From positions 496,001-560,000 of the forward strand of contig NZ_JAJNCZ010000004.1 in the NCBI RefSeq assembly GCF_021026345.1: a stretch of 64,000 nucleotides of DNA, given 5' to 3'. The notes under the pieces are model-generated. The model ran no database searches. It had not been told where the DNA came from and worked only from the letters and a program-made list of their open reading frames with translations. This document shows positions 1 through 64,000 of the stretch, piece by piece (the first letter of the stretch is position 1; every line of letters begins with the position of its first letter). The stretch is from Rhizobium sp. GN54. GTDB lineage: Bacteria; Pseudomonadota; Alphaproteobacteria; Rhizobiales; Rhizobiaceae. Made by a program: the position numbers and the translations under genes.

Positions 1-328
1 TCAGGGCGATGTTCACGGTGAACTCGTCTCGACGGTTGATGAATTCGCGGGTGCCGTCCAGAGGATCGACGAGGAAGAAACGCCGGCCGCCGACCTCGGG
101 GATATTCCCCGCCGCGACGGCTTCCTCGGCCACGACAGGAATATCGGGAAAGGCGTCCGAAAGCGCACGGAGAATGATCGCCTCGGCGCGCTGGTCGGCC
201 TCGGTCACCGGGGTGCAGTCGCTCTTGATCGAGACGGTGGGCCCCGCCCTGTAGACGGCCAGGATTTCCCGGCCGGCATCGATCGCCGCCTTGGCCAGTG
301 TCGCTGCGAGGTTTGCCGGTAGTGTCAT
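1..328 (-). CDS. cysQ: 3'(2'),5'-bisphosphate nucleotidase CysQ, N-terminal part (cut by window edge)
   Basis: Reading leftwards from the ATG at 326-328, the frame gives about 109 residues of an inositol monophosphatase-family protein and leaves the window open. The segment FFLVDPLDGTREF holds the family's DPLDGTxxF metal-binding motif, and VVAEEA supplies the usual acidic metal ligand. CysQ dephosphorylates PAP/PAPS, the by-product of sulfate activation, in the cytoplasm. It lies 77 bp downstream of cysNC on the same strand, which fits a cysD-cysNC-cysQ operon. The C-terminal half is missing only because the window ends. Confidence 0.88.
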   Translation of the reverse strand, partial: MTLPANLAATLAKAAIDAGREILAVYRAGPTVSIKSDCTPVTEADQRAEAIILRALSDAFPDIPVVAEEAVAAGNIPEVGGRRFFLVDPLDGTREFINRRDEFTVNIAL

Positions 329-405
329 TGAGCGGTCCTGCTGTGGTTCTCGTATTGCCGTTGCCGGACCGCGAACGGTCCGGCAACGGAGAGAGGGGTC
401 TGGTT

Positions 406-2298
406 CTAGCGTTTTCCGAGGTATTCGGCGATCTGCGTGGCCAGTTCGCCCGGATCGTGCCCGGCCGTCTTCAGATGGATCTCGGGCTCTTCCGGCTGCT
501 CGTAGGGCGAGCTGATGCCGGTGAAGTTTTCCAGTTCGCCCGCCATGGCCTTCCTATAGAGGCCTTTAGGATCGCGCCTTGCGCATTCCTCCAGCGACGT
601 GTCGACGAAGACCTCGATGAATTCACCGTCGGCGAACAGGTCGCGGGCCATACGCCGCTCCGAACGGAACGGAGAGATCGCCGATACGATCACGATCAGT
701 CCCGCCTGTGTCATCAGGCGCGCGACTTCGGCGATCCGGCGAATGTTCTCCACCCGGTCCTCCGGCGTGAAGCCGAGATCGCGGTTCAGCCCATGGCGCA
801 CGTTGTCGCCGTCGAGCACATAGGTGTGGCGGCCGCTCGCATGCAGAAGCTTTTCCAGCATGTTGGCGATGGTCGACTTGCCGGCGCCGGAATAGCCCGT
901 CAGCCAGAGCACGGCGGGCTTCTGGTGCTTCAGCCCGGCCCGCGCGTTCTGGTCGATATCCAGCGCCTGCCACTGAACGTTGGTGGCGCGGCGCAGCGGA
1001 TGGTCGATCATGCCGGCGCCGACGGTGGCGTTGGTCAAACGGTCGATCAGCACGAAGTTGCCGGTCGTGCGATTGTCCTTGTAGCTGTCGAAGGCGACCG
1101 GCGACTGCGTGGCGATGTTGCAGACGCCGATCTCGTTCATGTGCAGCGACTTGGCCGCCTCGTGCGAGAAGCTGTTGATGTCGATCTGGTACTTGAGGGC
1201 CGTGACCGTGGCGCTCATGCTGTCGGTCTCGGTGCGCAGGATGTAGCTGCGCCCCGGCATCATCGGCTCGGCGGAGAACCACACCAGATGCGCCATGAAC
1301 TGGTCCGCAAGCTGCGGGCGATCGCCCGGGGCGGCCAGCATGTCGCCGCGGGAGATGTCGATCTCGTCTTCGAGCACGATCGTGACGGCCTGGCCTTCGG
1401 ACGCAGCCTGAAGGTCGCCGTCCGCCGTCACGATCGCCTTGACCTTTGAGGTGCGGCCGGACTTGGCCACGACGATGTCGTTCCCGACAGCGATGCGGCC
1501 GGAGGCGACCTGGCCGGCAAAGCCGCGAAAATCCTGGTCGGGGCGGGTGACGAGCTGGACCGGCAGCCGGAACGGCCTGCCGAGGTCCTGGCCGGCGAGC
1601 GGAACGGTCTCCAGATGGCCCAGCAATGTCGGACCGGCATACCACGGCATGTGCGCCGAGTTCGCCGTGACGTTGTCGCCGTGGCGCGCGGAAATCGGAA
1701 TGGGCGCGATGGTCGCAAAGCCCAGTCCGCCTGCGAAGGCACGAAATTCCTCGGCGATCTTGCCGAAGACTGCCTCATCGTAGCCGACGAGGTCGATCTT
1801 GTTAACCGCAAGCACGATGTTGCGAATGCCGAGCAGTGAGGCGATGAAGGCGTGGCGGCGCGTCTGGCGCAGGATGCCCTGGCGCGCATCGACGAGCAGC
1901 ACCGCGAGGTCGGCCGTGGAGGCGCCGGTCGCCATGTTGCGCGTATATTCCTCGTGGCCGGGAGAATCCGCGACGATGAAGCGGCGCTCCCCGGTGGCGA
2001 AGTAGCGATAGGCCACGTCGATGGTGATGCCCTGTTCGCGCTCGGCCTCCAGCCCGTCCAGCAGCAGGGCGAAATCGATCGTTTCGCCCGCCGTGCCGTG
2101 CCGTGCGCTGTCACGCTCCAGCGTCGCCAGCTGGTCGTCGAAGATCAGCTTGGTGTCGTAGAGCAGGCGGCCGATCAGCGTCGACTTGCCGTCGTCCACC
2201 GAGCCGCAGGTGATGAAGCGCAGCAGCGGCTTTTCTTCCTGTTCCGCGAGATAGTCCTGCAATGTGTCCGTTGCGATGGACGAGGCCAGTACCGCCAT
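406..2298 (-). CDS. cysNC: Bifunctional sulfate adenylyltransferase subunit 1 / adenylylsulfate kinase (CysN-CysC fusion)
   Basis: This 630-residue fusion makes APS from ATP and sulfate with CysD, using GTP, and then phosphorylates APS to PAPS. The N-terminal CysN part is an EF-Tu-like GTPase with a P-loop GSVDDGKST near residues 32-40 and the DSPGHEEY switch motif. The CysC part begins near residue 455; its P-loop GYSGAGKST lies near 468-476, followed by [11 protein letters not shown]. Fused CysNC (NodQ-like) proteins of this length are usual in rhizobia. Its ATG overlaps the cysD stop by one base (TGATG), so translation is probably coupled. No cysH or cysG is next to it. Confidence 0.96.
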
Positions 2299-3197
2299 CA
2301 GAAATACCCCTCGCGCTTCTTCTTTTCCATCGAGCCCGCTTCATCCTTGTCGATCAGGCGACCCTGCCGCTCGGACGTCCTTGCGGTCAGCATCTCGCGG
2401 ACGATATCGGGAACGGTGGTGGCGTCCGATTCGATCGCGCCTGTCAGCGGATAGCATCCGAGCGTGCGGAAGCGCACGAGGCGGTCCTCGACCTTTTCGC
2501 CCTGTGCGATCTGCATGCGCTCGTCGTCGACCATGATCATCATGCCGTCGCGCTCGACGATCGGCCGCTTGTCGGCGAAGTAGAGCGGCACGATCGGGAT
2601 GTCCTCCTTCAGGATGTACTGCCAGATGTCCAGCTCCGTCCAGTTCGACAGGGGGAAGACGCGGATCGATTCTCCGGAGGCGACGCGGGTGTTGTAGGTC
2701 TTCCACATTTCCGGGCGCTGGTTCTTCGGGTCCCACGCATGCTGGGCATTGCGGAAGGAGAAGATGCGCTCCTTGGCGCGCGACTTTTCCTCGTCGCGCC
2801 TTGCGCCGCCGAACGCCGCGTCGAAGCCGTACTTGTCGAGCGCCTGCCTGAGCCCGAGCGTCTTCATCACGTGCGTGTGGATGCTGGAACCGTGGCTGAA
2901 GGGGCCGATGTTCTGCTCCAGCCCATCCAGGTTGACGTGAACGATCAGTTCCAGCCCGAGGTCCGATACGGTCCGGTCGCGGAAGGCGATCATCTCGCGG
3001 AACTTCCAGGTCGTGTCGACGTGCAGGAGCGGGAAGGGCGGCTTGGCCGGGTAGAAGGCCTTGCGGGCCAGATGCAGCATGACCGACGAATCCTTGCCGA
3101 TCGAATAGAGCATCACGGGCCGGGACGAGGTCGCGGCGACCTCGCGAAAGATATGGATGGCTTCGGCCTCGAGGCGCTGAAGATGTGTAAGCGACAT
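2298..3197 (-). CDS. cysD: Sulfate adenylyltransferase subunit 2 (CysD)
   Basis: CysD is the catalytic ATP-sulfurylase subunit that adenylates sulfate. The 299-residue product carries the PP-loop [11 protein letters not shown] near residues 31-41 and the family segments HVDTTWKF and [16 protein letters not shown]. The frame is open further upstream to 3401, but I chose the ATG at 3195-3197 ([14 protein letters not shown]) because it gives the normal CysD length of about 300 residues and has a purine-rich stretch (acaggga) before it. It is the first gene of the cysD-cysNC-cysQ run. Confidence 0.94.
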
Positions 3198-3608
3198 GTT
3201 CCCTGTTCCGCTTGCCGTCCCGATAGACCGACGGCAATGGCCTGTTGCCAGCGCTTGCAGTGCTATGACTGGCGGCTGTTCGTTACAGCCATGTACCCGG
3301 CTTTGCACCAAAGCTGCAATGCTGCCGGCAAAATTCGCACACCATTCTCTGCAAAAGTGCGGCTGCGTGTTTCCAAAGCAACTAAAAAGCGGCATTCGCA
3401 TGGCAACGGCGGCACCTCGTTTTGGCCGTGCGATGGCGGAAATCGGCCAGTGCTGTTCGCTCCGGCGGCTTTGACGGGCCCGACTTTGCCCCTACGATCC
3501 GTTCCGGCCGATTGCAGCCTGTCGTTGCAGCGGAGAGAGCGAGGTTCGGCTCCAGCCGCGGCACCGGTCGGGGCGGGCGGGCCGGTGAACCGGGAGTGGA
3601 GATCGCCC
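3198..3608. other. Divergent intergenic region between cysD and the DMGDH-like gene
   Basis: These 411 bases separate two divergently transcribed genes and should hold both promoters. It contains short AT-richer patches around 3310-3400, but I see no convincing inverted repeat, terminator, RNA gene or conserved small frame. The open frames that cross it look like overlaps of the neighbouring genes. Confidence 0.5.
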
Positions 3609-6035
3609 ATGAAGAGCCATGCCAGGGTCGTCGTCATCGGGGGCGGGGTGGTCGGATGCTCGGTGCTGTATCACCTGACGAAATTCGGCTGGAGCGACGC
3701 GGTCCTGGTCGAGCGCTCCGAACTCACCTCGGGCTCGACCTGGCATGCGGCCGGCGGCATGCACACGATCAACGGCGATCCCAACGTCGCCAGGCTGCAG
3801 AAGTACACCGTCGAGCTCTACAAGGAGATCGAAGCCTATTCCGGCCAAGACATCGGCCTGCACATGACCTCGGGCATGATGCTGGCGGCCACGAAGGACA
3901 GGTTCGACTGGATGAAGTCGATCCTGGCGAAAGGGCGCTACATGGGCCTGGAGGCCGAGCTCCTGACGCCGAAGGAAGCGCACGCGCTGATGCCGCTGCT
4001 CGATCCCGACCAGTTCGTGGGCGCGGTTTACGACCCCGTGGAGGGGCATCTCGATCCCTACGGCACCACGCATGCCTATGCGAAGTCGGCGAAGAAGAAC
4101 GGTGCCGAGATCTACCTGCATACGAAGGTGGAGGATCTCGTGCAACTGCCCGACGGCACCTGGCGGGTGATCACGAACAAGGGCGAGATCGTCGCCGAAC
4201 ACGTGGTCAACTGCGGCGGGCTGTGGGCGCGCGAGATCGGCCGCATGGTCGGGCTGGAGCTTCCCGTGCTCGCCATGGAGCATATGTATCTCATCACCGA
4301 GGACATGCCTGAAGTCATCGAGTTCAACCGCACGCAGGGCCGGGAACTAATGCACTGCGTCGATTTCGACGGCGAGATCTATATCCGCCAGGAGCGCAAC
4401 GGCATGCTGATGGGCACCTATGAGAAGGCCTGCCGGCCGTGGTCGCCGCTGTCGACGCCCTGGGATTTTGGCCACGAACTTCTGGCGGAAGACCTCGAAC
4501 GCATTACGCCCGAGCTGGAGGTCGGCTTCCGCCATTTCCCGGCCTTCAACTCGGTCGGCATCCGCAAGATCATCAACGGGCCCTTCACCTTCTCGCCGGA
4601 CGGCAACCCGCTCGTCGGCCCGGTCCGCGGCATGACCAACTTCTGGTCCGCCTGCGCGGTGATGGCCGGTTTCAGCCAAGGCGGCGGCGTCGGGCTGGCG
4701 CTCGCCAACTGGATGATCCACGGTGATCCGGGCTTCGATGTCTTCGCCATGGACGTGTCGCGCTACGGCGACTACGCGACGCTCGGCTACACAAATGCGA
4801 AGGTCCGCGAGAACTATTCGCGCCGCTTCTCGATCCGCTATCCGAACGAGGAACTGCCGGCGGCCCGGCCGCTGCTGACGACGCCGATCTACGACAGGCT
4901 GAAGGCGGCCGGCGCCGTCTTCGGCGCGTCGTACGGGCTGGAGCAGCCGCTGTGGTTCGCGCCGGAAGGCACGGAGGACCGCTTCTCCTGGCGCCGGTCC
5001 ACCGATTTCGACACCGTCGGCGCGGAGGCGAAGGCGGTGCGGGCCAGCGTCGGGCTGATGGAGACCTCCGGCTTTGCCAAATATGCGATCAGGGGCAGCG
5101 GCGCGGAGGCGTGGCTCGACCGGATGCTGACGCCGCGCATGCCGGCGGCCGGGCGCATGACGCTGGCGCCGATGCTGAAGGAAGATGGCAAGTTGATCGG
5201 CGACTTCATCCTCGGCAAGCTCGGCGAGGGCGATTTCCTCCTGATCGGCTCCGGCATCGCCGAGGGCTATCACATGCGCTGGTTCGAAAGGCACCTGCCG
5301 AAGGATGGCTCTGTCGAACTCGCGGCCCTCGGGCTGTCGCTGACGGGGCTTGCGATCGCCGGCCCGAATGCGCGCGCGGTGATGCAAAAGCTCACGCATC
5401 ACGATCTCTCCGACGCGGCGTTCCCGTTCATGACCATCCGCCGCCTGGATCTCGGCATGGCGCCGGCCATCGTCGGGCGTGTCAGCTATACCGGCGAGAT
5501 CGGCTACGAGATCTGGATGAAGCCTGAATACCAGCGCTATCTCTTCGACCTCCTGATGGAGGCGGGCGCGGAATTCGGGATCCGGCTGTTCGGCCTGCGG
5601 GCGCTCAATGCGCTTCGCCTCGAGAAATCCTACGGCAGCTGGGCGCGCGAGTACCGGCCGCTCTACGGACCGGTCGAGGCCGGGCTCGATCGTTTCGTCG
5701 CCGTCGGGAAGGAGGCGGCGTTCGTCGGCAAGGCCGCGGCCCTGAAGGAGAAGGCGGAAGGCGGCAGCCTGAGGCTCAGGACCTTCATCCTCGAGGCGAC
5801 GGACGCCGACGTGATCGGCGACGAGCCGATCTATCTGGACGGTGCCGTGCGCGGCTGGGTCACCTCGGGCGGCTATGCTCATGCCGCCGGTGTCTCGGTC
5901 GCGATCGGCTATGTTCCGAAGGAGGTCGCAGACGTGGAGGAGGGGTGGTCGGTCGAACTGCTCGGGGTACAGCTGCCGGCGAGGCTCCAGCGCGCGCCGC
6001 TCCACGACCCGGGCGGTGCGCGCATGCGGGGCTGA
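3609..6035 (+). CDS. FAD-dependent dimethylglycine/sarcosine dehydrogenase-like protein (DAO + GcvT domains)
   Basis: The 808-residue protein has a Rossmann FAD site VVIGGGVVGCS near residues 8-18 and the motif STWHAAGG, in which His46 is the residue that binds FAD covalently in dimethylglycine and sarcosine dehydrogenases. The DAO domain covers about residues 5-370. Aminomethyltransferase (GcvT) and GcvT C-terminal barrel domains follow, with GYEIWMKPEY and GLRALNALRLEKSYG as family marks. Such enzymes demethylate glycine-betaine breakdown products and pass the C1 unit to tetrahydrofolate. Length and order fit DMGDH. The ATG at 3609 follows GGAGTGGAG; an open frame upstream lacks family similarity. 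The exact substrate cannot be read from sequence. Confidence 0.88.
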   Translation: MKSHARVVVIGGGVVGCSVLYHLTKFGWSDAVLVERSELTSGSTWHAAGGMHTINGDPNVARLQKYTVELYKEIEAYSGQDIGLHMTSGMMLAATKDRFDWMKSILAKGRYMGLEAELLTPKEAHALMPLLDPDQFVGAVYDPVEGHLDPYGTTHAYAKSAKKNGAEIYLHTKVEDLVQLPDGTWRVITNKGEIVAEHVVNCGGLWAREIGRMVGLELPVLAMEHMYLITEDMPEVIEFNRTQGRELMHCVDFDGEIYIRQERNGMLMGTYEKACRPWSPLSTPWDFGHELLAEDLERITPELEVGFRHFPAFNSVGIRKIINGPFTFSPDGNPLVGPVRGMTNFWSACAVMAGFSQGGGVGLALANWMIHGDPGFDVFAMDVSRYGDYATLGYTNAKVRENYSRRFSIRYPNEELPAARPLLTTPIYDRLKAAGAVFGASYGLEQPLWFAPEGTEDRFSWRRSTDFDTVGAEAKAVRASVGLMETSGFAKYAIRGSGAEAWLDRMLTPRMPAAGRMTLAPMLKEDGKLIGDFILGKLGEGDFLLIGSGIAEGYHMRWFERHLPKDGSVELAALGLSLTGLAIAGPNARAVMQKLTHHDLSDAAFPFMTIRRLDLGMAPAIVGRVSYTGEIGYEIWMKPEYQRYLFDLLMEAGAEFGIRLFGLRALNALRLEKSYGSWAREYRPLYGPVEAGLDRFVAVGKEAAFVGKAAALKEKAEGGSLRLRTFILEATDADVIGDEPIYLDGAVRGWVTSGGYAHAAGVSVAIGYVPKEVADVEEGWSVELLGVQLPARLQRAPLHDPGGARMRG

Positions 6036-6261
6036 ACGGCAAAATTGTCGGCCGCCAGTCTTGCGTGTGGAGTGGCGGTGCGGAGAACACGTTGTCGTGA
6101 CCGTGGAACGGTGGATTCCGCGGTGTTGCTGCCTTTTTCCCCATGTGAGCGGCTGTTTTTTCAGTTTTCCTGCCCGTTTTGTCGTCAAACTCACCAAAGA
6201 CCCGACGAATTGCGAGGCATGGACATTTTACGCTTCCCTTTTGGATGGAAAGCAGTATGGA
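6036..6261. other. Intergenic region upstream of the liv operon
   Basis: With the leader that follows, this makes a 305-base gene-free gap. It probably contains the liv promoter: the stretch 6195-6250 is AT-richer than its surroundings, but I cannot fix a clear -35/-10 pair. A GGAAC at about 6104 has GTT only 15 bases later, which is the wrong spacing for an EcfG promoter. Confidence 0.4.
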
Positions 6262-6340
6262 ATCCCCCTATTCATGAGCTTGCCTAGGGGGCTCAATAAC
6301 AAGAGATGCAACCGACTGGATTGCATCCAGGGGATAGGCA
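6262..6340 (+). promoter_or_regulatory. Structured 5' leader of livH with a possible anti-Shine-Dalgarno switch
   Basis: Two inverted repeats precede the livH ATG. CCCCCTA (6264-6270) pairs with TAGGGGG (6285-6291), and GATGCAA (6305-6311) pairs with TTGCATC (6321-6327). The Shine-Dalgarno region GGGGAT (6330-6335) is exactly complementary to ATCCCC (6262-6267), which overlaps the first arm of the first hairpin. The first hairpin and the SD-sequestering pairing therefore exclude each other, as in a translational switch. These pairings are visible in the sequence; the regulatory role is inference, and a protein operator is the alternative. Confidence 0.4.
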
Positions 6341-7243
<903 letters not shown>

Positions 7244-7247
7244 CCCA

Positions 7248-8639
7248 ATGGCAACGACTACCTACTCCAACGAGAGCGCCGCCGGGAACCTGACGGCGCG
7301 GGCTCTGCGCGAGGGCTTCTATGCCGGTCTCGTCGCCTTCGGCCTGTTCTTCCTGTTCGTCGGCCTGGAGACCACCCAGAACATCCGCAACGAGCTTGTT
7401 CTCAACCAGCGCTGGGGCCTGCTGGCGGTCTTCGTCGCCGTCGCAGCCGTCGGGCGCTTCCTCGGCGTCCTGTTCGTCCAGCCGTGGATTGCCGGGCGCA
7501 AGGCGGCGCGGGCTGCGGCCGTGGACAAGGCGGCGCCGGAGACCTTCCTCGCTCGCAATTTCAGCAAGATCGCCATCCTCGTCGTCGCGCTGATGCCGCC
7601 CATCGCGGTCGCGCTCTTCGGCGTGCAGGGGTCGCTGAAGTGGGTCGACAACTTCGGCATCCAGATCCTCATCTATGTGATGCTGGCCTGGGGGCTGAAC
7701 ATCGTCGTCGGCCTCGCCGGCCTGCTCGACCTCGGCTATGTCGCCTTCTACGCGGTCGGCGCCTATTCCTATGCGCTCCTGTCCCAGCACTTCGGCTTCT
7801 CGTTCTGGATCCTGCTTCCGCTCGCCGGCATCCTCGCCGCCTTCTGGGGCATGATCCTGGGCTTCCCGGTGCTGCGCCTGAAAGGCGACTACCTGGCGAT
7901 CGTGACGCTTGCCTTCGGCGAGATCATCCGCCTCGTCCTGATCAACTGGACCGAGGTCACCAGGGGCACGTTCGGCATTTCCAGCATCCCGAAGGCGAGC
8001 GTCTTCGGCATCTGGTCGTTCGACGTGGGGGCTCCGAACAATTTCGCCAAGGTTTTCGACCTGCCGATGTCGTCGGCCTATTACAAGATCTTCCTGTTCT
8101 ACGTGATCCTGGCGCTGGCGCTGCTGACGGCCTACGTGACGATCCGGCTGCGCCGCATGCCGATCGGCCGTGCCTGGGAGGCCCTGCGCGAAGACGAGAT
8201 CGCCTGCCGTTCGCTGGGCATCAACACGGTCACGACCAAGCTCACGGCCTTTGCGACGGGCGCGATGTTCGGCGGTTTCGCCGGATCGTTCTTCGCGGTG
8301 CGGCAGGGCTTCGTCTCGCCGGAATCCTTCGTCTTCCTCGAATCGGCCATCATCCTTGCCATCGTCGTTCTCGGCGGCATGGGCTCGCTCGTCGGCATCG
8401 CCGTCGCTGCCACCGTCATGGTCGGCGGCACCGAGCTCCTGCGCGAGATGACCTTCCTCAAGGCGGTGTTCGGCCCGGACTTCACGCCGGAACTCTACCG
8501 CATGCTGATCTTCGGCCTCGCCATGGTCGTGGTCATGGTCTGGAAGCCGCGCGGTTTCGTCGGCAGCCGTGAACCGACCGCCTTCCTGCACGAGCGCAAG
8601 GCCGTGTCCGGCAGCTTTACCAAGGAGGGACACGGCTGA
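7248..8639 (+). CDS. livM: Branched-chain amino acid ABC transporter permease LivM
   Basis: The second channel subunit, 463 residues. LivM proteins of this group have an extra N-terminal part (two additional membrane segments, about residues 25-75) before the core permease, which begins around LIYVMLAWGLNIVVGLAGLLDLG. The coupling segment WEALREDEIACRSLGIN is well kept. Its stop codon overlaps the livG start (TGATG), so the two are probably translationally coupled. Confidence 0.95.
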   Translation: MATTTYSNESAAGNLTARALREGFYAGLVAFGLFFLFVGLETTQNIRNELVLNQRWGLLAVFVAVAAVGRFLGVLFVQPWIAGRKAARAAAVDKAAPETFLARNFSKIAILVVALMPPIAVALFGVQGSLKWVDNFGIQILIYVMLAWGLNIVVGLAGLLDLGYVAFYAVGAYSYALLSQHFGFSFWILLPLAGILAAFWGMILGFPVLRLKGDYLAIVTLAFGEIIRLVLINWTEVTRGTFGISSIPKASVFGIWSFDVGAPNNFAKVFDLPMSSAYYKIFLFYVILALALLTAYVTIRLRRMPIGRAWEALREDEIACRSLGINTVTTKLTAFATGAMFGGFAGSFFAVRQGFVSPESFVFLESAIILAIVVLGGMGSLVGIAVAATVMVGGTELLREMTFLKAVFGPDFTPELYRMLIFGLAMVVVMVWKPRGFVGSREPTAFLHERKAVSGSFTKEGHG

Positions 8640-9535
8640 TGTCCGCCCTCGAGACGAACGCGATGAACCAAGACCCGATCCTCAAAGTCGAGCATCTGTC
8701 GATGCGCTTCGGCGGCCTGATGGCGATCAACGACCTGTCCTTCGAGGCACGCCGCGGCGACATCACCGCCCTGATCGGCCCGAACGGCGCCGGCAAGACG
8801 ACCGTCTTCAACTGCGTCACCGGCTTCTACAAGCCGACCATGGGCATGATCTCGATGACCCAGCAGTCGGGCAAGACGTTCCTGCTGGAACGCATGCCGG
8901 ATTTCGAGATCACCCGCGACGCCAAGGTGGCCCGCACCTTCCAGAACATCCGCATGTTCTCGGGCCTGACGGTGCTGGAAAACCTGCTGGTCGCGCAGCA
9001 CAACATGCTGATGCGGGCGTCGGGCTACACGATTCTCGGTCTCCTCGGCTTCGCCGGCTACCGGCGCGCGAAGGAGCAGTCGATCGAGATCGCCAAGCAC
9101 TGGCTGGAAAAGGCGGACCTGATCGAGCGTGCCGACGATCCGGCCGGCGACCTTCCCTACGGCGCCCAACGTCGTCTGGAGATCGCGCGTGCCATGTGCA
9201 CGGGGCCGGAGTTCCTGTGCCTGGACGAGCCGGCGGCCGGCCTCAATCCGCGCGAGTCGCTGGCGCTCAACGAGCTCCTGCGCTCGATCAGAAACGACAC
9301 CGGAACGTCGATCCTGCTCATCGAGCACGACATGTCGGTGGTCATGGAAATCTCCGACCACGTCATCGTGCTGGAATACGGCCAGAAGATTTCCGACGGC
9401 ACGCCGGACGAGGTGAAGAACGATCCGAAGGTCATCGCGGCCTATCTGGGCGTCGAGGACGAAGAGGTCGAAGAGGTGATCGAAGAGATCGAGGAGATCC
9501 AGGAGAGCGACGGAGAGCAGGGGGGCAAGCACTGA
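8639..9535 (+). CDS. livG: Branched-chain amino acid ABC transporter ATPase LivG
   Basis: A cytoplasmic ATP-binding subunit of 298 residues. Walker A is GPNGAGKTT near residues 47-55, the signature is LPYGAQRRLEIARAM and Walker B is FLCLDEPAAGL. The SD AAGGAGGGA lies inside the end of livM. Unusually, the C-terminus carries about 25 extra, very acidic residues (repeats of EEVIEEIEEI) beyond the normal LivG end at AAYLGVE. That tail is predicted to be helical and exposed; its role is unknown. The stop overlaps the livF start. Confidence 0.95.
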   Translation: MSALETNAMNQDPILKVEHLSMRFGGLMAINDLSFEARRGDITALIGPNGAGKTTVFNCVTGFYKPTMGMISMTQQSGKTFLLERMPDFEITRDAKVARTFQNIRMFSGLTVLENLLVAQHNMLMRASGYTILGLLGFAGYRRAKEQSIEIAKHWLEKADLIERADDPAGDLPYGAQRRLEIARAMCTGPEFLCLDEPAAGLNPRESLALNELLRSIRNDTGTSILLIEHDMSVVMEISDHVIVLEYGQKISDGTPDEVKNDPKVIAAYLGVEDEEVEEVIEEIEEIQESDGEQGGKH

Positions 9536-10260
9536 TGAGCGAGACCCTTCTCAAGGTCCACGGCGTCGAGACCTACTACGGCAACATCCGGGCGCTGGCC
9601 GGCGTCGACGTCGAGGTCAGGCGCGGCGAGATCGTCAGCCTGATCGGCGCCAACGGCGCCGGCAAGTCGACCCTGATGATGACCATCTGCGGCAGCCCGC
9701 AGGCCCGCACCGGCACCGTCGTCTTCGACGGCCAGGACATCACCCGGCTGCCGACGCACGAGATCGCGCGCCTGCGCGTGGCCCAGTCGCCGGAAGGTCG
9801 CCGCATCTTCCCGCGGATGACCGTCTACGAGAACCTCCAGATGGGGGCGAGCCTCGACAAGCTGAAGTACTTCGACGAGGACGTGGAGAAGATCTTCACG
9901 CTGTTTCCGCGCCTGAAGGAACGCCAGGCGCAGCGCGGCGGCACGCTTTCGGGCGGCGAGCAGCAGATGCTGTCGATCGGGCGTGCGCTGATGGCACGGC
10001 CGAAGCTGCTTCTTCTCGACGAGCCGTCGCTCGGCCTCGCGCCCTTGATCGTCAAGCAGATCTTCGATGCCATCAAGGTGCTGAACAAGGAGCAGGGGCT
10101 GACCGTGTTCCTCGTCGAGCAGAACGCCTTTGCCGCCCTCAAGCTCTCCGACCGCGCCTACGTCATGGTCAACGGCCGGGTGACGATGAGCGGTTCGGGC
10201 AAGGAGCTGCTGGCAAACCCGGAAGTGCGCGCCGCCTATCTCGAAGGCGGCCGGCATTGA
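9535..10260 (+). CDS. livF: Branched-chain amino acid ABC transporter ATPase LivF
   Basis: The partner ATPase, 241 residues. Walker A GANGAGKST lies near residues 38-46, the signature is LSGGEQQMLSIGRALM and Walker B is LLLLDEPSLGLAP. I placed the start at the ATG in the TGATG overlap with livG, because MSETLLKVHGVETYYGNI is the conserved LivF beginning. Longer readings in this frame run through livG and are artefacts. Confidence 0.95.
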   Translation: MSETLLKVHGVETYYGNIRALAGVDVEVRRGEIVSLIGANGAGKSTLMMTICGSPQARTGTVVFDGQDITRLPTHEIARLRVAQSPEGRRIFPRMTVYENLQMGASLDKLKYFDEDVEKIFTLFPRLKERQAQRGGTLSGGEQQMLSIGRALMARPKLLLLDEPSLGLAPLIVKQIFDAIKVLNKEQGLTVFLVEQNAFAALKLSDRAYVMVNGRVTMSGSGKELLANPEVRAAYLEGGRH

Positions 10261-10365
10261 GGACGGCCGGCGCATGGTCGTTTGCGACCGGGCGCAGAAC
10301 GAAAGCGTTACGGCGACCCTTGCGCGTCCTGGACGATGCGCGGCGCCGTAGAAGGAGTATGTGAC

Positions 10366-10710
10366 ATGCAGGGAATTCTCTACGAGGAGCCGTCGTTTCT
10401 GCAGTTCCTTTTCGTCACCGTCATCATGGGTGGCTGGACCGCCTGGAGGACGGGCAAGAGCGTCGCGGAAAACTGGCATAACTATCGGACGCTCGTCCTA
10501 TACGTGCTGCTTCTCGGGGTTGCGATCCGCTTCATCCACCACGCGCTGTTCAACGGTAGCATGCTGACTTTGCAGTACTATTTCGTGGACACCGTGGTTC
10601 TTTTGTTGTTTGCTACGGCCGGTTATCGCTTCTACCGCACGAGGCAGATGACCAATATCTACTATTGGCTCTACGAGAAGGCCTCGCCCTTCTCCTGGAA
10701 AGCCAAATAA
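10366..10710 (+). CDS. DUF6867 small membrane protein of the liv cluster
   Basis: A 114-residue protein that starts MQGILYEEPSFLQFL, with about three hydrophobic segments (residues ~12-24, ~43-60 and ~68-86) and the ending WLYEKASPFSWKAK. I recognise it as the DUF6867 family, which in rhizobia regularly sits between livF and the liv binding-protein gene. The start follows GAAGGAG with good spacing. Constant linkage suggests an accessory role in branched-chain amino acid uptake, but no function is established that I know of. Confidence 0.85.
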   Translation: MQGILYEEPSFLQFLFVTVIMGGWTAWRTGKSVAENWHNYRTLVLYVLLLGVAIRFIHHALFNGSMLTLQYYFVDTVVLLLFATAGYRFYRTRQMTNIYYWLYEKASPFSWKAK

Positions 10711-10763
10711 GAGGGAACCCCAGGCCCGGCGTGCTGGCGCCGGTCTTGGAACAAAGACATCGG

Positions 10764-10785
10764 CGCAATGGTGGTGGGTATTGCG
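10764..10785 (+). promoter_or_regulatory. Inverted repeat GCAAT-N10-ATTGC upstream of livJ
   Basis: CGCAAT (10764-10769) and ATTGCG (10780-10785) are perfect inverted arms with a 10-base spacer, 42 bases before the livJ ATG. The same core, GCAAT-N10-ATTGC, occurs upstream of smoE at 36650-36669. It may be a protein operator or an mRNA hairpin; the sequence alone does not decide. Confidence 0.4.
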
Positions 10786-10827
10786 ACCGGTTAAAAACTG
10801 ACCTGCCTTAAACTTGGGAGTAACAAA

Positions 10828-11946
10828 ATGAAGAAGTCTCTCTTGTCTGCTGTTGCGCTGGCCGCAATGGTCGCGTTCAGTGGCAACGCCTGGGCCGATA
10901 TCCTGATCGGCGTCGGCGGCCCGATGACCGGCCCGAACGCTGCCTTCGGCGCACAGTTGCAGAAGGGTGCAGAACAGGCCGCAGCCGATCTCAACGCAGC
11001 CGGCGGCATCAACGGCGAGCAGGTCAAGATCGTGCTCGGCGACGACGTGTCCGATCCGAAGCAGGGCGTTTCGGTCGCCAACAAGTTCGTCGCTGACGGC
11101 GTGAAGTTCGTTGTCGGTCACTTCAACTCGGGCGTCTCGATCCCGACCTCGGAAATCTACGCCGAAAACGGCATCCTGCAGATCTCCCCGGCCTCGACGA
11201 ACCCGACCTACACCGAGCGCGGGCTGTGGAACACGTTCCGCACCTGCGGCCGCGACGACCAGCAGGGTATCGTAGCCGGTTCCTTCATCGCCGCCAACTT
11301 CAAGGACGCCAAGGTCGCCGTCATCCATGACAAGACCCCGTACGGTCAGGGTCTTGCTGACGAAACCAAGAAGGCCATGAACGAAGCCGGCGTCACCGAG
11401 GCCCTCTACGAAGGCATCAACACCGGCGACAAGGACTTCTCGGCGCTCATCGCCAAGATGAAGGAAGCCGGCGTCTCGATCGTCTACTACGGCGGCCTGC
11501 ACACCGAAGCCGGCCTCATCATGCGCCAGATGAAGGACCAGGGCCTTCAGGCGACGCTGATGTCGGGCGACGGTATCGTCTCGAACGAACTGGCCTCGAT
11601 CGCCGGCGACGCCGTCGACGGTACGCTGATGACGTTTGCGCCGGATCCGCGCAAGAACCCGGCCGCAAAGGACCTCGTCGAGAAGTTCCGCGCTGCCGGC
11701 TTCGAACCGGAAGCCTACACGCTCTACGCCTATGCGGCCGTTCAGGTCATCGCTGATGGCATCAAGGCTGCTGGCGGCACCGATTCGCAGGCCGTTGCCG
11801 AAGCCATCAAGGCCAAGGGTCCGTTCGCGACCGCCATCGGCGAGCTCGGCTTCGACGAGAAGGGCGACATCACCCGTCCGGACTACGTCATGTACACCTG
11901 GAAGAAGGGTGAAGACGGCAAGTACAGCTACTTCGAGAACGAATAA
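10828..11946 (+). CDS. livJ: Branched-chain amino acid ABC transporter substrate-binding protein
   Basis: The periplasmic receptor of the liv system, 372 residues. A typical signal peptide ([19 protein letters not shown], cleavage after NAWA) precedes the mature start [18 protein letters not shown], the Peripla_BP_6 signature. It is separated from the DUF6867 gene by 117 bases with their own inverted repeat, so it may have separate expression, as is usual for a receptor needed in excess. A rho-independent terminator follows at 12001. Confidence 0.95.
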
Positions 11947-12000
11947 TCGTTCCGGCGGAAAGGGCGGCGCCAAGACCGCTCGAAACCGGCTGAAAACTGG

Positions 12001-12028
12001 AGCCCGGCGCTTGCGTCCGGGCTCTTTT
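12001..12028 (+). terminator. Rho-independent terminator after livJ
   Basis: AGCCCGG (12001-12007) and CCGGGCT (12017-12023) form a perfect 7-bp stem with a 9-base loop, followed by CTTTTC. It lies 55 bases after the livJ stop and ends the liv operon. Confidence 0.8.
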
Positions 12029-12064
12029 CATGTCTGCTGGGCGGCACATGGAATGGAGGAAAGA

Positions 12065-13036
12065 ATGAAGAAGGCACGCATCCTGGTCACGCGGCGGTGG
12101 CCCCAGGCCGTGGAGGCCGTTCTGGCAGAGCGGTTCGACGCGGAGTTCAACACCAGCGACCGGCCGATGGACCAGGCGATGCTGGCGGATGCGCTGGCAC
12201 GCTTCGACGCGGTGCTGCCGACCGTCTCCGACCGGTTGCCGGCGGCGCTGTTCGGGCAGGGGGCGCTTGCCGCCAGGATCATCGGCAACTACGGCGTCGG
12301 CTACAACCATATCGACATTGCCGCCGCCTCGGCGCGGGGCATCGCGGTGACGAACACGCCGGGCGTCCTGACCGACTGCACGGCCGACATCGCGATGACC
12401 CTGCTGCTTTCGGTGGCGCGCCGTGCCGGCGAGGGCGAAAGGGAGGTCAGGGCCGGCGTTTGGACGGGCTGGCGGCCGACCCACATGATCGGCACGAAGG
12501 TGACAGGAAAGACGCTCGGCATCATCGGCTTCGGGCGGATCGGCAAGGCGATGGCCAGACGCTGCCACTTCGGCTTCGACATGGACGTCGTCTTTTACAA
12601 TCGCTCGCGGGTCGATCCGGCGGAGGCTGCCCGCCATGGCGCACGGCAGCTCGATACGGTGGAGGAGGTGCTGGCCGCAGCCGACTTCGTCTCGTTGCAT
12701 TGCCCGGGTGGCGGCGAAAACACGGGGCTGATCGACGCCCGCCGGCTTCAGGCGATGAAGCCGTCGGCCTTGCTCATCAACACCGCCCGCGGCGATATCG
12801 TCGACGAGGCGGCGCTCGCCAGCGCGCTTGCCGAGGGCCGCATCGCCGGCGCCGGCCTCGACGTCTACGCGGCCGAGCCGCATGTGCCGGAGGCGCTGCG
12901 GCAGATGGAGAACGTGGTGCTGCTGCCGCATCTCGGAAGCGCGACGGCAGAAACGCGGATCGCCATGGGGATGAAGGTCGTCGACAACATCACCGCCTTC
13001 TTCGAGGGGCGCGAGCCGCCGGACCGGGTGGCCTGA
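12065..13036 (+). CDS. D-isomer-specific 2-hydroxyacid dehydrogenase (glyoxylate/hydroxypyruvate reductase type)
   Basis: A 323-residue NAD(P)-dependent oxidoreductase. It shows GNYGVGYNHIDI in the catalytic domain, the cofactor motif GIIGFGRIGKAMARR (GxGxxG), LLINTARGDIVDEAAL with the catalytic Arg, and the PHLGSATAETR region with the active-site His. Such enzymes reduce glyoxylate or hydroxypyruvate to glycolate or D-glycerate; the exact substrate is not readable. I prefer the ATG at 12065 because GGAGGA lies just before it; an in-frame ATG at 12053 overlaps that SD. The liv terminator precedes it, so it should have its own promoter. Confidence 0.9.
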   Translation: MKKARILVTRRWPQAVEAVLAERFDAEFNTSDRPMDQAMLADALARFDAVLPTVSDRLPAALFGQGALAARIIGNYGVGYNHIDIAAASARGIAVTNTPGVLTDCTADIAMTLLLSVARRAGEGEREVRAGVWTGWRPTHMIGTKVTGKTLGIIGFGRIGKAMARRCHFGFDMDVVFYNRSRVDPAEAARHGARQLDTVEEVLAAADFVSLHCPGGGENTGLIDARRLQAMKPSALLINTARGDIVDEAALASALAEGRIAGAGLDVYAAEPHVPEALRQMENVVLLPHLGSATAETRIAMGMKVVDNITAFFEGREPPDRVA

Positions 13037-13383
13037 GGCAGGCCCGGCGCGTGCCTCCCGGATCGTCAATCGAAGGCTGGTCCCCCGTTTCCGGTTGCCG
13101 TGCCGGACCATGGCAGAAATGCAGCACCCCTTCCGGATCTGGCGGGCGCAGCCGGCGGGAGGGCGCGCCCAATCTTGCGCGGCCGCCGGAATCGCGACAC
13201 CATCCTCGATACAAGGCAGGTCGGCATGTCCGCGGGTCGATAGGGGCCGGACATGGCGGCACTTGAACCGGTGCCGGCCCTTCATGCCGGCATCGCTCCG
13301 CGTCGAGGGCTTGGCGCGCGCCGAACAGGGAAGAACGCTCCGAGGCGGGTAAGGCGACAGCTTTTCCCGAACTGGAGACAAGT
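13037..13383. other. Gene-free region between the dehydrogenase and a small exported protein
   Basis: This stretch of 347 bases has small open frames on both strands, but their composition is that of random high-GC sequence and I recognise none of them. GAGGCA (13035-13040) and TGCCTC (13052-13057) could form a hairpin at the end of the dehydrogenase gene, but there is no T-run. Confidence 0.4.
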
Positions 13384-13770
13384 ATGCCCCATCCTTCATT
13401 GCATGACGGTAAACCGCATCTTCACGCCCGCAGCGCCGGCGCAGTCCGGCGCCGTTCGCTTCCGGTCCTCGGCGCGGCCCTTCAGGTCGCGCTCTGGTCG
13501 GGGTTCGCCCTGCCGGCAAGTGGCCACGACGCGCCGAGCGGCTGGAGCTACCCCTATGCCTGCTGCTCGATGAACGATTGTCGCCCGGTCGCCACCAAGG
13601 CGATCAGCGAGCGGCCGGAGGGTTTCGTCATCAATGTCACCGGCGAGGTCGTGCCATACCGGGACGCGCGCGTCCGCCCGTCGCCCGACGGCGAATTCCA
13701 CTGGTGCTCGGTCGCGGGCGGCGAGAGCGGGCGCACGATCTGCCTGTTCGTGCCGCCGCGCGCCTATTGA
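13384..13770 (+). CDS. Small exported cysteine-containing protein of unknown function
   Basis: A 128-residue protein. Residues about 25-47 form a hydrophobic signal-like segment preceded by arginines and followed by GHDAPSGWSYPYACC. The mature part has the pattern ACCSMNDCRPV plus later Cys in WCSV and TICLF, so disulfides or a metal site in the periplasm are possible. I have seen proteins like this annotated as hypothetical in rhizobia and know of no function. The start at 13384 follows GGAGACAAGT. No operon partner is evident. Confidence 0.65.
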   Translation: MPHPSLHDGKPHLHARSAGAVRRRSLPVLGAALQVALWSGFALPASGHDAPSGWSYPYACCSMNDCRPVATKAISERPEGFVINVTGEVVPYRDARVRPSPDGEFHWCSVAGGESGRTICLFVPPRAY

Positions 13771-13926
13771 CCGGACGGCCGCAGGATCGGGGCGCGGGTG
13801 CCGCTCCGGCATAGCCGGTCGATATCACTACAGGTTGGTATGAGTTGCATCGACTTTTATCGATCGGATTAGCCGGATGTGAAATTCACCCCATTATGTT
13901 CGCCGCATGCGAATGCGGAGAATGTA

Positions 13927-14724
13927 ATGTTTCGGGACGGTTCTTCATCGGGAGGCTTGCGGAGCGGTCATCACGCACTGGCAAAGGCCGAGCTCGCGAC
14001 GATCCTGCCGTATGGCTTCCTGATTGCGGCGGCGCTGGCGACCGGCCTGCACCTGATGCTGGCCGCCCTGCATGCGCCGATCCGGCTCCTGCCGTTGCCC
14101 GAGCCCGGACCCGCCGCGCAAGGGGTGGCGTCGTCCGTCCTGATGGCCGCGAGCGTGGCGGCCTTGCTGGCCGCCCTCGGGGGCCTCGGCCTCGGCGCGC
14201 TCCAGCACCTGCGCGCCAGGATCGATCGCGCCGGTCTCGCCGATCCGCTCTCCGGCGTCATGAAACCGGAGGCGATCACGGAAACGCTGGACGCCGCCGC
14301 CGTACCCGGCTTCGTGATCCTGTTCGGCGTGGCGCATTTCGCCTTCCTCGCAAGCCGCCATGGGTCGGATACCGCCAACCTCATTCTGCAGATGGTGGCC
14401 GAGGAACTCTCGCGCACCTTCCACGCGCCCCATCAGGTCGGGCGATCGGCGGACGGCGAGTTCGTCGTCATGCTGGCAAGCCAGAGCCCGGACGATTGCA
14501 TCCTGCTGGTGGAGGACGTGCGCCGGTCGGTCGCAACGCGGTCGGTGGCGACCCGTTCGGGGGCTGTTGCAGTGGCGCTGTCTGCAGGTGTCGCCCGGAT
14601 TGCGCCGAACGTGCCGGCCACGGTGACGATGGACGCGGCGCGCCGGGCGCTCACGAACGCCCGCGATACGGCCAGCACGCGCGCCGTCTATGCCTTTGAC
14701 AAGCACGCAAAACCGATGTGCTGA
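13927..14724 (+). CDS. Membrane protein with degenerate GGDEF-like domain
   Basis: A 265-residue protein with two membrane segments (about residues 27-48 and 71-98) and a cytoplasmic domain that resembles GGDEF in layout: ADPLSGVMKPEAI stands where active cyclases have DxLTGLxNR, and GRSADGEFVVML stands where GGDEF would be. The signature therefore reads SADGEF and the GTP-binding glycines are lost, so it is probably not a diguanylate cyclase and may act as a sensor or effector. The ATG at 13927 has GCGGAG upstream; an earlier in-frame start at 13879 is possible. Confidence 0.7.
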   Translation: MFRDGSSSGGLRSGHHALAKAELATILPYGFLIAAALATGLHLMLAALHAPIRLLPLPEPGPAAQGVASSVLMAASVAALLAALGGLGLGALQHLRARIDRAGLADPLSGVMKPEAITETLDAAAVPGFVILFGVAHFAFLASRHGSDTANLILQMVAEELSRTFHAPHQVGRSADGEFVVMLASQSPDDCILLVEDVRRSVATRSVATRSGAVAVALSAGVARIAPNVPATVTMDAARRALTNARDTASTRAVYAFDKHAKPMC

Positions 14725-14783
14725 CAATCCTGCGCCGCACGTGATGCCACGCAGCGCGGGCGTACCTCCCGCCGGATCCGATC

Positions 14784-15482
14784 TCAGACCGACTGAAGCT
14801 CTTCCGGATCGTTCACCTGCACCAGCCGGCCGCGCACGCTGACGCCGTGGCGGCGCAGGTACGAGAAGGCGCGCGACAGCGCCTCGGGCGCCAGCCCCAA
14901 TTGCCCGGCCAGCAGGTTCTTCTGGTAGGGCAGGCGGAAGCTGACGTTGCGCGCGCCGCTCGGGCATTGCTTCTTCAGATACTGGGCAACCCGCTGTGGC
15001 GCGGTGTGCAGGCGGTCGTCGGCGATCGTGGACAGGCTGCCGGCGAACTGTCCGGCCAGGACATTGGCGAGCGCCAGGGCCAGGTCCGGCCTGGTGGCTG
15101 CAAGCTCGCGCACGCGCTGCAGCGGAAAGAGGGCGATCTTGACGGCGTCCGTGGCCTGGGCGCTGGCGCAATAGTTCTGCCCGTGCAGGCAGACGCTGGC
15201 GCCGACGAGGTCGCCGGGCTCGTGGATGAGAAGATCGACCTCGCGACCCTGCGGCGACAGGTGGAACGTCCGCACATAGCCGCCGAGCACGCAGTAGAGC
15301 GTATCGGCCGGCTCGCCCTCGCGGAACAGGGTCTGCCGCGGGCCGACGGTCCGCACGGTCGCGAGATCCAGCATGGCCGACAGGCTCTCCAGCCCGAGCG
15401 CGGACAACAGCGGCAGGGACATCAGGGTTTCACGTTCCCAGGCGTTGGGTCTCATCATCCTGTTCATGGCTCTTGCGCCCAT
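14784..15482 (-). CDS. Crp/Fnr-family transcriptional regulator
   Basis: A 232-residue regulator. A cyclic-nucleotide-binding-like beta roll (about residues 25-140, with LFREGEPADTLYCVLGGYVR and LIHEPGDLVG) is followed by a Crp-type winged helix (about 170-225, NLLAGQLGLAPEALSRAFSYL). The N-terminus has no cysteine cluster, so it is not an Fe-S Fnr; the ligand is unknown. The next genes on the same strand are the RND pump, but they are transcribed towards this gene's start side and are not in its operon. Confidence 0.88.
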   Translation of the reverse strand: MGARAMNRMMRPNAWERETLMSLPLLSALGLESLSAMLDLATVRTVGPRQTLFREGEPADTLYCVLGGYVRTFHLSPQGREVDLLIHEPGDLVGASVCLHGQNYCASAQATDAVKIALFPLQRVRELAATRPDLALALANVLAGQFAGSLSTIADDRLHTAPQRVAQYLKKQCPSGARNVSFRLPYQKNLLAGQLGLAPEALSRAFSYLRRHGVSVRGRLVQVNDPEELQSV

Positions 15483-15629
15483 TCCTTCCCGACATCGTTC
15501 CGGACGAATGAGCCTCCCCGGAAGACAGGGATGGCAAGTCCGGCATGTGACGAAAGACTAGAGCGAAAACAGGCGGCGCACGTTGATTTCGGTCAAATTG
15601 CGGTGCCGCGCCTTTCCTGTCTCATGAAA

Positions 15630-15658
15630 CGAAGAAGCCGGGGTGTCGCCCCGGCTTC
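15630..15658 (-). terminator. Rho-independent terminator of the RND operon
   Basis: GAAGCCGGGG (15634-15643) and CCCCGGCTTC (15649-15658) make a perfect 10-bp stem with a 5-base loop. In the minus direction it is followed by TTCGTTTC. It begins 23 bases beyond the RND pump stop codon. Confidence 0.8.
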
Positions 15659-15680
15659 CGCAGTGCGTTTCTCTTGCCGT

Positions 15681-18600
15681 CTATTCCGCGGCGAGGGCGG
15701 AGTGGTGCACGACGCTGAGCGGTTTCTTTCCGCGTTCGCGCTTCTCCAGGGCGGAGACCCGGTCGTCGAGGGCCTCGACGTTGCGGGCGGCCTCGTTCGC
15801 GGCTTCTGTCAGCGCCTCGTTGTCGAGCGGCGGCGGCTCTTCGTCCTTTTTGCCGACCATGCGGCCGAAGATGCGGGCCAGCAGGCGCGACAGGTCGTCC
15901 ATGATCAGGAAGAAGGAGGGCACGACGACGAGCGACAGCACGGTGGAGACGATGATGCCGCCGATCACGGCGATCGCCATCGGCGCGCGGAACGTGCCGC
16001 CTTCGCCGACGCCGAGCGCAGAGGGCAGCATGCCCGCCGACATGGCGATCGAGGTCATGACGATCGGGCGGGCGCGCTTGCGGCCGGCTTCCACCATCGC
16101 CTGCGTGCGCTCCATGCCCCGGTGCATCATCTCGATGGCGAAATCGACGAGCAGGATCGCGTTCTTCGTCACGATGCCCATCAGCATGAGGATGCCGATC
16201 AGCACCGGCATCGAAAGCGAATTTTGCGTCAGGATCAGGCCGGCGGCCACGCCGCCGATCGCGAGCGGCAGCGAGAACAGGATGGTGAAGGGCTGGATCA
16301 CGTCCTTGAAGAGCAGGATCAGCACCGTCAGCACCAGCAACAACCCGAGCAGCATGGCATTGCCGAAGCCCTGCAGCATCTCCGCCTGTACCTCGGCGTC
16401 GCCGCTCTCCAGGAACTGGACGGTGTCGGGCATGTCGACGCTCTCGGCGATCTCCTTGAAGCGCGCCGTCGCCGTATCGAGCGCCACGCCCGGCTGCAGG
16501 TCCGAGCCGATCGCGACCACCCGGTTGCGGTCGTAGCGCTTGATCGAGCTCGGACCCTCCGAATAGTCGATGTCGGCGACGGAGGACAGCGGCACGAACT
16601 CGCCCTTGGCGGTCCTGATCTTCAGGTTGCGGATCGCGCCGAGATCGCCGCGGAAGTCGCGGTCGAGCTGGACGCGGATCGGAATCAGCCGATCGTCGAG
16701 CGACATCTTGCTGAGCTGGGCGTCGATGTCGCCGATCGTGGCGACGCGGATGACCTCGGAGATCTGGGCGGTGGTGATGCCGAGGCGGGCCATCTGGTCG
16801 TCACGCGGCCGGATCTGCAGCTCGGGGCGCGGCAGCGAGCCGTCCGGGCTGACATTGGCGAGCACGGGGTCGGCGCGCAGCCTCGCCTCGAGCACGGCGA
16901 CGGTCCTGTCCAGGTCGGCCTCGTTGTTGGAGAGCAGGTTGAAGGACAGGTCGCGCTCGTAGCGGTCGTTCAGCTTGATGATGCGGACATCGGGGATGTC
17001 GCGAAGGGCGGCGAAGATCTCGCGCTCGATGTCCCACTGCGGCACGGTGCGGCCGGCGGGCGGCAGCTTCGGCAGGTACTGGCCGATCACCGGCAGGCCG
17101 CCGATCACGTCGTTGACGACCCTGTTGACGAGCGAATGGTCACGCTTGTCCAGCATGACGGTGATGCCCGCGCGCCGGAGTTCGAGATCGCCCTTGGGCG
17201 AGGAACCGCCGAGGATGAAGATGTCGCTGACGCCATCGATGTCCTTGAGTCGGTCGTAGATCTGGGCCGTCGTATGGTCGGTATCCTCGAGCATGGCATC
17301 CGGCGGCAGCTCGATCGAGAGGATGACGCGCGAGGCGTCTTCCGGCGGCATGAAGCTGCCCGGCACCTGCGCCAGCAGCCACAGCGAACCGGCGAGGAAG
17401 GCGATCGCGGCGACGAGGGTGGCGTAGCGGCTGTACCAGTGGCTCGTCGTGGTGCGGACGATCGCGGTGTAGCCGCGCATGAAGGCGCCGTCCTTCTCCT
17501 CGTCGTGGCCGTCGGCGTCGCTGGCCCGCATCAGGTAGGCGGCCATCACCGGCGTGATGAGGCGCGCCACCGCCAGCGAGAAGAACACGGCGACGGCGAC
17601 CGTCAGGCCGAACTGGATGAAGTACTGGCCCGGAATGCCGGGCATGAAGGAGACCGGCACGAAGACGGCGATGATGGTGAAGGTGGTGGCGATCACCGCC
17701 AGGCCGATTTCGTCGGCGGCCTCGATCGCCGCCCTGTACGGCGTCTTGCCCATCTTGATATGGCGGGCGATGTTCTCGATCTCCACGATCGCGTCGTCGA
17801 CGAGGATACCGGTCGCGAGCGTCATCGCCAGGAAGCTGACGAGGTTCAGGGAGAAGCCGAGCAGGTCCATGACGTAGAAGGTCGGGATCGCCGAGAGCGG
17901 CAGGGCGACGGCGGAAATCAGCGTCGCCCGCCAGTTGCGCAGGAACAGGAGGACGACGATGACCGCCAGGATCGCGCCCTCGAAGAGGGTGTGGAGGGCG
18001 GCCTCGTAGTTGCCGTAGGTGAAGTAGACGGAATCGTCGACCAGGCTGATCGCGACGTCCGGGTTCTTCTCGCGAACGGTCGCAAGCGCCTTTTCGACCG
18101 ATTCCGCCACCGTCACCTCGCTCGCGCCCTTGGAGCGGAAAACGGCGAAGGTCACCACAGGGGTGCCGTTGAAGCGGGAGAAGGAGCGCGGCTCCTCGTA
18201 GGTGTCGGAGATGCGGCCGAGTTCGGACAGGCGGACGAAGCGGCCGTTCGGCAGCGCGATCACGGTGGCGGCGAGCTTTTCCACCGAACGCGCGTCGCCG
18301 AGCACGCGGATCGCCTGCTCGGCGCCGGCGATCTGGCCGCGGCCGGAGCCGACGTCGGCGTTGATGCTGCGCAGCTGCTGGTTCACGTCAGCGGCGGAGA
18401 TGCCGAAGGATTCCAGCTTGTCGGCGTTGAGGTCGACGTGGACCTCCCGGTCGGCGCCGCCGAAGCGGTCGACCTTGCCGACGCCCGGCCGGCCCTGCAG
18501 GGCGCGCTTGACGGTGTCGTCGACGAACCAGGACAGTTCCTCGAGCGTCATGTTGGGGGAGGAGACGGCAAAGGTCTGGATCGCCTGGCCCTCGACGTCG

Positions 18601-18992
18601 ATCTTGGTGACGATCGGCTCCTCGACGGAAGCGGGAAGATCGTTGCGGATGCGGTCGACCGCGTCCTTGACGTCCTGCAGCGCCTGGTTCGTCGGCACCT
18701 CGATCTCGAAGATGACGCTGGTGACGGAGCTGCCGTCGGTCACCGTCGACATGATGTGGTCGACGCCGGCGATACCGGCGACCGAATCCTCGATCTCCTT
18801 GGTCACCTGCAGTTCGAGTTCGGCCGGCGCTGCGCCGCTCTGGGTCACGCTCACCGAGATGAGGGGCACGTCGATGTTCGGAAAGCGGGTGATCGGCAGC
18901 GAATAGAACGACTGCATGCCGACGACCATCAAGAGGAAGAAGGCAAGCAGCGGCGCAATCGGGTTGCGAATGGACCAAGCAGAAAAGTTCAT
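15681..18992 (-). CDS. RND-family efflux pump, inner-membrane transporter
   Basis: A 1103-residue HAE1/AcrB-type proton-driven pump. It begins MNFSAWSIRNPIAPLLAFFL, has the first periplasmic half (ITRFPNIDVPLISV; GVGKVDRFGG), the central membrane block with GILVDDAIVEIENIARH, a second periplasmic half and the C-terminal membrane block with GIVTKNAILLVDFAIE. It is a little longer than usual because of a charged C-terminal tail (about the last 60 residues). It is paired with an adaptor protein 211 bases upstream; no outer-membrane TolC gene is in the window. The exported compound cannot be told. Confidence 0.93.
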   Translation of the reverse strand: MNFSAWSIRNPIAPLLAFFLLMVVGMQSFYSLPITRFPNIDVPLISVSVTQSGAAPAELELQVTKEIEDSVAGIAGVDHIMSTVTDGSSVTSVIFEIEVPTNQALQDVKDAVDRIRNDLPASVEEPIVTKIDVEGQAIQTFAVSSPNMTLEELSWFVDDTVKRALQGRPGVGKVDRFGGADREVHVDLNADKLESFGISAADVNQQLRSINADVGSGRGQIAGAEQAIRVLGDARSVEKLAATVIALPNGRFVRLSELGRISDTYEEPRSFSRFNGTPVVTFAVFRSKGASEVTVAESVEKALATVREKNPDVAISLVDDSVYFTYGNYEAALHTLFEGAILAVIVVLLFLRNWRATLISAVALPLSAIPTFYVMDLLGFSLNLVSFLAMTLATGILVDDAIVEIENIARHIKMGKTPYRAAIEAADEIGLAVIATTFTIIAVFVPVSFMPGIPGQYFIQFGLTVAVAVFFSLAVARLITPVMAAYLMRASDADGHDEEKDGAFMRGYTAIVRTTTSHWYSRYATLVAAIAFLAGSLWLLAQVPGSFMPPEDASRVILSIELPPDAMLEDTDHTTAQIYDRLKDIDGVSDIFILGGSSPKGDLELRRAGITVMLDKRDHSLVNRVVNDVIGGLPVIGQYLPKLPPAGRTVPQWDIEREIFAALRDIPDVRIIKLNDRYERDLSFNLLSNNEADLDRTVAVLEARLRADPVLANVSPDGSLPRPELQIRPRDDQMARLGITTAQISEVIRVATIGDIDAQLSKMSLDDRLIPIRVQLDRDFRGDLGAIRNLKIRTAKGEFVPLSSVADIDYSEGPSSIKRYDRNRVVAIGSDLQPGVALDTATARFKEIAESVDMPDTVQFLESGDAEVQAEMLQGFGNAMLLGLLLVLTVLILLFKDVIQPFTILFSLPLAIGGVAAGLILTQNSLSMPVLIGILMLMGIVTKNAILLVDFAIEMMHRGMERTQAMVEAGRKRARPIVMTSIAMSAGMLPSALGVGEGGTFRAPMAIAVIGGIIVSTVLSLVVVPSFFLIMDDLSRLLARIFGRMVGKKDEEPPPLDNEALTEAANEAARNVEALDDRVSALEKRERGKKPLSVVHHSALAAE

Positions 18993-19203
18993 GTTCCAGT
19001 TGTCCTCATGGCACGGCGCATAGCGGCCATCGCACCCGGCCGGCTCGATCGTCGCGCGTCATTCCGCACCTGATGGTGCCGGCGTTCCCATTCTTGTCGT
19101 CGCACGGGCGGTTGTCCCGGGCGATATTTGACCACGCATCCTGCCTTGCGAAATCCATCGCGGAGACCGGGGCGGGGCCTGGTTTGTCCGTCCGGGGCCT
19201 CGT

Positions 19204-20418
19204 TCAGTTCGCAGCCTGGGACTGGGCGGCCCGCACCGGCCTGATCCTGTCCCCGTCGCGAACATAGGCGCCGGCCTTGGCGACCACCTCGTCGCCGGCG
19301 GCAAGGCCGCTTTCGATCTCGATCATCTGCCCGTCCTGGATGCCGGTCACGACCTTGACCAGGGTGACGACGCCATCCTCGACCTTGCGGGCCATGGTGC
19401 CCTCGCGCGAGGTGGTAACGGCCGAAAGCGGCAGGACGAGGCCGTTCTTCTCCTCCGCGGTGATCTCGGCGCTGGCAAACATGCCGACGCGAGCCTTCTC
19501 CGGTTCGTCGAGCTTGATGTAGACCCGGCCGAGGCGCGTGTCGTTGCTGAGCGTCGGCTCGACCAGGCGGATGCGGCCGGTCAGCCGGTCGCTGCCGCCC
19601 GCAAGCGAGATCGTCGCTTCCTGCCCGACCTGGAGCTTCAGGATATTCGCCTCGGACACGTCCGCCTTCAGTTCGATCTCGCCGTTGCGGATGATGGAGA
19701 ACAGCGGCTGCGTGCCGCCGCCCATGGCGATGGCGCCGATCTTGGCCGTGCGCGCCGAGACGACGCCGGCCACCGGCGCCTTCACCGAGGTGCGCGCAAG
19801 CTTCAGGTCGATGTCGGCGATCTGGGCGTCCATCACCCGGATTTCCGCCTGCGACACCGAGATCGCCTGCTCGGCGGAGGTGACGCGCGAAACCGCGGCG
19901 CGGGCCGCAGCCGTCGCCTGATCGAAGGTCGCCTGCGACGTCGCGCCGGTCTTCACCAGCGTCTCGGCACGGATGCGCGCCTTGTCGGCTTCCTCGGCAT
20001 TGGCCTTCGCCTCGACCAGTTGCGCCTGCATCTGCGCGACGGAGGCTTCCGCCTTCGCCCGCATCGCCGCCAGCCGGCTGTTTTCCAAGACCAGCGCGTC
20101 GTCGTTCAGGGTCGCCAGCGTGTCGCCTTCCTTGACCCGGTCGGCCACGTCGGCGCCGAGGGAACGGATGGAAAGGCCGTCGACGAGCGGGGCGACATAG
20201 ACCTCCTCGACCGGCTGGATCGTGCCGGTGGCGATCACGCGATCGACGATGGCGCGCTCTTCCACGGCGGTGACGACGATTGCCGGGAGGTTCTGCGCCT
20301 GATCGGCCACGGGTGCTGCATCGGCGCCATGGGCGACAGACACGGCGAGAGGCACCAGGCCTGTCGCCGTCGACATGGCAACCGACAGGCAGAGTGCGTA
20401 CTTCAATCCAGGCGCCAT
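19204..20418 (-). CDS. RND efflux periplasmic adaptor (membrane fusion protein)
   Basis: A 404-residue HlyD/AcrA-family adaptor. A hydrophobic N-terminal signal (to about residue 32, AHGADA) precedes a lipoyl-like half (RVIATGTIQPVEEVYVAPLVDG), an alpha-helical coiled-coil hairpin (about 105-205, rich in A, E, Q and K), the second lipoyl half (TSVKAPVAGVVSAR) and a beta-barrel domain. It should bridge the RND pump encoded next to an outer-membrane channel. No lipobox Cys is present, so it is probably anchored by an uncleaved signal or free in the periplasm. Confidence 0.92.
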   Translation of the reverse strand: MAPGLKYALCLSVAMSTATGLVPLAVSVAHGADAAPVADQAQNLPAIVVTAVEERAIVDRVIATGTIQPVEEVYVAPLVDGLSIRSLGADVADRVKEGDTLATLNDDALVLENSRLAAMRAKAEASVAQMQAQLVEAKANAEEADKARIRAETLVKTGATSQATFDQATAAARAAVSRVTSAEQAISVSQAEIRVMDAQIADIDLKLARTSVKAPVAGVVSARTAKIGAIAMGGGTQPLFSIIRNGEIELKADVSEANILKLQVGQEATISLAGGSDRLTGRIRLVEPTLSNDTRLGRVYIKLDEPEKARVGMFASAEITAEEKNGLVLPLSAVTTSREGTMARKVEDGVVTLVKVVTGIQDGQMIEIESGLAAGDEVVAKAGAYVRDGDRIRPVRAAQSQAAN

Positions 20419-20757
20419 GGACGAACCTTCAAGATGCGAATGAATTTACAGTGCGTAGGACGGCGAACTTTGCCGTGCTGCCGCATTTCCTCCGGGTGCG
20501 GTCGAAAAGGTCGCCTCGACGCTCGCTTTCGGCCTGTCGGGCCGGTCCGAACCGCGCGTTTTATGTAATGAGGCGCCTTCATGCTTACAAGCGGCAACCA
20601 AAATGGTGCCTCACTATTTACATTGAGCGTTGTTGGCGTGCAACAGGCCGGGCCCGTGCCATCATGACGCGCAAGGGCCGGACAGCGGACCCCCGAAGCG
20701 AAAGAGCGCGCGGAGAGGTCCCCGCGCGCCCGGTTTCTGCAGATGCCGGCTCTGGCC
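20419..20757. promoter_or_regulatory. Region upstream of the RND operon with a candidate operator
   Basis: A 339-base gene-free region that holds the RND promoter. An imperfect inverted repeat pairs ATGTAATGAGGCGCC (20563-20577) with GGTGCCTCA-N4-TTTACAT (20605-20623). Between them lies the short palindrome GCTTACAAGC (20583-20592). Such an arrangement suggests a TetR- or MarR-type repressor site, but no regulator gene is adjacent. The remainder, towards the binding-protein gene stop, shows nothing I can name. Confidence 0.4.
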
Positions 20758-21750
20758 CTACTTGAGGGCCGAGTCGGTGATCTCGTGCGTCCAGGCGCCC
20801 TCCGGTTCCCTGGAGATGACCGGGTCGGAGCCGCCGGCCAGCAGCGAGGCGACGGTGCGCTTGTAGTCGGCCTCGTCGAGCGTTCCGTTGGAGCCAGCCG
20901 TGAGCTTGGCGACCTCGCCCATCATGCGCTTCTGGTGGGCTTCGGTCTGCGCGCCGGTGCTGTCGTTCTCCAAAACGATGTCGGCCGCCTCGTCCGGGTT
21001 CTCCTCGGCATATTTCCAGCCCTTCATCGAAGCGCGGACGAACTTGATCATCTTGGCCTTGAAGTCCGGATCCTTCAGCTTGTCCTCGAGCACGTAGAGG
21101 CCGTCCTCGAGCGTCGCCACGCCCTGGTCCTCGTACTTGAAGGTGACGAGGTCCTCCGGCTTGATGCCGGCGTCGATCACCTGCCAGTACTCGTTGTAGG
21201 TCATCGTCGAGATGCAGGCGGCCTGCTTCTGGATCAGCGGATCGACGTTGAAGCCCTGCTTCAGCACGGTGACGCCTTCGGGGCCGCCGTCGGTCGGGAT
21301 CTTCAGGTGCGCCATCCAGGACAGGAACGGATATTCGTTGCCGAAGAACCAGACGCCGAGCGTCTTGCCCTTGAAGTCCTCCGGTCCCTTGACGCCGCTT
21401 TCCTTCAGACAGGTCAGCATCATGCCCGAGGACTTGAACGGCTGGGCGATGTTGACGAGCGGCACGCCCTTCTCGCGGGTGGCGAGCGCGGACGGCATCC
21501 AGTCGACGACGACATCGGCGCCGCCGCCGGCGATCACCTGGGCAGGGGCGATGTCCGGGCCGCCCGGCTTGATCTCGACGTCGAGGCCTTCCTCTTCGTA
21601 GAAGCCCTTGTCCTTGGCGACGTAGTAGCCGGCAAACTGGGCCTGGGTGACCCATTTCAGCTGCAGCGTGACCTTGTCGGCCGCCCCGGCCTGGAAGGCG
21701 GCAAGCGAAAAGGCGCTTGCCATGAGAAGTGATGCGATAGTCTTTTTCAT
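20758..21750 (-). CDS. ABC transporter substrate-binding protein, NMT1/THI5 family (probable pyrimidine uptake)
   Basis: A 330-residue periplasmic binding protein with a signal peptide (MKKTIASLLMASAF, cleavage near AGAA). The mature start VTLQLKWVTQAQFAGYYVAKDKGFYEEEGLDVEI is the NMT1/THI5 pattern shared with ThiY-type receptors for pyrimidine-like ligands. The reading frame continues upstream into the permease gene region, but the signal peptide fixes the start at 21750. It ends a minus-strand run (ATPase, DMT-like protein, two permeases, receptor) next to the pyrimidine-degrading genes, so pyrimidine or a breakdown intermediate is the likely ligand; this is inference. Confidence 0.85.
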   Translation of the reverse strand: MKKTIASLLMASAFSLAAFQAGAADKVTLQLKWVTQAQFAGYYVAKDKGFYEEEGLDVEIKPGGPDIAPAQVIAGGGADVVVDWMPSALATREKGVPLVNIAQPFKSSGMMLTCLKESGVKGPEDFKGKTLGVWFFGNEYPFLSWMAHLKIPTDGGPEGVTVLKQGFNVDPLIQKQAACISTMTYNEYWQVIDAGIKPEDLVTFKYEDQGVATLEDGLYVLEDKLKDPDFKAKMIKFVRASMKGWKYAEENPDEAADIVLENDSTGAQTEAHQKRMMGEVAKLTAGSNGTLDEADYKRTVASLLAGGSDPVISREPEGAWTHEITDSALK

Positions 21751-21776
21751 AGCTGTTCCCTCATTTTTGCGCATTG

Positions 21777-22646
21777 TTACGCCTGCCCACCGCGGACAGA
21801 CGGATGCCAGAACGTGACGGCGCGCTCGGCAAGCGCCACCACCCCGTAGAAGATCGATCCGGCGAGCGCGGCGACCGCGATCTCGGCCCAGACCATGTCG
21901 ACATTCATGCGGCCCACCTCGGTGGAGATCCGGAACCCCATGCCGACGATGGGCGTCCCGAAGAATTCGGCGACGATGGCGCCGATCAGCGCCAGCGTCG
22001 AGTTGATCTTGAGCGCATTGAAGATGAAGGGCCAGGCGGCCGGCAGGCGCAGCTTCACCAGCGTCTGCCACCAGTTCGCGGCATAGGTCCGCATCAGGTC
22101 GCGCTCCATGTGGCTCGCCGCGGCAAGGCCCGCCACCGTGTTCACCAGCATCGGGAAGAAGGTCATGATGACGACGACGGCGACCTTGGACTGCCAGTCG
22201 AAGCCGAACCACATGACCATGATCGGGGCCACGCCGATCACCGGCAGCGCCGAGACGAAATTGCCGAGCGGCAGCAGGCCCTTCTGCAGGAAGGGCGAGC
22301 GGTCGATCAGGATCGCCACGACGAATCCCAGCCCGCAGCCGAGGATATAGCCGGTGATCACCGACTTGAGGAAGGTCTGGCGGAAATCCGCCCAGAGCGT
22401 CGGCAGCGAGGTGACGAGCCGCTGCCAGATCGCGCTCGGCGGCGGCAAAAGCACGGAGGGAACGTTGAAGCCGCGCACGATGCCTTCCCACAGCACCAGC
22501 AGGGTGACGCCGAAGAGCAACGGCACGACCGCGCGGGCGATGCGCTGGAAGGCGTGGCTGCGGAAATGCTGGCGCACGAGCCATTCGTTGAAGGCCCATG
22601 CGGTGAGCCAGAAGACGACGGCGGAGAGGAGCGGGGCCGTGCTCAT
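21777..22646 (-). CDS. ABC transporter permease (second of two), SsuC/ThiX type
   Basis: A 289-residue inner-membrane protein of the BPD_transp_1 family, with about six or seven membrane segments and the coupling stretch MRTYAANWWQTLVKLRLPAAWPF (EAA-like) near residue 190. It overlaps the upstream permease gene by 4 bases, so the two are translated together and probably form a heterodimeric channel. Many transporters of the NMT1/nitrate-taurine type use one permease gene; two different ones here are noteworthy. Confidence 0.88.
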   Translation of the reverse strand: MSTAPLLSAVVFWLTAWAFNEWLVRQHFRSHAFQRIARAVVPLLFGVTLLVLWEGIVRGFNVPSVLLPPPSAIWQRLVTSLPTLWADFRQTFLKSVITGYILGCGLGFVVAILIDRSPFLQKGLLPLGNFVSALPVIGVAPIMVMWFGFDWQSKVAVVVIMTFFPMLVNTVAGLAAASHMERDLMRTYAANWWQTLVKLRLPAAWPFIFNALKINSTLALIGAIVAEFFGTPIVGMGFRISTEVGRMNVDMVWAEIAVAALAGSIFYGVVALAERAVTFWHPSVRGGQA

Positions 22647-23527
22647 GCGCGCGCCCCCATCCGCCTGAGCACGGCCGAATGGGCGATGCCGACGATGATC
22701 ACCAGCAGGGCGGCGACGGCCGCCGCCATGAACAGCGCCGCCCAGATCTGCACCGTCTGGCCGTAATAGGAGCCGGCGAGCAGGCGGGCGCCGAGCCCGG
22801 CCACCGCCCCCGTCGGCAGTTCGCCGACGATCGCCCCGACCAGCGAGATCGCCACGGCCACCTTCAGCGAGGTGAAGAGATAGGGCATGGAGGACGGCCA
22901 GCGCAGCTTCCAGAACGTCTGCGCCGAGGACGCGTTGTAGGTGTGCATCAGGTCCAGCTGGATCTGTTCGGGGCTGCGCAGGCCCTTCACCATGCCGACG
23001 ACGACGGGGAAGAAGCTGAGATAGGTTGAGATCAGCGCCTTCGGCAGCAGGCCGGAGAGACCGACGGCATTGAGCACGACGATGATCATCGGCGCGATCG
23101 CGAGGATCGGGATCGTCTGGCTGGCGATCACCCAGGGCATCAGCGAGCGGTCCATCGCCTTGTTGTGGACGATGCCGATGGCAAGCAGGATGCCGAGCAC
23201 GGTGCCCATGGCGAAGCCGAGCAGGGTGGCCGAGAGCGTCACCCAGGCATGGTAGACGAGGCTGCGCTTGGAGGTGACGGCCTTGTTGACGGTGGTGTCC
23301 CAGAGTTCGGCCATCACCTGATGGGGCGCCGGCAGCACCGGGCGCTCCTGCGCCATGGTCTTCGGCAGGATCTCGGTGAAGGTGATCGTCGTGCCAGCTC
23401 TCGCCGCCGTGTCGCGCTCGAAGGGTGCGTTGAGGAAGACGGCGGCGACGTACCAGATCGCCACGAGCGCGAGCACGACGGTTGCCACGGGCAGGAGGCG
23501 ATCGAGAACGAAATTCTCCCTGTCCAT
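22643..23527 (-). CDS. ABC transporter permease (first of two), SsuC/ThiX type
   Basis: A 294-residue permease with an N-terminal membrane segment (about 11-32), a periplasmic stretch of some 60 residues, and five or six further segments. The coupling motif lies around MHTYNASSAQTFWKLRWPSSMPY. I chose the ATG at 23525-23527 (MDRENFVLDRLLPVA), which follows GAGGAG; the stop of the DMT-like gene lies 2 bases upstream, so the frame further upstream is that gene's shadow. It overlaps the next permease by 4 bases. Confidence 0.87.
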   Translation of the reverse strand: MDRENFVLDRLLPVATVVLALVAIWYVAAVFLNAPFERDTAARAGTTITFTEILPKTMAQERPVLPAPHQVMAELWDTTVNKAVTSKRSLVYHAWVTLSATLLGFAMGTVLGILLAIGIVHNKAMDRSLMPWVIASQTIPILAIAPMIIVVLNAVGLSGLLPKALISTYLSFFPVVVGMVKGLRSPEQIQLDLMHTYNASSAQTFWKLRWPSSMPYLFTSLKVAVAISLVGAIVGELPTGAVAGLGARLLAGSYYGQTVQIWAALFMAAAVAALLVIIVGIAHSAVLRRMGARA

Positions 23528-23529
23528 CG

Positions 23530-23865
23530 TCAGCTCCTCTCCCCCATGGGCAGCAGCATCAGCCCCATGGCGACCACGCCGAGGCCGACGCCGGCAAGCT
23601 GGGTGCCGGACAGCCGCTCGCCGAAGACGGCAAAGGCGATGACGTTGATGAACAGCAGTTGCGCGATGGCCGAGGCCGAGATCGCAAGCCCCAGCCCGCC
23701 CTCGCGCATCAGCCGCACCATCATCAGGTTGCCGACGCAATAGAGGAAGAGCGAAAAGAGCAGCAGGGCGAGGTTGTTGCTGGAGACATACGCCCGCGAC
23801 GCCGTCGCCGCGGAGAGGAACACGGCCATGGAACCGGCGAGCCAGAGGATGAAGGGGAGGTTCAT
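23530..23865 (-). CDS. Small DMT-superfamily (EamA/SMR-like) membrane protein in the ABC operon
   Basis: An 111-residue protein with four predicted membrane segments and the ending GERLSGTQLAGVGLGVVAMGLMLL, which matches the last repeat of EamA/SMR transporters. It lies between the ATPase and permease genes of the importer, only 2 bases from the next start, so it is co-expressed. Its function is not known; it could be a half-size transporter that dimerises, or an accessory subunit. A RIME-like repeat lies just upstream. Confidence 0.75.
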   Translation of the reverse strand: MNLPFILWLAGSMAVFLSAATASRAYVSSNNLALLLFSLFLYCVGNLMMVRLMREGGLGLAISASAIAQLLFINVIAFAVFGERLSGTQLAGVGLGVVAMGLMLLPMGERS

Positions 23866-23883
23866 GGGCGGGGCTCCGTGGCG

Positions 23884-23999
23884 TTGCCCCTCATCAGCCT
23901 GCCGGCACCTTCTCCCCGCAGGCGGGGAGAAGGACCATGGCGCCAACGTTGCCTACCCCCTCTCCCCGCTTGCGGGGAGAGGGTTGGGGTGAGGGGCAA
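23884..23999. repeat. RIME-like palindromic element
   Basis: An element of 116 bases bounded by perfect 10-base inverted ends, TTGCCCCTCA (23884-23893) and TGAGGGGCAA (23990-23999). Inside are two strong hairpins: CCTTCTCCCCGC/GCGGGGAGAAGG (23908-23933) and CCCTCTCCCCGC/GCGGGGAGAGGG (23958-23983). This matches my memory of rhizobial intergenic mosaic elements (RIME1 class). It lies between two genes of the same operon and would be transcribed. Confidence 0.75.
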
Positions 24000-24021
24000 A
24001 AGCATGCCTTTCGACACAGGG

Positions 24022-24807
24022 TCACACCTCATAGCTATGCCCCGCGCGCAAACCCTCACGGACGCGATGGGCGATTTCGAGGAATTCCGGGGATTCGCGG
24101 ATGTCGAGCGGGCGCTCCCTCGGCAGGGTCGATTCGATGATGTCGGTGACGCGGCCGGGGCGGGGGCTCATGACGACGATCTTCGTGGACAGGTAGACGG
24201 CCTCGGGGATCGAGTGGGTGACGAAACAGATCGTCTTGTTGGTCCGCGCCCAGAGCTTCAGGAGCTGTTCGTTCAGGTGGTCGCGGACGATCTCGTCCAA
24301 TGCGCCGAAGGGTTCGTCCATCAGCAGCAGGTCGGCATCGAAGGCGAGCGCGCGGGCGATCGAGGCGCGCTGCTGCATGCCGCCGGAAAGCTGCCAGGGA
24401 TATTTCTTGCCGAAGCCCTCGAGATTGACCAGTTCGAGGGTGCGGGCGATCCGTTCCTTCTGCTCGGCGCCGGAATAGCCCATGATCTCCAGCGGCAGGG
24501 CGATGTTCTTTTCGATGGTGCGCCAGGGATAGAGGGCGGCGGCCTGGAAGACATAGCCGTAGGCGCGCTTGTGGCGCGCTTCCTCCGGCGTCATGCCGTT
24601 GACGGTGATTGTGCCCGAGGTCACCTTCTCCAGGTCGGCGATGACGCGCAGGAAAGTGGTCTTGCCGCAGCCGGACGGGCCGATGAAGGAGACGAAATCG
24701 CCCTTGTCGACCGTCAGGTCGACATTCGAAAGGGCCACGACCGGCCCGTCGGCCGTTCCGAAGGTCAGGCCGAGATTTTGCGCGCAAACGACGGAGGCGC
24801 TGTCCAT
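24022..24807 (-). CDS. ABC transporter ATP-binding protein, SsuB/ThiZ type
   Basis: The ATPase of the probable pyrimidine importer, 261 residues from the chosen start. It has Walker A GPSGCGKTT, a Q-loop VFQAAALYPWRTI, signature LSGGMQQRASIARAL and Walker B LLMDEPFGALDE, followed by a switch His in CFVTHSIPEA. The frame is open to a TTG at 24933, with ATGs at 24882, 24813 and 24807. I prefer 24807 (MDSASVVCAQNLGLTF) because GAGGG lies seven bases upstream and the length is normal for the family. A cupin gene diverges from it. Confidence 0.85.
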   Translation of the reverse strand: MDSASVVCAQNLGLTFGTADGPVVALSNVDLTVDKGDFVSFIGPSGCGKTTFLRVIADLEKVTSGTITVNGMTPEEARHKRAYGYVFQAAALYPWRTIEKNIALPLEIMGYSGAEQKERIARTLELVNLEGFGKKYPWQLSGGMQQRASIARALAFDADLLLMDEPFGALDEIVRDHLNEQLLKLWARTNKTICFVTHSIPEAVYLSTKIVVMSPRPGRVTDIIESTLPRERPLDIRESPEFLEIAHRVREGLRAGHSYEV

Positions 24808-24932
24808 TTTCATGCCCTCGATGGCACTGGCGGAACCAGACTGCATGCCTGTCGGGCGCATTGCAATCGGCATTGTCTTCATGGTCAGATCGGACACGGA
24901 ATTGCTCACACGGAAATGTTGGAGGAAGGGCA

Positions 24933-25343
24933 ATGAATGGGGATGAAAAGGCGACCTGCCGCGTCATCCGGCCGGGCAGCGCCTATGACGGCAAGCAGGG
25001 GCTCTCCTATTTCGAGGGTATCGCCCGCGAGACAGTGGGCTCGACCGGCCTCTGCATGCACCTTCTGACGATGCCGCCGGGTGCGCGGGCGAAAGCCCAT
25101 CTGCACGAGAGCCACGAGACGGCGATCTACGTGCTCAGCGGCGAGGCGCATACCTGGTACGGCGATCGGCTGCAGGAGCATGTCGTCGTCAGGGCCGGCG
25201 AGATGTTCTACATCCCCGCCGGCGTGCCGCATTTGCCGGCCAATCTCTCCGACGCGCCCTGCTCGGCGGTGATCGCGAGGACGGATCCGAACGAGCAGGA
25301 GAGCGTGGTGCTCTTGCCGGAACTGGACGGGTTGGTGGGATAA
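24933..25343 (+). CDS. Cupin-domain protein
   Basis: A 136-residue single-domain cupin. Motif 1 is AHLHESHETAIYVLSGEAH (HxH, Glu and the closing Gly) and motif 2 is GEMFYIPAGVPHLPAN (PxG, His, Asn), so the metal ligands are complete. The start ATG at 24933 has GGAGGAAGGG before it. It is the only plus-strand gene inside the minus-strand pyrimidine block and faces the hydA gene across an inverted repeat pair. Cupins of this size are often isomerases or sensor domains; a role in pyrimidine or ureido metabolism is only suggested by position. Confidence 0.82.
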   Translation: MNGDEKATCRVIRPGSAYDGKQGLSYFEGIARETVGSTGLCMHLLTMPPGARAKAHLHESHETAIYVLSGEAHTWYGDRLQEHVVVRAGEMFYIPAGVPHLPANLSDAPCSAVIARTDPNEQESVVLLPELDGLVG

Positions 25344-25372
25344 GCGGCGGTGCGTCACCGGCTTAGCGGGAT

Positions 25373-25421
25373 ACCCCCCTCTGTCGCTTCGCGACATCTC
25401 CCCCTCAAGGGGGGAGATCGG
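25373..25421 (+). repeat. Palindromic repeat, first arm of an inverted pair
   Basis: About 49 bases rich in C/T then G/A, with the internal hairpin ATCTCCCCCTCAAGGGGGGAGAT and a short stem GTCGCTTCGCGAC. Its reverse complement recurs at 25581-25628 with only a few differences. This is a common rhizobial intergenic repeat type. Confidence 0.7.
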
Positions 25422-25580
25422 TGCGACGCGGTGCCGATGCCAAGGTTCGGTCGAGGATCGGTGCGTCTTTTGGGCCGACAGGCGGCGGGGAGCATGTCCA
25501 GCGGATTGCACTTGAAGACGTGAATTCAGGTCGCAGGCATCCGCATCGAGGTGTCTGTGTCTGCCTGCGGTGCCTCCTGC
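25422..25580. other. Spacer between two inverted repeats, no gene seen
   Basis: Part of the 308-base gap between the convergent cupin and hydA genes. I see no coding frame with family similarity and no regulatory motif. Confidence 0.4.
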
Positions 25581-25628
25581 CCGATCTCCCCCCTTGAGGG
25601 GGAGATGTCCGGCAGGACAGAGGGGGGT
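25581..25628 (-). repeat. Palindromic repeat, second arm of an inverted pair
   Basis: Near-exact reverse complement of 25373-25421. The short stem differs (GTCCGGCAGGAC instead of GTCGCTTCGCGAC). It begins 160 bases from the first copy and ends 24 bases from the hydA stop; transcribed, the two could fold into one long hairpin and end both convergent genes. Confidence 0.7.
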
Positions 25629-25651
25629 GGCTGCCGAATGCGGCATCGCCA

Positions 25652-27109
25652 TCACACCCCCGTCGCCGGAATGCCTGACCGCTCGACCTTGCGCGGGGCG
25701 GTGATCTCCTTCCAGGTGGACAGTGCCTTGCTGACGGCCGTCACCGGCTCGCGCCTGACGAACTGGCCGTGGCCTTCCTGCGTGCGGATCGTGTTCTCCT
25801 CGATCGCGACGACACCACGGGTCAGCGTGAAGCGCGGCAGGCCTGTCACCTCCTTGCCCTCGAAGACGTTGTAGTCGATCGCCGACTGCTGGGCCCCGGC
25901 AGAGATCGTCTTTTTCCGCTTCGGGTCCCAGACGACGATGTCGGCATCGGCGCCGACGAGGATCGCGCCCTTCCTCGGGTAGACGTTGAGGATCTTGGCG
26001 ATGTTGGTGGAGGTGACGGCGACGAATTCGTTCATCGTCAGGCGGCCGGTGTTGACGCCGTGGGTCCACAGCATCGGCATGCGGTCCTCCAGCCCGCCGG
26101 TGCCGTTCGGGATCTTGGTGAAATCACCGACGCCGAAGCGCTTCTGCTTGGTGGTGAAGGCGCAGTGGTCGGTGGCGACGACCTGCAGCGATCCGGAGGC
26201 CAGCCCCGCCCAGAGACTGTCCTGATGCTGCTTGTTGCGGAAGGGTGGCGACATGACGCGACGGGCGGCATGGTCCCAGTCCTTGTCGAAATACTCGCTC
26301 TCGTCCAGCGTCAGATGCTGGATCAGCGGTTCGCCGTAGACGCGCATCCCCTTCTGGCGGGCACGGCGGATCGCCTCGTGCGCCTGCTCGCAGGAAGTGT
26401 GGACGATGTAGACCGGGCAGCCGGCCATGTCGGCGATCATGATCGCCCGGTTCGTCGCCTCGCCCTCGACCTCGGCGGGGCGCGAATAGGCGTGGGCCTC
26501 GGGGCCGTTGTTGCCTTCGGCCAAAAGCTTCGCCGACAGCGAGGCGACGACGTCGCCGTTCTCGGCATGGACCAGCGGCAGGGCGCCGAGCTCGGCGCAA
26601 CGCTGGAAGGAGGCGAACATCTCGTCGTCGTCCACCATCAGGGCGCCCTTATAGGCCATGAAGTGCTTGAAGGTGTTGATGCCCTTGTCCTGCACCACCG
26701 TCTTCATCTCGTCGAAGACCTGTTCGCTCCACCAGGTGATGGCCATGTGGAAGGAATAGTCGCAATTGGCGCGGGTGGACTTGTTGTCCCACATGGTCAG
26801 CGCTTCCAGCAGCGACTGCCCCGGCGAGGGCAGGGCGAAGTCGACCACCATGGTGGTGCCGCCGGAAAGGGCCGCGCGCGTGCCGCTCTCGAAGTCGTCG
26901 GAGGAATAGGTGCCCATGAAGGGCATTTCGAGATGGGTGTGCGGGTCGATGCCGCCCGGCATGACATAGCAGCCGGCCGCGTCCAGCACTGTGTCGCCAG
27001 AGAGATTCGGGCCGATCTCGACGATCCTGCCGCCCTCGACCCGGACGTCCGCCTTGTAGGTGAGGTCGGCGGTGACGACGGTGCCGCCCTTGATGACTGT
27101 GGTGGTCAT
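25652..27109 (-). CDS. hydA: Dihydropyrimidinase (D-hydantoinase)
   Basis: A 485-residue amidohydrolase that opens dihydrouracil/dihydrothymine to N-carbamoyl-beta-amino acids. Metal ligands are visible: GIDPHTHLEMPF (His57, His59), the carboxylated Lys in FKHFMAYKG (about Lys154) and LVHAENGD; VATDHCAF carries the catalytic-site Asp. Length and composition fit bacterial dihydropyrimidinases. The SD AGGGGAATAAA lies at the end of the DUF559 gene. It is step two of the pathway after PreTA and before HyuC. Confidence 0.93.
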   Translation of the reverse strand: MTTTVIKGGTVVTADLTYKADVRVEGGRIVEIGPNLSGDTVLDAAGCYVMPGGIDPHTHLEMPFMGTYSSDDFESGTRAALSGGTTMVVDFALPSPGQSLLEALTMWDNKSTRANCDYSFHMAITWWSEQVFDEMKTVVQDKGINTFKHFMAYKGALMVDDDEMFASFQRCAELGALPLVHAENGDVVASLSAKLLAEGNNGPEAHAYSRPAEVEGEATNRAIMIADMAGCPVYIVHTSCEQAHEAIRRARQKGMRVYGEPLIQHLTLDESEYFDKDWDHAARRVMSPPFRNKQHQDSLWAGLASGSLQVVATDHCAFTTKQKRFGVGDFTKIPNGTGGLEDRMPMLWTHGVNTGRLTMNEFVAVTSTNIAKILNVYPRKGAILVGADADIVVWDPKRKKTISAGAQQSAIDYNVFEGKEVTGLPRFTLTRGVVAIEENTIRTQEGHGQFVRREPVTAVSKALSTWKEITAPRKVERSGIPATGV

Positions 27110-27110
27110 T

Positions 27111-27542
27111 TTATTCCCCTGTCGATTCGAGACCTATGGTGAGGGACGGATAGAAGCGCGTGGCGTGACAATGTTGGTTCAAGCAGCCAGACAGTGCCGC
27201 CAGGATGGTTTCCAGCACGGCGCGGCGCTCGCGGGTTACCTCGTGGTTCCAGAAACGCAGGACTGCGTAGCCGTTGCGGTTAAGCCATCGCGTGCGGGTC
27301 AGGTCGGGTTCGCTGCCGGCGTGGTGGAAACCATCGATCTCGACAATGAGCCGTTCCTCGCGACAGAGAAAATCAACGATGTAGGGTCCAAGCGGTACCT
27401 GACGCGCGAACTTGTGGCCGTTCAGGTGGCGGTTGCGCAGTTCGCTCCAGAGGCGGAACTCCTCTTCCGTCTCGCTACGGCGGAGGCGACGTGCCTGCAC
27501 GGTCTTGCCGGGGCGCCTTTTTCTGATGTCTTCGTCCGACAT
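27111..27542 (-). CDS. DUF559-domain protein (Vsr/restriction-endonuclease-fold family)
   Basis: A 143-residue protein. The core RRSETEEEFRLWSELRNRHLNGHKFARQ, PYIVDFLCREERLIVEIDGFHH and RTRWLNRNGYAVLRFWNHEV is the DUF559 pattern, with the Asp and Glu-x-Asp arrangement of PD-(D/E)XK nucleases. Its stop lies two bases before the hydA start. It stands between hyuC and hydA, where it has no obvious metabolic role, and an inverted repeat pair lies at its upstream side, so it is probably an inserted gene. No nuclease activity has been shown to my knowledge. Confidence 0.8.
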   Translation of the reverse strand: MSDEDIRKRRPGKTVQARRLRRSETEEEFRLWSELRNRHLNGHKFARQVPLGPYIVDFLCREERLIVEIDGFHHAGSEPDLTRTRWLNRNGYAVLRFWNHEVTRERRAVLETILAALSGCLNQHCHATRFYPSLTIGLESTGE

Positions 27543-27573
27543 GGCGCGGCCCCGTCCATCCTGCCTTGTGCGG

Positions 27574-27626
27574 CCCCCCTCATCCGACCCTTCGGGCCAC
27601 CTTCTCCCCGCCGGGGAGAAGAGGGG
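27574..27626 (+). repeat. RIME-like repeat, first arm of an inverted pair
   Basis: About 53 bases beginning CCCCCTCATCCG, with the nested stems of CCCTTCGGG and TTCTCCCCGCCGGGGAGAA. Its reverse complement recurs at 27711-27762 with one or two differences. Confidence 0.7.
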
Positions 27627-27710
27627 ACGCGCGGCGCTCTTCCCGCCAGCGCTAGCAGATGCTGCATTCTTCGTTGGTACCGGCATGTCGTTGGCGGTCG
27701 CCAAGACCTC

Positions 27711-27762
27711 CCTCTTCTCCCCCGCGGGGAGAAGGTGGCCCGAAGGGCCGGATGAGGGGGGC
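27711..27762 (-). repeat. RIME-like repeat, second arm of an inverted pair
   Basis: Reverse complement of 27574-27626. The pair encloses about 84 bases of unrelated sequence. The arm ends 22 bases from the hyuC stop, so the pair lies in the hyuC-DUF559 gap and would form a long stem in the mRNA. Confidence 0.7.
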
Positions 27763-27783
27763 TTTTGCTTCAGAACCACCAGC

Positions 27784-29034
27784 CTACTCCACAATCCCCG
27801 CCGTCTCTATCACCGCATGGAACAGCACGTCCGCGCCGGCGCTGGCCCAGTCCTTGGAGATGTCCTCGGCCTCGTTGTGCGAAAGGCCGCCGACGCAGGG
27901 GCACATGATCATGGTGGCGGGCGCCACCTTGGCGGCCCAGCAGGCGTCGTGGCCGGCGCCGGAGATGATGTTCATGTGGCTGTAGCCCAGGTCCTCGGCC
28001 GCCTTGCGCACAGCGGACACAAGGGTCGGGTCGAAGGTGACGGGGTCGAAGTGGCCGACCGCCTCGACGGAACAGCCGACGCCGAGCGCCTCGCAGATCG
28101 TCGCCGCTTCCGCCTCGATCCTGGCCCGCATGCCGTCGAGCTTTTTCTGGTCCGGCGAGCGGATGTCGACGGTGAAGATCACCGTTCCGGGCAGAACGTT
28201 GCGGGAATTGGGGGAGAACTTCACCTGGCCGACGCCGCCAACGCAGCCCGGCTGGTTCTCGATCGCCACCGTCTGCACCATCTCGATGATGCGCGACATG
28301 GCAAGCCCGGCGTTGACGCGCATGTTCATCGGCGTCGAGCCGGTGTGCGCCTCGCGGCCGGTCAGGGTGAATTCGAGCCACCACAGGCCCTGGCAGTGCG
28401 TGACGACGCCGATCTGCTTCTCCTCCGCCTCGAGGATCGGGCCCTGCTCGATGTGGTACTCGAAATAGGCGTGCATCTTGCGCGCGCCGACCTCCTCGTC
28501 GCCGACCCAGCCGATGCGCTTGAGTTCGTCGCCGAAGGTCTTGCCGTCCGGGTCCTTGCGGGAATAGGCGTAGTCGAGGTCGATGGCGCCGGCGAAGACG
28601 CCGGAGGCGAGCATGGCAGGCGCAAAGCGCGCGCCTTCCTCGTTGGTCCAGTTGGTGACGACGACCGGGTGCTTCGTCCTGATGCCGAGGTCGTTCATCG
28701 AGCGGATGACTTCGAGGCCCGAGAGGACGCCGAGCACGCCGTCATACTTGCCGCCGGTCGGCTGGGTGTCGAGGTGCGAACCGATGTAGACGGGAAGGAG
28801 CTCGGGGTCGGTGCCGGGACGGGTGGCGAACATCGTGCCCATCCTGTCGACGGAGACGCTCATGCCGGCCGCCTCGCACCAGCGCCTGAACAGGCTGCGG
28901 CCTTCGGCGTCGGCATCGGTCAGCGTCTGGCGGTTGTTGCCGCCGGCGACGCCCGGACCGATCCTGGCCATGTCCATGAGGCTGTCCCACAGGCGGTCGG
29001 CATTGACGCGCATGTTCTCGCCGGGTGCGGCCAT
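27784..29034 (-). CDS. hyuC: Zn-dependent N-carbamoyl amino acid amidohydrolase (beta-ureidopropionase type)
   Basis: A 416-residue M20-family hydrolase that releases CO2 and ammonia from N-carbamoyl-beta-alanine or related ureido acids. Metal ligands are in GSHLDTQPTGGKYDG, NEEGARF, EYHIEQGP and SGAGHDA. The likely start ATG at 29032-29034 follows GAGGGAG. Allantoate amidohydrolases are close relatives, but the neighbours (hydA, preA, preT, rutR) point to the pyrimidine pathway. It is the first gene of the minus-strand run and faces rutR. Confidence 0.9.
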   Translation of the reverse strand: MAAPGENMRVNADRLWDSLMDMARIGPGVAGGNNRQTLTDADAEGRSLFRRWCEAAGMSVSVDRMGTMFATRPGTDPELLPVYIGSHLDTQPTGGKYDGVLGVLSGLEVIRSMNDLGIRTKHPVVVTNWTNEEGARFAPAMLASGVFAGAIDLDYAYSRKDPDGKTFGDELKRIGWVGDEEVGARKMHAYFEYHIEQGPILEAEEKQIGVVTHCQGLWWLEFTLTGREAHTGSTPMNMRVNAGLAMSRIIEMVQTVAIENQPGCVGGVGQVKFSPNSRNVLPGTVIFTVDIRSPDQKKLDGMRARIEAEAATICEALGVGCSVEAVGHFDPVTFDPTLVSAVRKAAEDLGYSHMNIISGAGHDACWAAKVAPATMIMCPCVGGLSHNEAEDISKDWASAGADVLFHAVIETAGIVE

Positions 29035-29163
29035 ATCGCTAGCTCCCTCTTTTTCGGCTCCTCGTGAAAGCCGTCATCTGTTCCCGCCGGTCACCGGGCG
29101 CGTTTGTCGTTTTTCTGCGCCTACCGAACAGCAGTTGCCTTTGTTTCGCAACTGGCTGATAAT

Positions 29164-29179
29164 TTGACCGGTTGGTAAA
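29164..29179. promoter_or_regulatory. Putative RutR operator between hyuC and rutR
   Basis: TTGACCGGTTGGTAAA fits the RutR palindrome TTGACC-A-NN-TGGTCAA at 12 of 14 defined positions. It lies 130 bases upstream of the hyuC start and 131 bases upstream of rutR, so it can control both divergent genes. A related site lies upstream of preT at 34439. Confidence 0.65.
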
Positions 29180-29309
29180 CATTACAGCTTCCGGTGCGGC
29201 ACTCAAGTCGAAAAAGCGAAAAGCCACGGGCCTCGCCCACAGGAATGGCAGAGAGTTAAACTGGTGATTTTGACGGCACTTTCCCGTCCGTGCGAAGGCT
29301 AGGAAGCAG

Positions 29310-29960
29310 ATGGTACTACCGAGGGCAGCCAGGACCCAACGGCGCACGCGCATCCAGGAGGAGAAGGAGGAGCGGATCCTCGAAGCGGCGCTGGAGGTGT
29401 TTTCGCTGCACGGTTTCCGCGGCGCCACGGTCGACCAGATCGCCGAGGTGGCCGGCATGTCGAAGCCGAACCTCCTGTACTATTTCCGGACCAAGGAGGC
29501 GATGCACCGGGCGTTGATCACGCGGGTGCTCGATACGTGGCTGGATCCCCTGCGCGAATTCGATGCGGCGGGAAATCCGGTGTCCGAGATCCGCAGCTAC
29601 ATTCGCCGCAAGCTGGAGATGGCGCGCGACTTCCCGCGCGAAAGCCGTCTGTTCGCCAACGAAATGCTGCAGGGGGCAACCAATATCGAGGACGAACTGA
29701 AAGGGCCGCTGAAATCGCTGGTGGACGAAAAGGCGGCGGTGATCCGCGCCTGGGCGAAAGCGGGCAAGATCGCCAGGTGCGACCCCTACCACCTGATCTT
29801 CTCCATCTGGTCGACGACGCAGCATTATGCGGACTTCGACGTGCAGGTACGGGCGGTGCTCGGACAGGAAAAGGCGGGCGACGGGCGCTTCGAGGACGCG
29901 GCGCGCTTCCTGGAACAGCTTTTCATCAATGGCCTGGAGGTGCGCGACGCGGCCCCGTGA
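29310..29960 (+). CDS. rutR: TetR-family regulator of pyrimidine catabolism, RutR-like
   Basis: A 216-residue repressor. The N-terminal helix-turn-helix (about residues 20-65) contains GFRGATVDQIAEVAGMSKPNLLYYF, and the C-terminal half has SIWSTTQHYADFDVQ, a stretch characteristic of RutR/YcdC, which binds uracil or thymine. Its position facing hyuC and the palindrome between them agree with control of the pyrimidine genes. The start follows AGGAAG. In E. coli RutR controls the Rut pathway; here the reductive pathway replaces it. Confidence 0.87.
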   Translation: MVLPRAARTQRRTRIQEEKEERILEAALEVFSLHGFRGATVDQIAEVAGMSKPNLLYYFRTKEAMHRALITRVLDTWLDPLREFDAAGNPVSEIRSYIRRKLEMARDFPRESRLFANEMLQGATNIEDELKGPLKSLVDEKAAVIRAWAKAGKIARCDPYHLIFSIWSTTQHYADFDVQVRAVLGQEKAGDGRFEDAARFLEQLFINGLEVRDAAP

Positions 29961-29995
29961 AGGCCCCTTGGACGACCCCTTGACGGGGCGTTGTG

Positions 29996-31417
29996 TCAGG
30001 CCGCCGTCTCGACGCGGTTCCGGCCGCCGGCCTTCGCCTGGTAGAGGGCCGCGTCGGCCGTTGCCAACAGGGCATCCAGCGAGGGCCGGGCGATGGTGGC
30101 CTGGAGCGCAAGGCCGATGCTGACCGTGATCGTCAGGCGGGATCCGTCGCCGATATCGACCGGGCGTTCTTCCACGGCGCGGCGAATGCGCCCGGCTAGG
30201 GCCTGCGCCTCGGCCTGCGTTGCCCGGGGAAGAAAGACCGCAAATTCCTCGCCGCCGAGGCGCCCGAACAGGTCGCCCGGCCGAAGGGCCGCGCGCACGG
30301 CGGCTGCGAAGGCGACGAGGGCGACGTCGCCTGCGGCGTGGCCATGGCGATCGTTGACCGACTTGAAGCGGTCGATATCGAGCATCAGCACTGCGGCGGT
30401 GCCGTCCTGTGAAAGATGGCGTTCGCTGCGCTCCAGGAAGGTCGCGCGGGTCAGCGCGCCGGTCATCTCGTCGTGCTCGACCATGTCCTTCAGCCGCTTC
30501 AGCAACTGGTTCCGGTTCGCGTTGATGCTGGCGACCGCGAGCGGCGCAAGGGCGATGAGCGCGAGTGCCAACCGGATCGACTTGCCCCAGGCCACGAGGT
30601 CGGTGTCGGCAGGCAGGTCGGCGAAGGCGCCGGTGATGATGACCATGCCCCAGATGGTGAAGCAGAGCGTCAGGCTTGCGGTGGCGAACAGGGAATAGCT
30701 CACCGCGCACCACAGAAGGGCGGGCACGGGGAAGGCGAAGGAGCCGGGACCCCCGATCAGGCTGCCCAGAAGGATGGAGGCCGCAAGTGCGATGGCCGGG
30801 GTTGCCCGTCGCAGGCCCTGCGCGGAGAGATCGATCCGCCTCGGCAGGCGGATATCGGCAAGCCGCGGCGCCGCCAGCATCACCGGCAGCATCACGGTGG
30901 TGTTCGCCAGTTCGGTGCTGAACCAGAGTTCGAGGCTGGTCGCGAAGTCGCGGCCGAAATAGGCTGTCGAGACCCCGGCGCCGACGAAGGCGCTCATGGC
31001 TGCGGCGCAGCAGCAGACGGCAAAGAGGACCACGATCGACTGCGGCCAGCGCATGCGCCGGTGGTCCTCGGCCAGCGCGCGGAACAGGACGTATCCGGTC
31101 AAGGCCTCGGTCAGGTTGGCCGCGGTGAGCCAGAGGGTCATGCGCAGCGTGCCGCCGGTCACGAGGTCGGCCGCGACATAGCCGGCGAAGGCAGCGATCC
31201 AGCCGCCGAAGGAGGCCAGCCGGGGTTCCCGGATCATCAGGCCGAGCAGGACGGCGTTGGCCGGCCAGAAGGCCGCCAGGAATCCGACCGGGCGGGTCAT
31301 GATGCCGAAGAGCGCTGCGCAGAAGATCACCGAGGCGACCAGGAGCATGTCGGCCGGCAGGCGCATGGCCTGCGCCCCCGGCAGCGTACCTGCTTCGTGC
31401 CGGACCTGATCGGCCAT
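29996..31417 (-). CDS. Membrane-bound diguanylate cyclase (MASE1-like sensor + GGDEF)
   Basis: A 473-residue protein with about eight membrane segments in the first 300 residues, resembling MASE1 (FLAAFWPANAVLLGLMIR; AANLTEALTGYVLF). A GGDEF domain follows: DEMTGALTRATF, DIDRFKSVNDRHGHAAGD and an intact GRLGGEEFAVFL signature, so c-di-GMP synthesis is likely. The start at 31417 (MADQVRHEAG) follows GAGGGG; a longer frame to 31633 begins in low-complexity sequence and is less likely. It is encoded between rutR and preA with no clear pathway link. Confidence 0.85.
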   Translation of the reverse strand: MADQVRHEAGTLPGAQAMRLPADMLLVASVIFCAALFGIMTRPVGFLAAFWPANAVLLGLMIREPRLASFGGWIAAFAGYVAADLVTGGTLRMTLWLTAANLTEALTGYVLFRALAEDHRRMRWPQSIVVLFAVCCCAAAMSAFVGAGVSTAYFGRDFATSLELWFSTELANTTVMLPVMLAAPRLADIRLPRRIDLSAQGLRRATPAIALAASILLGSLIGGPGSFAFPVPALLWCAVSYSLFATASLTLCFTIWGMVIITGAFADLPADTDLVAWGKSIRLALALIALAPLAVASINANRNQLLKRLKDMVEHDEMTGALTRATFLERSERHLSQDGTAAVLMLDIDRFKSVNDRHGHAAGDVALVAFAAAVRAALRPGDLFGRLGGEEFAVFLPRATQAEAQALAGRIRRAVEERPVDIGDGSRLTITVSIGLALQATIARPSLDALLATADAALYQAKAGGRNRVETAA

Positions 31418-31658
31418 CTTCGCCCCTCGCTCGCCCTGACCGCCGAAGACGGCCTTCCCGGATGCCCCGCTGCAACGAGCCGTTGCCGAACGCGCGCCGT
31501 TGCGCGCTCGGGATCGGGGCGCCGCCTCGAAAGCATGGAGACGGTGGTCCAGGCAAGCATTATTGTTGGACGCGGCTGGAAATACGGGGATGCGGGCAGG
31601 GGCGTGTGGCACAGATGCGAGCATCGCTCGCAATTCAGGTCCCTATCGGGTGTCCGAG

Positions 31659-31685
31659 GAGGCCACCGGCAGTGCCGGCGGCCTC
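31659..31685 (-). terminator. Strong hairpin after preA
   Basis: GAGGCC-A-CCGGC (31659-31670) and GCCGG-C-GGCCTC (31674-31685) form an almost perfect stem with a 3-base loop, 7 bases beyond the preA stop. There is no T-run, so this is a probable but not canonical terminator. Confidence 0.45.
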
Positions 31686-31692
31686 CCGCCGG

Positions 31693-33006
31693 CTATTCGG
31701 CGGCCTGACGCGCCATCGGGTTGTTCGGATGCGTGGTCCAGTTGGCGTAGTCGGGGTCGACCGGCTTGCCGGTGCGGCGGTCCGTGGCGCCGGCGGGCAG
31801 CGCATCCATGGTGATGCAGTTCTCGACCGGGCAGACGTTGACGCAGAGGTTGCAGCCGACGCATTCCTCTTCCAGAACCTCGAAATGGCGCACGCCGTCG
31901 ACGAACGCGGTGATCGCCTGGTGCGAGGTGTCCTCGCAGGCGATGTGACAGCGGCCGCACTTGATGCAGGCGTCCTGGTCGATATGCGCCTTGGCGATGT
32001 AGTTCAGGTTCAGGTACTGCCAGTCCGTCGTGTTCGGCACGGCGCGGGCGATGATGTCGTCCAGCGAGCGGTGGCCCTTCTCGTCCATCCAGTCGGACAG
32101 GCCGGTGATCATCTCCTGCACGATCTTGAAGCCATAGGTCATCGCCGCCGTACAGACCTGCACGTTGCCGGCGCCGAGCGCCAGGAACTCGGCCGCGTCG
32201 CGCCAGGTGGTGATGCCGCCGATGCCGGAGATGGGCAGCCCGTAGGTCTCCTGATCGCGGGCGATCTCGGCCACCATGTTGAGCGCGATCGGCTTGACCG
32301 CGGGGCCGCAATAGCCGCCATGCGAGCCCTTGCCGCCGACCGTCGGGTTGGGGGCGAAACTGTCGAGATCGACGGAGACGATCGAATTGATCGTGTTGAT
32401 CAGCGAGACCGCGTCGGTGCCGCCGGCCTTGGCGGCCCGTGCCGGCTTGCGGATGTCGGTGATGTTCGGCGTCAGCTTGGTGATGACAGGCATGCGGGTG
32501 TACTGCTTGCACCAGCGCACCACCATCTCGATGTACTCCGGCACCTGGCCGACCGCCGAACCCATGCCGCGCTCGGACATGCCGTGCGGACAGCCGAAGT
32601 TGAGCTCGATGCCGTCGGCGCCCGTCTCCTCGACGAGCGGCAGGATGGATTTCCAGGCGTTCTCCTCGCAGGGCACCATGATCGAGGCGACCAGCGCCCG
32701 GTCCGGCCAGTTCATCTTCACCTGCTTCATCTCCTGCAGGTTGACCTGCAGCGGACGGTCGGTGATCAGCTCGATATTGTTCAGCCCGAGCAGACGCCGG
32801 TCGGCGCCCCAGACGGCGCCGTAGCGCGGGCCGTTGACGTTGACGATGGGCGGGCCTTCCTCGCCGAGCGTCTTCCAGACCACGCCGCCCCAGCCCGCCT
32901 TGAAGGCGCGCTCGACGTTGTAGGCCTTGTCCGTCGGCGGCGCGGATGCCAGCCAGAAGGGGTTCGGGGACTTGATGCCGACGAAGGAGTTGCGGAGATC
33001 AGCCAT
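31693..33006 (-). CDS. preA: NAD-dependent dihydropyrimidine dehydrogenase, subunit PreA
   Basis: A 437-residue flavin and Fe-S subunit that reduces uracil and thymine. The FMN barrel holds NFGCPHGMSERGMGSA with the catalytic Cys, and the C-terminus has two 4Fe-4S clusters, CIKCGRCHIACED and CVGCNLCVNVCPVENC. It is 25 or so residues longer than E. coli PreA. The start at 33006 (MADLRNSFVGIKSPNPFWL) follows GGGAGAAAT and lies 14 bases after the preT stop. Confidence 0.95.
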   Translation of the reverse strand: MADLRNSFVGIKSPNPFWLASAPPTDKAYNVERAFKAGWGGVVWKTLGEEGPPIVNVNGPRYGAVWGADRRLLGLNNIELITDRPLQVNLQEMKQVKMNWPDRALVASIMVPCEENAWKSILPLVEETGADGIELNFGCPHGMSERGMGSAVGQVPEYIEMVVRWCKQYTRMPVITKLTPNITDIRKPARAAKAGGTDAVSLINTINSIVSVDLDSFAPNPTVGGKGSHGGYCGPAVKPIALNMVAEIARDQETYGLPISGIGGITTWRDAAEFLALGAGNVQVCTAAMTYGFKIVQEMITGLSDWMDEKGHRSLDDIIARAVPNTTDWQYLNLNYIAKAHIDQDACIKCGRCHIACEDTSHQAITAFVDGVRHFEVLEEECVGCNLCVNVCPVENCITMDALPAGATDRRTGKPVDPDYANWTTHPNNPMARQAAE

Positions 33007-33020
33007 GTCTATTTCTCCCT

Positions 33021-34382
33021 TCAGGCGACGGCAACGGCGGGATCGGCCGCAGCGGCCAGCGCCCGGTTGATGGAATCGGCGGCGTCGCGGCCTTGCGCGA
33101 CCGAGGTGACCGTCAGGTCCTCGCCGGACCTGATGCAGTCGCCGCCGGCCCAGACCCGGGCCATCGAGGTCTTGCCTTCCGCGTCGACGGCGATGCGCCC
33201 GCCGTCCAGCCGCAGGTTGGGCACGCTCGCCGGATCGAAGGTCTGGCCGATCGCCTTGAAGATCTGGTCGGCGGCGAGGATGCCGGTCTCTCCGGTGCCT
33301 GCCAGCTTGCCGTCCTGCATTCCGGTGTATTCGACCTCGATGCCGGCCACGCGGCCGTCCTTGCCGATGACGCGCTTCGGCTGCAGCCAGTGGCGGATCA
33401 TCACGCCCTTGGAGGTCGCAAGCTCCTGCTCGAATTCCGAGGCGTTCATGTCCTCCTTGCCGCGGCGATAGCAGATCGTGACCTCCTCGGCGCCGAGAAG
33501 CTTGGCCTGCACGGCGGCGTCGATCGCCGTCATGCCGCCGCCGATGACGACGACGCGCCGGCCGATCGCGATGTCGGCCTTGTTGTCCACCTGGCGCAGG
33601 GCGGCGATGAAATCGACGGCGTCCTCGACGCCGGTAAGCTGCTCGCCTTCGACCCGCAGTGCGTTGACGCCGGCAAGGCCGATGCCGAGGAAGACCGCGT
33701 CGAAGTTCTCCGCCAGTTCGCCGAGCGTGAAGTCGCGGCCGAGCTTCTGGCCGTTGCGGATCTCGATGCCGCCGATCGCCAGCAGGTAGTCCACCTCGCG
33801 CTGGGCGAAGTCGTCCGTCGTCTTGTAGGTGGCTATGCCGTACTCGTTGAGGCCGCCCGGCTTGACCCGCGCGTCGAAGACGATGACGTCGTGGCCGCTC
33901 ATGGCGAGGCGGTGGGCGCAGGCAAGGCCGGCGGGGCCGGCGCCGACCACGGCGATGCGGCGGTGGGTCCGCTCCGGCCGGGTGTAGAACTGGATGCCGC
34001 GCTCCATCGCCGTGTCGGTCGCGTGGCGCTGCAGCAGGCCGATTTCGACCGGGCGGTCTTCGGCGGTGTTGCGCACGCAGGCCTGCTCGCACAGCGTTTC
34101 GGTGGGACAGACGCGCGCACACATGCCGCCGAGGATGTTCTGGTCGAAGATCGTCTTGGCCGCGCCGACGGCATTGCCGGTCGAGATCTGGCGGATGAAC
34201 ATCGGGATGTCGATCGCGGTCGGACAGGCCGTCATGCAGGGCGCGTCGTAGCAGAAGTAGCAGCGGTCAGAGGCGACAAGAGCCTGGTGCCGGTCCAGCG
34301 GCGGATGCAGGTCGGTGAAATTCTTCTCGTAGTCGGCCGGCGAAAGCCTGCCCTCCCGGATTCCGGAGATACACGTTCCCAT
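33021..34382 (-). CDS. preT: NAD-dependent dihydropyrimidine dehydrogenase, subunit PreT
   Basis: The 453-residue electron-input subunit, related to the glutamate synthase small chain. N-terminal cysteines for Fe-S clusters are in CYFCYDAPCMTACPTAIDIP and CARVCPTETLCEQACVR. An FAD site (VVGAGPAGLACAHRL) and a second nucleotide site (VVVIGGGMTAIDAAVQA) follow, and the end has VWAGGDCIRSGEDLTV. PreT passes electrons from NADH to PreA. It is the first gene of the preTA operon, with a possible RutR site about 57 bases upstream of its start. Confidence 0.95.
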   Translation of the reverse strand: MGTCISGIREGRLSPADYEKNFTDLHPPLDRHQALVASDRCYFCYDAPCMTACPTAIDIPMFIRQISTGNAVGAAKTIFDQNILGGMCARVCPTETLCEQACVRNTAEDRPVEIGLLQRHATDTAMERGIQFYTRPERTHRRIAVVGAGPAGLACAHRLAMSGHDVIVFDARVKPGGLNEYGIATYKTTDDFAQREVDYLLAIGGIEIRNGQKLGRDFTLGELAENFDAVFLGIGLAGVNALRVEGEQLTGVEDAVDFIAALRQVDNKADIAIGRRVVVIGGGMTAIDAAVQAKLLGAEEVTICYRRGKEDMNASEFEQELATSKGVMIRHWLQPKRVIGKDGRVAGIEVEYTGMQDGKLAGTGETGILAADQIFKAIGQTFDPASVPNLRLDGGRIAVDAEGKTSMARVWAGGDCIRSGEDLTVTSVAQGRDAADSINRALAAAADPAVAVA

Positions 34383-34438
34383 TATTGTCTCCCATTGTGT
34401 GGGCTTTTGACTGGAGAAACGGTAACACGGTTTATTTT

Positions 34439-34454
34439 TTTATCAAACGGTAAA
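34439..34454. promoter_or_regulatory. Second putative RutR-like site upstream of preT
   Basis: Read on the minus strand this is TTTACCGTTTGATAAA; it shares 13 of 16 positions with the site at 29164 and 10 of 14 with the RutR consensus. The unit AAACGGTAA also occurs as a direct repeat at 34417-34425 and 34445-34453. Confidence 0.45.
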
Positions 34455-34532
34455 AGTTCGGGCGGAAATGCCGGATTTCCAGGGCCTGGAAGGGTCTAAA
34501 ACTTGAGTGCTACGGTTGTGTTTTGGGCTGCC

Positions 34533-34554
34533 GAAACGGGTGGTTTTCCGTTTC
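34533..34554. promoter_or_regulatory. Inverted repeat upstream of the SorC-type regulator
   Basis: GAAACGG (34533-34539) and CCGTTTC (34548-34554), separated by 8 bases, about 85 bases upstream of the regulator start. It may be an autoregulatory operator; no T-run follows on either strand, so a terminator is unlikely. Confidence 0.35.
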
Positions 34555-34638
34555 CTCCCGCCGCCCGCAGGACGGGTTTGACAGGACGGGGGAAATGATG
34601 GCAGCAAATCCCAAGAGCAGGTTAGAGGTCTGAAAGCG

Positions 34639-35592
34639 ATGGCAAGGAGATCCGAAACGGGGGGCAGACTGGACGACGCGGCGCGGGCCGGGTGGCTCTA
34701 CTATGTCGCCGGTCGCACCCAGGACGAGATCGCCTCGGCCATGGGCATTTCGCGCCAGTCGGCCCAGCGGCTCGTCTCGCTCGCGGTCGCCGAGCGACTG
34801 ATCAAGGTCCGGCTCGATCATCCGATCGCCGAATGCCTCGAACTGGCGCAGCGCCTCAAGGAGCGATTCGCTCTCGTCCACGTGGACGTGGTGCCGACCG
34901 ACCCGACCTCGACCTCGACCACGGTCGGCATCGCCGAGGCTGGGGCGGCGGAGATCGAACGCTGGCTCAAGCGGGCGGAGCCGATCGTGCTTGCGGTCGG
35001 CACGGGGCGTACGCTCAAGGCGGCGATCGACCAGTTGCCGGCGATGGAATGCCCGCAGCACCGCATCATGTCGTTGACGGGCAATATCGGCCCGGACGGT
35101 TCGGCCGCCTACTACAACGTCATCTTCAGCATGGCGGACGCGGTCAAGGCGCGGCATTTTCCGATGCCGCTGCCGGTGCTCGTCTCCTCGGCGAAGGAGC
35201 GCGATCTCCTGCACGAGCAGAGCCTGGTGCAGTCCACCCTGAAACTGGCGCAGGAGGCCGACGTCGCCTTCGTCGGCGTCGGCGAACTCGGCCCGGACGC
35301 GCCGCTGTGCGTCGACGGTTTCCTCGACCGGGAGGAAATGGCGCAACTGATGGCCGAGGGTGCTGCGGGCGAGATCTGCGGCTGGATGTTCGACCGCGAG
35401 GGGAAGCTTTTGTCCGGCAGCATCAACGAGCGCGTCGCCTCCGTTCCGCTTCCCTCCCGAGACAATGCCGCGGTCATCGGGCTCGCCAAGGGCAGCCGCA
35501 AGCATCTGGCGATCCTCTCGGCGCTGAAGGGGCGGATGATCAACGGGCTGATCACCGACGAGGCGACGGCGAAATATCTGCTGCAGGCGTAA
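34639..35592 (+). CDS. SorC/DeoR-family sugar-binding transcriptional regulator
   Basis: A 317-residue regulator. An N-terminal helix-turn-helix (about residues 14-58; YYVAGRTQDEIASAMGISRQSAQRLV) precedes a sugar-phosphate-binding domain that has VLAVGTGRTL, VGVGELGPDAP and ends LITDEATAKYLL, all typical of SorC. It lies 1.1 kb upstream of the smo polyol operon on the same strand and is the most likely regulator of it. Upstream it diverges from preT. Confidence 0.88.
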   Translation: MARRSETGGRLDDAARAGWLYYVAGRTQDEIASAMGISRQSAQRLVSLAVAERLIKVRLDHPIAECLELAQRLKERFALVHVDVVPTDPTSTSTTVGIAEAGAAEIERWLKRAEPIVLAVGTGRTLKAAIDQLPAMECPQHRIMSLTGNIGPDGSAAYYNVIFSMADAVKARHFPMPLPVLVSSAKERDLLHEQSLVQSTLKLAQEADVAFVGVGELGPDAPLCVDGFLDREEMAQLMAEGAAGEICGWMFDREGKLLSGSINERVASVPLPSRDNAAVIGLAKGSRKHLAILSALKGRMINGLITDEATAKYLLQA

Positions 35593-35720
35593 GCTGCGGG
35601 CGGAAAATGCCCGACCACCGCCTTGTCCTCACCCTCCGTCGCCATAGTTGATAGGGCGCAAACCCATCGAGGTGCAACCACGACGGACCGGCGCGGACGC
35701 TGCCGGCAAGGGAGAACCAG

Positions 35721-36152
35721 ATGAAAATCCAGAAGAACGGATCGGCCCACTGGAGCGGCGGGCTCAAGGACGGAAAAGGCCAGATTTCCACGCAGAGCGG
35801 CGCGTTGAAGGACTATCCTTACGGCTTTGCCGCGCGGTTCGAGGGCGTTCCCGGCAGCAATCCGGAGGAACTGATCGGTACGGCGCATGCCGCCTGCTTC
35901 ACCATGGCGCTGTCGCTGATCCTCGGCGAGGCCGGGCTGACCGCCGACAGCCTCGATACCCGGGCGGACGTCACGCTGGAGAAGGTCGCAGACGGCTTCG
36001 CCATCACCGCGATCGACCTGAAGCTGCGCGGCGTGGTGCCGGGCGCCGACGAGGCGACCTTTACCGAACTCGCCAACAAGGCGAAGGCCGGTTGCCCGGT
36101 CTCGAAGGCGCTGGCGGCGGTTCCGATCAGCCTCGCCGTCTCGCTCGGATAG
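35721..36152 (+). CDS. OsmC-family peroxiredoxin-like protein
   Basis: A 143-residue protein of the OsmC/Ohr family, which reduces organic hydroperoxides. The first reactive Cys is in HAACFTMALSLIL and the second in KAGCPVSKALAAVP, so both redox cysteines are kept. The GSNPEELIGTAHAACF segment is diagnostic of OsmC proper rather than Ohr. The start follows AAGGGAGAACC. It looks monocistronic. Confidence 0.92.
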   Translation: MKIQKNGSAHWSGGLKDGKGQISTQSGALKDYPYGFAARFEGVPGSNPEELIGTAHAACFTMALSLILGEAGLTADSLDTRADVTLEKVADGFAITAIDLKLRGVVPGADEATFTELANKAKAGCPVSKALAAVPISLAVSLG

Positions 36153-36179
36153 GCCCGGGCAGGCGTTCGGCAGGCGCCG

Positions 36180-36413
36180 TCACTTCGCCCGCTTGAAGGT
36201 CCATTTGACGACGTATTCGCCGTCGCCCTTCATCCGGGTCTTCGTCTTGAGCCTGACGGGGCCGCCAAGCGCGGCCTCTGCGGCCTCGAAGGCCTGCCGG
36301 GCCTCGGCGATCGCCTGGTGGTAGGCGCTGTTGTCTCGCCGCGGGCTCTCGGCGACCGCCTTGACCAGGGCGCGCATCTCCGGGGTGTCCCGATCTGGTG
36401 TGTCCTTGCCCAT
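36180..36413 (-). CDS. Small conserved hypothetical protein
   Basis: A 77-residue product from the ATG at 36411-36413, which follows GGAGCG. It is charged, with a helical first part (EMRALVKAVAESPRRDNSAYHQAIAEARQAFEAAEAALGG is the visible helix region, positions ~11-50, quoted here only by its ends EMRAL and ALGG) and a basic end MKGDGEYVVKWTFKRAK. The frame stays open to 36524, but the added residues look random. I do not recognise a family. It converges on the OsmC gene. Confidence 0.5.
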   Translation of the reverse strand: MGKDTPDRDTPEMRALVKAVAESPRRDNSAYHQAIAEARQAFEAAEAALGGPVRLKTKTRMKGDGEYVVKWTFKRAK

Positions 36414-36637
36414 GGCCGATCGCGCTCCGTCGCCGATAGCCGCGGTCGTTGCCGCGGCTTGCTGTCGGGGTACACCAGCCGTCATGCGCGGATCAATCCG
36501 TTCGGCTGCATTCCGGCGGGCCAAGTGCCTGATTCCTGGGCGGCGTGCATATTTCCCCAGCGGTCTTTTCGACTGGAAACAGCGCTATATATCAATCGCA
36601 TGACCACGACTTTCGGCGGCGCAGCGTAAAATGGCCG

Positions 36638-36671
36638 TTGACATTTTGGGCAATAAGTTGAGTAATTGCCC
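36638..36671 (+). promoter_or_regulatory. Promoter and operator of the smo polyol operon
   Basis: A sigma-70-like promoter reads TTGACA (36638-36643), 17 bases, AGTAAT (36661-36666). Over its downstream half lies a perfect inverted repeat, GGGCAAT (36648-36654) N10 ATTGCCC (36665-36671). A protein bound there would cover the -10, as expected for a repressor such as the SorC-type protein encoded at 34639. The assignment of that protein is inference. Confidence 0.6.
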
Positions 36672-36712
36672 ACGAGCGAAGCAAATGCTCATAACCCTTC
36701 TGGGAGGAAGTC

Positions 36713-38026
36713 ATGAATTTGAAGACATTTCTGCTGGGCGCCTGCTCGGCTGTAGCCCTGTGCGGATTTGCGAATGCGGAGACCCTGACGATCGCCACCG
36801 TCAACAACGGCGACATGATCCGCATGCAGGGGCTGACGTCGGAGTTCACCAAGGCCAACCCCGACATCCAAGTCGAGTGGGTCACGCTGGAAGAGAACGT
36901 CCTGCGTGAACGCGTCACCACCGATATCGCCGCCAGCGGCGGCCAGTACGACATCGTCACGATCGGCAACTACGAGGTTCCGATCTGGGCCAAGCAGCAG
37001 TGGCTGCTGCCGCTCGACGGTCTCGGCGAAGCCTATGACATCGACGACCTGCTGCCGGCGATCCGCGGCGGCCTTTCGGTCGACGGCAAGCTCTATGCCG
37101 CGCCGTTCTACGGTGAATCGGCGATGATCATGTACCGCAAGGACCTGTTCGAGAAGGCCGGCCTGACGATGCCGGACAGCCCGACCTGGGAATTCATCGG
37201 CGAGGCCGCACGCAAGATCACCGACCGCAACGCCGACATTTCCGGCATCTGCCTGCGCGGCAAGGCCGGCTGGGGCGAGAACATGGCCTTCGTCTCGGCG
37301 CTGACCAACTCGTTCGGCGGCCGCTGGTTCGACGAGAACTGGGCGCCGCAGTTCGACCAGCCGGAATGGAAGGAATCGCTGCAGTTCTACGCCGACCTGA
37401 TGAAGGATGCCGGTCCGTCCGGCGCCTCCTCCAACGGCTTCAACGAGAACCTGACGCTGTTCCAGCAGGGCAAGTGCGGGATGTGGATCGACGCCACGGT
37501 GGCTGCCTCCTTCGTCTCCAACCCGAAGGACTCGACGGTCGCCGACAAGGTCGGCTTCGCGCTCTTCCCGAGCAAGGAAGGCGTCGCCAACCACGGCAAC
37601 TGGCTGTGGTCGTGGAACCTCGCCATCCCGGCAAGCTCGCAGAAGGCCGAGGCCGCGCAGAAATTCATCGCCTGGGCGACCAGCAAGGAATACACCGACC
37701 TCGTCGCTTCCAAGGAAGGCTGGGCCAACGTTCCTCCGGGCACGCGCACCTCGCTCTACAACAACGAGGAATACAAGAAGGCCGCCGCCTTCGCAGTACC
37801 CACCCTTGCTGCGATGGACGCCGCCGATATCACCAAGCCGACCATCAAGCCGGTGCCCTATACGGGCGGCCAGTTCGTCGCGATCCCGGAATTCCAGGCT
37901 CTCGGCACCACGGTCGGCCAGCTGTTCTCGGCTGTCATCGCCGGCCAGTCCTCGGTCGACGACGCGCTCACGGCAGCACAGGCCACCGCAACGCGCGACA
38001 TGACGCGTGCCGGCTACATCAAGTAG
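36713..38026 (+). CDS. smoE: Sorbitol/mannitol ABC transporter substrate-binding protein SmoE
   Basis: A 437-residue periplasmic receptor of the SBP family 1, with signal peptide MNLKTFLLGACSAVALCGF cleaved after ANA. The mature start ETLTIATVNNGDMIRMQGL is the SmoE/MtlE pattern, and NGDMIRMQ is shared with rhizobial sorbitol/mannitol receptors. GGAGGAAGTC precedes the start. It leads the operon smoE-F-G-K-smoS-mtlK. Confidence 0.92.
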   Translation: MNLKTFLLGACSAVALCGFANAETLTIATVNNGDMIRMQGLTSEFTKANPDIQVEWVTLEENVLRERVTTDIAASGGQYDIVTIGNYEVPIWAKQQWLLPLDGLGEAYDIDDLLPAIRGGLSVDGKLYAAPFYGESAMIMYRKDLFEKAGLTMPDSPTWEFIGEAARKITDRNADISGICLRGKAGWGENMAFVSALTNSFGGRWFDENWAPQFDQPEWKESLQFYADLMKDAGPSGASSNGFNENLTLFQQGKCGMWIDATVAASFVSNPKDSTVADKVGFALFPSKEGVANHGNWLWSWNLAIPASSQKAEAAQKFIAWATSKEYTDLVASKEGWANVPPGTRTSLYNNEEYKKAAAFAVPTLAAMDAADITKPTIKPVPYTGGQFVAIPEFQALGTTVGQLFSAVIAGQSSVDDALTAAQATATRDMTRAGYIK

Positions 38027-38215
38027 GGTTCCTCCCGAGAGCACGGGCTGTCCGGTCTTGTGACCGGGCGGCCCGCCCGACGGGCGAAGCGGCCCATCCG
38101 GCCTGCCATTGCCCGACGGGCGTCCTACAACAACAAGAAACGCGAACTGCCACGCAGTCGTCCCCGCCTCGAAGCGGTGCGCCGGCCATGCGGGCTCCAG
38201 GGAGGGTCGTTCGAG
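38027..38215 (+). promoter_or_regulatory. GC-rich hairpin region between smoE and smoF
   Basis: A 189-base gap with overlapping GC-rich inverted repeats around 38060-38095 (for example CGCCCG next to CGGGCG at 38074-38086). Such structures after a receptor gene often protect or partly terminate the mRNA so that receptor exceeds permease; here this is inference. Confidence 0.35.
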
Positions 38216-39088
38216 ATGGCAACGCAGAACACCAAGACGTTGGCGCGCCTGATGATGGCGCCTGCCGTCATCGTTCTCCTGGTGTGGATGGTCGTGCCGC
38301 TGGCGATGACGCTGTGGTACTCTTTCCAGAACTACAACCTTTTGACGCCGCAGAACGTCAGCTTCGCAGGCTTCTTCAACTACATCTATTTCTATACCGA
38401 TCCGGCCTTCTTTCAGTCGATCTGGAACACGCTCGTGCTTGTGCTCGGCGTGCTGCTGATCACCGTGGTCGGCGGGATCGCGATTGCGCTCCTGATCGAC
38501 CAGCCGATCTTCGGCCAGGGGATCGTGCGCATTCTCGTCATCTCGCCCTTCTTCGTCATGCCGCCGGTGGCAGCACTCATCTGGAAGAACATGATCATGC
38601 ACCCGGGCTACGGGGTGCTGGCGGATCTCGCGCGCTTCCTCGGCTTCCAGCCGATCGACTGGTTTGCGCAGTTCCCGCTGTTTTCGATCATCATCATCGT
38701 CGCCTGGCAATGGCTGCCATTCGCCACGCTGATCCTGCTGACCGCGCTGCAGTCGCTGGACAGCGAGCAGAAGGAGGCGGCCGAGATGGACGGGGCGAAT
38801 GCGTTCAACCGCTTCATCTACCTGACGCTGCCGCATCTTTCGCGCGCGATCACCGTCGTCATCCTGATCCAGACGATCTTCCTGCTCGGCATCTATGCGG
38901 AGATCCTGGTCACCACCAATGGCGGCCCGGGCTACGCGTCGACCAACCTCACCTTCCTGATCTACCGCACCGCGCGTCTCGGCTATGACGTCGGCGGGGG
39001 CGCGGCCGGCGGCATCATCGCGGTCGTTCTCGCCAATTTCGTCGCCATCTTCCTGATGCGTGCCGTCGGCAGAAACCTGGACCGATAG
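38216..39088 (+). CDS. smoF: Sorbitol/mannitol ABC transporter permease SmoF
   Basis: A 290-residue MalF-type permease with six membrane segments. The coupling motif is EAAEMDGANAFNRFIYLTLPHL near residue 195. I chose the ATG at 38216 (MATQNTKTLARLMMAPAVIV), which follows GGGAGGG; the frame is open to 38060, but those residues are basic and low in hydrophobicity. Confidence 0.92.
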   Translation: MATQNTKTLARLMMAPAVIVLLVWMVVPLAMTLWYSFQNYNLLTPQNVSFAGFFNYIYFYTDPAFFQSIWNTLVLVLGVLLITVVGGIAIALLIDQPIFGQGIVRILVISPFFVMPPVAALIWKNMIMHPGYGVLADLARFLGFQPIDWFAQFPLFSIIIIVAWQWLPFATLILLTALQSLDSEQKEAAEMDGANAFNRFIYLTLPHLSRAITVVILIQTIFLLGIYAEILVTTNGGPGYASTNLTFLIYRTARLGYDVGGGAAGGIIAVVLANFVAIFLMRAVGRNLDR

Positions 39089-39097
39089 GAGAAGATC

Positions 39098-39922
39098 ATG
39101 GCCCGTACCGTTTCCAGAGGAAGCAAGATCGGCTGGACCATCGCCGCCTGGCTCGTGGCGCTGCTGATCTTCTTTCCGATCCTCTATGCCTTCATCACCA
39201 GCCTGAAGACGGAGCCGGAGGCGATTGCCGGCTTCAGCCTGATCCCGTCCGGCACCTTCGAGAACTACGTCACGGTGCAGACGCAGCGGGACTATTTCAA
39301 GCCGTTCATGAACTCGGTGGTGCTGTCGATCGGCTCGACCATCCTGGCATTGTTGTTCGCCATCCCTGCGGCCTGGTCGATGGCGTTCTCGCCGACCAAG
39401 CGGACGAAGGACATCCTCATGTGGATGCTGTCGACCAAGATGATGCCGGCGGTGGCGGTGCTGATCCCGATCTTCATCCTGTTCCGCAATTTCGGCCTGC
39501 TCGATACTCGTATCGGCCTGACCGTGATGCTGACGCTGATCAACCTGCCGATCGTCGTGTGGATGCTCTACACCTATTTCCGCGAGATCCCCGGCGAGAT
39601 CCTCGAGGCGGCCCGGATGGACGGCGCCTCGCTGTGGAAGGAAATCGTCTACGTGCTGACGCCGATGGCGGTGCCGGGCATTGCCTCGACGCTGCTCTTG
39701 AACATCATCCTCGCCTGGAACGAGGCGTTCTGGACGATCCAGCTGACGACCACCAACGCGGCGCCGCTCACGGCCTTCATCGCCTCCTTCTCCTCGCCGC
39801 AGGGACTGTTCTGGGCAAAGCTTTCGGCCGCCTCCACCATGGCGATCGCGCCGATCCTCATCCTCGGCTGGTTCAGCCAGAAGCAACTCGTTCGCGGCCT
39901 CACCTTCGGCGCGGTTAAGTAA
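39098..39922 (+). CDS. smoG: Sorbitol/mannitol ABC transporter permease SmoG
   Basis: A 274-residue MalG-type permease. It carries the coupling motif [22 protein letters not shown] near residue 170 and the family C-terminus [11 protein letters not shown]. It begins 9 bases after smoF, with TAGGAGAAG as SD, and pairs with SmoF in the membrane. Confidence 0.92.
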
Positions 39923-39933
39923 GGGCACGATCC

Positions 39934-40935
<1,002 letters not shown>

Positions 40936-40946
40936 CGGGAATTTCG

Positions 40947-41720
40947 ATGAAGAGACTGGAAGGAAAGAGCGCGCTGATCACCGGTTCGGCGCGCGGGATC
41001 GGCCGCGCTTTCGCCGAGGCCTATGTGCGCGAGGGCGCGCGGGTGGCGATCGCCGACATCAATATCGAGCGGGCACGGCAGACCGCAAGCGAGATCGGCG
41101 CCGCTGCCTATGCCGTGCAGATGGACGTCACCAGCCAGCAGTCGATCGACGATGCGGTCGGCGCCTGCGTGAGCGAGGCCGGCGGCATCGACATCCTGGT
41201 CAACAACGCGGCGCTGTTCGACCTGGCGCCGATCGTCGAGATCAGCCGCGAGAGCTACGACCGGCTATTCTCGATCAACGTCTCCGGCACGCTGTTCACC
41301 ATGCAGGCGGTCGCCAAGCAGATGATCGCGCAGGGGCGGGGCGGCAAGATCATCAACATGGCGAGCCAGGCCGGCCGGCGCGGCGAGGCGCTCGTTGCCG
41401 TCTACTGCGCCACCAAGGCGGCCGTCATCAGCCTGACCCAGTCGGCCGGCCTGAACCTGATCTCGCACGGCATCAACGTCAATGCGATCGCCCCCGGCGT
41501 CGTCGACGGTGAGCACTGGGACGGCGTCGACGCGCTCTTCGCCAAGTATGAGAACCGGCCACGCGGCGAGAAGAAGAAGCTGGTCGGCGAGGCCGTGCCG
41601 TTCGGTCGGATGGGGACGGCGGCGGACCTGACCGGCATGGCCGTCTTCCTGGCTTCGCCCGAGAGCGACTACGTCGTTGCGCAGACCTACAATGTGGACG
41701 GCGGCAACTGGATGAGCTGA
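40947..41720 (+). CDS. smoS: Sorbitol dehydrogenase SmoS (short-chain dehydrogenase)
   Basis: A 257-residue NAD-dependent dehydrogenase that oxidises sorbitol to fructose. The cofactor site is TGSARGIGRA (residues 12-21), and the catalytic triad is Ser140, Tyr153 and Lys157 in YCATK. The length equals the rhizobial SmoS. I chose the ATG at 40947 (MKRLEGKSALITG) by family match, over one at 40932 that overlaps the smoK stop. Confidence 0.92.
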   Translation: MKRLEGKSALITGSARGIGRAFAEAYVREGARVAIADINIERARQTASEIGAAAYAVQMDVTSQQSIDDAVGACVSEAGGIDILVNNAALFDLAPIVEISRESYDRLFSINVSGTLFTMQAVAKQMIAQGRGGKIINMASQAGRRGEALVAVYCATKAAVISLTQSAGLNLISHGINVNAIAPGVVDGEHWDGVDALFAKYENRPRGEKKKLVGEAVPFGRMGTAADLTGMAVFLASPESDYVVAQTYNVDGGNWMS

Positions 41721-41862
41721 CAAGGCCGTGCCGCCTTTGCCGCGGCTGGCGACGTGATCGATGAGAGCCGGCGGCCGCGGATGGCGGGCACCGGCGGAGA
41801 CAGGCTTGCGCCCAGTGCCCCGGATGCGGGCCGGGCCCGCGCGTGACCGGAAGGAAACGACC

Positions 41863-43347
41863 ATGACCACCAAACTCTCGCTGGACAATCTCGAAACGGT
41901 GAAGAACACCGCGGGCGTGCCCTCCTATCCGCGCTCGGCCCTGAAGGCGGGCATCGTCCACTTCGGTGTCGGCAACTTCCACCGTGCGCACCAGGCGGTC
42001 TATCTCGACGACCTGTTCAATGCCGGCCGCGATCATGACTGGGCCATCATCGGCGCCGGCGTGCTTCCCTCCGACGAGGCGATGCGGGCCAAGCTCGAAG
42101 GCCAGGACTTCCTGACGACGGTGGTCGAACAGGACAACAACCGCACCGGCGCGCATGTGACCGGGGCGATGATCGACTACCTCAAGCCCGGCGACGTCGC
42201 AGCCGTCGTCGCCCAGCTTTCCGATCCCGCCATCCGCATCGTCTCGCTGACGATCACCGAAGGCGGCTACTTCATCGATCCGGCCTCGGGGGTCTTCAAC
42301 CCCGCCCATCCGGCGATCGCCGCCGACGGCGAGAAGCCGGACGATCCCAAGACCGTGTTCGGCCTCATCCTCGCTGGGCTGAAGGCGCGCCGGGACAAGG
42401 GCATCGCTCCCTTCACCATCATGTCCTGCGACAACATTCCCGGCAACGGCGAGGTCACCCACGCCGCCGTTTCCGGCCTCGCGCGGCTCTCCGATCTGGA
42501 CTTCGCAGACTGGATCGACGCCAATGTGGCTTTTCCGAATGGAATGGTGGACCGGATCACGCCGGCGACCGGGCCGCGCGAGATCGGGATCGTCGCCGAC
42601 GAATACGGCATCGACGACCAGTGGCCGGTGTTCTGCGAGGAATTCAAGCAGTGGGTGCTGGAGGACAAGTTCCCGCAGGGACGGCCGGCGCTGGAAACGG
42701 TGGGCGTGCAGTTCGTGCCCGACGTCGCGCCCTACGAGCACATGAAGATCCGCATTCTCAATGGCGGCCATGCGGCGATCGCCTATCCAGCGGCCCTGCT
42801 CGACATCCACTTCGTCCACGAGGCGATGGAGGACGACGACATCCGCGCCTTCCTCGCCAAGCTGGAGAAGGAGGAGATCATCCCGGTGATCCCGCCGGTG
42901 CCGGACACCGATCTCGGCGATTACTTCAAGCTGATCGAGAAGCGCTTCTCCAACCCGAAGATCGGCGACACCATTCCGCGGCTCGCGCAGGACGGCTCCA
43001 ACCGCCAGCCGAAATTCATCCTTCCCTCGACAGCCGACCGGCTGCAGCGCGGCGAGGACGTCATCGGCCTGTCGCTGGTCTCGGCGCTATGGTGCCGCTA
43101 TTTCGCCGGCACGTCGGACAGCGGCAAGGCGATCGTCTTCAACGATGCAAATGCCGAGCGGCTGCAGGCGGCGGCGTTGAAGGCCAAGGACGACCCGGCC
43201 GCCTTCCTTGCGCTGTCCGACATCTTCGGCGAGGTTGCGGCCTCGGAACTGTTCCGGCGGCGATTCGCCAGGGCGCTTTCGAGCCTGTGGGAGAAGGGGA
43301 CGCGCCAGACGCTGCGGCTCTATCTCGACGACAAGCTCGCGGACTGA
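41863..43347 (+). CDS. mtlK: Mannitol 2-dehydrogenase MtlK
   Basis: A 494-residue long-chain polyol dehydrogenase that oxidises mannitol (and arabitol) to the ketose. It shows the NAD site GIVHFGVGNFHRAHQAVYLDD, DNIPGNGE and the active-site run MKIRILNGGHAAIAYPA, where Lys, Asn and His are the catalytic residues. The start follows GGAAGGAAACG. It works with SmoS: sorbitol and mannitol both enter as fructose. Confidence 0.94.
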   Translation: MTTKLSLDNLETVKNTAGVPSYPRSALKAGIVHFGVGNFHRAHQAVYLDDLFNAGRDHDWAIIGAGVLPSDEAMRAKLEGQDFLTTVVEQDNNRTGAHVTGAMIDYLKPGDVAAVVAQLSDPAIRIVSLTITEGGYFIDPASGVFNPAHPAIAADGEKPDDPKTVFGLILAGLKARRDKGIAPFTIMSCDNIPGNGEVTHAAVSGLARLSDLDFADWIDANVAFPNGMVDRITPATGPREIGIVADEYGIDDQWPVFCEEFKQWVLEDKFPQGRPALETVGVQFVPDVAPYEHMKIRILNGGHAAIAYPAALLDIHFVHEAMEDDDIRAFLAKLEKEEIIPVIPPVPDTDLGDYFKLIEKRFSNPKIGDTIPRLAQDGSNRQPKFILPSTADRLQRGEDVIGLSLVSALWCRYFAGTSDSGKAIVFNDANAERLQAAALKAKDDPAAFLALSDIFGEVAASELFRRRFARALSSLWEKGTRQTLRLYLDDKLAD

Positions 43348-43404
43348 GGCCGCGCAAGCGCAACGGCACGCCGCATCCGCGGCCGGAACTGGGTATGTGA
43401 GGCG

Positions 43405-44091
43405 ATGGCGGCAGGTCCGATCGAACTGGTGATCTTCGATTGCGACGGCGTACTCGTCGACAGCGAACCGATCTCGCTCGCCGTTCTCGTCGACGCGCTC
43501 GACGTGGCCGGCGTCAGCATGGGCGCCGACGAGGCGGCGGAGCGCTTCCTCGGCAAGAGCCTGAAGACCATGTCGGAGATCCTGCACGACGAATACGGCC
43601 TGGCGATCGACGATCACTTTCTCGAAGGCATGCGCAAGACGCTCTATGCCCGCTTCCGCGAGGAATTGCAGCCGATCGAGAACATCCGCCAGGTGGTCGA
43701 GGCGCTGCCGGTCTCGTGCTGCGTCGCCTCCTCCAGCCAGCCGGAGCGCATCCGCTTGTCGCTGTCGGTGACGGGGCTGATCGACTGTTTCGAGCCGAAC
43801 ATCTTTTCCGCCAGCATGGTGCGCAACGGAAAGCCGGCGCCGGACCTGTTCCTGCATGCGAGCGAGGTCATGGGCGTCTCGCCCGATGCCTGCGTCGTGA
43901 TCGAGGACAGCCCCGCCGGGGTGATGGCGGCGCAGGCCGCCGGCATGCGGGTCTGCGCGTTTGCCGGAGGCTCGCATGCGCGAACCGGCCGGCATCGTGC
44001 AGCCCTCTCCGTCCTGAAGCCCGACGTGCTGTTTGACGACATGCGGGAATTGCTCCAGTTTGTCGGCAACGCACAGCCGACGGGAACATGA
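43405..44091 (+). CDS. HAD-superfamily hydrolase (phosphoglycolate phosphatase/beta-PGM type)
   Basis: A 228-residue HAD subfamily IA protein. The catalytic motif is FDCDGVLVDSEP (nucleophile Asp12, acid Asp14), motif II is VASSSQ, the Lys is in NGKPAPDLFL and motif IV is CVVIEDSPAG. As the seventh gene of the polyol operon it probably removes phosphate from a sugar phosphate made in the pathway; the substrate is not readable. Confidence 0.88.
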   Translation: MAAGPIELVIFDCDGVLVDSEPISLAVLVDALDVAGVSMGADEAAERFLGKSLKTMSEILHDEYGLAIDDHFLEGMRKTLYARFREELQPIENIRQVVEALPVSCCVASSSQPERIRLSLSVTGLIDCFEPNIFSASMVRNGKPAPDLFLHASEVMGVSPDACVVIEDSPAGVMAAQAAGMRVCAFAGGSHARTGRHRAALSVLKPDVLFDDMRELLQFVGNAQPTGT

Positions 44092-44095
44092 TTTC

Positions 44096-45679
44096 ATGCG
44101 CGATCTGATCGTTGCGGTCGACATCGGGACCGGAAGCGCCCGTGCCGGCGTCTTCGATCGGGCGGGCACCCTGCTCGCGCGCGCCGAGCGGCCGATCGCG
44201 ATGAACCGGCCGCGGGAAAACGTCGCCGAGCACGATTCGGAAGATATCTGGAGCGCGGTCTGCGGGGCAGTGCGGGCGGCCTGCGCGGCGGCGGGTGCGG
44301 CTGCCGGACGTGTGGCGGCCCTCGGCTTCGACGCGACCTGCTCGCTCGTCGTGCGTGACGGTGAGGGCGGCCAGCTCGCGGTCTCGGGCGGCAAGGACCC
44401 GCGCTGGGACACGATCGTCTGGCTCGATCACCGCGCGCTAAAAGAGGCTGATGTCTGCACGGAAACGCAGCATCCGGTGCTCGACCATTCCGGCAAGGTC
44501 ATGTCGCCGGAAATGCAGATGCCGAAACTGATGTGGCTGAAGCGCCACCAGCCGGAACAGTGGGCCCGCGCCGGCTATTTCTTCGACCTCGCCGACTTCA
44601 TGACCTGGAAGGCGACCGGTTCGACCGGGCGCTCGCGCTGCACCATCACCTCGAAATGGAACTACCTGGCGCATGAGCGGGAGGGCTGGCGGGAGGACTT
44701 CCTGGACCGGATCGGGCTGGCGGACCTGCGCAGGCGCGGGACGCTGCCGGACGAGACGATACCGGTCGGCGCACCGATCGGACGGTTGAGCGAACGGGCC
44801 GCGACCGAACTTGGGCTCGACATGGAATGCATCGTCGGTGCCGGCATGATCGACGCCTATGCCGGGGCGCTCGGGGTGCTCGGCCAGTTTGCCGGCGAAC
44901 CGCGTGCGCTCGAGCGCCAGCTGGCGTTGATCGGCGGCACCTCCAGCTGCATCGTCGCCTTTTCGCGCGAGAAGAAATTCGGTTTCGGCATGTGGGGTCC
45001 CTACTACGAGGCCGTCCTGCCGGGGCACTGGCTGGTGGAGGGCGGCCAGTCGGTGACCGGCGGGCTGCTCGACCATATCGTCAGGCTCCACAGCGCCGGC
45101 GGCGATCCGGTGCCGACCACCCACCAGCGGATCGTCAGGCGCATCTACGAACTGCGGGCCATGGAGGGCGACGACTTCGCCGCACGGCTGCACGTCCTGC
45201 CGGACTTCCACGGCAATCGCTCGCCGCTCGCCGATCCGCACGGGCTCGGCGTCATCAGCGGCCTGTCGCTGGATGCGACCTTCGACAGCCTGTGCCGGCT
45301 CTACTGGAAGACCTGCGTCGCCGTCGTGCTCGGCATCCGTCGCGTCATCGACACGCTCGGCGAATGCGGCTATGCGCTGGAGACCCTGCACGTGACCGGC
45401 GGCCATCTCCACAATCCGCTGCTGATGGAACTCTACCGCGACGTGACCGGCTACCGGGTCGTGGTGCCGAAGACGAGCGATTCAGTACTGCTCGGAACGG
45501 CGATGGCGGCATCGGTCGCAGGCGGCCTCCATCCGGATATCGCCACAGCCGGCAAGGCCATGCATCCGGGCGGGGAGGAGCTTCCTTCCGATCCGGGCAG
45601 GCGCGCGCTTTACGATCGTGAATATCGCCGTTTCCTGGCGCTCTACCGCCACCGTGACGAGCTGGAAAAAATCCTCTGA
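44096..45679 (+). CDS. FGGY-family carbohydrate kinase (ribulokinase/ribitol kinase type)
   Basis: A 527-residue sugar kinase. The N-terminal phosphate-binding loop is AVDIGTGSARAGVF. The second half has MIDAYAGALGVLG (catalytic-site Asp region) and LIGGTSSCIVAFS, and the FGGY signature zone is around LHVTGGHLHNPLLMELYRDV. The long form (over 500 residues) is that of pentulose kinases. In a sorbitol/mannitol/arabitol operon it may phosphorylate D-xylulose or D-ribulose from arabitol. It starts 4 bases after the HAD stop and ends the operon. Confidence 0.88.
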   Translation: MRDLIVAVDIGTGSARAGVFDRAGTLLARAERPIAMNRPRENVAEHDSEDIWSAVCGAVRAACAAAGAAAGRVAALGFDATCSLVVRDGEGGQLAVSGGKDPRWDTIVWLDHRALKEADVCTETQHPVLDHSGKVMSPEMQMPKLMWLKRHQPEQWARAGYFFDLADFMTWKATGSTGRSRCTITSKWNYLAHEREGWREDFLDRIGLADLRRRGTLPDETIPVGAPIGRLSERAATELGLDMECIVGAGMIDAYAGALGVLGQFAGEPRALERQLALIGGTSSCIVAFSREKKFGFGMWGPYYEAVLPGHWLVEGGQSVTGGLLDHIVRLHSAGGDPVPTTHQRIVRRIYELRAMEGDDFAARLHVLPDFHGNRSPLADPHGLGVISGLSLDATFDSLCRLYWKTCVAVVLGIRRVIDTLGECGYALETLHVTGGHLHNPLLMELYRDVTGYRVVVPKTSDSVLLGTAMAASVAGGLHPDIATAGKAMHPGGEELPSDPGRRALYDREYRRFLALYRHRDELEKIL

Positions 45680-45706
45680 GGTGCCCAAAAAAATTTTGAA
45701 CGCGGC

Positions 45707-45731
45707 GGAACCTATTTGCTGCGTCGGTGTT
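45707..45731 (+). promoter_or_regulatory. Putative EcfG-dependent promoter of a small RNA
   Basis: GGAAC (45707-45711), 16 bases, TGTT (45728-45731). The consensus of alphaproteobacterial EcfG sigma factors is GGAAC-N16-CGTT, so one base differs. No plus-strand gene follows, but a terminator does, about 130 bases on. Confidence 0.6.
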
Positions 45732-45737
45732 TCTACA

Positions 45738-45868
45738 CTGTCACCGGCCAGCGCATTCCCCCAGTGCGAGGCCCTCGAAGCCGGTGAACACAGCCGCTCG
45801 CCGTGTCCCCTCCGGCCAGCGGGAATTCAGGCAGCCAGCGCCCCCCCGCGCTGGCTGCTTTATTTTTG
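45738..45868 (+). ncRNA. Candidate general-stress-response small RNA (GsrN-like by position and C-rich loops)
   Basis: Between the kinase stop and phyR an EcfG-type promoter is followed, without a credible coding frame, by a structured stretch and a strong terminator. CACCGGC (45742-45748) pairs with GCCGGTG (45780-45786); inside it CGCA/TGCG would expose the loop TTCCCCCAG. A second C-rich segment (CCCCTCC) follows, and the terminator loop is six C. Exposed C-rich loops bind Shine-Dalgarno-like G-rich targets in GsrN of Caulobacter and in other alphaproteobacterial sRNAs. The ends are predicted, and no expression evidence is available. Alternatively the region is only the 3' end of the polyol operon. 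Confidence 0.5.
45831..45868 (+). terminator. Rho-independent terminator after the candidate small RNA
   Basis: GCAGCCAGCG (45831-45840) and CGCTGGCTGC (45849-45858) form a perfect 10-bp stem, extended by one more pair, with a loop of six C and then TTTATTTTT. It could also terminate the polyol operon, whose last stop lies 150 bases upstream. Confidence 0.85.
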
Positions 45869-45901
45869 CCGCCGGCGGGTCCCATGATGACAATCGGAGA
45901 C

Positions 45902-45931
45902 GAAAAAAAGGACGAGGCGCAGGCCTCGTCC
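45902..45931 (-). terminator. Rho-independent terminator of phyR
   Basis: On the minus strand GGACGAGGC and GCCTCGTCC (45923-45931 and 45910-45918) form a perfect 9-bp stem with a 4-base loop, followed by seven T. It lies 35 bases beyond the phyR stop. Confidence 0.85.
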
Positions 45932-45965
45932 CCAGGTGGTGCAGAAACTGGATCCGGTGAAACGT

Positions 45966-46757
45966 TCAGGCGGCGACGGCGTGAACCGGGCTGGTCATCA
46001 GCGCCTGGTTGATGAGGACCTTGACGGTGTCCGGATGGAAGGGCTTGCTGACCAGGTAGGCCGGTTCGGGGCGTTCGCCGGTCAAGAGCTTTTCCGGATA
46101 GGCGGTGATGAAGATGACGGGCAGTTCGGTGCGGGCGAGGATGGCCGTGACGGCGTCGATGCCGGAGCTGCCGTCGGCAAGCTTGACGTCGGCGAGGATG
46201 AGGCCGGGCCTGGTCTCGAGCCACAGCTTCTCGGCTTCGGCCTGCGTGCATGCGATGCCGGTCACGCGATGGCCCATGTCGCTGACCATGTCGGCCAGGT
46301 CCATGGCGATCAGCGGCTCGTCCTCGATGATCATGATGCCGACCTCGGTTTGCGCGGCAATCTCGCGGAAGGCCGTGTCGAGCAGGGCGCGGACCTCGGC
46401 CTCGTCGGTCTCGAGGATCTCGGCCACATGCGCGGTCGGGAAATTCTCCATCGTCACCAGCAGGAGGGCCTGGCGGACGCGGGGCGGAACCGCGCCGAGA
46501 TCGACCGGCGACGGGGCGCCGGGGCGCAGCGAGACGGTGTCGCTGACGGAAATGGGCAGCGACGCGATCATCCGCGACAGCAGCCGGAAAAGGCGCACGC
46601 GGTCGTCGTCGCCCTCGGCGAATGCGGCGGGATCCATCAGGATCGCTTCGAGCGTGGCGGCGACATAGGCGTCACCCGAGGCCTGCGTGCCCGTAAGCGC
46701 GCGGGCATAGCGGCGCAGGTAGGGCAGATGAGGCGTTAGGCGGTCGGAAATCGGCAT
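45966..46757 (-). CDS. phyR: PhyR, general stress response anti-anti-sigma response regulator
   Basis: A 263-residue protein with the unique PhyR layout: an N-terminal sigma-like domain (about residues 5-135, without DNA-binding ability) and a C-terminal receiver (about 138-258) with Asp190 in LILADVKLADG as phosphoacceptor and the Lys in YLVSKPFHPD. When phosphorylated, the sigma-like part binds NepR and frees EcfG. The start at 46757 (MPISDRLTPHLPYLRRYARAL) follows AGGGGAG; the longer frame to 46814 crosses the promoter. It is called RsiB1 in Sinorhizobium. Confidence 0.95.
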   Translation of the reverse strand: MPISDRLTPHLPYLRRYARALTGTQASGDAYVAATLEAILMDPAAFAEGDDDRVRLFRLLSRMIASLPISVSDTVSLRPGAPSPVDLGAVPPRVRQALLLVTMENFPTAHVAEILETDEAEVRALLDTAFREIAAQTEVGIMIIEDEPLIAMDLADMVSDMGHRVTGIACTQAEAEKLWLETRPGLILADVKLADGSSGIDAVTAILARTELPVIFITAYPEKLLTGERPEPAYLVSKPFHPDTVKVLINQALMTSPVHAVAA

Positions 46758-46805
46758 CGTAAGCTCCCCTGTGATGCGGACGGCTGCATTGTCGGTCAAC
46801 GGGAA

Positions 46806-46830
46806 AACGAACATGATGAATTTTGGTTCC
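46806..46830 (-). promoter_or_regulatory. EcfG-dependent promoter of phyR
   Basis: On the minus strand: GGAAC (46830-46826), 16 bases, CGTT (46809-46806). This is an exact match to GGAAC-N16-CGTT and lies 49 bases upstream of the phyR start. Confidence 0.85.
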
Positions 46831-46837
46831 GCGCCCC

Positions 46838-46862
46838 GGAACCTTTTTCGGACGGGCGCATT
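46838..46862 (+). promoter_or_regulatory. Probable EcfG-dependent promoter of nepR-ecfG
   Basis: GGAAC (46838-46842), 16 bases, CATT (46859-46862); the -10 differs from CGTT by one base. It faces nepR-ecfG, back to back with the phyR promoter, so EcfG may activate its own operon. Confidence 0.5.
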
Positions 46863-46945
46863 CCTGTGTCGAATTCCCTTGAGGGGGACGATGGAAGCAG
46901 TCGAAAGTCAGAGATGTGAAACAACAGCAAAGACAAGAATATCCA

Positions 46946-47131
46946 ATGACGACAGAGGGGGTTGACGGGCAGATCGCCCACAGGCTTCGCTCGTTCTATC
47001 TCTCCGTCCAGGAAGAGCCGATCCCGGAGAAATTCCTCGAACTCCTCGAAAAGCTCGACCTTGCGGAGCAGCGGGGGAAGAGTACGACCGAGCAGGACGG
47101 AGACATGCAGCTGGGGAGCCAAGATCGGTGA
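46946..47131 (+). CDS. nepR: NepR, anti-sigma factor of EcfG
   Basis: A 61-residue protein. The core IAHRLRSFYLSVQEEPIPEKFLELLEKL is the NepR signature (quoted from its two conserved parts, LRSFYLSV and EEPIPEKFLELL). NepR holds EcfG inactive until phosphorylated PhyR takes it away. I prefer the ATG at 46946 for its family length; a GTG at 46916 would add ten Q/R-rich residues. The stop overlaps the ecfG start by 4 bases. It is called RsiA1 in Sinorhizobium. Confidence 0.9.
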   Translation: MTTEGVDGQIAHRLRSFYLSVQEEPIPEKFLELLEKLDLAEQRGKSTTEQDGDMQLGSQDR

Positions 47132-47688
47132 GCGCACAGGAACCGGCAAACACTTTCAAGCGCGAACTGCTCTCGATCCTTCCCAGCCTGAGGGCCTTCG
47201 CCATTTCGCTCGTCGGTCGCCATCACGAGGCCGACGATCTGGTGCAGGACACCATCATGAAGGCCTGGGCCAAGCAGGACCAGTTCGAGATGGGCACGAA
47301 TATGAAGGCGTGGCTGTTCACGATCCTTCGCAACGAACTCTACAGCAAGCTGCGCAAGCGCGGCCGCGAAGTGCAGGACAGCGACGGCCTGCTGACGGCC
47401 AATCTCGCCCAGCATCCCGCGCAGTACGGCAAGCTCGACATGCAGGATTTCCAGCGCGCGCTGGAACAACTCCCGGATGAGCAAAGGGAGGCGATTATCC
47501 TTGTGGGTGCGTCCGGTTTCTCCTATGAAGAGGCCGCCGAAATCAGCGGTTGTGCCCTTGGGACGATCAAGAGCCGCGTCAACCGTGCAAGGCAGAAACT
47601 GCAGGAGATCCTGCAGATCACGAATGAAGGCGAGTTCGGTCCGGATGCGGTGTCGGCACCGCTGACGTCGCGAGCCTTCATGACATAA
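47128..47688 (+). CDS. ecfG: EcfG-type sigma factor of the general stress response (RpoE2)
   Basis: A 186-residue ECF sigma factor. Region 2 (about residues 12-80) has RHHEADDLVQDTIMKAWAKQ, and region 4 (about 115-165) has LPDEQREAIILVGASGFSYEEAAEISG followed by the recognition helix GTIKSRVNRAR. It starts with GTG inside the nepR stop, so the antagonist and the sigma factor are translated together. It should recognise the GGAAC-N16-CGTT promoters seen at 46806, 50480 and, less exactly, 45707 and 46838. Confidence 0.94.
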   Translation: MSAQEPANTFKRELLSILPSLRAFAISLVGRHHEADDLVQDTIMKAWAKQDQFEMGTNMKAWLFTILRNELYSKLRKRGREVQDSDGLLTANLAQHPAQYGKLDMQDFQRALEQLPDEQREAIILVGASGFSYEEAAEISGCALGTIKSRVNRARQKLQEILQITNEGEFGPDAVSAPLTSRAFMT

Positions 47689-47811
47689 GGGGACGACCGC
47701 GCCTGTCCTGGGCCGGCAGGCGAGGGGCAGGTTTCGGAGAACAATCATGCAGGTTCTCAGCATGACGCAAAGGCACGCAAGGGCACCGTCTGCGTGGCCG
47801 GCAGGTTCGCG

Positions 47812-49323
47812 ATGAACCGCCGGCCGTCGTCCGTGCCGGTGGCCGTTGCCACTGCCCTGACCGCCCCGGCGCGGCTGGAGGCAGTGCGGGCAACGTTGCC
47901 TGCCTATGCCGGGCCGGATGCGGACTTCACGGATATCGCCGATCTTGCGGCGGGCCTTTTTTCCGCGCCGATCGCGCTCGTCACCCTGATCGGCGACACG
48001 ACCCAATGGTATCTCGCCCGCAAGGGTCTGGGCGAGGTCAGTTCCAGCGCGGCCGATACCTTCTGTGCCCGCCTTCTTACGGAGGGAGGCGCCCCCATCA
48101 TCGTTCCCGACGCGCGGGCCGACAGCCGGTTCTCCGACCTGCCGAGCGTCACCGGCGCGCCGCATGTGCGCTTTTATGCCGGGGCCCCGATCCTCCATGC
48201 CGGCCAGCCGATCGGCAGCGTCTGCGTGCTGGACGTCGAGGCCCGCGCCGGCGCCAGCGACGACGCGCTGCTGCATCTGCAACAGCTTGCCAAGCTTGCG
48301 GGCTCGCTGCTGCTCCTCAAGGAGGAGGCGCGGCGCAGGGCGCTGGCCAATGCGGCGATCGCGCGCGAGGAACAGCGGCATGCCGCAGCTCTCAACGCCG
48401 CCAATGTCGGGAGCTGGCTGTGGGACGTCAAGGCCGGGACGGTGATCGGCAATGCACCGCTCCTGCGCATGCTGGACCTCAAGCGCGGCGAGAACCTGAC
48501 GGCGCGCCAGATCTTCTCGGCGATCCACGCCGCCGACAGGGCCGCCGCCATCGGCAAGCTCCGCAACGCGCTGGAAACCGGCGGCGAATATGACGGCATG
48601 TTCCGGGCGGGCTCGACCGGACGCTGGCTGCTGGGCCGCGGGCGCGTGCATGAATGGGACCCGGACGGAACGCCTTCCATGTTCCTCGGCATCACGCTGG
48701 ACGTGACCGAGGGCCAGCTCGCCTCGGAGCGGATGCGGCTGTTGCTGCGCGAGCTCAACCACCGGGTCAAGAACACGCTCGCCATGCTGCAGTCGCTGGC
48801 GCGGCAGACGCTGCGGCAGACCAAGGATCCGGAGGCCTTCATGGCGGCTTTCGCCGGGCGGTTGCAATCGATTTCCGAGGCGCACGGGCTTCTCAGCGAC
48901 CAGGAGTGGGGCATGATCTCGCTGACCGCCCTGCTGCAGGCGCAGATCCGCCCCTTCGTCGACGATTTCCAGAGGCAGGTCGAGATCCACAAGGACGAGG
49001 TCCGGCTCGGTCCCGACCAGTCGATCGGACTGGGGCTCGTCCTGCACGAACTCGCCAGCAATGCGCGCAGATACGGCGCGCTGTCCGTCCCGGGCGGCAG
49101 GCTGGTGATCACCGCACGCGTCATGCAGGAAGACGGCCAGTCGGTGCTGCACATGACGTGGCACGAAATGGGCGGGCCGCATGTCGAGCCGCCGAAGGCC
49201 AAGGGCTTCGGGCTCATCCTGATCGAGCGAAGCCTCGACAAGGTGCTCGGCAGCGACGTGCACCTCGAATTCCTGCCGAGCGGGTTGACCGCGATCATCA
49301 GGCTTCCGCTCGACCAGGTGTGA
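47812..49323 (+). CDS. HWE-family sensor histidine kinase with GAF and PAS domains
   Basis: A 503-residue soluble kinase. A GAF domain (about 35-170; DTFCARLLTEGG, FYAGAPILHAGQPIGSVCVLD) is followed by a PAS-like segment (about 190-300) and a HWE/HisKA_2 dimerisation domain with RELNHRVKNTLAMLQSLA (His317). The ATPase domain has LVLHELASNARRYGAL (N box) and GFGLILIERSL. Located just after ecfG, it corresponds by position to RsiC of Sinorhizobium and is likely to act on PhyR. The ATG at 47812 is preferred to a GTG at 47794. Confidence 0.88.
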   Translation: MNRRPSSVPVAVATALTAPARLEAVRATLPAYAGPDADFTDIADLAAGLFSAPIALVTLIGDTTQWYLARKGLGEVSSSAADTFCARLLTEGGAPIIVPDARADSRFSDLPSVTGAPHVRFYAGAPILHAGQPIGSVCVLDVEARAGASDDALLHLQQLAKLAGSLLLLKEEARRRALANAAIAREEQRHAAALNAANVGSWLWDVKAGTVIGNAPLLRMLDLKRGENLTARQIFSAIHAADRAAAIGKLRNALETGGEYDGMFRAGSTGRWLLGRGRVHEWDPDGTPSMFLGITLDVTEGQLASERMRLLLRELNHRVKNTLAMLQSLARQTLRQTKDPEAFMAAFAGRLQSISEAHGLLSDQEWGMISLTALLQAQIRPFVDDFQRQVEIHKDEVRLGPDQSIGLGLVLHELASNARRYGALSVPGGRLVITARVMQEDGQSVLHMTWHEMGGPHVEPPKAKGFGLILIERSLDKVLGSDVHLEFLPSGLTAIIRLPLDQV

Positions 49324-49369
49324 GAGGCGTCGCTGGCGCCTCAATGGCTTCACGCTTCAAGGCTTCAAC

Positions 49370-49430
49370 GGACAGACCGGCCGACCCGCGATGGCGGGCC
49401 GGCCGGTCTGTCCGGGTGTTTCAAGTTTTC
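49370..49430 (+). terminator. Strong terminator hairpin after the histidine kinase
   Basis: GGACAGACCGGCCG (49370-49383) and CGGCCGGTCTGTCC (49400-49413) form a perfect 14-bp stem, with CCCGC/GCGGG inside the loop, followed by GGGTGTTTC. It lies between convergent genes and may serve both. Confidence 0.7.
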
Positions 49431-49439
49431 CCGGAAAAA

Positions 49440-49874
49440 TCAGTCGTCGTCGCGCCGGCGGCGACCCGGGCGTAGGAACAGCGCCAGCGCGACGCCGAGG
49501 GCTGCGGTCGCAAGCGGATTGCGGGCCGCACTGCCGGCCGCGATCGCCGCAAGCTGCGTGCGCGCGCGCATCTGCTCGCGCCGCCTGCGGCGAAGCCTGG
49601 CGTCGCGGTTGTTCAGATAGAGGAGCACCGCGATCAGGACGAGCGCCAGGGTGGCAACCCCGCCGGCGAGCCCGAGCAAAGCGGGAACCGTGCCGTAGCG
49701 CTCGGCGAGGCTGACCGAAAGGGCCGCGACTGCCAGCACATAGGCGGTCAGCAGGAGCAGGCCGGCAATGCCGGCGAAGATGGCATTGCGCTTCGAGCGC
49801 TGCAGGGTTTCCTCTATCCTGTCCTCGACCCGGAAGACCATGTTCTGGGCGAGGGCGGTTACGATCGACAACAT
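49440..49874 (-). CDS. Small membrane protein, YqjE/Phage_holin_3_6 (DUF1469)-like
   Basis: A 144-residue protein with a charged N-terminus (VFRVEDRIEETLQRSKRNA), two membrane segments (about 30-52 and 63-87), then a very basic stretch NNRDARLRRRRREQ and an alanine-rich end. The layout is that of YqjE-like proteins, which in E. coli are encoded after a DUF883 protein (YqjD), as here. CAGGAG precedes the start. The family call is from layout, not clear motifs. Confidence 0.65.
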   Translation of the reverse strand: MLSIVTALAQNMVFRVEDRIEETLQRSKRNAIFAGIAGLLLLTAYVLAVAALSVSLAERYGTVPALLGLAGGVATLALVLIAVLLYLNNRDARLRRRRREQMRARTQLAAIAAGSAARNPLATAALGVALALFLRPGRRRRDDD

Positions 49875-50036
49875 GAATTCCCGCTCCTGGATGTGATTAC
49901 GTCGCGCCTTGCCCGGCCTGCCGGCGACGCATGTGGTAGCCGTCCTGTGCGAGCCGCCGCGATCAGGGCCGCGGCTTGCGTTTCAGGGCGGCGATGGCCG
50001 CATGCGCGCGTCAGGCAAGGTCCCCAAAGGCGGATG

Positions 50037-50426
50037 TCAGCGCCGCAGGATGGCGGCGATGACGAAGCCGGCGACGGCGGCGGCGCCGAGGGTGGCGAAG
50101 GGATGCTCCTTGACGGTGCGGCGCACCTCGCGGCCGGTGTCCCTGTAGCGCGCCGTCAGTTCGGCCAGGATGTCCTCGCCGTTGGCGATCAGTTCGTCGA
50201 GGCCGTCGGTCGCCTCCGCGCGGGCGTGCCTCGCGTTCTCGCGGGCCTTGCTGCGGAACATCGAGAAGCGGTCGCGGGCGTCTTCCGCCCCGTCGGCCAC
50301 GTCCTGAGCGACGAGCTTGGCCAGCGTGGAAATCTGGTCGCGCAGTTCGGCGATCTGGTCCTCGATCGTTTCTGCTGCCTCGGAAACCGTGCGGTCCTTG
50401 CCGCGGGAGAACATTCCGGATGCCAT
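50037..50426 (-). CDS. DUF883 (ElaB/YqjD-like) protein
   Basis: A 129-residue protein. A long amphipathic helical region (about residues 15-100) ends in VKEHPFATLGAAAVAGFVIAAILRR, the C-terminal membrane anchor with small-residue repeats that defines DUF883. In E. coli ElaB and YqjD bind ribosomes at the membrane in stationary phase. AAGGAGGG gives an excellent SD for the ATG at 50424-50426. A perfect EcfG promoter lies upstream, so it belongs to the general stress regulon. Confidence 0.87.
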   Translation of the reverse strand: MASGMFSRGKDRTVSEAAETIEDQIAELRDQISTLAKLVAQDVADGAEDARDRFSMFRSKARENARHARAEATDGLDELIANGEDILAELTARYRDTGREVRRTVKEHPFATLGAAAVAGFVIAAILRR

Positions 50427-50479
50427 TACACCCTCCTTTGCCTGTTCGAACGCAAAACTAAAGTTGTGCCGGCACAACA

Positions 50480-50504
50480 ACGTCGACGGGCTGGAAAGGT
50501 TCCG
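50480..50504 (-). promoter_or_regulatory. EcfG-dependent promoter of the DUF883 gene
   Basis: On the minus strand: GGAAC (50504-50500), 16 bases, CGTT (50483-50480). It matches the consensus exactly and lies 54 bases upstream of the start. Confidence 0.85.
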
Positions 50505-50527
50505 CTCCAACGCGGTGAGAGGGGGTC

Positions 50528-51316
50528 CTACAGAACAGCCGTCTGCGGCAGAATGAACGGAGTTCCCGCGGCAGGCAAGCCACTGACGCGCATGCGGCAG
50601 CCGAAGACCTCCTCCATCGCCGCGTCGGTGAGCACCTCCGCCGGCGCCCCCGCGGCGGCGACCTTTCCCCGCTTCATCATCACCATGTGATCGGCATACA
50701 TCGCCGTCAGGTTGAGGTCGTGCATCACGGCGATCACCCCGCCGCCGCGCGTGCAGTAGTCCCTGGCGAGCTGCATGATGGTCAGCTGGTGGCGGATGTC
50801 GAGGCTGGAGACGGGCTCGTCGAGCATCAGGAAGCAGGGCATGCCGTTCAGGACCGGGTCCCAGATCTGCGTCAGCACGCGGGCAAGCTGGACGCGCTGC
50901 TGCTCGCCGCCGGAGAGCTCCTGGTAGAAGCGGCCCTCGAAACCCTCCAGGTCGACGGCGGCAAGCGCCTTGGCGGCGATCGCCTGCGCGTGGGCCGCGT
51001 CGTTGTTCAGCCCGGTCGACAATCCCATGCGCACGATCTCGCGAACGGTGAAGGGAAAGGCGATCGTGGTCGCCTGCGGCAGCACGGCCCGCCGGGTGGC
51101 GAGCTGCCAGGGCTCGAGCGCGCGGACGTCGTCGCCGTTGATGGTCAGTTCGCCGGTGCTGGCGATCTCGCCGGAGATGGCCTTCATCGTCGTGGTCTTG
51201 CCGCTGCCGTTCGGGCCGACGATCGCCGTCACCTGACCGGCCTTTGCCGTGAGCGATAGCGTATCGACGATCAGCTTTCCGGAAAGCCGGACGGAGAGGT
51301 TCTTGGCGCAGATCAT
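50528..51316 (-). CDS. hmuV: Haem ABC transporter ATPase HmuV
   Basis: A 262-residue ATPase. Walker A GPNGSGKTT lies near residues 34-42, the signature is LSGGEQQRVQLARVL and Walker B is FLMLDEPVSSLDIRHQ, which is longer than usual before the Asp, as in HmuV proteins. It ends the hmuSTUV run and energises haem import from the periplasm. Confidence 0.93.
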   Translation of the reverse strand: MICAKNLSVRLSGKLIVDTLSLTAKAGQVTAIVGPNGSGKTTTMKAISGEIASTGELTINGDDVRALEPWQLATRRAVLPQATTIAFPFTVREIVRMGLSTGLNNDAAHAQAIAAKALAAVDLEGFEGRFYQELSGGEQQRVQLARVLTQIWDPVLNGMPCFLMLDEPVSSLDIRHQLTIMQLARDYCTRGGGVIAVMHDLNLTAMYADHMVMMKRGKVAAAGAPAEVLTDAAMEEVFGCRMRVSGLPAAGTPFILPQTAVL

Positions 51317-51350
51317 GTCGGTCCCGAATGCGTTTGGTCGCCCGCCGCCG

Positions 51351-52466
51351 TCACAGGCCGGTGGACGTGCGGTGCCGCAGCAGCACCCAGAGGAAGAACG
51401 GCGCGCCCGCGAGCGCGGTGACGATGCCGATCGGCAGCTCGGCAGGTGCCACTATGGTGCGGGCGAACATGTCCGCGGCCAGAAGCAGGATGCCACCGAG
51501 AAGGGCTGCGGCGGGCAGCAGGTAGCGGTGGTCGGGGCCGATGACCATGCGCAGGATATGCGGAACGACAATGCCGACGAAGGCGATGCCGCCGCTGACG
51601 GCCACCGAGGCGCCGATCGCCGCGGCCACGCTGACGATGGCGATGTTCTTCAGCTTCTGGACCTTGACGCCCATGTGGAAGGCGGTGGCCTCGCCGAGCG
51701 TGATCGCGTTCAGCCCGCGGGCGAGAAACGGCAGAACCGCGAGCGAGAGCAGGATCACCGGGCCGGCGGTCAGCACCTTCGGCCAGGTCGAGCCGGCGAG
51801 CGAGCCGAGGCTCCAGAAGGTGACGTCGCGAAGCTGGCGGTCGTCGGCGACGTAGATCAACACGCCCGTGACGGCGCTGGCGAGTGCCGCGATCGCCAGA
51901 CCGGCCAACAGCATGGTGGCGACCGAAGTCTGGCCGTGCAGGGTGGCGATGCGGTAGAGAAAGAGCGTTGCGAGCAGGCCGCCGACGAAGGCTGCAAGCG
52001 GCAGGGCGAAGGCGCCGACAAGGCCGAGAAGGGCCGCCGGCAGCGCCCCGCCGAGCACGATCATCAGCACCGCGCCGAGTGCGGCGCCGGAGGAAATGCC
52101 GATCAGGCCGGGATCGGCCAGCGGGTTGCGGAACAAGCCCTGCATCACCGCGCCCGAGACTGCCAGTGCTGCGCCGATCAGGAGCCCGAGCAGGGCGCGG
52201 GGCAGGCGGATGTCGATGACGATGATGCGGTCGCGCTGGCTGAGAACCGAGGACGGTTCGCCGCTGACGAGCGACAGGGCGACATCGACCACCGAGGCGT
52301 CCGAGGCGCCCGTCGCCGTCGACAGCAACAGGACGACGACCGTCAGGACGGCGAGCGCGGCGATGACGAGCCGCGCAAGGGCGGTCCGGTCGCCCCCGGC
52401 GGCAAGGCGCAGGCGGTGCGCCGTCATGCCCTGCATTCCGGTCTTTGCGGCATCACTGAGAGACAT
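51351..52466 (-). CDS. hmuU: Haem ABC transporter permease HmuU
   Basis: A 371-residue FecCD-type permease with about ten membrane segments. Family marks are DIRLPRALLGLLIGAALAVSG, MQGLFRNPLADPGLIGIS and GIAFVGIVVPHILRM. The start at 52466 (MSLSDAAKTG) lies inside the end of hmuT (14-base overlap); an ATG at 52490 would lengthen the overlap. Confidence 0.93.
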   Translation of the reverse strand: MSLSDAAKTGMQGMTAHRLRLAAGGDRTALARLVIAALAVLTVVVLLLSTATGASDASVVDVALSLVSGEPSSVLSQRDRIIVIDIRLPRALLGLLIGAALAVSGAVMQGLFRNPLADPGLIGISSGAALGAVLMIVLGGALPAALLGLVGAFALPLAAFVGGLLATLFLYRIATLHGQTSVATMLLAGLAIAALASAVTGVLIYVADDRQLRDVTFWSLGSLAGSTWPKVLTAGPVILLSLAVLPFLARGLNAITLGEATAFHMGVKVQKLKNIAIVSVAAAIGASVAVSGGIAFVGIVVPHILRMVIGPDHRYLLPAAALLGGILLLAADMFARTIVAPAELPIGIVTALAGAPFFLWVLLRHRTSTGL

Positions 52467-53382
52467 TGGCCTTGCCGTACAGCCGTTCATTCAGGTCGCG
52501 GATCGCCGTTGCGGTGCGCGGGCCGAAACCCAGGAGTTCAAGGCTGTTCATGCGAATGATCGTCTTGGAGGCGGCCGCAGGCGTCAGCGCGATGGCCGGA
52601 TGGGCCAGCAGTTGCTCGTCGCTGCTGTCATGGCCGCCGCGCGACATGACCATGATCGCGTCGGGCCTGGCGTCGGCGATCGCCTCGTCGGCCATCGCCT
52701 TGTATCCGGGGAAGGCCGCGTCGGTGGCGTTGACGGCGCCGGCGAGCTTGAGGATGCCGTCGGCGGCGGTATGGGCGCCTGCGGCCATGATCTTTCCATC
52801 CTGGAAACTCAGGATGAAGAGCACGCGCTTGCGCTCGCTCTCGGGGCGCTTCGCCGCGTCGGCGATGGCTGTGTCGAGATCGGCGCCGACCTCGTCTGCA
52901 AGCGTCTTCGTCTTGTCCGGAACGCCGAGGAAATCGCCGACCTTGGCAATCTTGTCGAGGATGGCGGCGCGGTCGTAGCCCTCGGGGACGGTCGTGAACG
53001 ACACGCCCGCATTCTTCAGGACCGCCAGCGCATCCGGCGGGCCGCTTCCCTCGATGGCGAGGATGGCGCTCGGATTGACCCCGAGCACGCCTTCCGGCGA
53101 CAGCGCGCGCATGTAGCCGACATCAGGCAGGCTCATTGCGGCCTCGGGAAAGGTGCTGGTGGTATCGCGGGCGATCAGCCGGTCCTGCTCGCCGAGTGCA
53201 TAGACGATCTCGGTCAAGGCGCCGCCGATCACGACGATGCGCGAGGTATCGGCCTTCTGTGTCTCCTGCGCAGCGGCGGGGGACACGACAGCGCTCGCGG
53301 GCAGGAGAAAGGGTGTTGCGAGCGTCAGGGCCGACAATGCGAGCGCCGTGCGGCGCGCTGTCTGGAAAAAGGAGCGCTTCAT
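52453..53382 (-). CDS. hmuT: Periplasmic haem-binding protein HmuT
   Basis: A 309-residue receptor with a signal peptide (residues 1 to about 38, ending PAAAQ) and the PBP fold of metal-chelate receptors: RIVVIGGALTEIVYALGEQDRLIARDTTS, LPDVGYMRALSPEGVLGV and FGPRTATAIRDLNERLY. The Tyr in VGYMRA matches the haem-iron ligand position of ShuT/HmuT. It lies 10 bases after hmuS. Confidence 0.93.
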   Translation of the reverse strand: MKRSFFQTARRTALALSALTLATPFLLPASAVVSPAAAQETQKADTSRIVVIGGALTEIVYALGEQDRLIARDTTSTFPEAAMSLPDVGYMRALSPEGVLGVNPSAILAIEGSGPPDALAVLKNAGVSFTTVPEGYDRAAILDKIAKVGDFLGVPDKTKTLADEVGADLDTAIADAAKRPESERKRVLFILSFQDGKIMAAGAHTAADGILKLAGAVNATDAAFPGYKAMADEAIADARPDAIMVMSRGGHDSSDEQLLAHPAIALTPAAASKTIIRMNSLELLGFGPRTATAIRDLNERLYGKANVSQ

Positions 53383-53392
53383 CTTCGGATCC

Positions 53393-54451
53393 TCAGGCTG
53401 CGACGCTGGCGTCGGCGCGCGGCAGGCCGTCGAGGATGTCGCGCCAGGCCGCAAGCTCGACGTTTCCTTCCTTCCGCTTGCCGAAGAACTGGATGATCAT
53501 CTCGCCCTTGGCGTCATAGGCTTCCAGCGAGGTGACGTGGCCGTTCTTGGTCGGCTTGCGCACGACCCAGCATTCGGAAATGTGATCCTGGCGCAGATGG
53601 AGATGGAAAGTCGGATCCATCACGTTGATCCACGGCCCCATCGGCTCGACCTTGCTGACCGGGCCGGTGTGGATCTGGATCGTGCCGTTGTTGCCGACGA
53701 AGCACATGATGTCGGTGGCCTTTTCGGCTGCGGCCCGCAGCATGAGTTCGGCGGCATTGGAGGCGACCTGCCAGGCATAATCCTCGCCGACGCTGCGAAC
53801 GGCCTCCCGGCGACCGATCTTGAGTTTCTTCAGCATGCCGAAGAACTGGTGCGTGTCGGTCATCTCGCTCCAGTTCTGGCGCAGGACCGGAACGTCGACG
53901 GGGCCGGTCTCGTCCGCATCGGAGGCGGCGGGCTTCACCTCGGTGAAGTCCTGCGACTGGTCATCCAGCCGGAATTCGTCGACGATTGCCAGATAGGCGT
54001 CGAGATTGGAGGCCGGACGCAGGTGGATCTTCTGCACGGCGTTTCCGGCCGCATCGAAATATTGCAGGCTGCGGCGGACGTCGTCGCCTTCGCCCTTCTT
54101 GCTCACCGCAAATCCGTGCTTCCACGCTTGCGGGAAGATGCGCAGGTCGACGTTTTCGCCGAGCACGATCGAGGCATGCTGGCCGGCGGTGATCTTCTCG
54201 TAGACGCCGATCTTCTCGTGCACGGCGCTGTCGTTGCGGGTCAGCACCATGACCTCTCCGAGCGAAGGCGCCCTTTCCAGCAGGCGGTTGGCGCTGCCGT
54301 CGATGCGCACCGCCGTCAGCCCGACCTCGGCGGCAATGAGCGCGGCTTCGGAGATCCCGAGCTGCATGGCAACGTCGCGCTCGCGCAGTTTGGGGTTTTC
54401 CGCTCGATAGGCACGGATCTCGGAAGGGGTGGGGCGCTGCTTTTCCGTCAT
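53393..54451 (-). CDS. hmuS: Haem-handling/degrading factor HmuS
   Basis: A 352-residue cytoplasmic protein of the HemS/ChuS family with two similar halves (about 1-170 and 185-345). Marks are LGISEAALIAAEVGL, VMVLTRNDSAVHEKIG, the repeat HTGPVSKVEPMGPWINVMDPTFHLHLR (its HTGPV and MGPWINV parts) and AYDAKGEMIIQFFGKRKEG. It takes up imported haem and may open the ring to release iron. It is the first gene of hmuSTUV and faces the tonB genes across an iron box. Confidence 0.94.
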   Translation of the reverse strand: MTEKQRPTPSEIRAYRAENPKLRERDVAMQLGISEAALIAAEVGLTAVRIDGSANRLLERAPSLGEVMVLTRNDSAVHEKIGVYEKITAGQHASIVLGENVDLRIFPQAWKHGFAVSKKGEGDDVRRSLQYFDAAGNAVQKIHLRPASNLDAYLAIVDEFRLDDQSQDFTEVKPAASDADETGPVDVPVLRQNWSEMTDTHQFFGMLKKLKIGRREAVRSVGEDYAWQVASNAAELMLRAAAEKATDIMCFVGNNGTIQIHTGPVSKVEPMGPWINVMDPTFHLHLRQDHISECWVVRKPTKNGHVTSLEAYDAKGEMIIQFFGKRKEGNVELAAWRDILDGLPRADASVAA

Positions 54452-54622
54452 GGTGTCTGCCTGCTCACGTTCATCTGTTCAAATATCGTCGCGCCCCTGT
54501 GTCGCGTCACTGTGGAGCGCCGGACTGCGAGACACCTCGCGATCGCGGCTTCAGGCACATCGTCCCGCAACAAATTTGCGAGCTTTCACAGGGGATTGAA
54601 CGTCGTTTCCGTTAAACTTTCT
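54452..54622. other. Upstream region of hmuS
   Basis: Part of the 309-base gap between divergent hmuS and the exported-protein/tonB genes. Besides the iron box at 54623 I see no repeat or RNA structure; an upstream extension of the plus-strand gene to 54647 is possible but improbable. Confidence 0.4.
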
Positions 54623-54637
54623 TGACTTTCATAGTCA
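54623..54637. promoter_or_regulatory. RirA-type iron-responsive operator between hmuS and tonB
   Basis: TGA-N9-TCA (TGACTTTCATAGTCA) fits the rhizobial iron-responsive operator pattern. Overlapping it, TTGACT could serve as a -35 for the plus-strand tonB genes. When iron is sufficient, RirA bound here would repress haem uptake and TonB together; the assignment rests on the pattern. Confidence 0.6.
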
Positions 54638-54760
54638 TATTTATTTATGGACGCAATACCGGATCGGCCGCTGGTTGAAATGCGCGATGCAATCCGCAAT
54701 CGCTTCATTGCGGGGTGGCGTGTCCGGGTCCTGTTCGTGTCCAACAGTCGAGGCGTCCCG

Positions 54761-55201
54761 ATGATCCGAAATGCAGCCCTGTCCGTGATGGCTCTGGCCC
54801 TGACGACGGCCCTGCCTGCCGCAAACGCATGGGCGCAGGACGCCCAGCCGGGCAAGGGCCTGCAGGTGGAGCTCAATGCGGTGGCGCCGTCCGAGCGCGG
54901 TTGCGTCTTCACCTTCGTCATCGGCAACCAGCTGGAGAAGAGCGTCGCGAGCGCCAAATTCGAATTCGTGCTCTTCAACGGCACGGGAACGGTCGAGCGC
55001 ATGATCGTGCTCGATTTCCGCGACCTGCCGCAGGGCAAGACGAAGGTGCGGCAGTTCGACCTGCCCGGCACGCAATGCGACAACGTCAAGCGGATCCTGA
55101 TCAACGATTCCCCCGTATGCGAGGGCGAGGGCATTGCGGCCGGCGCGTGCATGAGCGGCATCGTGACCCGCAGCAACACGCAGGTCGGTTTCGAAGGATA
55201 A
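54761..55201 (+). CDS. Exported protein of unknown function, upstream of tonB
   Basis: A 146-residue protein with a clear signal peptide (MIRNAALSVMALALTTALPA, cleavage after AWA). The mature part (ERGCVFTFVIGNQLEKSVASAKFEFVLFNG as its core, from GCVFTF to FVLFNG) looks like a beta-rich domain with four cysteines (GCVF, TQCDN, PVCEG, GACMS), so two disulfides are possible. I do not recognise a function. It shares strand and the iron box with tonB, 51 bases downstream, so it is probably iron-regulated. Confidence 0.75.
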   Translation: MIRNAALSVMALALTTALPAANAWAQDAQPGKGLQVELNAVAPSERGCVFTFVIGNQLEKSVASAKFEFVLFNGTGTVERMIVLDFRDLPQGKTKVRQFDLPGTQCDNVKRILINDSPVCEGEGIAAGACMSGIVTRSNTQVGFEG

Positions 55202-55252
55202 TCCGGGGGCGCGGCGGCGCGACCGGATCGAGTAGAGAATGAAGGTGTAGCC

Positions 55253-56152
55253 ATGGCCGGCAGCAAGACAATCTGGAGCGCGGCGATCGTCCTGTCGCTG
55301 ATCACGCACGCGGGTGCGGCAGCGATCCTGACGCTTTCGCCCGAGCCGGAAGCGGACGTGGCGCAGGTCGCCGGCGGCGCGGTCGTCGCCGAGGTGGCGA
55401 TGCTCGGAAACAACGCCTTCGACGCGATCGAATCCGGTGCGCCGGACGAGATCCAGCCGACCGAGGAGATGGAGCCGGAGACGATCGAGCCGGTTGCCCA
55501 GCCGGTGGCCGAGATCGAGCCGCAGGAGATCGTTCCGGACGAGATCACCCCGAGCGAGGTCGCGCCGACGCCGGATGCGGAGGAATTCGTTCCCGAGATG
55601 AGCGAGGCCGTCGAGATCGAGGGCGCCGAGGTCGAGATCGCCGCCATTCCCGTTCCCGACATCAGGCCGGAGATCGTGGAGAAGCCGCCGGAGGCGATCC
55701 AGCCGCTGGAAAAGAAGGTCGAGAAGCCGGCGGAGAAGAAGCCCGAGAAGAAGCGGGCGAAGAAATCCGGCGACAAGGGCAACAGCCCGCGGGCGGCAAA
55801 GCGCGGCGAGGTCAATGGCTCCGACGGCGTCACCCTGTCTGCGCCCGGCGGCCAGAAGAAGGGCAGCGCCACGGCCGGAAACGCCGCCGTCAGCAATTAT
55901 CCGGGCAAGGTCCGCAGCAAAATCAATCGCGCCAAGCGGCGCGTGCGGGGCGCCGGCGTCGTGACGGTCGCCTTCACCGTCTCGGCCTCCGGTCAGGCCA
56001 CGAGCATTCGTGTCGCCAAGAGTTCCGGTGAGCCGGATGTCGACCAGGCGGCCCTCGATGCCGTCCGCCGCGCCGCACCCTTCCCGGAGATACCGGCAGG
56101 CGCGGGCCGGTCTTCCTGGCCCTTCAACGTTCCGATCGTCTTCAAGCGATAG
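55253..56152 (+). CDS. tonB: TonB-family energy transducer
   Basis: A 299-residue protein with an N-terminal membrane anchor (about 8-28), a long acidic and proline-rich periplasmic spacer (about 60-160; many E-P and I-E-P repeats), a lysine-rich stretch (KKVEKPAEKKPEKKRAKK) and the C-terminal TonB domain (about 215-299; YPGKVRSKINRAKRR, GVVTVAFTVSASGQ, ALDAVRRAAPFPEIP). It transmits proton-motive force to outer-membrane haem/siderophore receptors. No exbB/exbD or receptor gene is in the window. Confidence 0.92.
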   Translation: MAGSKTIWSAAIVLSLITHAGAAAILTLSPEPEADVAQVAGGAVVAEVAMLGNNAFDAIESGAPDEIQPTEEMEPETIEPVAQPVAEIEPQEIVPDEITPSEVAPTPDAEEFVPEMSEAVEIEGAEVEIAAIPVPDIRPEIVEKPPEAIQPLEKKVEKPAEKKPEKKRAKKSGDKGNSPRAAKRGEVNGSDGVTLSAPGGQKKGSATAGNAAVSNYPGKVRSKINRAKRRVRGAGVVTVAFTVSASGQATSIRVAKSSGEPDVDQAALDAVRRAAPFPEIPAGAGRSSWPFNVPIVFKR

Positions 56153-56261
56153 CCCCTCGGGCCAGGTCCTCCTTTCGTTCCGGAATTCCGGCCGCCCGGC
56201 CCGTCAGGGTCGTGGCAGTCGCGCGGGTATTTCGGTGCGATTTGCGGTTGATCAAAAAAGA

Positions 56262-56276
56262 TGATGAAATTTATCA
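56262..56276. promoter_or_regulatory. RirA-type iron box upstream of the DUF2325 gene
   Basis: TGATGAAATTTATCA fits TGA-N9-TCA and is almost fully palindromic. It lies in an AT-rich stretch about 87 bases upstream of the DUF2325 start and suggests iron control of that gene and the next one. Confidence 0.5.
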
Positions 56277-56362
56277 TGTTTATACTTTACTCCATAACTC
56301 ATGTTTTGTAGGGTCGCGCCAATCGAAACGGGCTGCGAGGCCCAGAGCGCGAGGAATGACGC

Positions 56363-56995
56363 ATGCAGGCAGGCAAGGACGGCCAGCGCGAGGCAATGCT
56401 GAGGGCGATGGTGACGGCGCGTGACGCACGGATCGCTTCGCTGGAAAAAGAGGTCGCCGCATTGAAGGCCCGCCTTTCTGCCGCATCGGCCAATGCCGGC
56501 GAGGGCAAGGCGCAGCCGGCGCGTCCAGCGGCTCCGGATCCGCGCCAGCAGCGGACCGTCGAGGTGACGCGGGTGAAGCGGCGGACGATCGAGATCGACC
56601 GCAGGGCGGCTGCCGACAGGCAGGGCCAGCAGGCGGGTGGTGCGGACGGCGACGGCGATGCCTCGGCCAAGGCTGCGCTCGAGGGCCGCAACTTTCTCTA
56701 TGTCGGCGGACGCGACTGCCAGGTTGCGCACCTGCGCCAGATCGCAAGTTCGTTCGGCGCCAACCTGATCCATCACGATGGCGGCCTTCGCGAGGCGGTC
56801 TCGCGGATCGACAACGTTCTTCCTTCGGTCGACTGTGTGTTCTGCCCGATCGACTGCATCAGCCATGATGCGTGTCTCAGGGTGAAGACGGGCTGCAAGA
56901 AGTGGGAAAAGGCCTTCGTGCCGCTGCGCAACGGCAGCAAATCCAGCTTCGAGCGGGCCCTGCAGAGCCTCAGCGAAGGAACTCCGATACAATGA
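56363..56995 (+). CDS. DUF2325-domain protein
   Basis: A 210-residue protein. The first half is a coiled coil (about 15-45) and a charged linker. The C-terminal DUF2325 domain begins at LEGRNFLYVGGRDCQVAHLR and has FGANLIHHDGGLREAVSRID and VDCVFCPIDCISHDACLRVK, followed by Lys-rich KTGCKKWEK. Five cysteines in this segment (C-x2-C-x3-C-x5-C-x6-C) suggest an Fe-S or metal site. Function is unknown to me; the iron box upstream and hmu/tonB nearby suggest a role in iron metabolism. Confidence 0.82.
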   Translation: MQAGKDGQREAMLRAMVTARDARIASLEKEVAALKARLSAASANAGEGKAQPARPAAPDPRQQRTVEVTRVKRRTIEIDRRAAADRQGQQAGGADGDGDASAKAALEGRNFLYVGGRDCQVAHLRQIASSFGANLIHHDGGLREAVSRIDNVLPSVDCVFCPIDCISHDACLRVKTGCKKWEKAFVPLRNGSKSSFERALQSLSEGTPIQ

Positions 56996-57276
56996 GCAGC
57001 GACAGGCCTGACGGCTTCATGATGATCGGCCTGCACAAGCTGGCCGCGCAGAACGGGGATGGCCTCATCCCCGAACTCCATGCCCTTCTGACGCGCGAAG
57101 CGCGCATGCAGGCAGAGAACCCGAACGTCTCCGTCTTTCCGGTGTGGGAGGCGCGCCCGCCTGCGCGCGCCGTGCCGTTCGAACAGACCGACGATGCGCC
57201 GGTCGCGGCCGCCGACAACGTCGTCGCCTTCCCGCAGCGCATCGCGCCGGTGGATCGGCGGAAAGATTCAGCCTGA
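56992..57276 (+). CDS. Small hypothetical protein, coupled to the DUF2325 gene
   Basis: A 94-residue protein whose ATG overlaps the DUF2325 stop (ATGA). It starts MSSDRPDGFMMIGLHKLAAQ, has a helical first half and a proline/valine-rich end. No motif or family is known to me. Tight overlap shows it is translated with DUF2325. Confidence 0.65.
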   Translation: MSSDRPDGFMMIGLHKLAAQNGDGLIPELHALLTREARMQAENPNVSVFPVWEARPPARAVPFEQTDDAPVAAADNVVAFPQRIAPVDRRKDSA

Positions 57277-57447
57277 AAGTGCGCATCTGAAGAGCGGGGC
57301 ACGCCATGCCTGATCCGGCATGGTGGCGTCCGCGGTTCGTCCTGCAAATGGGGACGAGCCATTGCCGTCATGTTCTCCGGGGGCACGCACGCTCGGCTGT
57401 TGCGGGCCGTGCACCGCGCGGCTTGCCCCGCTTTTCAACTCGCTCGT

Positions 57448-57819
57448 TCAGATATTGCGCGGCTGCAGCAGGCTGCCGAGGGCGATTGCGAGCCAGCCGG
57501 CCATCATCAACGTGCCTCCGGTGGGGGCGGACATGGGGAACAGGCCGTGGCCCAGCGCGTGGCGCATCGTCAGGTCGCCGGCAAAGAGCAGCGTACCGGC
57601 GATGAGAAGGACCGCGGCGAGCGGGGCGGTGCGCAGGTTCGGCCAGGCGGCATAGAGCGCGAGCAGGGCGGGCGCATGCGCAAGGCACATGGCCGAGGCG
57701 CCGCCCATCAGCCGCGGGTCGCCGCTCGCATGCGAGGCGATGGCGGCGCTGACGACGCCGGCGAAGCCGAACAGGCCGGCGACAAGGAGCGTTGCCCGGC
57801 GTGCGGTCGAGACGGTCAT
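57448..57819 (-). CDS. DUF423 small membrane protein
   Basis: A 123-residue protein with four membrane segments and the DUF423 marks SHAS (position about 29) and GDLTMRHALGHGLFPMSAPTGGTLMMAGWLAIA (GDLTMRH to MAGW). Function unknown. It overlaps the truncated haemoglobin gene by 4 bases and so is co-translated with it. Confidence 0.85.
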   Translation of the reverse strand: MTVSTARRATLLVAGLFGFAGVVSAAIASHASGDPRLMGGASAMCLAHAPALLALYAAWPNLRTAPLAAVLLIAGTLLFAGDLTMRHALGHGLFPMSAPTGGTLMMAGWLAIALGSLLQPRNI

Positions 57820-58247
57820 CGATCCCCCTCCTGTTCCTGGTTGACCATGTGCTCGGCGAGCCGGGTCACCGGCGCCAGCACGATGTCCCGCAATTGCCTG
57901 CTCGGAACCGTTTCCTCCAGCGCCTGCGTGAAGCAGAGGAGCCAGCCGTCGCGCTCGGCAGTCCCGATCGCGGCTGCGAAGTGGCGCCGGCGCAGCATCG
58001 GATGGCCGCGTTTGTCGGTGTAGAGCGGCGGACCGCCGAGCCAGCCGGACAGATATTCGAACAGCTTCTCCTCGCTGTCCGACAGGTCCGCGGGGTGGAT
58101 CGCGCGGCAGGCGACCGCCTCCGGCAGCGTATCCATCAGCGCATAGAAGCGCCGCGTCAGCGCGCGGACGCCCGCCTCGCCGCCGACGGCCTCGTAGAGG
58201 GTGATCGTTCCATTTGCCTGCCCGTCCTGTTTCTGCCTGTCCTGCAC
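57816..58247 (-). CDS. Truncated haemoglobin, group II-like
   Basis: A 143-residue protein, from a GTG at 58245-58247. It has ITLYEAVGGEAGVRALTRRFYALMD, YLSGWLGGPPLYTDKRG and HPMLRRRHFAAAIG with the proximal haem His at RRRH, and DGWLLCFTQALEE. Group II truncated haemoglobins bind O2 or NO and help with detoxification. The frame is open to an ATG at 58331, but those residues do not match the family; GAGG lies upstream of the chosen GTG. It is a second haem-using gene close to hmu. Confidence 0.87.
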   Translation of the reverse strand: MQDRQKQDGQANGTITLYEAVGGEAGVRALTRRFYALMDTLPEAVACRAIHPADLSDSEEKLFEYLSGWLGGPPLYTDKRGHPMLRRRHFAAAIGTAERDGWLLCFTQALEETVPSRQLRDIVLAPVTRLAEHMVNQEQEGDR

Positions 58248-58445
58248 CCGCAAGCCTCGCCCGAATTTCGCCTGTGCCACAGATAGTTCACGACCGGGGA
58301 GGGGACAACGGCATTGCGCGACCTGTGACATCGGATCGCGGCCGCGGGCGCGTGCGTGCGTCGGGCGGGCAACGGCGATTGGCCTTCCGGCTCGTCCTTG
58401 TGCGGAAATCTTCTGCCGTCGATGCTGATGACCTCTTGCAATAAA

Positions 58446-58459
58446 ACCGTCCAGACGGT
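58446..58459. promoter_or_regulatory. Palindromic operator upstream of tetR-SMR
   Basis: ACCGTC-CA-GACGGT, a perfect 6-bp inverted repeat with a two-base spacer, ends 11 bases before the TetR ATG. It is a natural site for autoregulation by that repressor. Confidence 0.65.
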
Positions 58460-58470
58460 ATGTTTATCTC

Positions 58471-59031
58471 ATGAGCACCGCCCACAAGCGCAAGAAAGAT
58501 CCGCAAGCCGTCCGCCAGCAGTTGCTGGAGGTCGCGGCCGACCTGTGCGTGGAGAAAGGGGCCGCCGGCCTGACGCTCGATGCCGTCGCGGCGGCCGCCG
58601 GCGTCAGCAAGGGCGGCCTGCTGCATCATTTTCCGAGCAAGGCCGATCTGCTGTTCGGGCTGCTGGACGACCTGATCGCGCGGATGGATGCGGCAATCGC
58701 CGCGGCGATGCGGGCGGATCCGGAGCCGCACGGCCGGTTTACCCGAGCCTATGTCGGCGTCACCTTCGGCACCGGGGCCATGGCGGAGGAGGCGCGCTGG
58801 AAGGCGATGACCATACCGCTCCTGGCCGAGCCGGACCTGCGCGCGCGCTGGCGGGACTGGATCGCGCTGCAGGCCGAACGGCATGCCGGCACCGATGCCT
58901 CGCTCGACTGCACGCTTGCGCGCTTTGCCCTCGATGGGCTGTGGCTCGCCTCCGTCCTCGAAAGCCATCCAATGGATGCCGCTCAGGCGGAGCGAATGAA
59001 AGAACGTCTCTTCGATCTCTCCCGCGGCTGA
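58471..59031 (+). CDS. TetR/AcrR-family repressor of an SMR exporter
   Basis: A 186-residue regulator with the N-terminal helix-turn-helix KGAAGLTLDAVAAAAGVSKGGLLHHFPSK (about residues 28-56; recognition part GVSKGGLLHHF) and an unrelated ligand-binding half. It is encoded 43 bases before the SMR gene on the same strand, and a palindrome lies just before its start, so it probably represses both. Confidence 0.9.
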   Translation: MSTAHKRKKDPQAVRQQLLEVAADLCVEKGAAGLTLDAVAAAAGVSKGGLLHHFPSKADLLFGLLDDLIARMDAAIAAAMRADPEPHGRFTRAYVGVTFGTGAMAEEARWKAMTIPLLAEPDLRARWRDWIALQAERHAGTDASLDCTLARFALDGLWLASVLESHPMDAAQAERMKERLFDLSRG

Positions 59032-59074
59032 ACGCCTGCACCCCCGAACCTCCATCCCCTCTGCGGAGCCTGCC

Positions 59075-59416
59075 ATGAACCTCGCCCTCGTCTATTCCGT
59101 CCTGGTGGTCGCGATCATCTTCGAGGTGATCGGCACCTCGGCCATGCAGGCCGCCCAGCACTTCACCCGGCTCGGGCCGACGCTCGTCATGGTGGCCTCC
59201 TATGCGGTCGCCTTCTATTTCCTGTCGTGGAGCCTCAGCTATGTTCCGGTCGGCATCGCCTATGCCATCTGGAGCGGGCTCGGCATCGTGCTCATTTCGC
59301 TGATCGGCTATCTCGTCTTCGGCCAGACGCTCGACCTCGCCGCCGTGATCGGGCTCGGGCTCATCATCGCCGGCGTTCTCGTCCTGAACCTGTTCTCGAA
59401 ATCCACGTTCCATTGA
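59075..59416 (+). CDS. SMR-family multidrug exporter (EmrE/QacE-like)
   Basis: A 113-residue protein with four membrane segments. The essential membrane Glu is Glu17 in IIFEVIGTSAMQAA (Glu14 of EmrE), and SYVPVGIAYAIWSGLGIVLI contains the family's Tyr/Trp substrate residues. It exports cationic drugs in exchange for protons, acting as a dimer. Its neighbour TetR gene fits inducible expression. Confidence 0.9.
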   Translation: MNLALVYSVLVVAIIFEVIGTSAMQAAQHFTRLGPTLVMVASYAVAFYFLSWSLSYVPVGIAYAIWSGLGIVLISLIGYLVFGQTLDLAAVIGLGLIIAGVLVLNLFSKSTFH

Positions 59417-59529
59417 CGGCCGGTGACGACCGGGTCGCCGGTTGGGGCTTGCCTTCGGCAGCCATGGCTGTAAAACTTCAATTCAAACCGCTTTGGATTG
59501 ACGTGGACGCAGACCGGGAGGCTGTCTTT

Positions 59530-60315
59530 ATGACGATACGGACCATCGTTTGGGGCGAGAACATCCATGAGCAGACCAACGAGGTCGTGCGTTCGATCTA
59601 CCCCGACGGCATGCATGCGGTGATCGCTGCAGCGCTGAACGCCGATCCTGCGATCACGGCGTCGACGGCGACGCTGCAGGAGGAGGAGCATGGCCTGCCT
59701 TCGGCGCGGCTCGCCGAGACGGACGTGCTTTTATGGTGGGGCCACAAGGACCATGGCGCGGTTTCCGACGCGGTCGTCGAGCGGGTGGCGAAGCGGGTCT
59801 GGGAGGGAATGGGGCTCATCGTCCTGCATTCCGGACATTTCTCCAAGATTTTCAAACGGTTGATGGGGACGCCCTGCGCGCTGAAATGGCGCGAGGCGGG
59901 CGAGCGCGAGCGGCTGTGGGCGATCAATCCGGCCCATCCGATCACAGCCGGCCTGCCGGAGCATTTCGTGCTGGAGAACGAGGAGATGTATGGCGAGGCA
60001 TTCTCGGTGCCCGAGCCGCTCGAGACCGTGTTCATCTCCTGGTTTGCCGGCGGCGAAGTATTCCGCTCGGGAATGACCTGGCGGCGCGGGGCAGGGAACG
60101 TCTTCTACTTCCGACCGGGTCACGAGACCTATCCGACCTATCACGACGGAACCGTGCAGCAGGTGCTGCGCAACGCGGTGAAGTGGGCCTACAACCCGCT
60201 GGCACCGTATCTCGCCGTCCACGATGCCCCGAACGTGCCGGTTGAAAGCGCTTTGGAACCGATCGTCGAGCGCGGCCCGCGCCTGCACCAGGCCGGCGAA
60301 GCCGGTTACCGGTGA
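59530..60315 (+). CDS. thuA: ThuA-family protein (trehalose utilisation)
   Basis: A 261-residue protein of the ThuA (class I amidotransferase-like fold) family. Marks are TIRTIVWGENIHEQTNE, LLWWGHKDHGAVSD, GLIVLHSGHFSKIFKRLMG and VFYFRPGHETYPTYHD. ThuA and ThuB turn trehalose and related disaccharides into 3-keto forms. The start follows GGGAGG. In Sinorhizobium thuAB follow a trehalose ABC transporter, which is absent here. Confidence 0.88.
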   Translation: MTIRTIVWGENIHEQTNEVVRSIYPDGMHAVIAAALNADPAITASTATLQEEEHGLPSARLAETDVLLWWGHKDHGAVSDAVVERVAKRVWEGMGLIVLHSGHFSKIFKRLMGTPCALKWREAGERERLWAINPAHPITAGLPEHFVLENEEMYGEAFSVPEPLETVFISWFAGGEVFRSGMTWRRGAGNVFYFRPGHETYPTYHDGTVQQVLRNAVKWAYNPLAPYLAVHDAPNVPVESALEPIVERGPRLHQAGEAGYR

Positions 60316-60323
60316 GGGGTCCC

Positions 60324-61367
60324 ATGCGTCTCCTTATTCTCGGCACCGGCGGCATGGCCAACACGCATGCCGAACACTTTTCCGCCATTCCCGGCGTCGA
60401 ACTGGTCGGCGCCGTGGATGTCGACCCGGCGCGGGCGGCGGCATTCGCCGGGCGCTTCGGGATCGCCCGCACCTTTGCGGACCTGCAGCAGGCGCTCGAC
60501 TGGGGCGATTTCGACGCGGCCGCCAACGTCACGCCGGATCGGGTCCATCATCCGACCACGCTCGCCCTGCTTGCGACGGGCAAGCACGTCCTGTGCGAGA
60601 AGCCGCTGGCGGAGACCTTCGCCAAGGCGGACGAGATGGCGCAGGTGGCCGAGCGCTCGGGTCTCGTGACCATGGTCAACCTGACCTATCGCAATGTCGC
60701 CCCCTTGCAGAAGGCGCGCGAACTGGTGCTGTCCGGTACGCTCGGCACGGTCCGCCACATCGAGGCGTCCTACCTGCAGAGCTGGCTGGTCTCGCGGGCC
60801 TGGGGCGACTGGACGACCGAGAGCCAGTGGCTGTGGCGGCTGTCGACGCGGCACGGCTCGAACGGCGTTCTTGGTGACGTCGGCATCCATATCCTGGATT
60901 TTGCCGCCTATGGCAGCGGCAGCGAGGTGGAAGCGATCTATGCCCGCATGAAGGCCTTCGACAAGGCGCCGGGCAACCGCATCGGCGAATACGACCTCGA
61001 CGCGAACGACAGCTTTGCGATGACGGCGGAATTCTCCAACGGCGCGCTGGGGGTGATCCATGCCAGCCGCTGGGCCACCGGCCATCTCAACGAACTGCGC
61101 CTGCGCATGCACGGCGACCGGGGCGCGCTGGAGGTGATCCATACGCCGGAGGGTTCGAGCCTGCGGGGCTGCCTCGGCGAGGACGTGGAAACCGCGCGCT
61201 GGCGGGACATCGACGGCGGTGCGGTGCCGACCAATTACGAGCGGTTCGCTGCGGCAGTGCGCGAAAGGCGGCAGGTCGAGCCCGGCTTCCGCCATGCGGC
61301 AAACCTGCAGAAGGTCCTCGACCTTGCGATCGAGGCGGAGAAGGCGAGGCGCGAACTCGCGGTCTAG
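60324..61367 (+). CDS. thuB: Gfo/Idh/MocA-family oxidoreductase, ThuB-like
   Basis: A 347-residue NAD(P)-dependent oxidoreductase. The N-terminal Rossmann site is LLILGTGGMANTHAEHF, the family motif EKPLAE is present near residue 97, and the substrate domain has GVLGDVGIHILDFAAY with the catalytic His. It starts 8 bases after thuA, with GAGGGG as SD. The name ThuB rests on the thuA link; close homologues act on other sugars or inositols. Confidence 0.82.
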   Translation: MRLLILGTGGMANTHAEHFSAIPGVELVGAVDVDPARAAAFAGRFGIARTFADLQQALDWGDFDAAANVTPDRVHHPTTLALLATGKHVLCEKPLAETFAKADEMAQVAERSGLVTMVNLTYRNVAPLQKARELVLSGTLGTVRHIEASYLQSWLVSRAWGDWTTESQWLWRLSTRHGSNGVLGDVGIHILDFAAYGSGSEVEAIYARMKAFDKAPGNRIGEYDLDANDSFAMTAEFSNGALGVIHASRWATGHLNELRLRMHGDRGALEVIHTPEGSSLRGCLGEDVETARWRDIDGGAVPTNYERFAAAVRERRQVEPGFRHAANLQKVLDLAIEAEKARRELAV

Positions 61368-61387
61368 GGAGAGGGCCGCCCAGGACT

Positions 61388-61406
61388 CTGCCTTGCGCCA
61401 AGGCAG
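61388..61406. terminator. Hairpin between convergent thuB and the DUF488 gene
   Basis: CTGCCTTG (61388-61395) and CAAGGCAG (61399-61406) form a perfect 8-bp stem with a 3-base loop. There is no T-run, so termination is only possible. Confidence 0.35.
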
Positions 61407-61471
61407 CCGCCTCGGACGATGCCGGCCCTGATCGGGAGCGTTTGCCGGGCTTGTCGGCCGTCCCCGGCGGG

Positions 61472-61831
61472 CTACCGCGTCTTTTCTTCCAGCCACAACG
61501 CCAGCGCGGCCGCGTTGTTGTGGCGTTCGTCGCGGGCGGCGTAGAGGAGCGTCACCGGGCCCTGCGCGATATGGCGGCGGAGCTCCGCCGCGGCCGCCTG
61601 TTCGGCTTCGCCTTCCAGTTCCGCGGCGTAGTGCTGGCGGAACTCGTCCCAGCTTTCGGGCCGGGCGTGGAAGCGCCGGCGCAGGTCGTCGCTGGGGGAA
61701 ATGTCCTTCAGCCAGAGATCGACCCGCGCCTTCTCTTTCGCGACGCCGCGCGGCCACAGCCGATCGACGAGGATGCGCATTCCGTCGGAAGGTTCCGGCG
61801 TATCGTAGACCCGCTTGATCCGGACAGTCAT
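61472..61831 (-). CDS. DUF488-family protein
   Basis: A 119-residue protein with the DUF488 pattern: IKRVYDTPEPSDGMRILVDRLWPRG, WLKDISPSDDLRRRF, and a C-terminal VTLLYAARDERHNNAAAL. The start (ATG at 61829-61831) follows GAGGAGGAA. Function is unknown. Confidence 0.9.
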   Translation of the reverse strand: MTVRIKRVYDTPEPSDGMRILVDRLWPRGVAKEKARVDLWLKDISPSDDLRRRFHARPESWDEFRQHYAAELEGEAEQAAAAELRRHIAQGPVTLLYAARDERHNNAAALALWLEEKTR

Positions 61832-62024
61832 CTCTTCCTCCTCGATCTGGCACGGCGGGGCCGCGCGAATCCCGTGTAAAGCATGCACCGCGCCCGCCTG
61901 CCGGGCAACACATGCCGCCTCCGAGGCGGCGATCCGCCTGTTTCGGTTCTTCGTTGACTTCGCCGATGATGGGAGGACAATGGCCCTGTTACGCGTCGCC
62001 AGCAGACAGGAAGGGACGCCTACC

Positions 62025-62495
62025 ATGACCATCGCCAGAAGGCTTCAGGACTATATCGAACGGGAGGGGATCGCCTATGACACCGTCCCGCATCATCGCA
62101 CCGCCACGACCAGCCAGTCGGCCCAGGCAGCTCATATCCCCGGCAGCAGGCTCGCCAAGACCGTGGTCGTCCACCACGAGATGGGCTATGTGCTCGCCGT
62201 CGTCCCCAGCACCCACCGCATCGAACTCTCCACCCTGCAGGACGTGATCGACCGCAGGCTCGGGCTGGCGTCGGAGGAGGAGGTCTGCACGCTCTTTTCG
62301 GATTGCGACGAAGGTGCCGCCCCGCCGGTCGGCATGGCCTATGACATCCCGGTCATCCTCGACGAAAGCTTGGGACGGGTCAGCGACGTCTATTTCGAGG
62401 GGGGCGACCACCGGACGCTGGTCCACGTCACCGGGCCCAATTTCCTCAGCCTGATGAAGGACGCCCAGGTCGCCCGCATCAGCCACCCGCATTGA
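62025..62495 (+). CDS. YbaK/EbsC-family aminoacyl-tRNA deacylase-like protein
   Basis: A 156-residue protein of the YbaK/ProX fold, which hydrolyses mischarged aminoacyl-tRNAs in trans. Marks are RTATTSQSAQAAHIPGSRLAKTVVV (the active-site Lys in SRLAKTV) and VYFEGGDHRTLVHVTG. The start at 62025 (MTIARRLQDYIEREG) follows AAGGGA. Confidence 0.85.
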   Translation: MTIARRLQDYIEREGIAYDTVPHHRTATTSQSAQAAHIPGSRLAKTVVVHHEMGYVLAVVPSTHRIELSTLQDVIDRRLGLASEEEVCTLFSDCDEGAAPPVGMAYDIPVILDESLGRVSDVYFEGGDHRTLVHVTGPNFLSLMKDAQVARISHPH

Positions 62496-62538
62496 AGCGC
62501 GCGGGGCCACTGTCCGGTGCATTCGGCGTTCGGCCGGC

Positions 62539-62931
62539 CTATTTTTCTGTGCGACCCGTGCCGTCGCGATCCCGGTCGTATCGTCTGGCGAGCGGAAACG
62601 GCGGCAGCCAGGCTTCGCGGCGGATGGTCCAGAGTTCGTAGGTCGGCTGGAACTGGTCGGGCGCATCGAGCGATCCGAGGTTTATCTCGATCTCGTCCGC
62701 GGTGCGGGCGAAGACCGGCGAGCCGCAGCGGGGACAGAAGAACCGCCCAGCATAGTCGCGCGTCTCGCCCTCAACCGTCACCGCATCCTGCGGGAAGATC
62801 GCCGAGGCGTGAAAGAGCGCGCCGTGATGTTTGCGGCAGTCCAGGCAGTGGCAGATGCCGACCCGATACGGGGTGCCCGACGCAACAAACCGGACATTGC
62901 CGCACAGGCAGCCGCCGGAAAACCGATCCAT
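62539..62931 (-). CDS. GFA-family protein (Zn-binding, glutathione-dependent formaldehyde-activating-like)
   Basis: A 130-residue protein. The zinc-binding cysteines are GGCLCGNVRF, CHCLDCRKHHG and FFCPRCGSPVF, all intact. The family includes Gfa, but most members are of unknown function. The start at 62931 follows GAGGCGAAG. Confidence 0.9.
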   Translation of the reverse strand: MDRFSGGCLCGNVRFVASGTPYRVGICHCLDCRKHHGALFHASAIFPQDAVTVEGETRDYAGRFFCPRCGSPVFARTADEIEINLGSLDAPDQFQPTYELWTIRREAWLPPFPLARRYDRDRDGTGRTEK

Positions 62932-63307
62932 CTTCGCCTCCCTCGTCATCAACGGGACCGAAGGGTTACAGCGATGGCGCCTCGCCTGCAAATGCCCGTT
63001 GTCTCGCGGGGACGGCGGGTGTCATCCCAACCTTTGTCCATGAAACCTCAGATAGGTAGCACAACCCGTCCCTCCGGGAACGAAGACGTTGTAGCGGGAA
63101 GCATCAAAAGACGTAGCGCTGTTGCAGGGAAATGACCGTTCATATGGCGGAATGCCCGCGGTCATGGGTATGCCCTCGACCGAAATGAGGCATTGCAGCG
63201 CAGGTGCCGCCGGAGCCACAGTTTGGGCCATACGTCCCGATCGGTGCCGGACAGCTTGATCTGCTCTGAACGGAGGCGGGCAACCGGCAGTGGAGATCCT
63301 TCAAACG
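62932..63307. other. Region upstream of the glycosyltransferase gene
   Basis: A 376-base stretch, less GC-rich than the rest in 63040-63140, that should hold the glycosyltransferase promoter. A minus-strand open frame at 63022-63231 has no similarity I know and no good SD. I see no repeat or tRNA. Confidence 0.4.
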
Positions 63308-64000
63308 ATGCCGACTTCGATTCTGAGTTCTGCGCGCCGCCAGTTTGGCCGGCGCAGTCGCCAGGTTGGCGCGATCCTTGCGAAAGACGGGTACAAGGGG
63401 ATTGTCGATCGTGCGCGGTTCATGGCGTCAGACTGGGTCCGGCCACGGAACTCGATGTGGGAGGTTTTTCCCCATGATGTCGTGGCGGCCGATCTGAGCC
63501 AGCCCTTCAAGCCCAAAATTCCGAAAGTCGCTCCGGACGAACCGCTTATCATCAACTGGGTGGAGCAACCCGCGGGGCCCGGATCGGGCGGGCATACGAC
63601 GTGCTATCGAATGGTCAAATACTTCGACAGGCTCGGATACAAGAACCGTGTCTATCTCTACAACACCTATGGCGCGGATCTCAAATATTTCGAAGGAATC
63701 GCCAGAGATTACTATGGCCTGACCTGCCCGATCGCCGACGTCAGCGAGGGAATGGTGGACGCACATGCGGTCGTCGCCACAGCATGGCCGACCGCCTACG
63801 CCGTCTTCAATTCCCGCTGCAGCGGAAAACGCTTCTATTTCGTCCAGGACTACGAGCCCTACTTCGATCCTGTCGGCTCCCAGAGCGTGCTGGCGGAAAA
63901 CACCTATCGAATGGGTTTTCACGCCATCACCGCCGGCAAGTGGCTGGCGCAGAAACTGTCGAGCGAGTTCGACATGGACGCCGACTATTTTCCGTTCGGT
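63308..64000 (+). CDS. WsaF-like glycosyltransferase, N-terminal part (cut by window edge)
   Basis: From the ATG at 63308 the frame stays open for 231 codons to the window end. The parts LIINWVEQPAGPGSGGHTTCYRM, VVATAWPTAYAVFNSR, KRFYFVQDYEPYFDPVGS and LAENTYRMGFHAITAGKWLAQKL match rhamnosyltransferase WsaF-type GT proteins (GGHTT nucleotide-sugar loop; FYFVQDYEP). It probably opens a surface-polysaccharide gene cluster to the right. The start could also be a GTG at 63290. It lacks the C-terminal domain only because the window ends. Confidence 0.8.
   Translation, partial: MPTSILSSARRQFGRRSRQVGAILAKDGYKGIVDRARFMASDWVRPRNSMWEVFPHDVVAADLSQPFKPKIPKVAPDEPLIINWVEQPAGPGSGGHTTCYRMVKYFDRLGYKNRVYLYNTYGADLKYFEGIARDYYGLTCPIADVSEGMVDAHAVVATAWPTAYAVFNSRCSGKRFYFVQDYEPYFDPVGSQSVLAENTYRMGFHAITAGKWLAQKLSSEFDMDADYFPFG

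Follow-up and report, generated by a model that had tools for sequence, protein, structure and literature searches.

In the window (the whole stretch of 64,000 nucleotides that was analysed, from a genome of 5.57 Mb), a predicted small RNA (sRNA) gene lies between polyol genes and genes of the alphaproteobacterial general stress response (GSR). Pfam profiles identify an FGGY kinase, a HAD hydrolase and a mannitol dehydrogenase on the polyol side and PhyR, NepR, an ECF sigma factor and an HWE kinase on the other, which agrees with an earlier sequence-only reading that had placed the RNA between a polyol operon and phyR. The features of the locus are:

44096-45679 (+), FGGY carbohydrate kinase (PF00370, PF02782)
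45707-45731 (+), EcfG-type promoter, GGAAC at 45707-45711, N17, GTT at 45729-45731 (motif scan; spacing kept in relatives)
45737-45868 (+), predicted sRNA of about 131 nt (start from promoter spacing, end from terminator)
45741-45787 (+), hairpin 1 (predicted fold; both-sided pair changes in three alignments)
45741-45749 with 45771 and 45780-45787 (+), outer stem of hairpin 1 (predicted fold)
45752-45757 with 45763-45768 (+), inner stem of hairpin 1, C5 loop at 45758-45762 (predicted fold)
45768-45779 (+), C-rich strip GAGGCCCUCGAA lying between the two stems of hairpin 1, largely unpaired in the predicted fold
45794-45822 (+), hairpin 2, loop UCCCCU at 45806-45811 (predicted fold)
45829-45868 (+), intrinsic terminator, stem 45829-45860 with 13 pairs, C6 loop, T-rich tail (terminator scan)
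45908-45933 (-), terminator-like site downstream of phyR, separate from that of the sRNA (terminator scan)
45966-46757 (-), phyR (Pfam PhyR_sigma2, PhyR_sigma-like, Response_reg), suggested start at an internal ATG (MPISDR)
46946-47131 (+), nepR, anti-sigma factor (PF18557)
47128-47688 (+), ecfG, ECF sigma factor (PF04542, PF08281)
47794-49323 (+), HWE histidine kinase with a GAF domain and a weak PAS match (PF07536, PF01590, PF08447)

The promoter that the sequence-only reading had written as GGAAC-N16-TGTT is the same site as GGAAC-N17-GTT at 45707-45731. The terminator had been described as a perfect 10-bp stem; the terminator itself, its C6 loop and its T-rich tail hold up, but the stem has 13 pairs. 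Exposed C-rich loops are present in the predicted fold as claimed, and the separate phyR terminator on the other strand corresponds to the site at 45933-45908 (-). Within 45400-46100, three terminator-like sites were found versus 0.8 expected. The 97 bases from the promoter GTT to the terminator are non-coding, and the predicted sRNA folds with z = -4.45, as stable a fold being found in 0 of 200 shuffles. Nothing in Rfam 15 matched the RNA itself at E<=5 (three weak matches fell elsewhere in the segment searched, 40000-52000 of the window), and nothing matched at E<=1 in six relative loci.

The internal ATG at 46757 is probably the true start of phyR, given that the 5′ end of the longest phyR orf (46814) falls within an EcfG-type site at 46830-46806 (-). 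The phyR of M. azooxidifex (NZ_JACIEE010000011.1) is 88% identical to that of the window.

Distribution of the RNA and its promoter

At the DNA level, 9 of 101 genomes were matched, of which G013 was rejected as a chance match inside a dihydroorotase-like gene (label read from the orf); a plasmid-collection record of Shinella sp. PSBB067 was matched as well. That record (NZ_CP069303.1, 4.6 Mb) is filed as a plasmid and looks chromosomal by its size. A covariance model of nine sequences (R1) matched 48 of 394 Rhizobiaceae genomes, seven of them away from phyR. Eight weak R1 matches (G414, G245, G419, G320 twice, G332, G191 and G113) were rejected as chance because there was no phyR in the approximately 5 kb fetched and no match to a second model, R2; two others, at loci L111 and L120 (18.6 and 19.4 bits), were rejected as letters without the motifs.

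The R2 model, built from 45 sequences, matched 59 of the 394 Rhizobiaceae genomes, in 14 of 109 genera and once in each genome, at a family cut-off of E<=0.001 (lowest accepted score 80.8 bits); at this cut-off 335 family genomes had no match, and weak members may be missed because large samples were scored with strict filters. Of the genomes matched, 44 are represented in the training rows and 15 are outside them. Every one of the 15 matches outside the training rows is on the strand opposite to phyR and downstream of that gene (12 placed by match coordinates, three by fetched loci); one of the 15 genomes, G139, carries an RNA identical to a training row, and its locus (L039) was dropped from alignment A3 because it was identical to another row. 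The locus of S. meliloti Ak57 (L137, CP090106.1), likewise outside the training rows, scored 117 bits with R2, has the promoter GGAAC-N17-ATT, and repeats the gene order of the window: mannitol dehydrogenase, HAD hydrolase, FGGY kinase, sRNA, rsiB1, rsiA1, sigma factor. The record in question ('pSymB', 3.7 Mb), filed as a plasmid, looks chromosomal by size and carries the GSR locus.

In a sample of the order, R2 matched 4 of 249 genomes: the genome of the window, two further members of its family, and G693, which belongs to another family. The G693 match (39.2 bits) looks like chance, having no GGAAC in the stretch and no phyR in its 3.1-kb locus. A locus scoring 29.9 bits at phyR (L124:2574-2707, +), with GGAAC-N17-GTT, is possibly a distant member of the family. 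Alignment A3 does not include locus L097 (23.9 bits with R1, 14.4 with R2), where GGAAC is present.

Taken alone, the promoter motif does not reach significance: four matches to GGAAC-N16..18-GTT lie in the window versus 3.34 expected, and 39 of 100 shuffles reach four. The weight of the promoter comes instead from its conservation in relatives. GGAAC-N17-(G/A)TT precedes the RNA in all 15 R2 matches outside the training rows (8 + 7, in two checks), and the R2 model excludes the promoter sequence. The same motif is present in 30 of 30 fetched loci among the R2 family matches, and GGAAC lies within 60 nt of the best 28 of the 52 R2 locus matches in every case (spacing N17 in 27 and N18 in one), compared with 9.6% of background stretches (422/4376). 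These 28 comprise the window, 26 loci at >=85 bits and L124; the other 24 score <=21 bits and are mostly opposite strands of the same places. By itself the 28/28 count is circular because most of these are training rows selected with GGAAC (the rows of alignments A2 and A3 were chosen by a regular expression demanding it, so that promoter conservation inside them is conditional), and the fair count is that of the 15 matches outside the training rows. Against eight relatives, GGAAC is identical in eight and the -10 GTT in seven.

Conservation of the fold

In single-sequence folds, judged by loose criteria and without a shuffled control, hairpin 1 was recovered in 43, hairpin 2 in 42 and the terminator in all of the 45 sequences; all three elements occur together in 40, and hairpin 1 or 2 is missing in five. 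Base-pairing is preserved through changes on both sides of the stems in three alignments. In the near clade (A2, nine rows) eight pairs and 11 cells changed on both sides, with 94.7% of cells paired; in four other genera (A4, 13 rows) eight pairs and 16 cells changed, with 97.9% paired; and in all 45 rows, where the pair count is limited to the inner stem of hairpin 1 and the terminator, six pairs and 24 cells changed, with 98.8% paired. These double-change counts were reached by 0 of 500 shuffles in each alignment and are reduced when stem partners are shifted by 1-3 columns, though the structures were derived from the same alignments as the pair counts and the kinship of the rows inflates the counts. 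Further pair types are no more numerous than in shuffles (303 of 500 reach the observed number in A2 and 245 of 500 in A4).

Covariation of hairpin 2 within clades is small (one doubly changed pair in A2, none in A4). Its stems differ by clade (CCGC/GCGG, CCACG/CGTGG, CAACTCAC/GTGAGTTG) around a C-rich loop that stays in the same place, and it was left out of the cross-clade count because MAFFT does not align it between clades. In the C-rich strip, the GAG-CCCTC columns show no variation in 18 near-clade sequences.

The RNA is 64-92% identical to those of the eight relatives, compared with 16-66% for the spacer to phyR, and is more conserved than that spacer in all eight. Third codon positions of the adjoining genes are 50-80% identical in the same relatives, and the coding ends beside the RNA 70-91% (kinase) and 72-90% (phyR), so that conservation of the RNA is about equal to that of the coding ends; in one relative (G017) it is lower, at 64% versus 70 and 78%. 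The sequence-only reading had asked whether relatives keep the hairpins and the promoter, and both are kept, with 15 of 15 promoters and covarying stems. Its central proposal, an EcfG-promoted sRNA with exposed C-rich loops that has a promoter and a terminator to itself and is kept by relatives at the same locus, is backed by the sequence: with promoter, structure, conservation and synteny all in evidence, the stretch is, at the level of sequence, a real, conserved, EcfG-linked sRNA gene.

Origin of the transcript and known relatives

With the kinase stop only 27 nt before the sRNA promoter, the polyol operon might have this RNA as its 3′ untranslated region; the short RNA would then be read-through or a processed 3′ fragment, and the terminator would serve the kinase transcript. 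The only other same-strand terminator-like site before 45829 in the scan of 45400-46100 overlaps the promoter itself, and the FGGY kinase is directly upstream of the RNA in 22 of 27 fetched sRNA loci, whereas it is within the fetched few kb in none of 34 phyR loci that lack the sRNA (one of these, L128, comprises only 1,460 bases). The 60 loci were hand-chosen among the matches listed and not at random, and L113 is a second phyR-type locus of genome G137. Against an origin in the kinase transcript, the promoter is kept in every match outside the training rows, five of the 27 loci hold the RNA and its promoter with no kinase nearby, and a likely homologue in R. etli, ReC64, starts at its own EcfG promoter according to the 5′ RACE data of Jans et al. 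(2013, PMC3892343). This explanation is improbable as a full account, but read-through or processing could coexist with transcription from the sRNA's own promoter. The RNA might act in cis on the convergent phyR, through antisense pairing or colliding transcription, as its direction suggests: it points at phyR from downstream, with 97 nt from the predicted RNA end to the phyR stop. Such an action is very improbable: the two transcripts are parted by two facing terminator-like sites, and a histidine kinase gene stands between the RNA and phyR in 14 of the 27 loci. Open frames do cross the region mechanically, and yet that the transcript encodes a small protein is scarcely credible, given that the RNA of the window contains no ATG, that single-base indels occur, and that the longest closed orfs (run-off frames excluded) vary in place and in letters among the 45 sequences, 15 of which have none; no closed orf is common to the 45.

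The sequence-only reading had supposed that such a regulator would be undescribed in this lineage. That does not stand, in view of ReC64, the predictions of Tien et al. (2018, PMC5869019) and the occurrence of the family in 14 sampled genera. ReC64 of R. etli is described as a noncoding RNA downstream of phyR-tcrY with an EcfG1 motif, its start found by 5′ RACE at the expected place; its reporter was abolished without ecfG1, and in E. coli either EcfG1 or EcfG2 brought about activation (PMC3892343). It was seen in stationary phase (PMC2881028, PMC3892343), with an additional larger transcript (Vercruysse et al. 2010, PMC2881028), and was raised by salt shock in an RNA-seq study that assigned it overlapping SigA and RpoH promoters rather than an EcfG promoter (PMC4167512). 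As in the window, a noncoding RNA with its own EcfG consensus promoter is thus placed beside the stress regulators, here in the ecfG1-phyR region and under direct EcfG control. Its position downstream of phyR and a kinase gene resembles the loci with a histidine kinase between phyR and the RNA; the locus of the window differs in having no kinase gene there. The length given for ReC64 is 88 nt (PMC3892343), versus about 131 nt predicted here from promoter to terminator. ReC64 is a likely homologue of the RNA of the window by position and promoter; genomes with the ReC64-type gene order match R2.

For a number of species, R. etli, S. meliloti, A. radiobacter and B. abortus among them, Tien et al. 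proposed GsrN-like RNAs close to the GSR locus (PMC5869019). In these RNAs, as predicted, a cytosine-rich 5′ loop (G-rich in the legend) lies exposed, flanked by a small hairpin and a 5′-terminus stem. As described in that account, their anatomy is much like that of the RNA of the window, and S. meliloti is on the list, the species of which strain Ak57 carries the present family. The predictions, likened here by description, are presented in the passages concerned as position-based with single folds, without a covariation model or a family boundary. A list of RpoE2-dependent sRNAs of S. meliloti has been published (Schlueter et al. 2013, PMC3616915), and term finds in PMC2573895, PMC3927594 and PMC2873474 gave no flanking-gene match for S. 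meliloti sRNA names. Because ReC64 and the predicted GsrN-like RNAs occupy the same niche, the kind of RNA is already known and its likely relatives are partly characterised; the family is common to many rhizobial relatives, and examples have likely been reported already in Rhizobium and Sinorhizobium. New are a family backed by covariation and without an Rfam match, its distribution over the Rhizobiaceae sampled, its link with the polyol kinase gene, and results that speak against katG as a common target; searches of an open-licence library turned up no earlier covariance family spanning the Rhizobiaceae. In this way scattered predictions (ReC64, the GsrN-like RNAs) become one defined family that can be tested, with a structure model and a list of sampled genera.

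In many phyR loci that lack the RNA (among L093-L130), phyR is followed at a short distance by EcfG-type sites on its own strand; these are perhaps kinase promoters or promoters of unrelated sRNAs.

Mode of action and possible targets

The RNA is probably a trans-acting sRNA of the alphaproteobacterial general stress response that is transcribed by EcfG and acts by base-pairing. Under stress, PhyR would free EcfG from NepR, and EcfG would initiate transcription at about 45737, giving a transcript of approximately 131 nt that stops near 45868 and is predicted to form, besides the C-rich strip and the terminator, two hairpins whose loops are rich in C. The C-rich loops would be the likely contacts for G-rich stretches of mRNA, probably Shine-Dalgarno regions, and the contact would change the translation of those mRNAs, probably with Hfq. 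Stress-dependent expression is expected by analogy with likely homologues such as ReC64, and binding of the C-rich loops to G-rich mRNA by analogy with GsrN of Caulobacter crescentus, which acts via a C-rich 5′ loop (PMC5869019); base-pairing itself, the role of Hfq and the existence of targets we infer. In the model of the fold, the loop of hairpin 2 appears able to pair with Shine-Dalgarno-like G-runs.

The likeness to GsrN lies in control by a GSR sigma factor and in a C-rich contact loop, which in the window is a feature of predicted folds. GsrN is about 106 nt long, has its gene outside the GSR locus of C. crescentus and targets the katG leader, according to the same source, and the RNA of the window, unlike GsrN, has two C-rich hairpins. 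A further trait of GsrN is its processing to a stable 5′ isoform, the full-length form being stabilised by Hfq. Rhizobiaceae RNAs were placed in one group with GsrN by Tien et al. (PMC5869019), and the RNA of the window might accordingly be a true orthologue by descent that activates katG, but this is rather unlikely. No descent from GsrN was detected in the samples searched with R2, which in a sample of the class matched 1 of 240 genomes, the window's own, under a strict filter and perhaps with Caulobacteraceae absent from the sample. The katG gene (TIGR00198) is absent from 12 of 44 carriers of the RNA, including the genome of the window, where two PF00199 catalases were found. In a rough test of 30 leaders from the 32 carriers that have katG, taken as the 110 nt before the profile match, katG leaders had no excess pairing (p<=0.05 in one of 30). 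Since the RNA persists in genomes without katG, these results suggest that the katG story of Caulobacter does not explain the retention of the RNA in Rhizobiaceae. The comparison with GsrN made by the sequence-only reading thus survives as a likely mode of action and fails for a katG role.

A more tentative possibility, which we hold to be unlikely, is that a Rhizobiaceae-specific family with an origin separate from that of GsrN acts as a general anti-Shine-Dalgarno device through which EcfG dampens the translation of many mRNAs simultaneously rather than activating katG, an instance of convergent evolution. If true, a convergent post-transcriptional arm would have been added to the same stress switch, using two C-rich loops and the strip.

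Among individual leaders, the Shine-Dalgarno regions of phyR gave a weak signal, p<=0.05 in three of 16 (the start of a seventeenth phyR was not found) and in none from the genus of the window; the shuffles for the katG and phyR tests preserve base composition only. The three leaders are suggestive of regulation of phyR by the RNA. In the nepR leader (46880-46965), a G-run stands ahead of a short orf (ATG at about 46891), looks like a ribosome site and would be capable of pairing with hairpin 2; this G-run occurs only in the window and its close relatives. The presence of the family in S. meliloti makes the question of targets tractable in that species. Elsewhere in the window, a further GGAAC-N17-GTT site (50479-50503, -) stands at the start of a minus-strand orf (50037-50510), the product of which we take to be a small YqjD/DUF883-like protein, and this orf is plausible as a further EcfG target.
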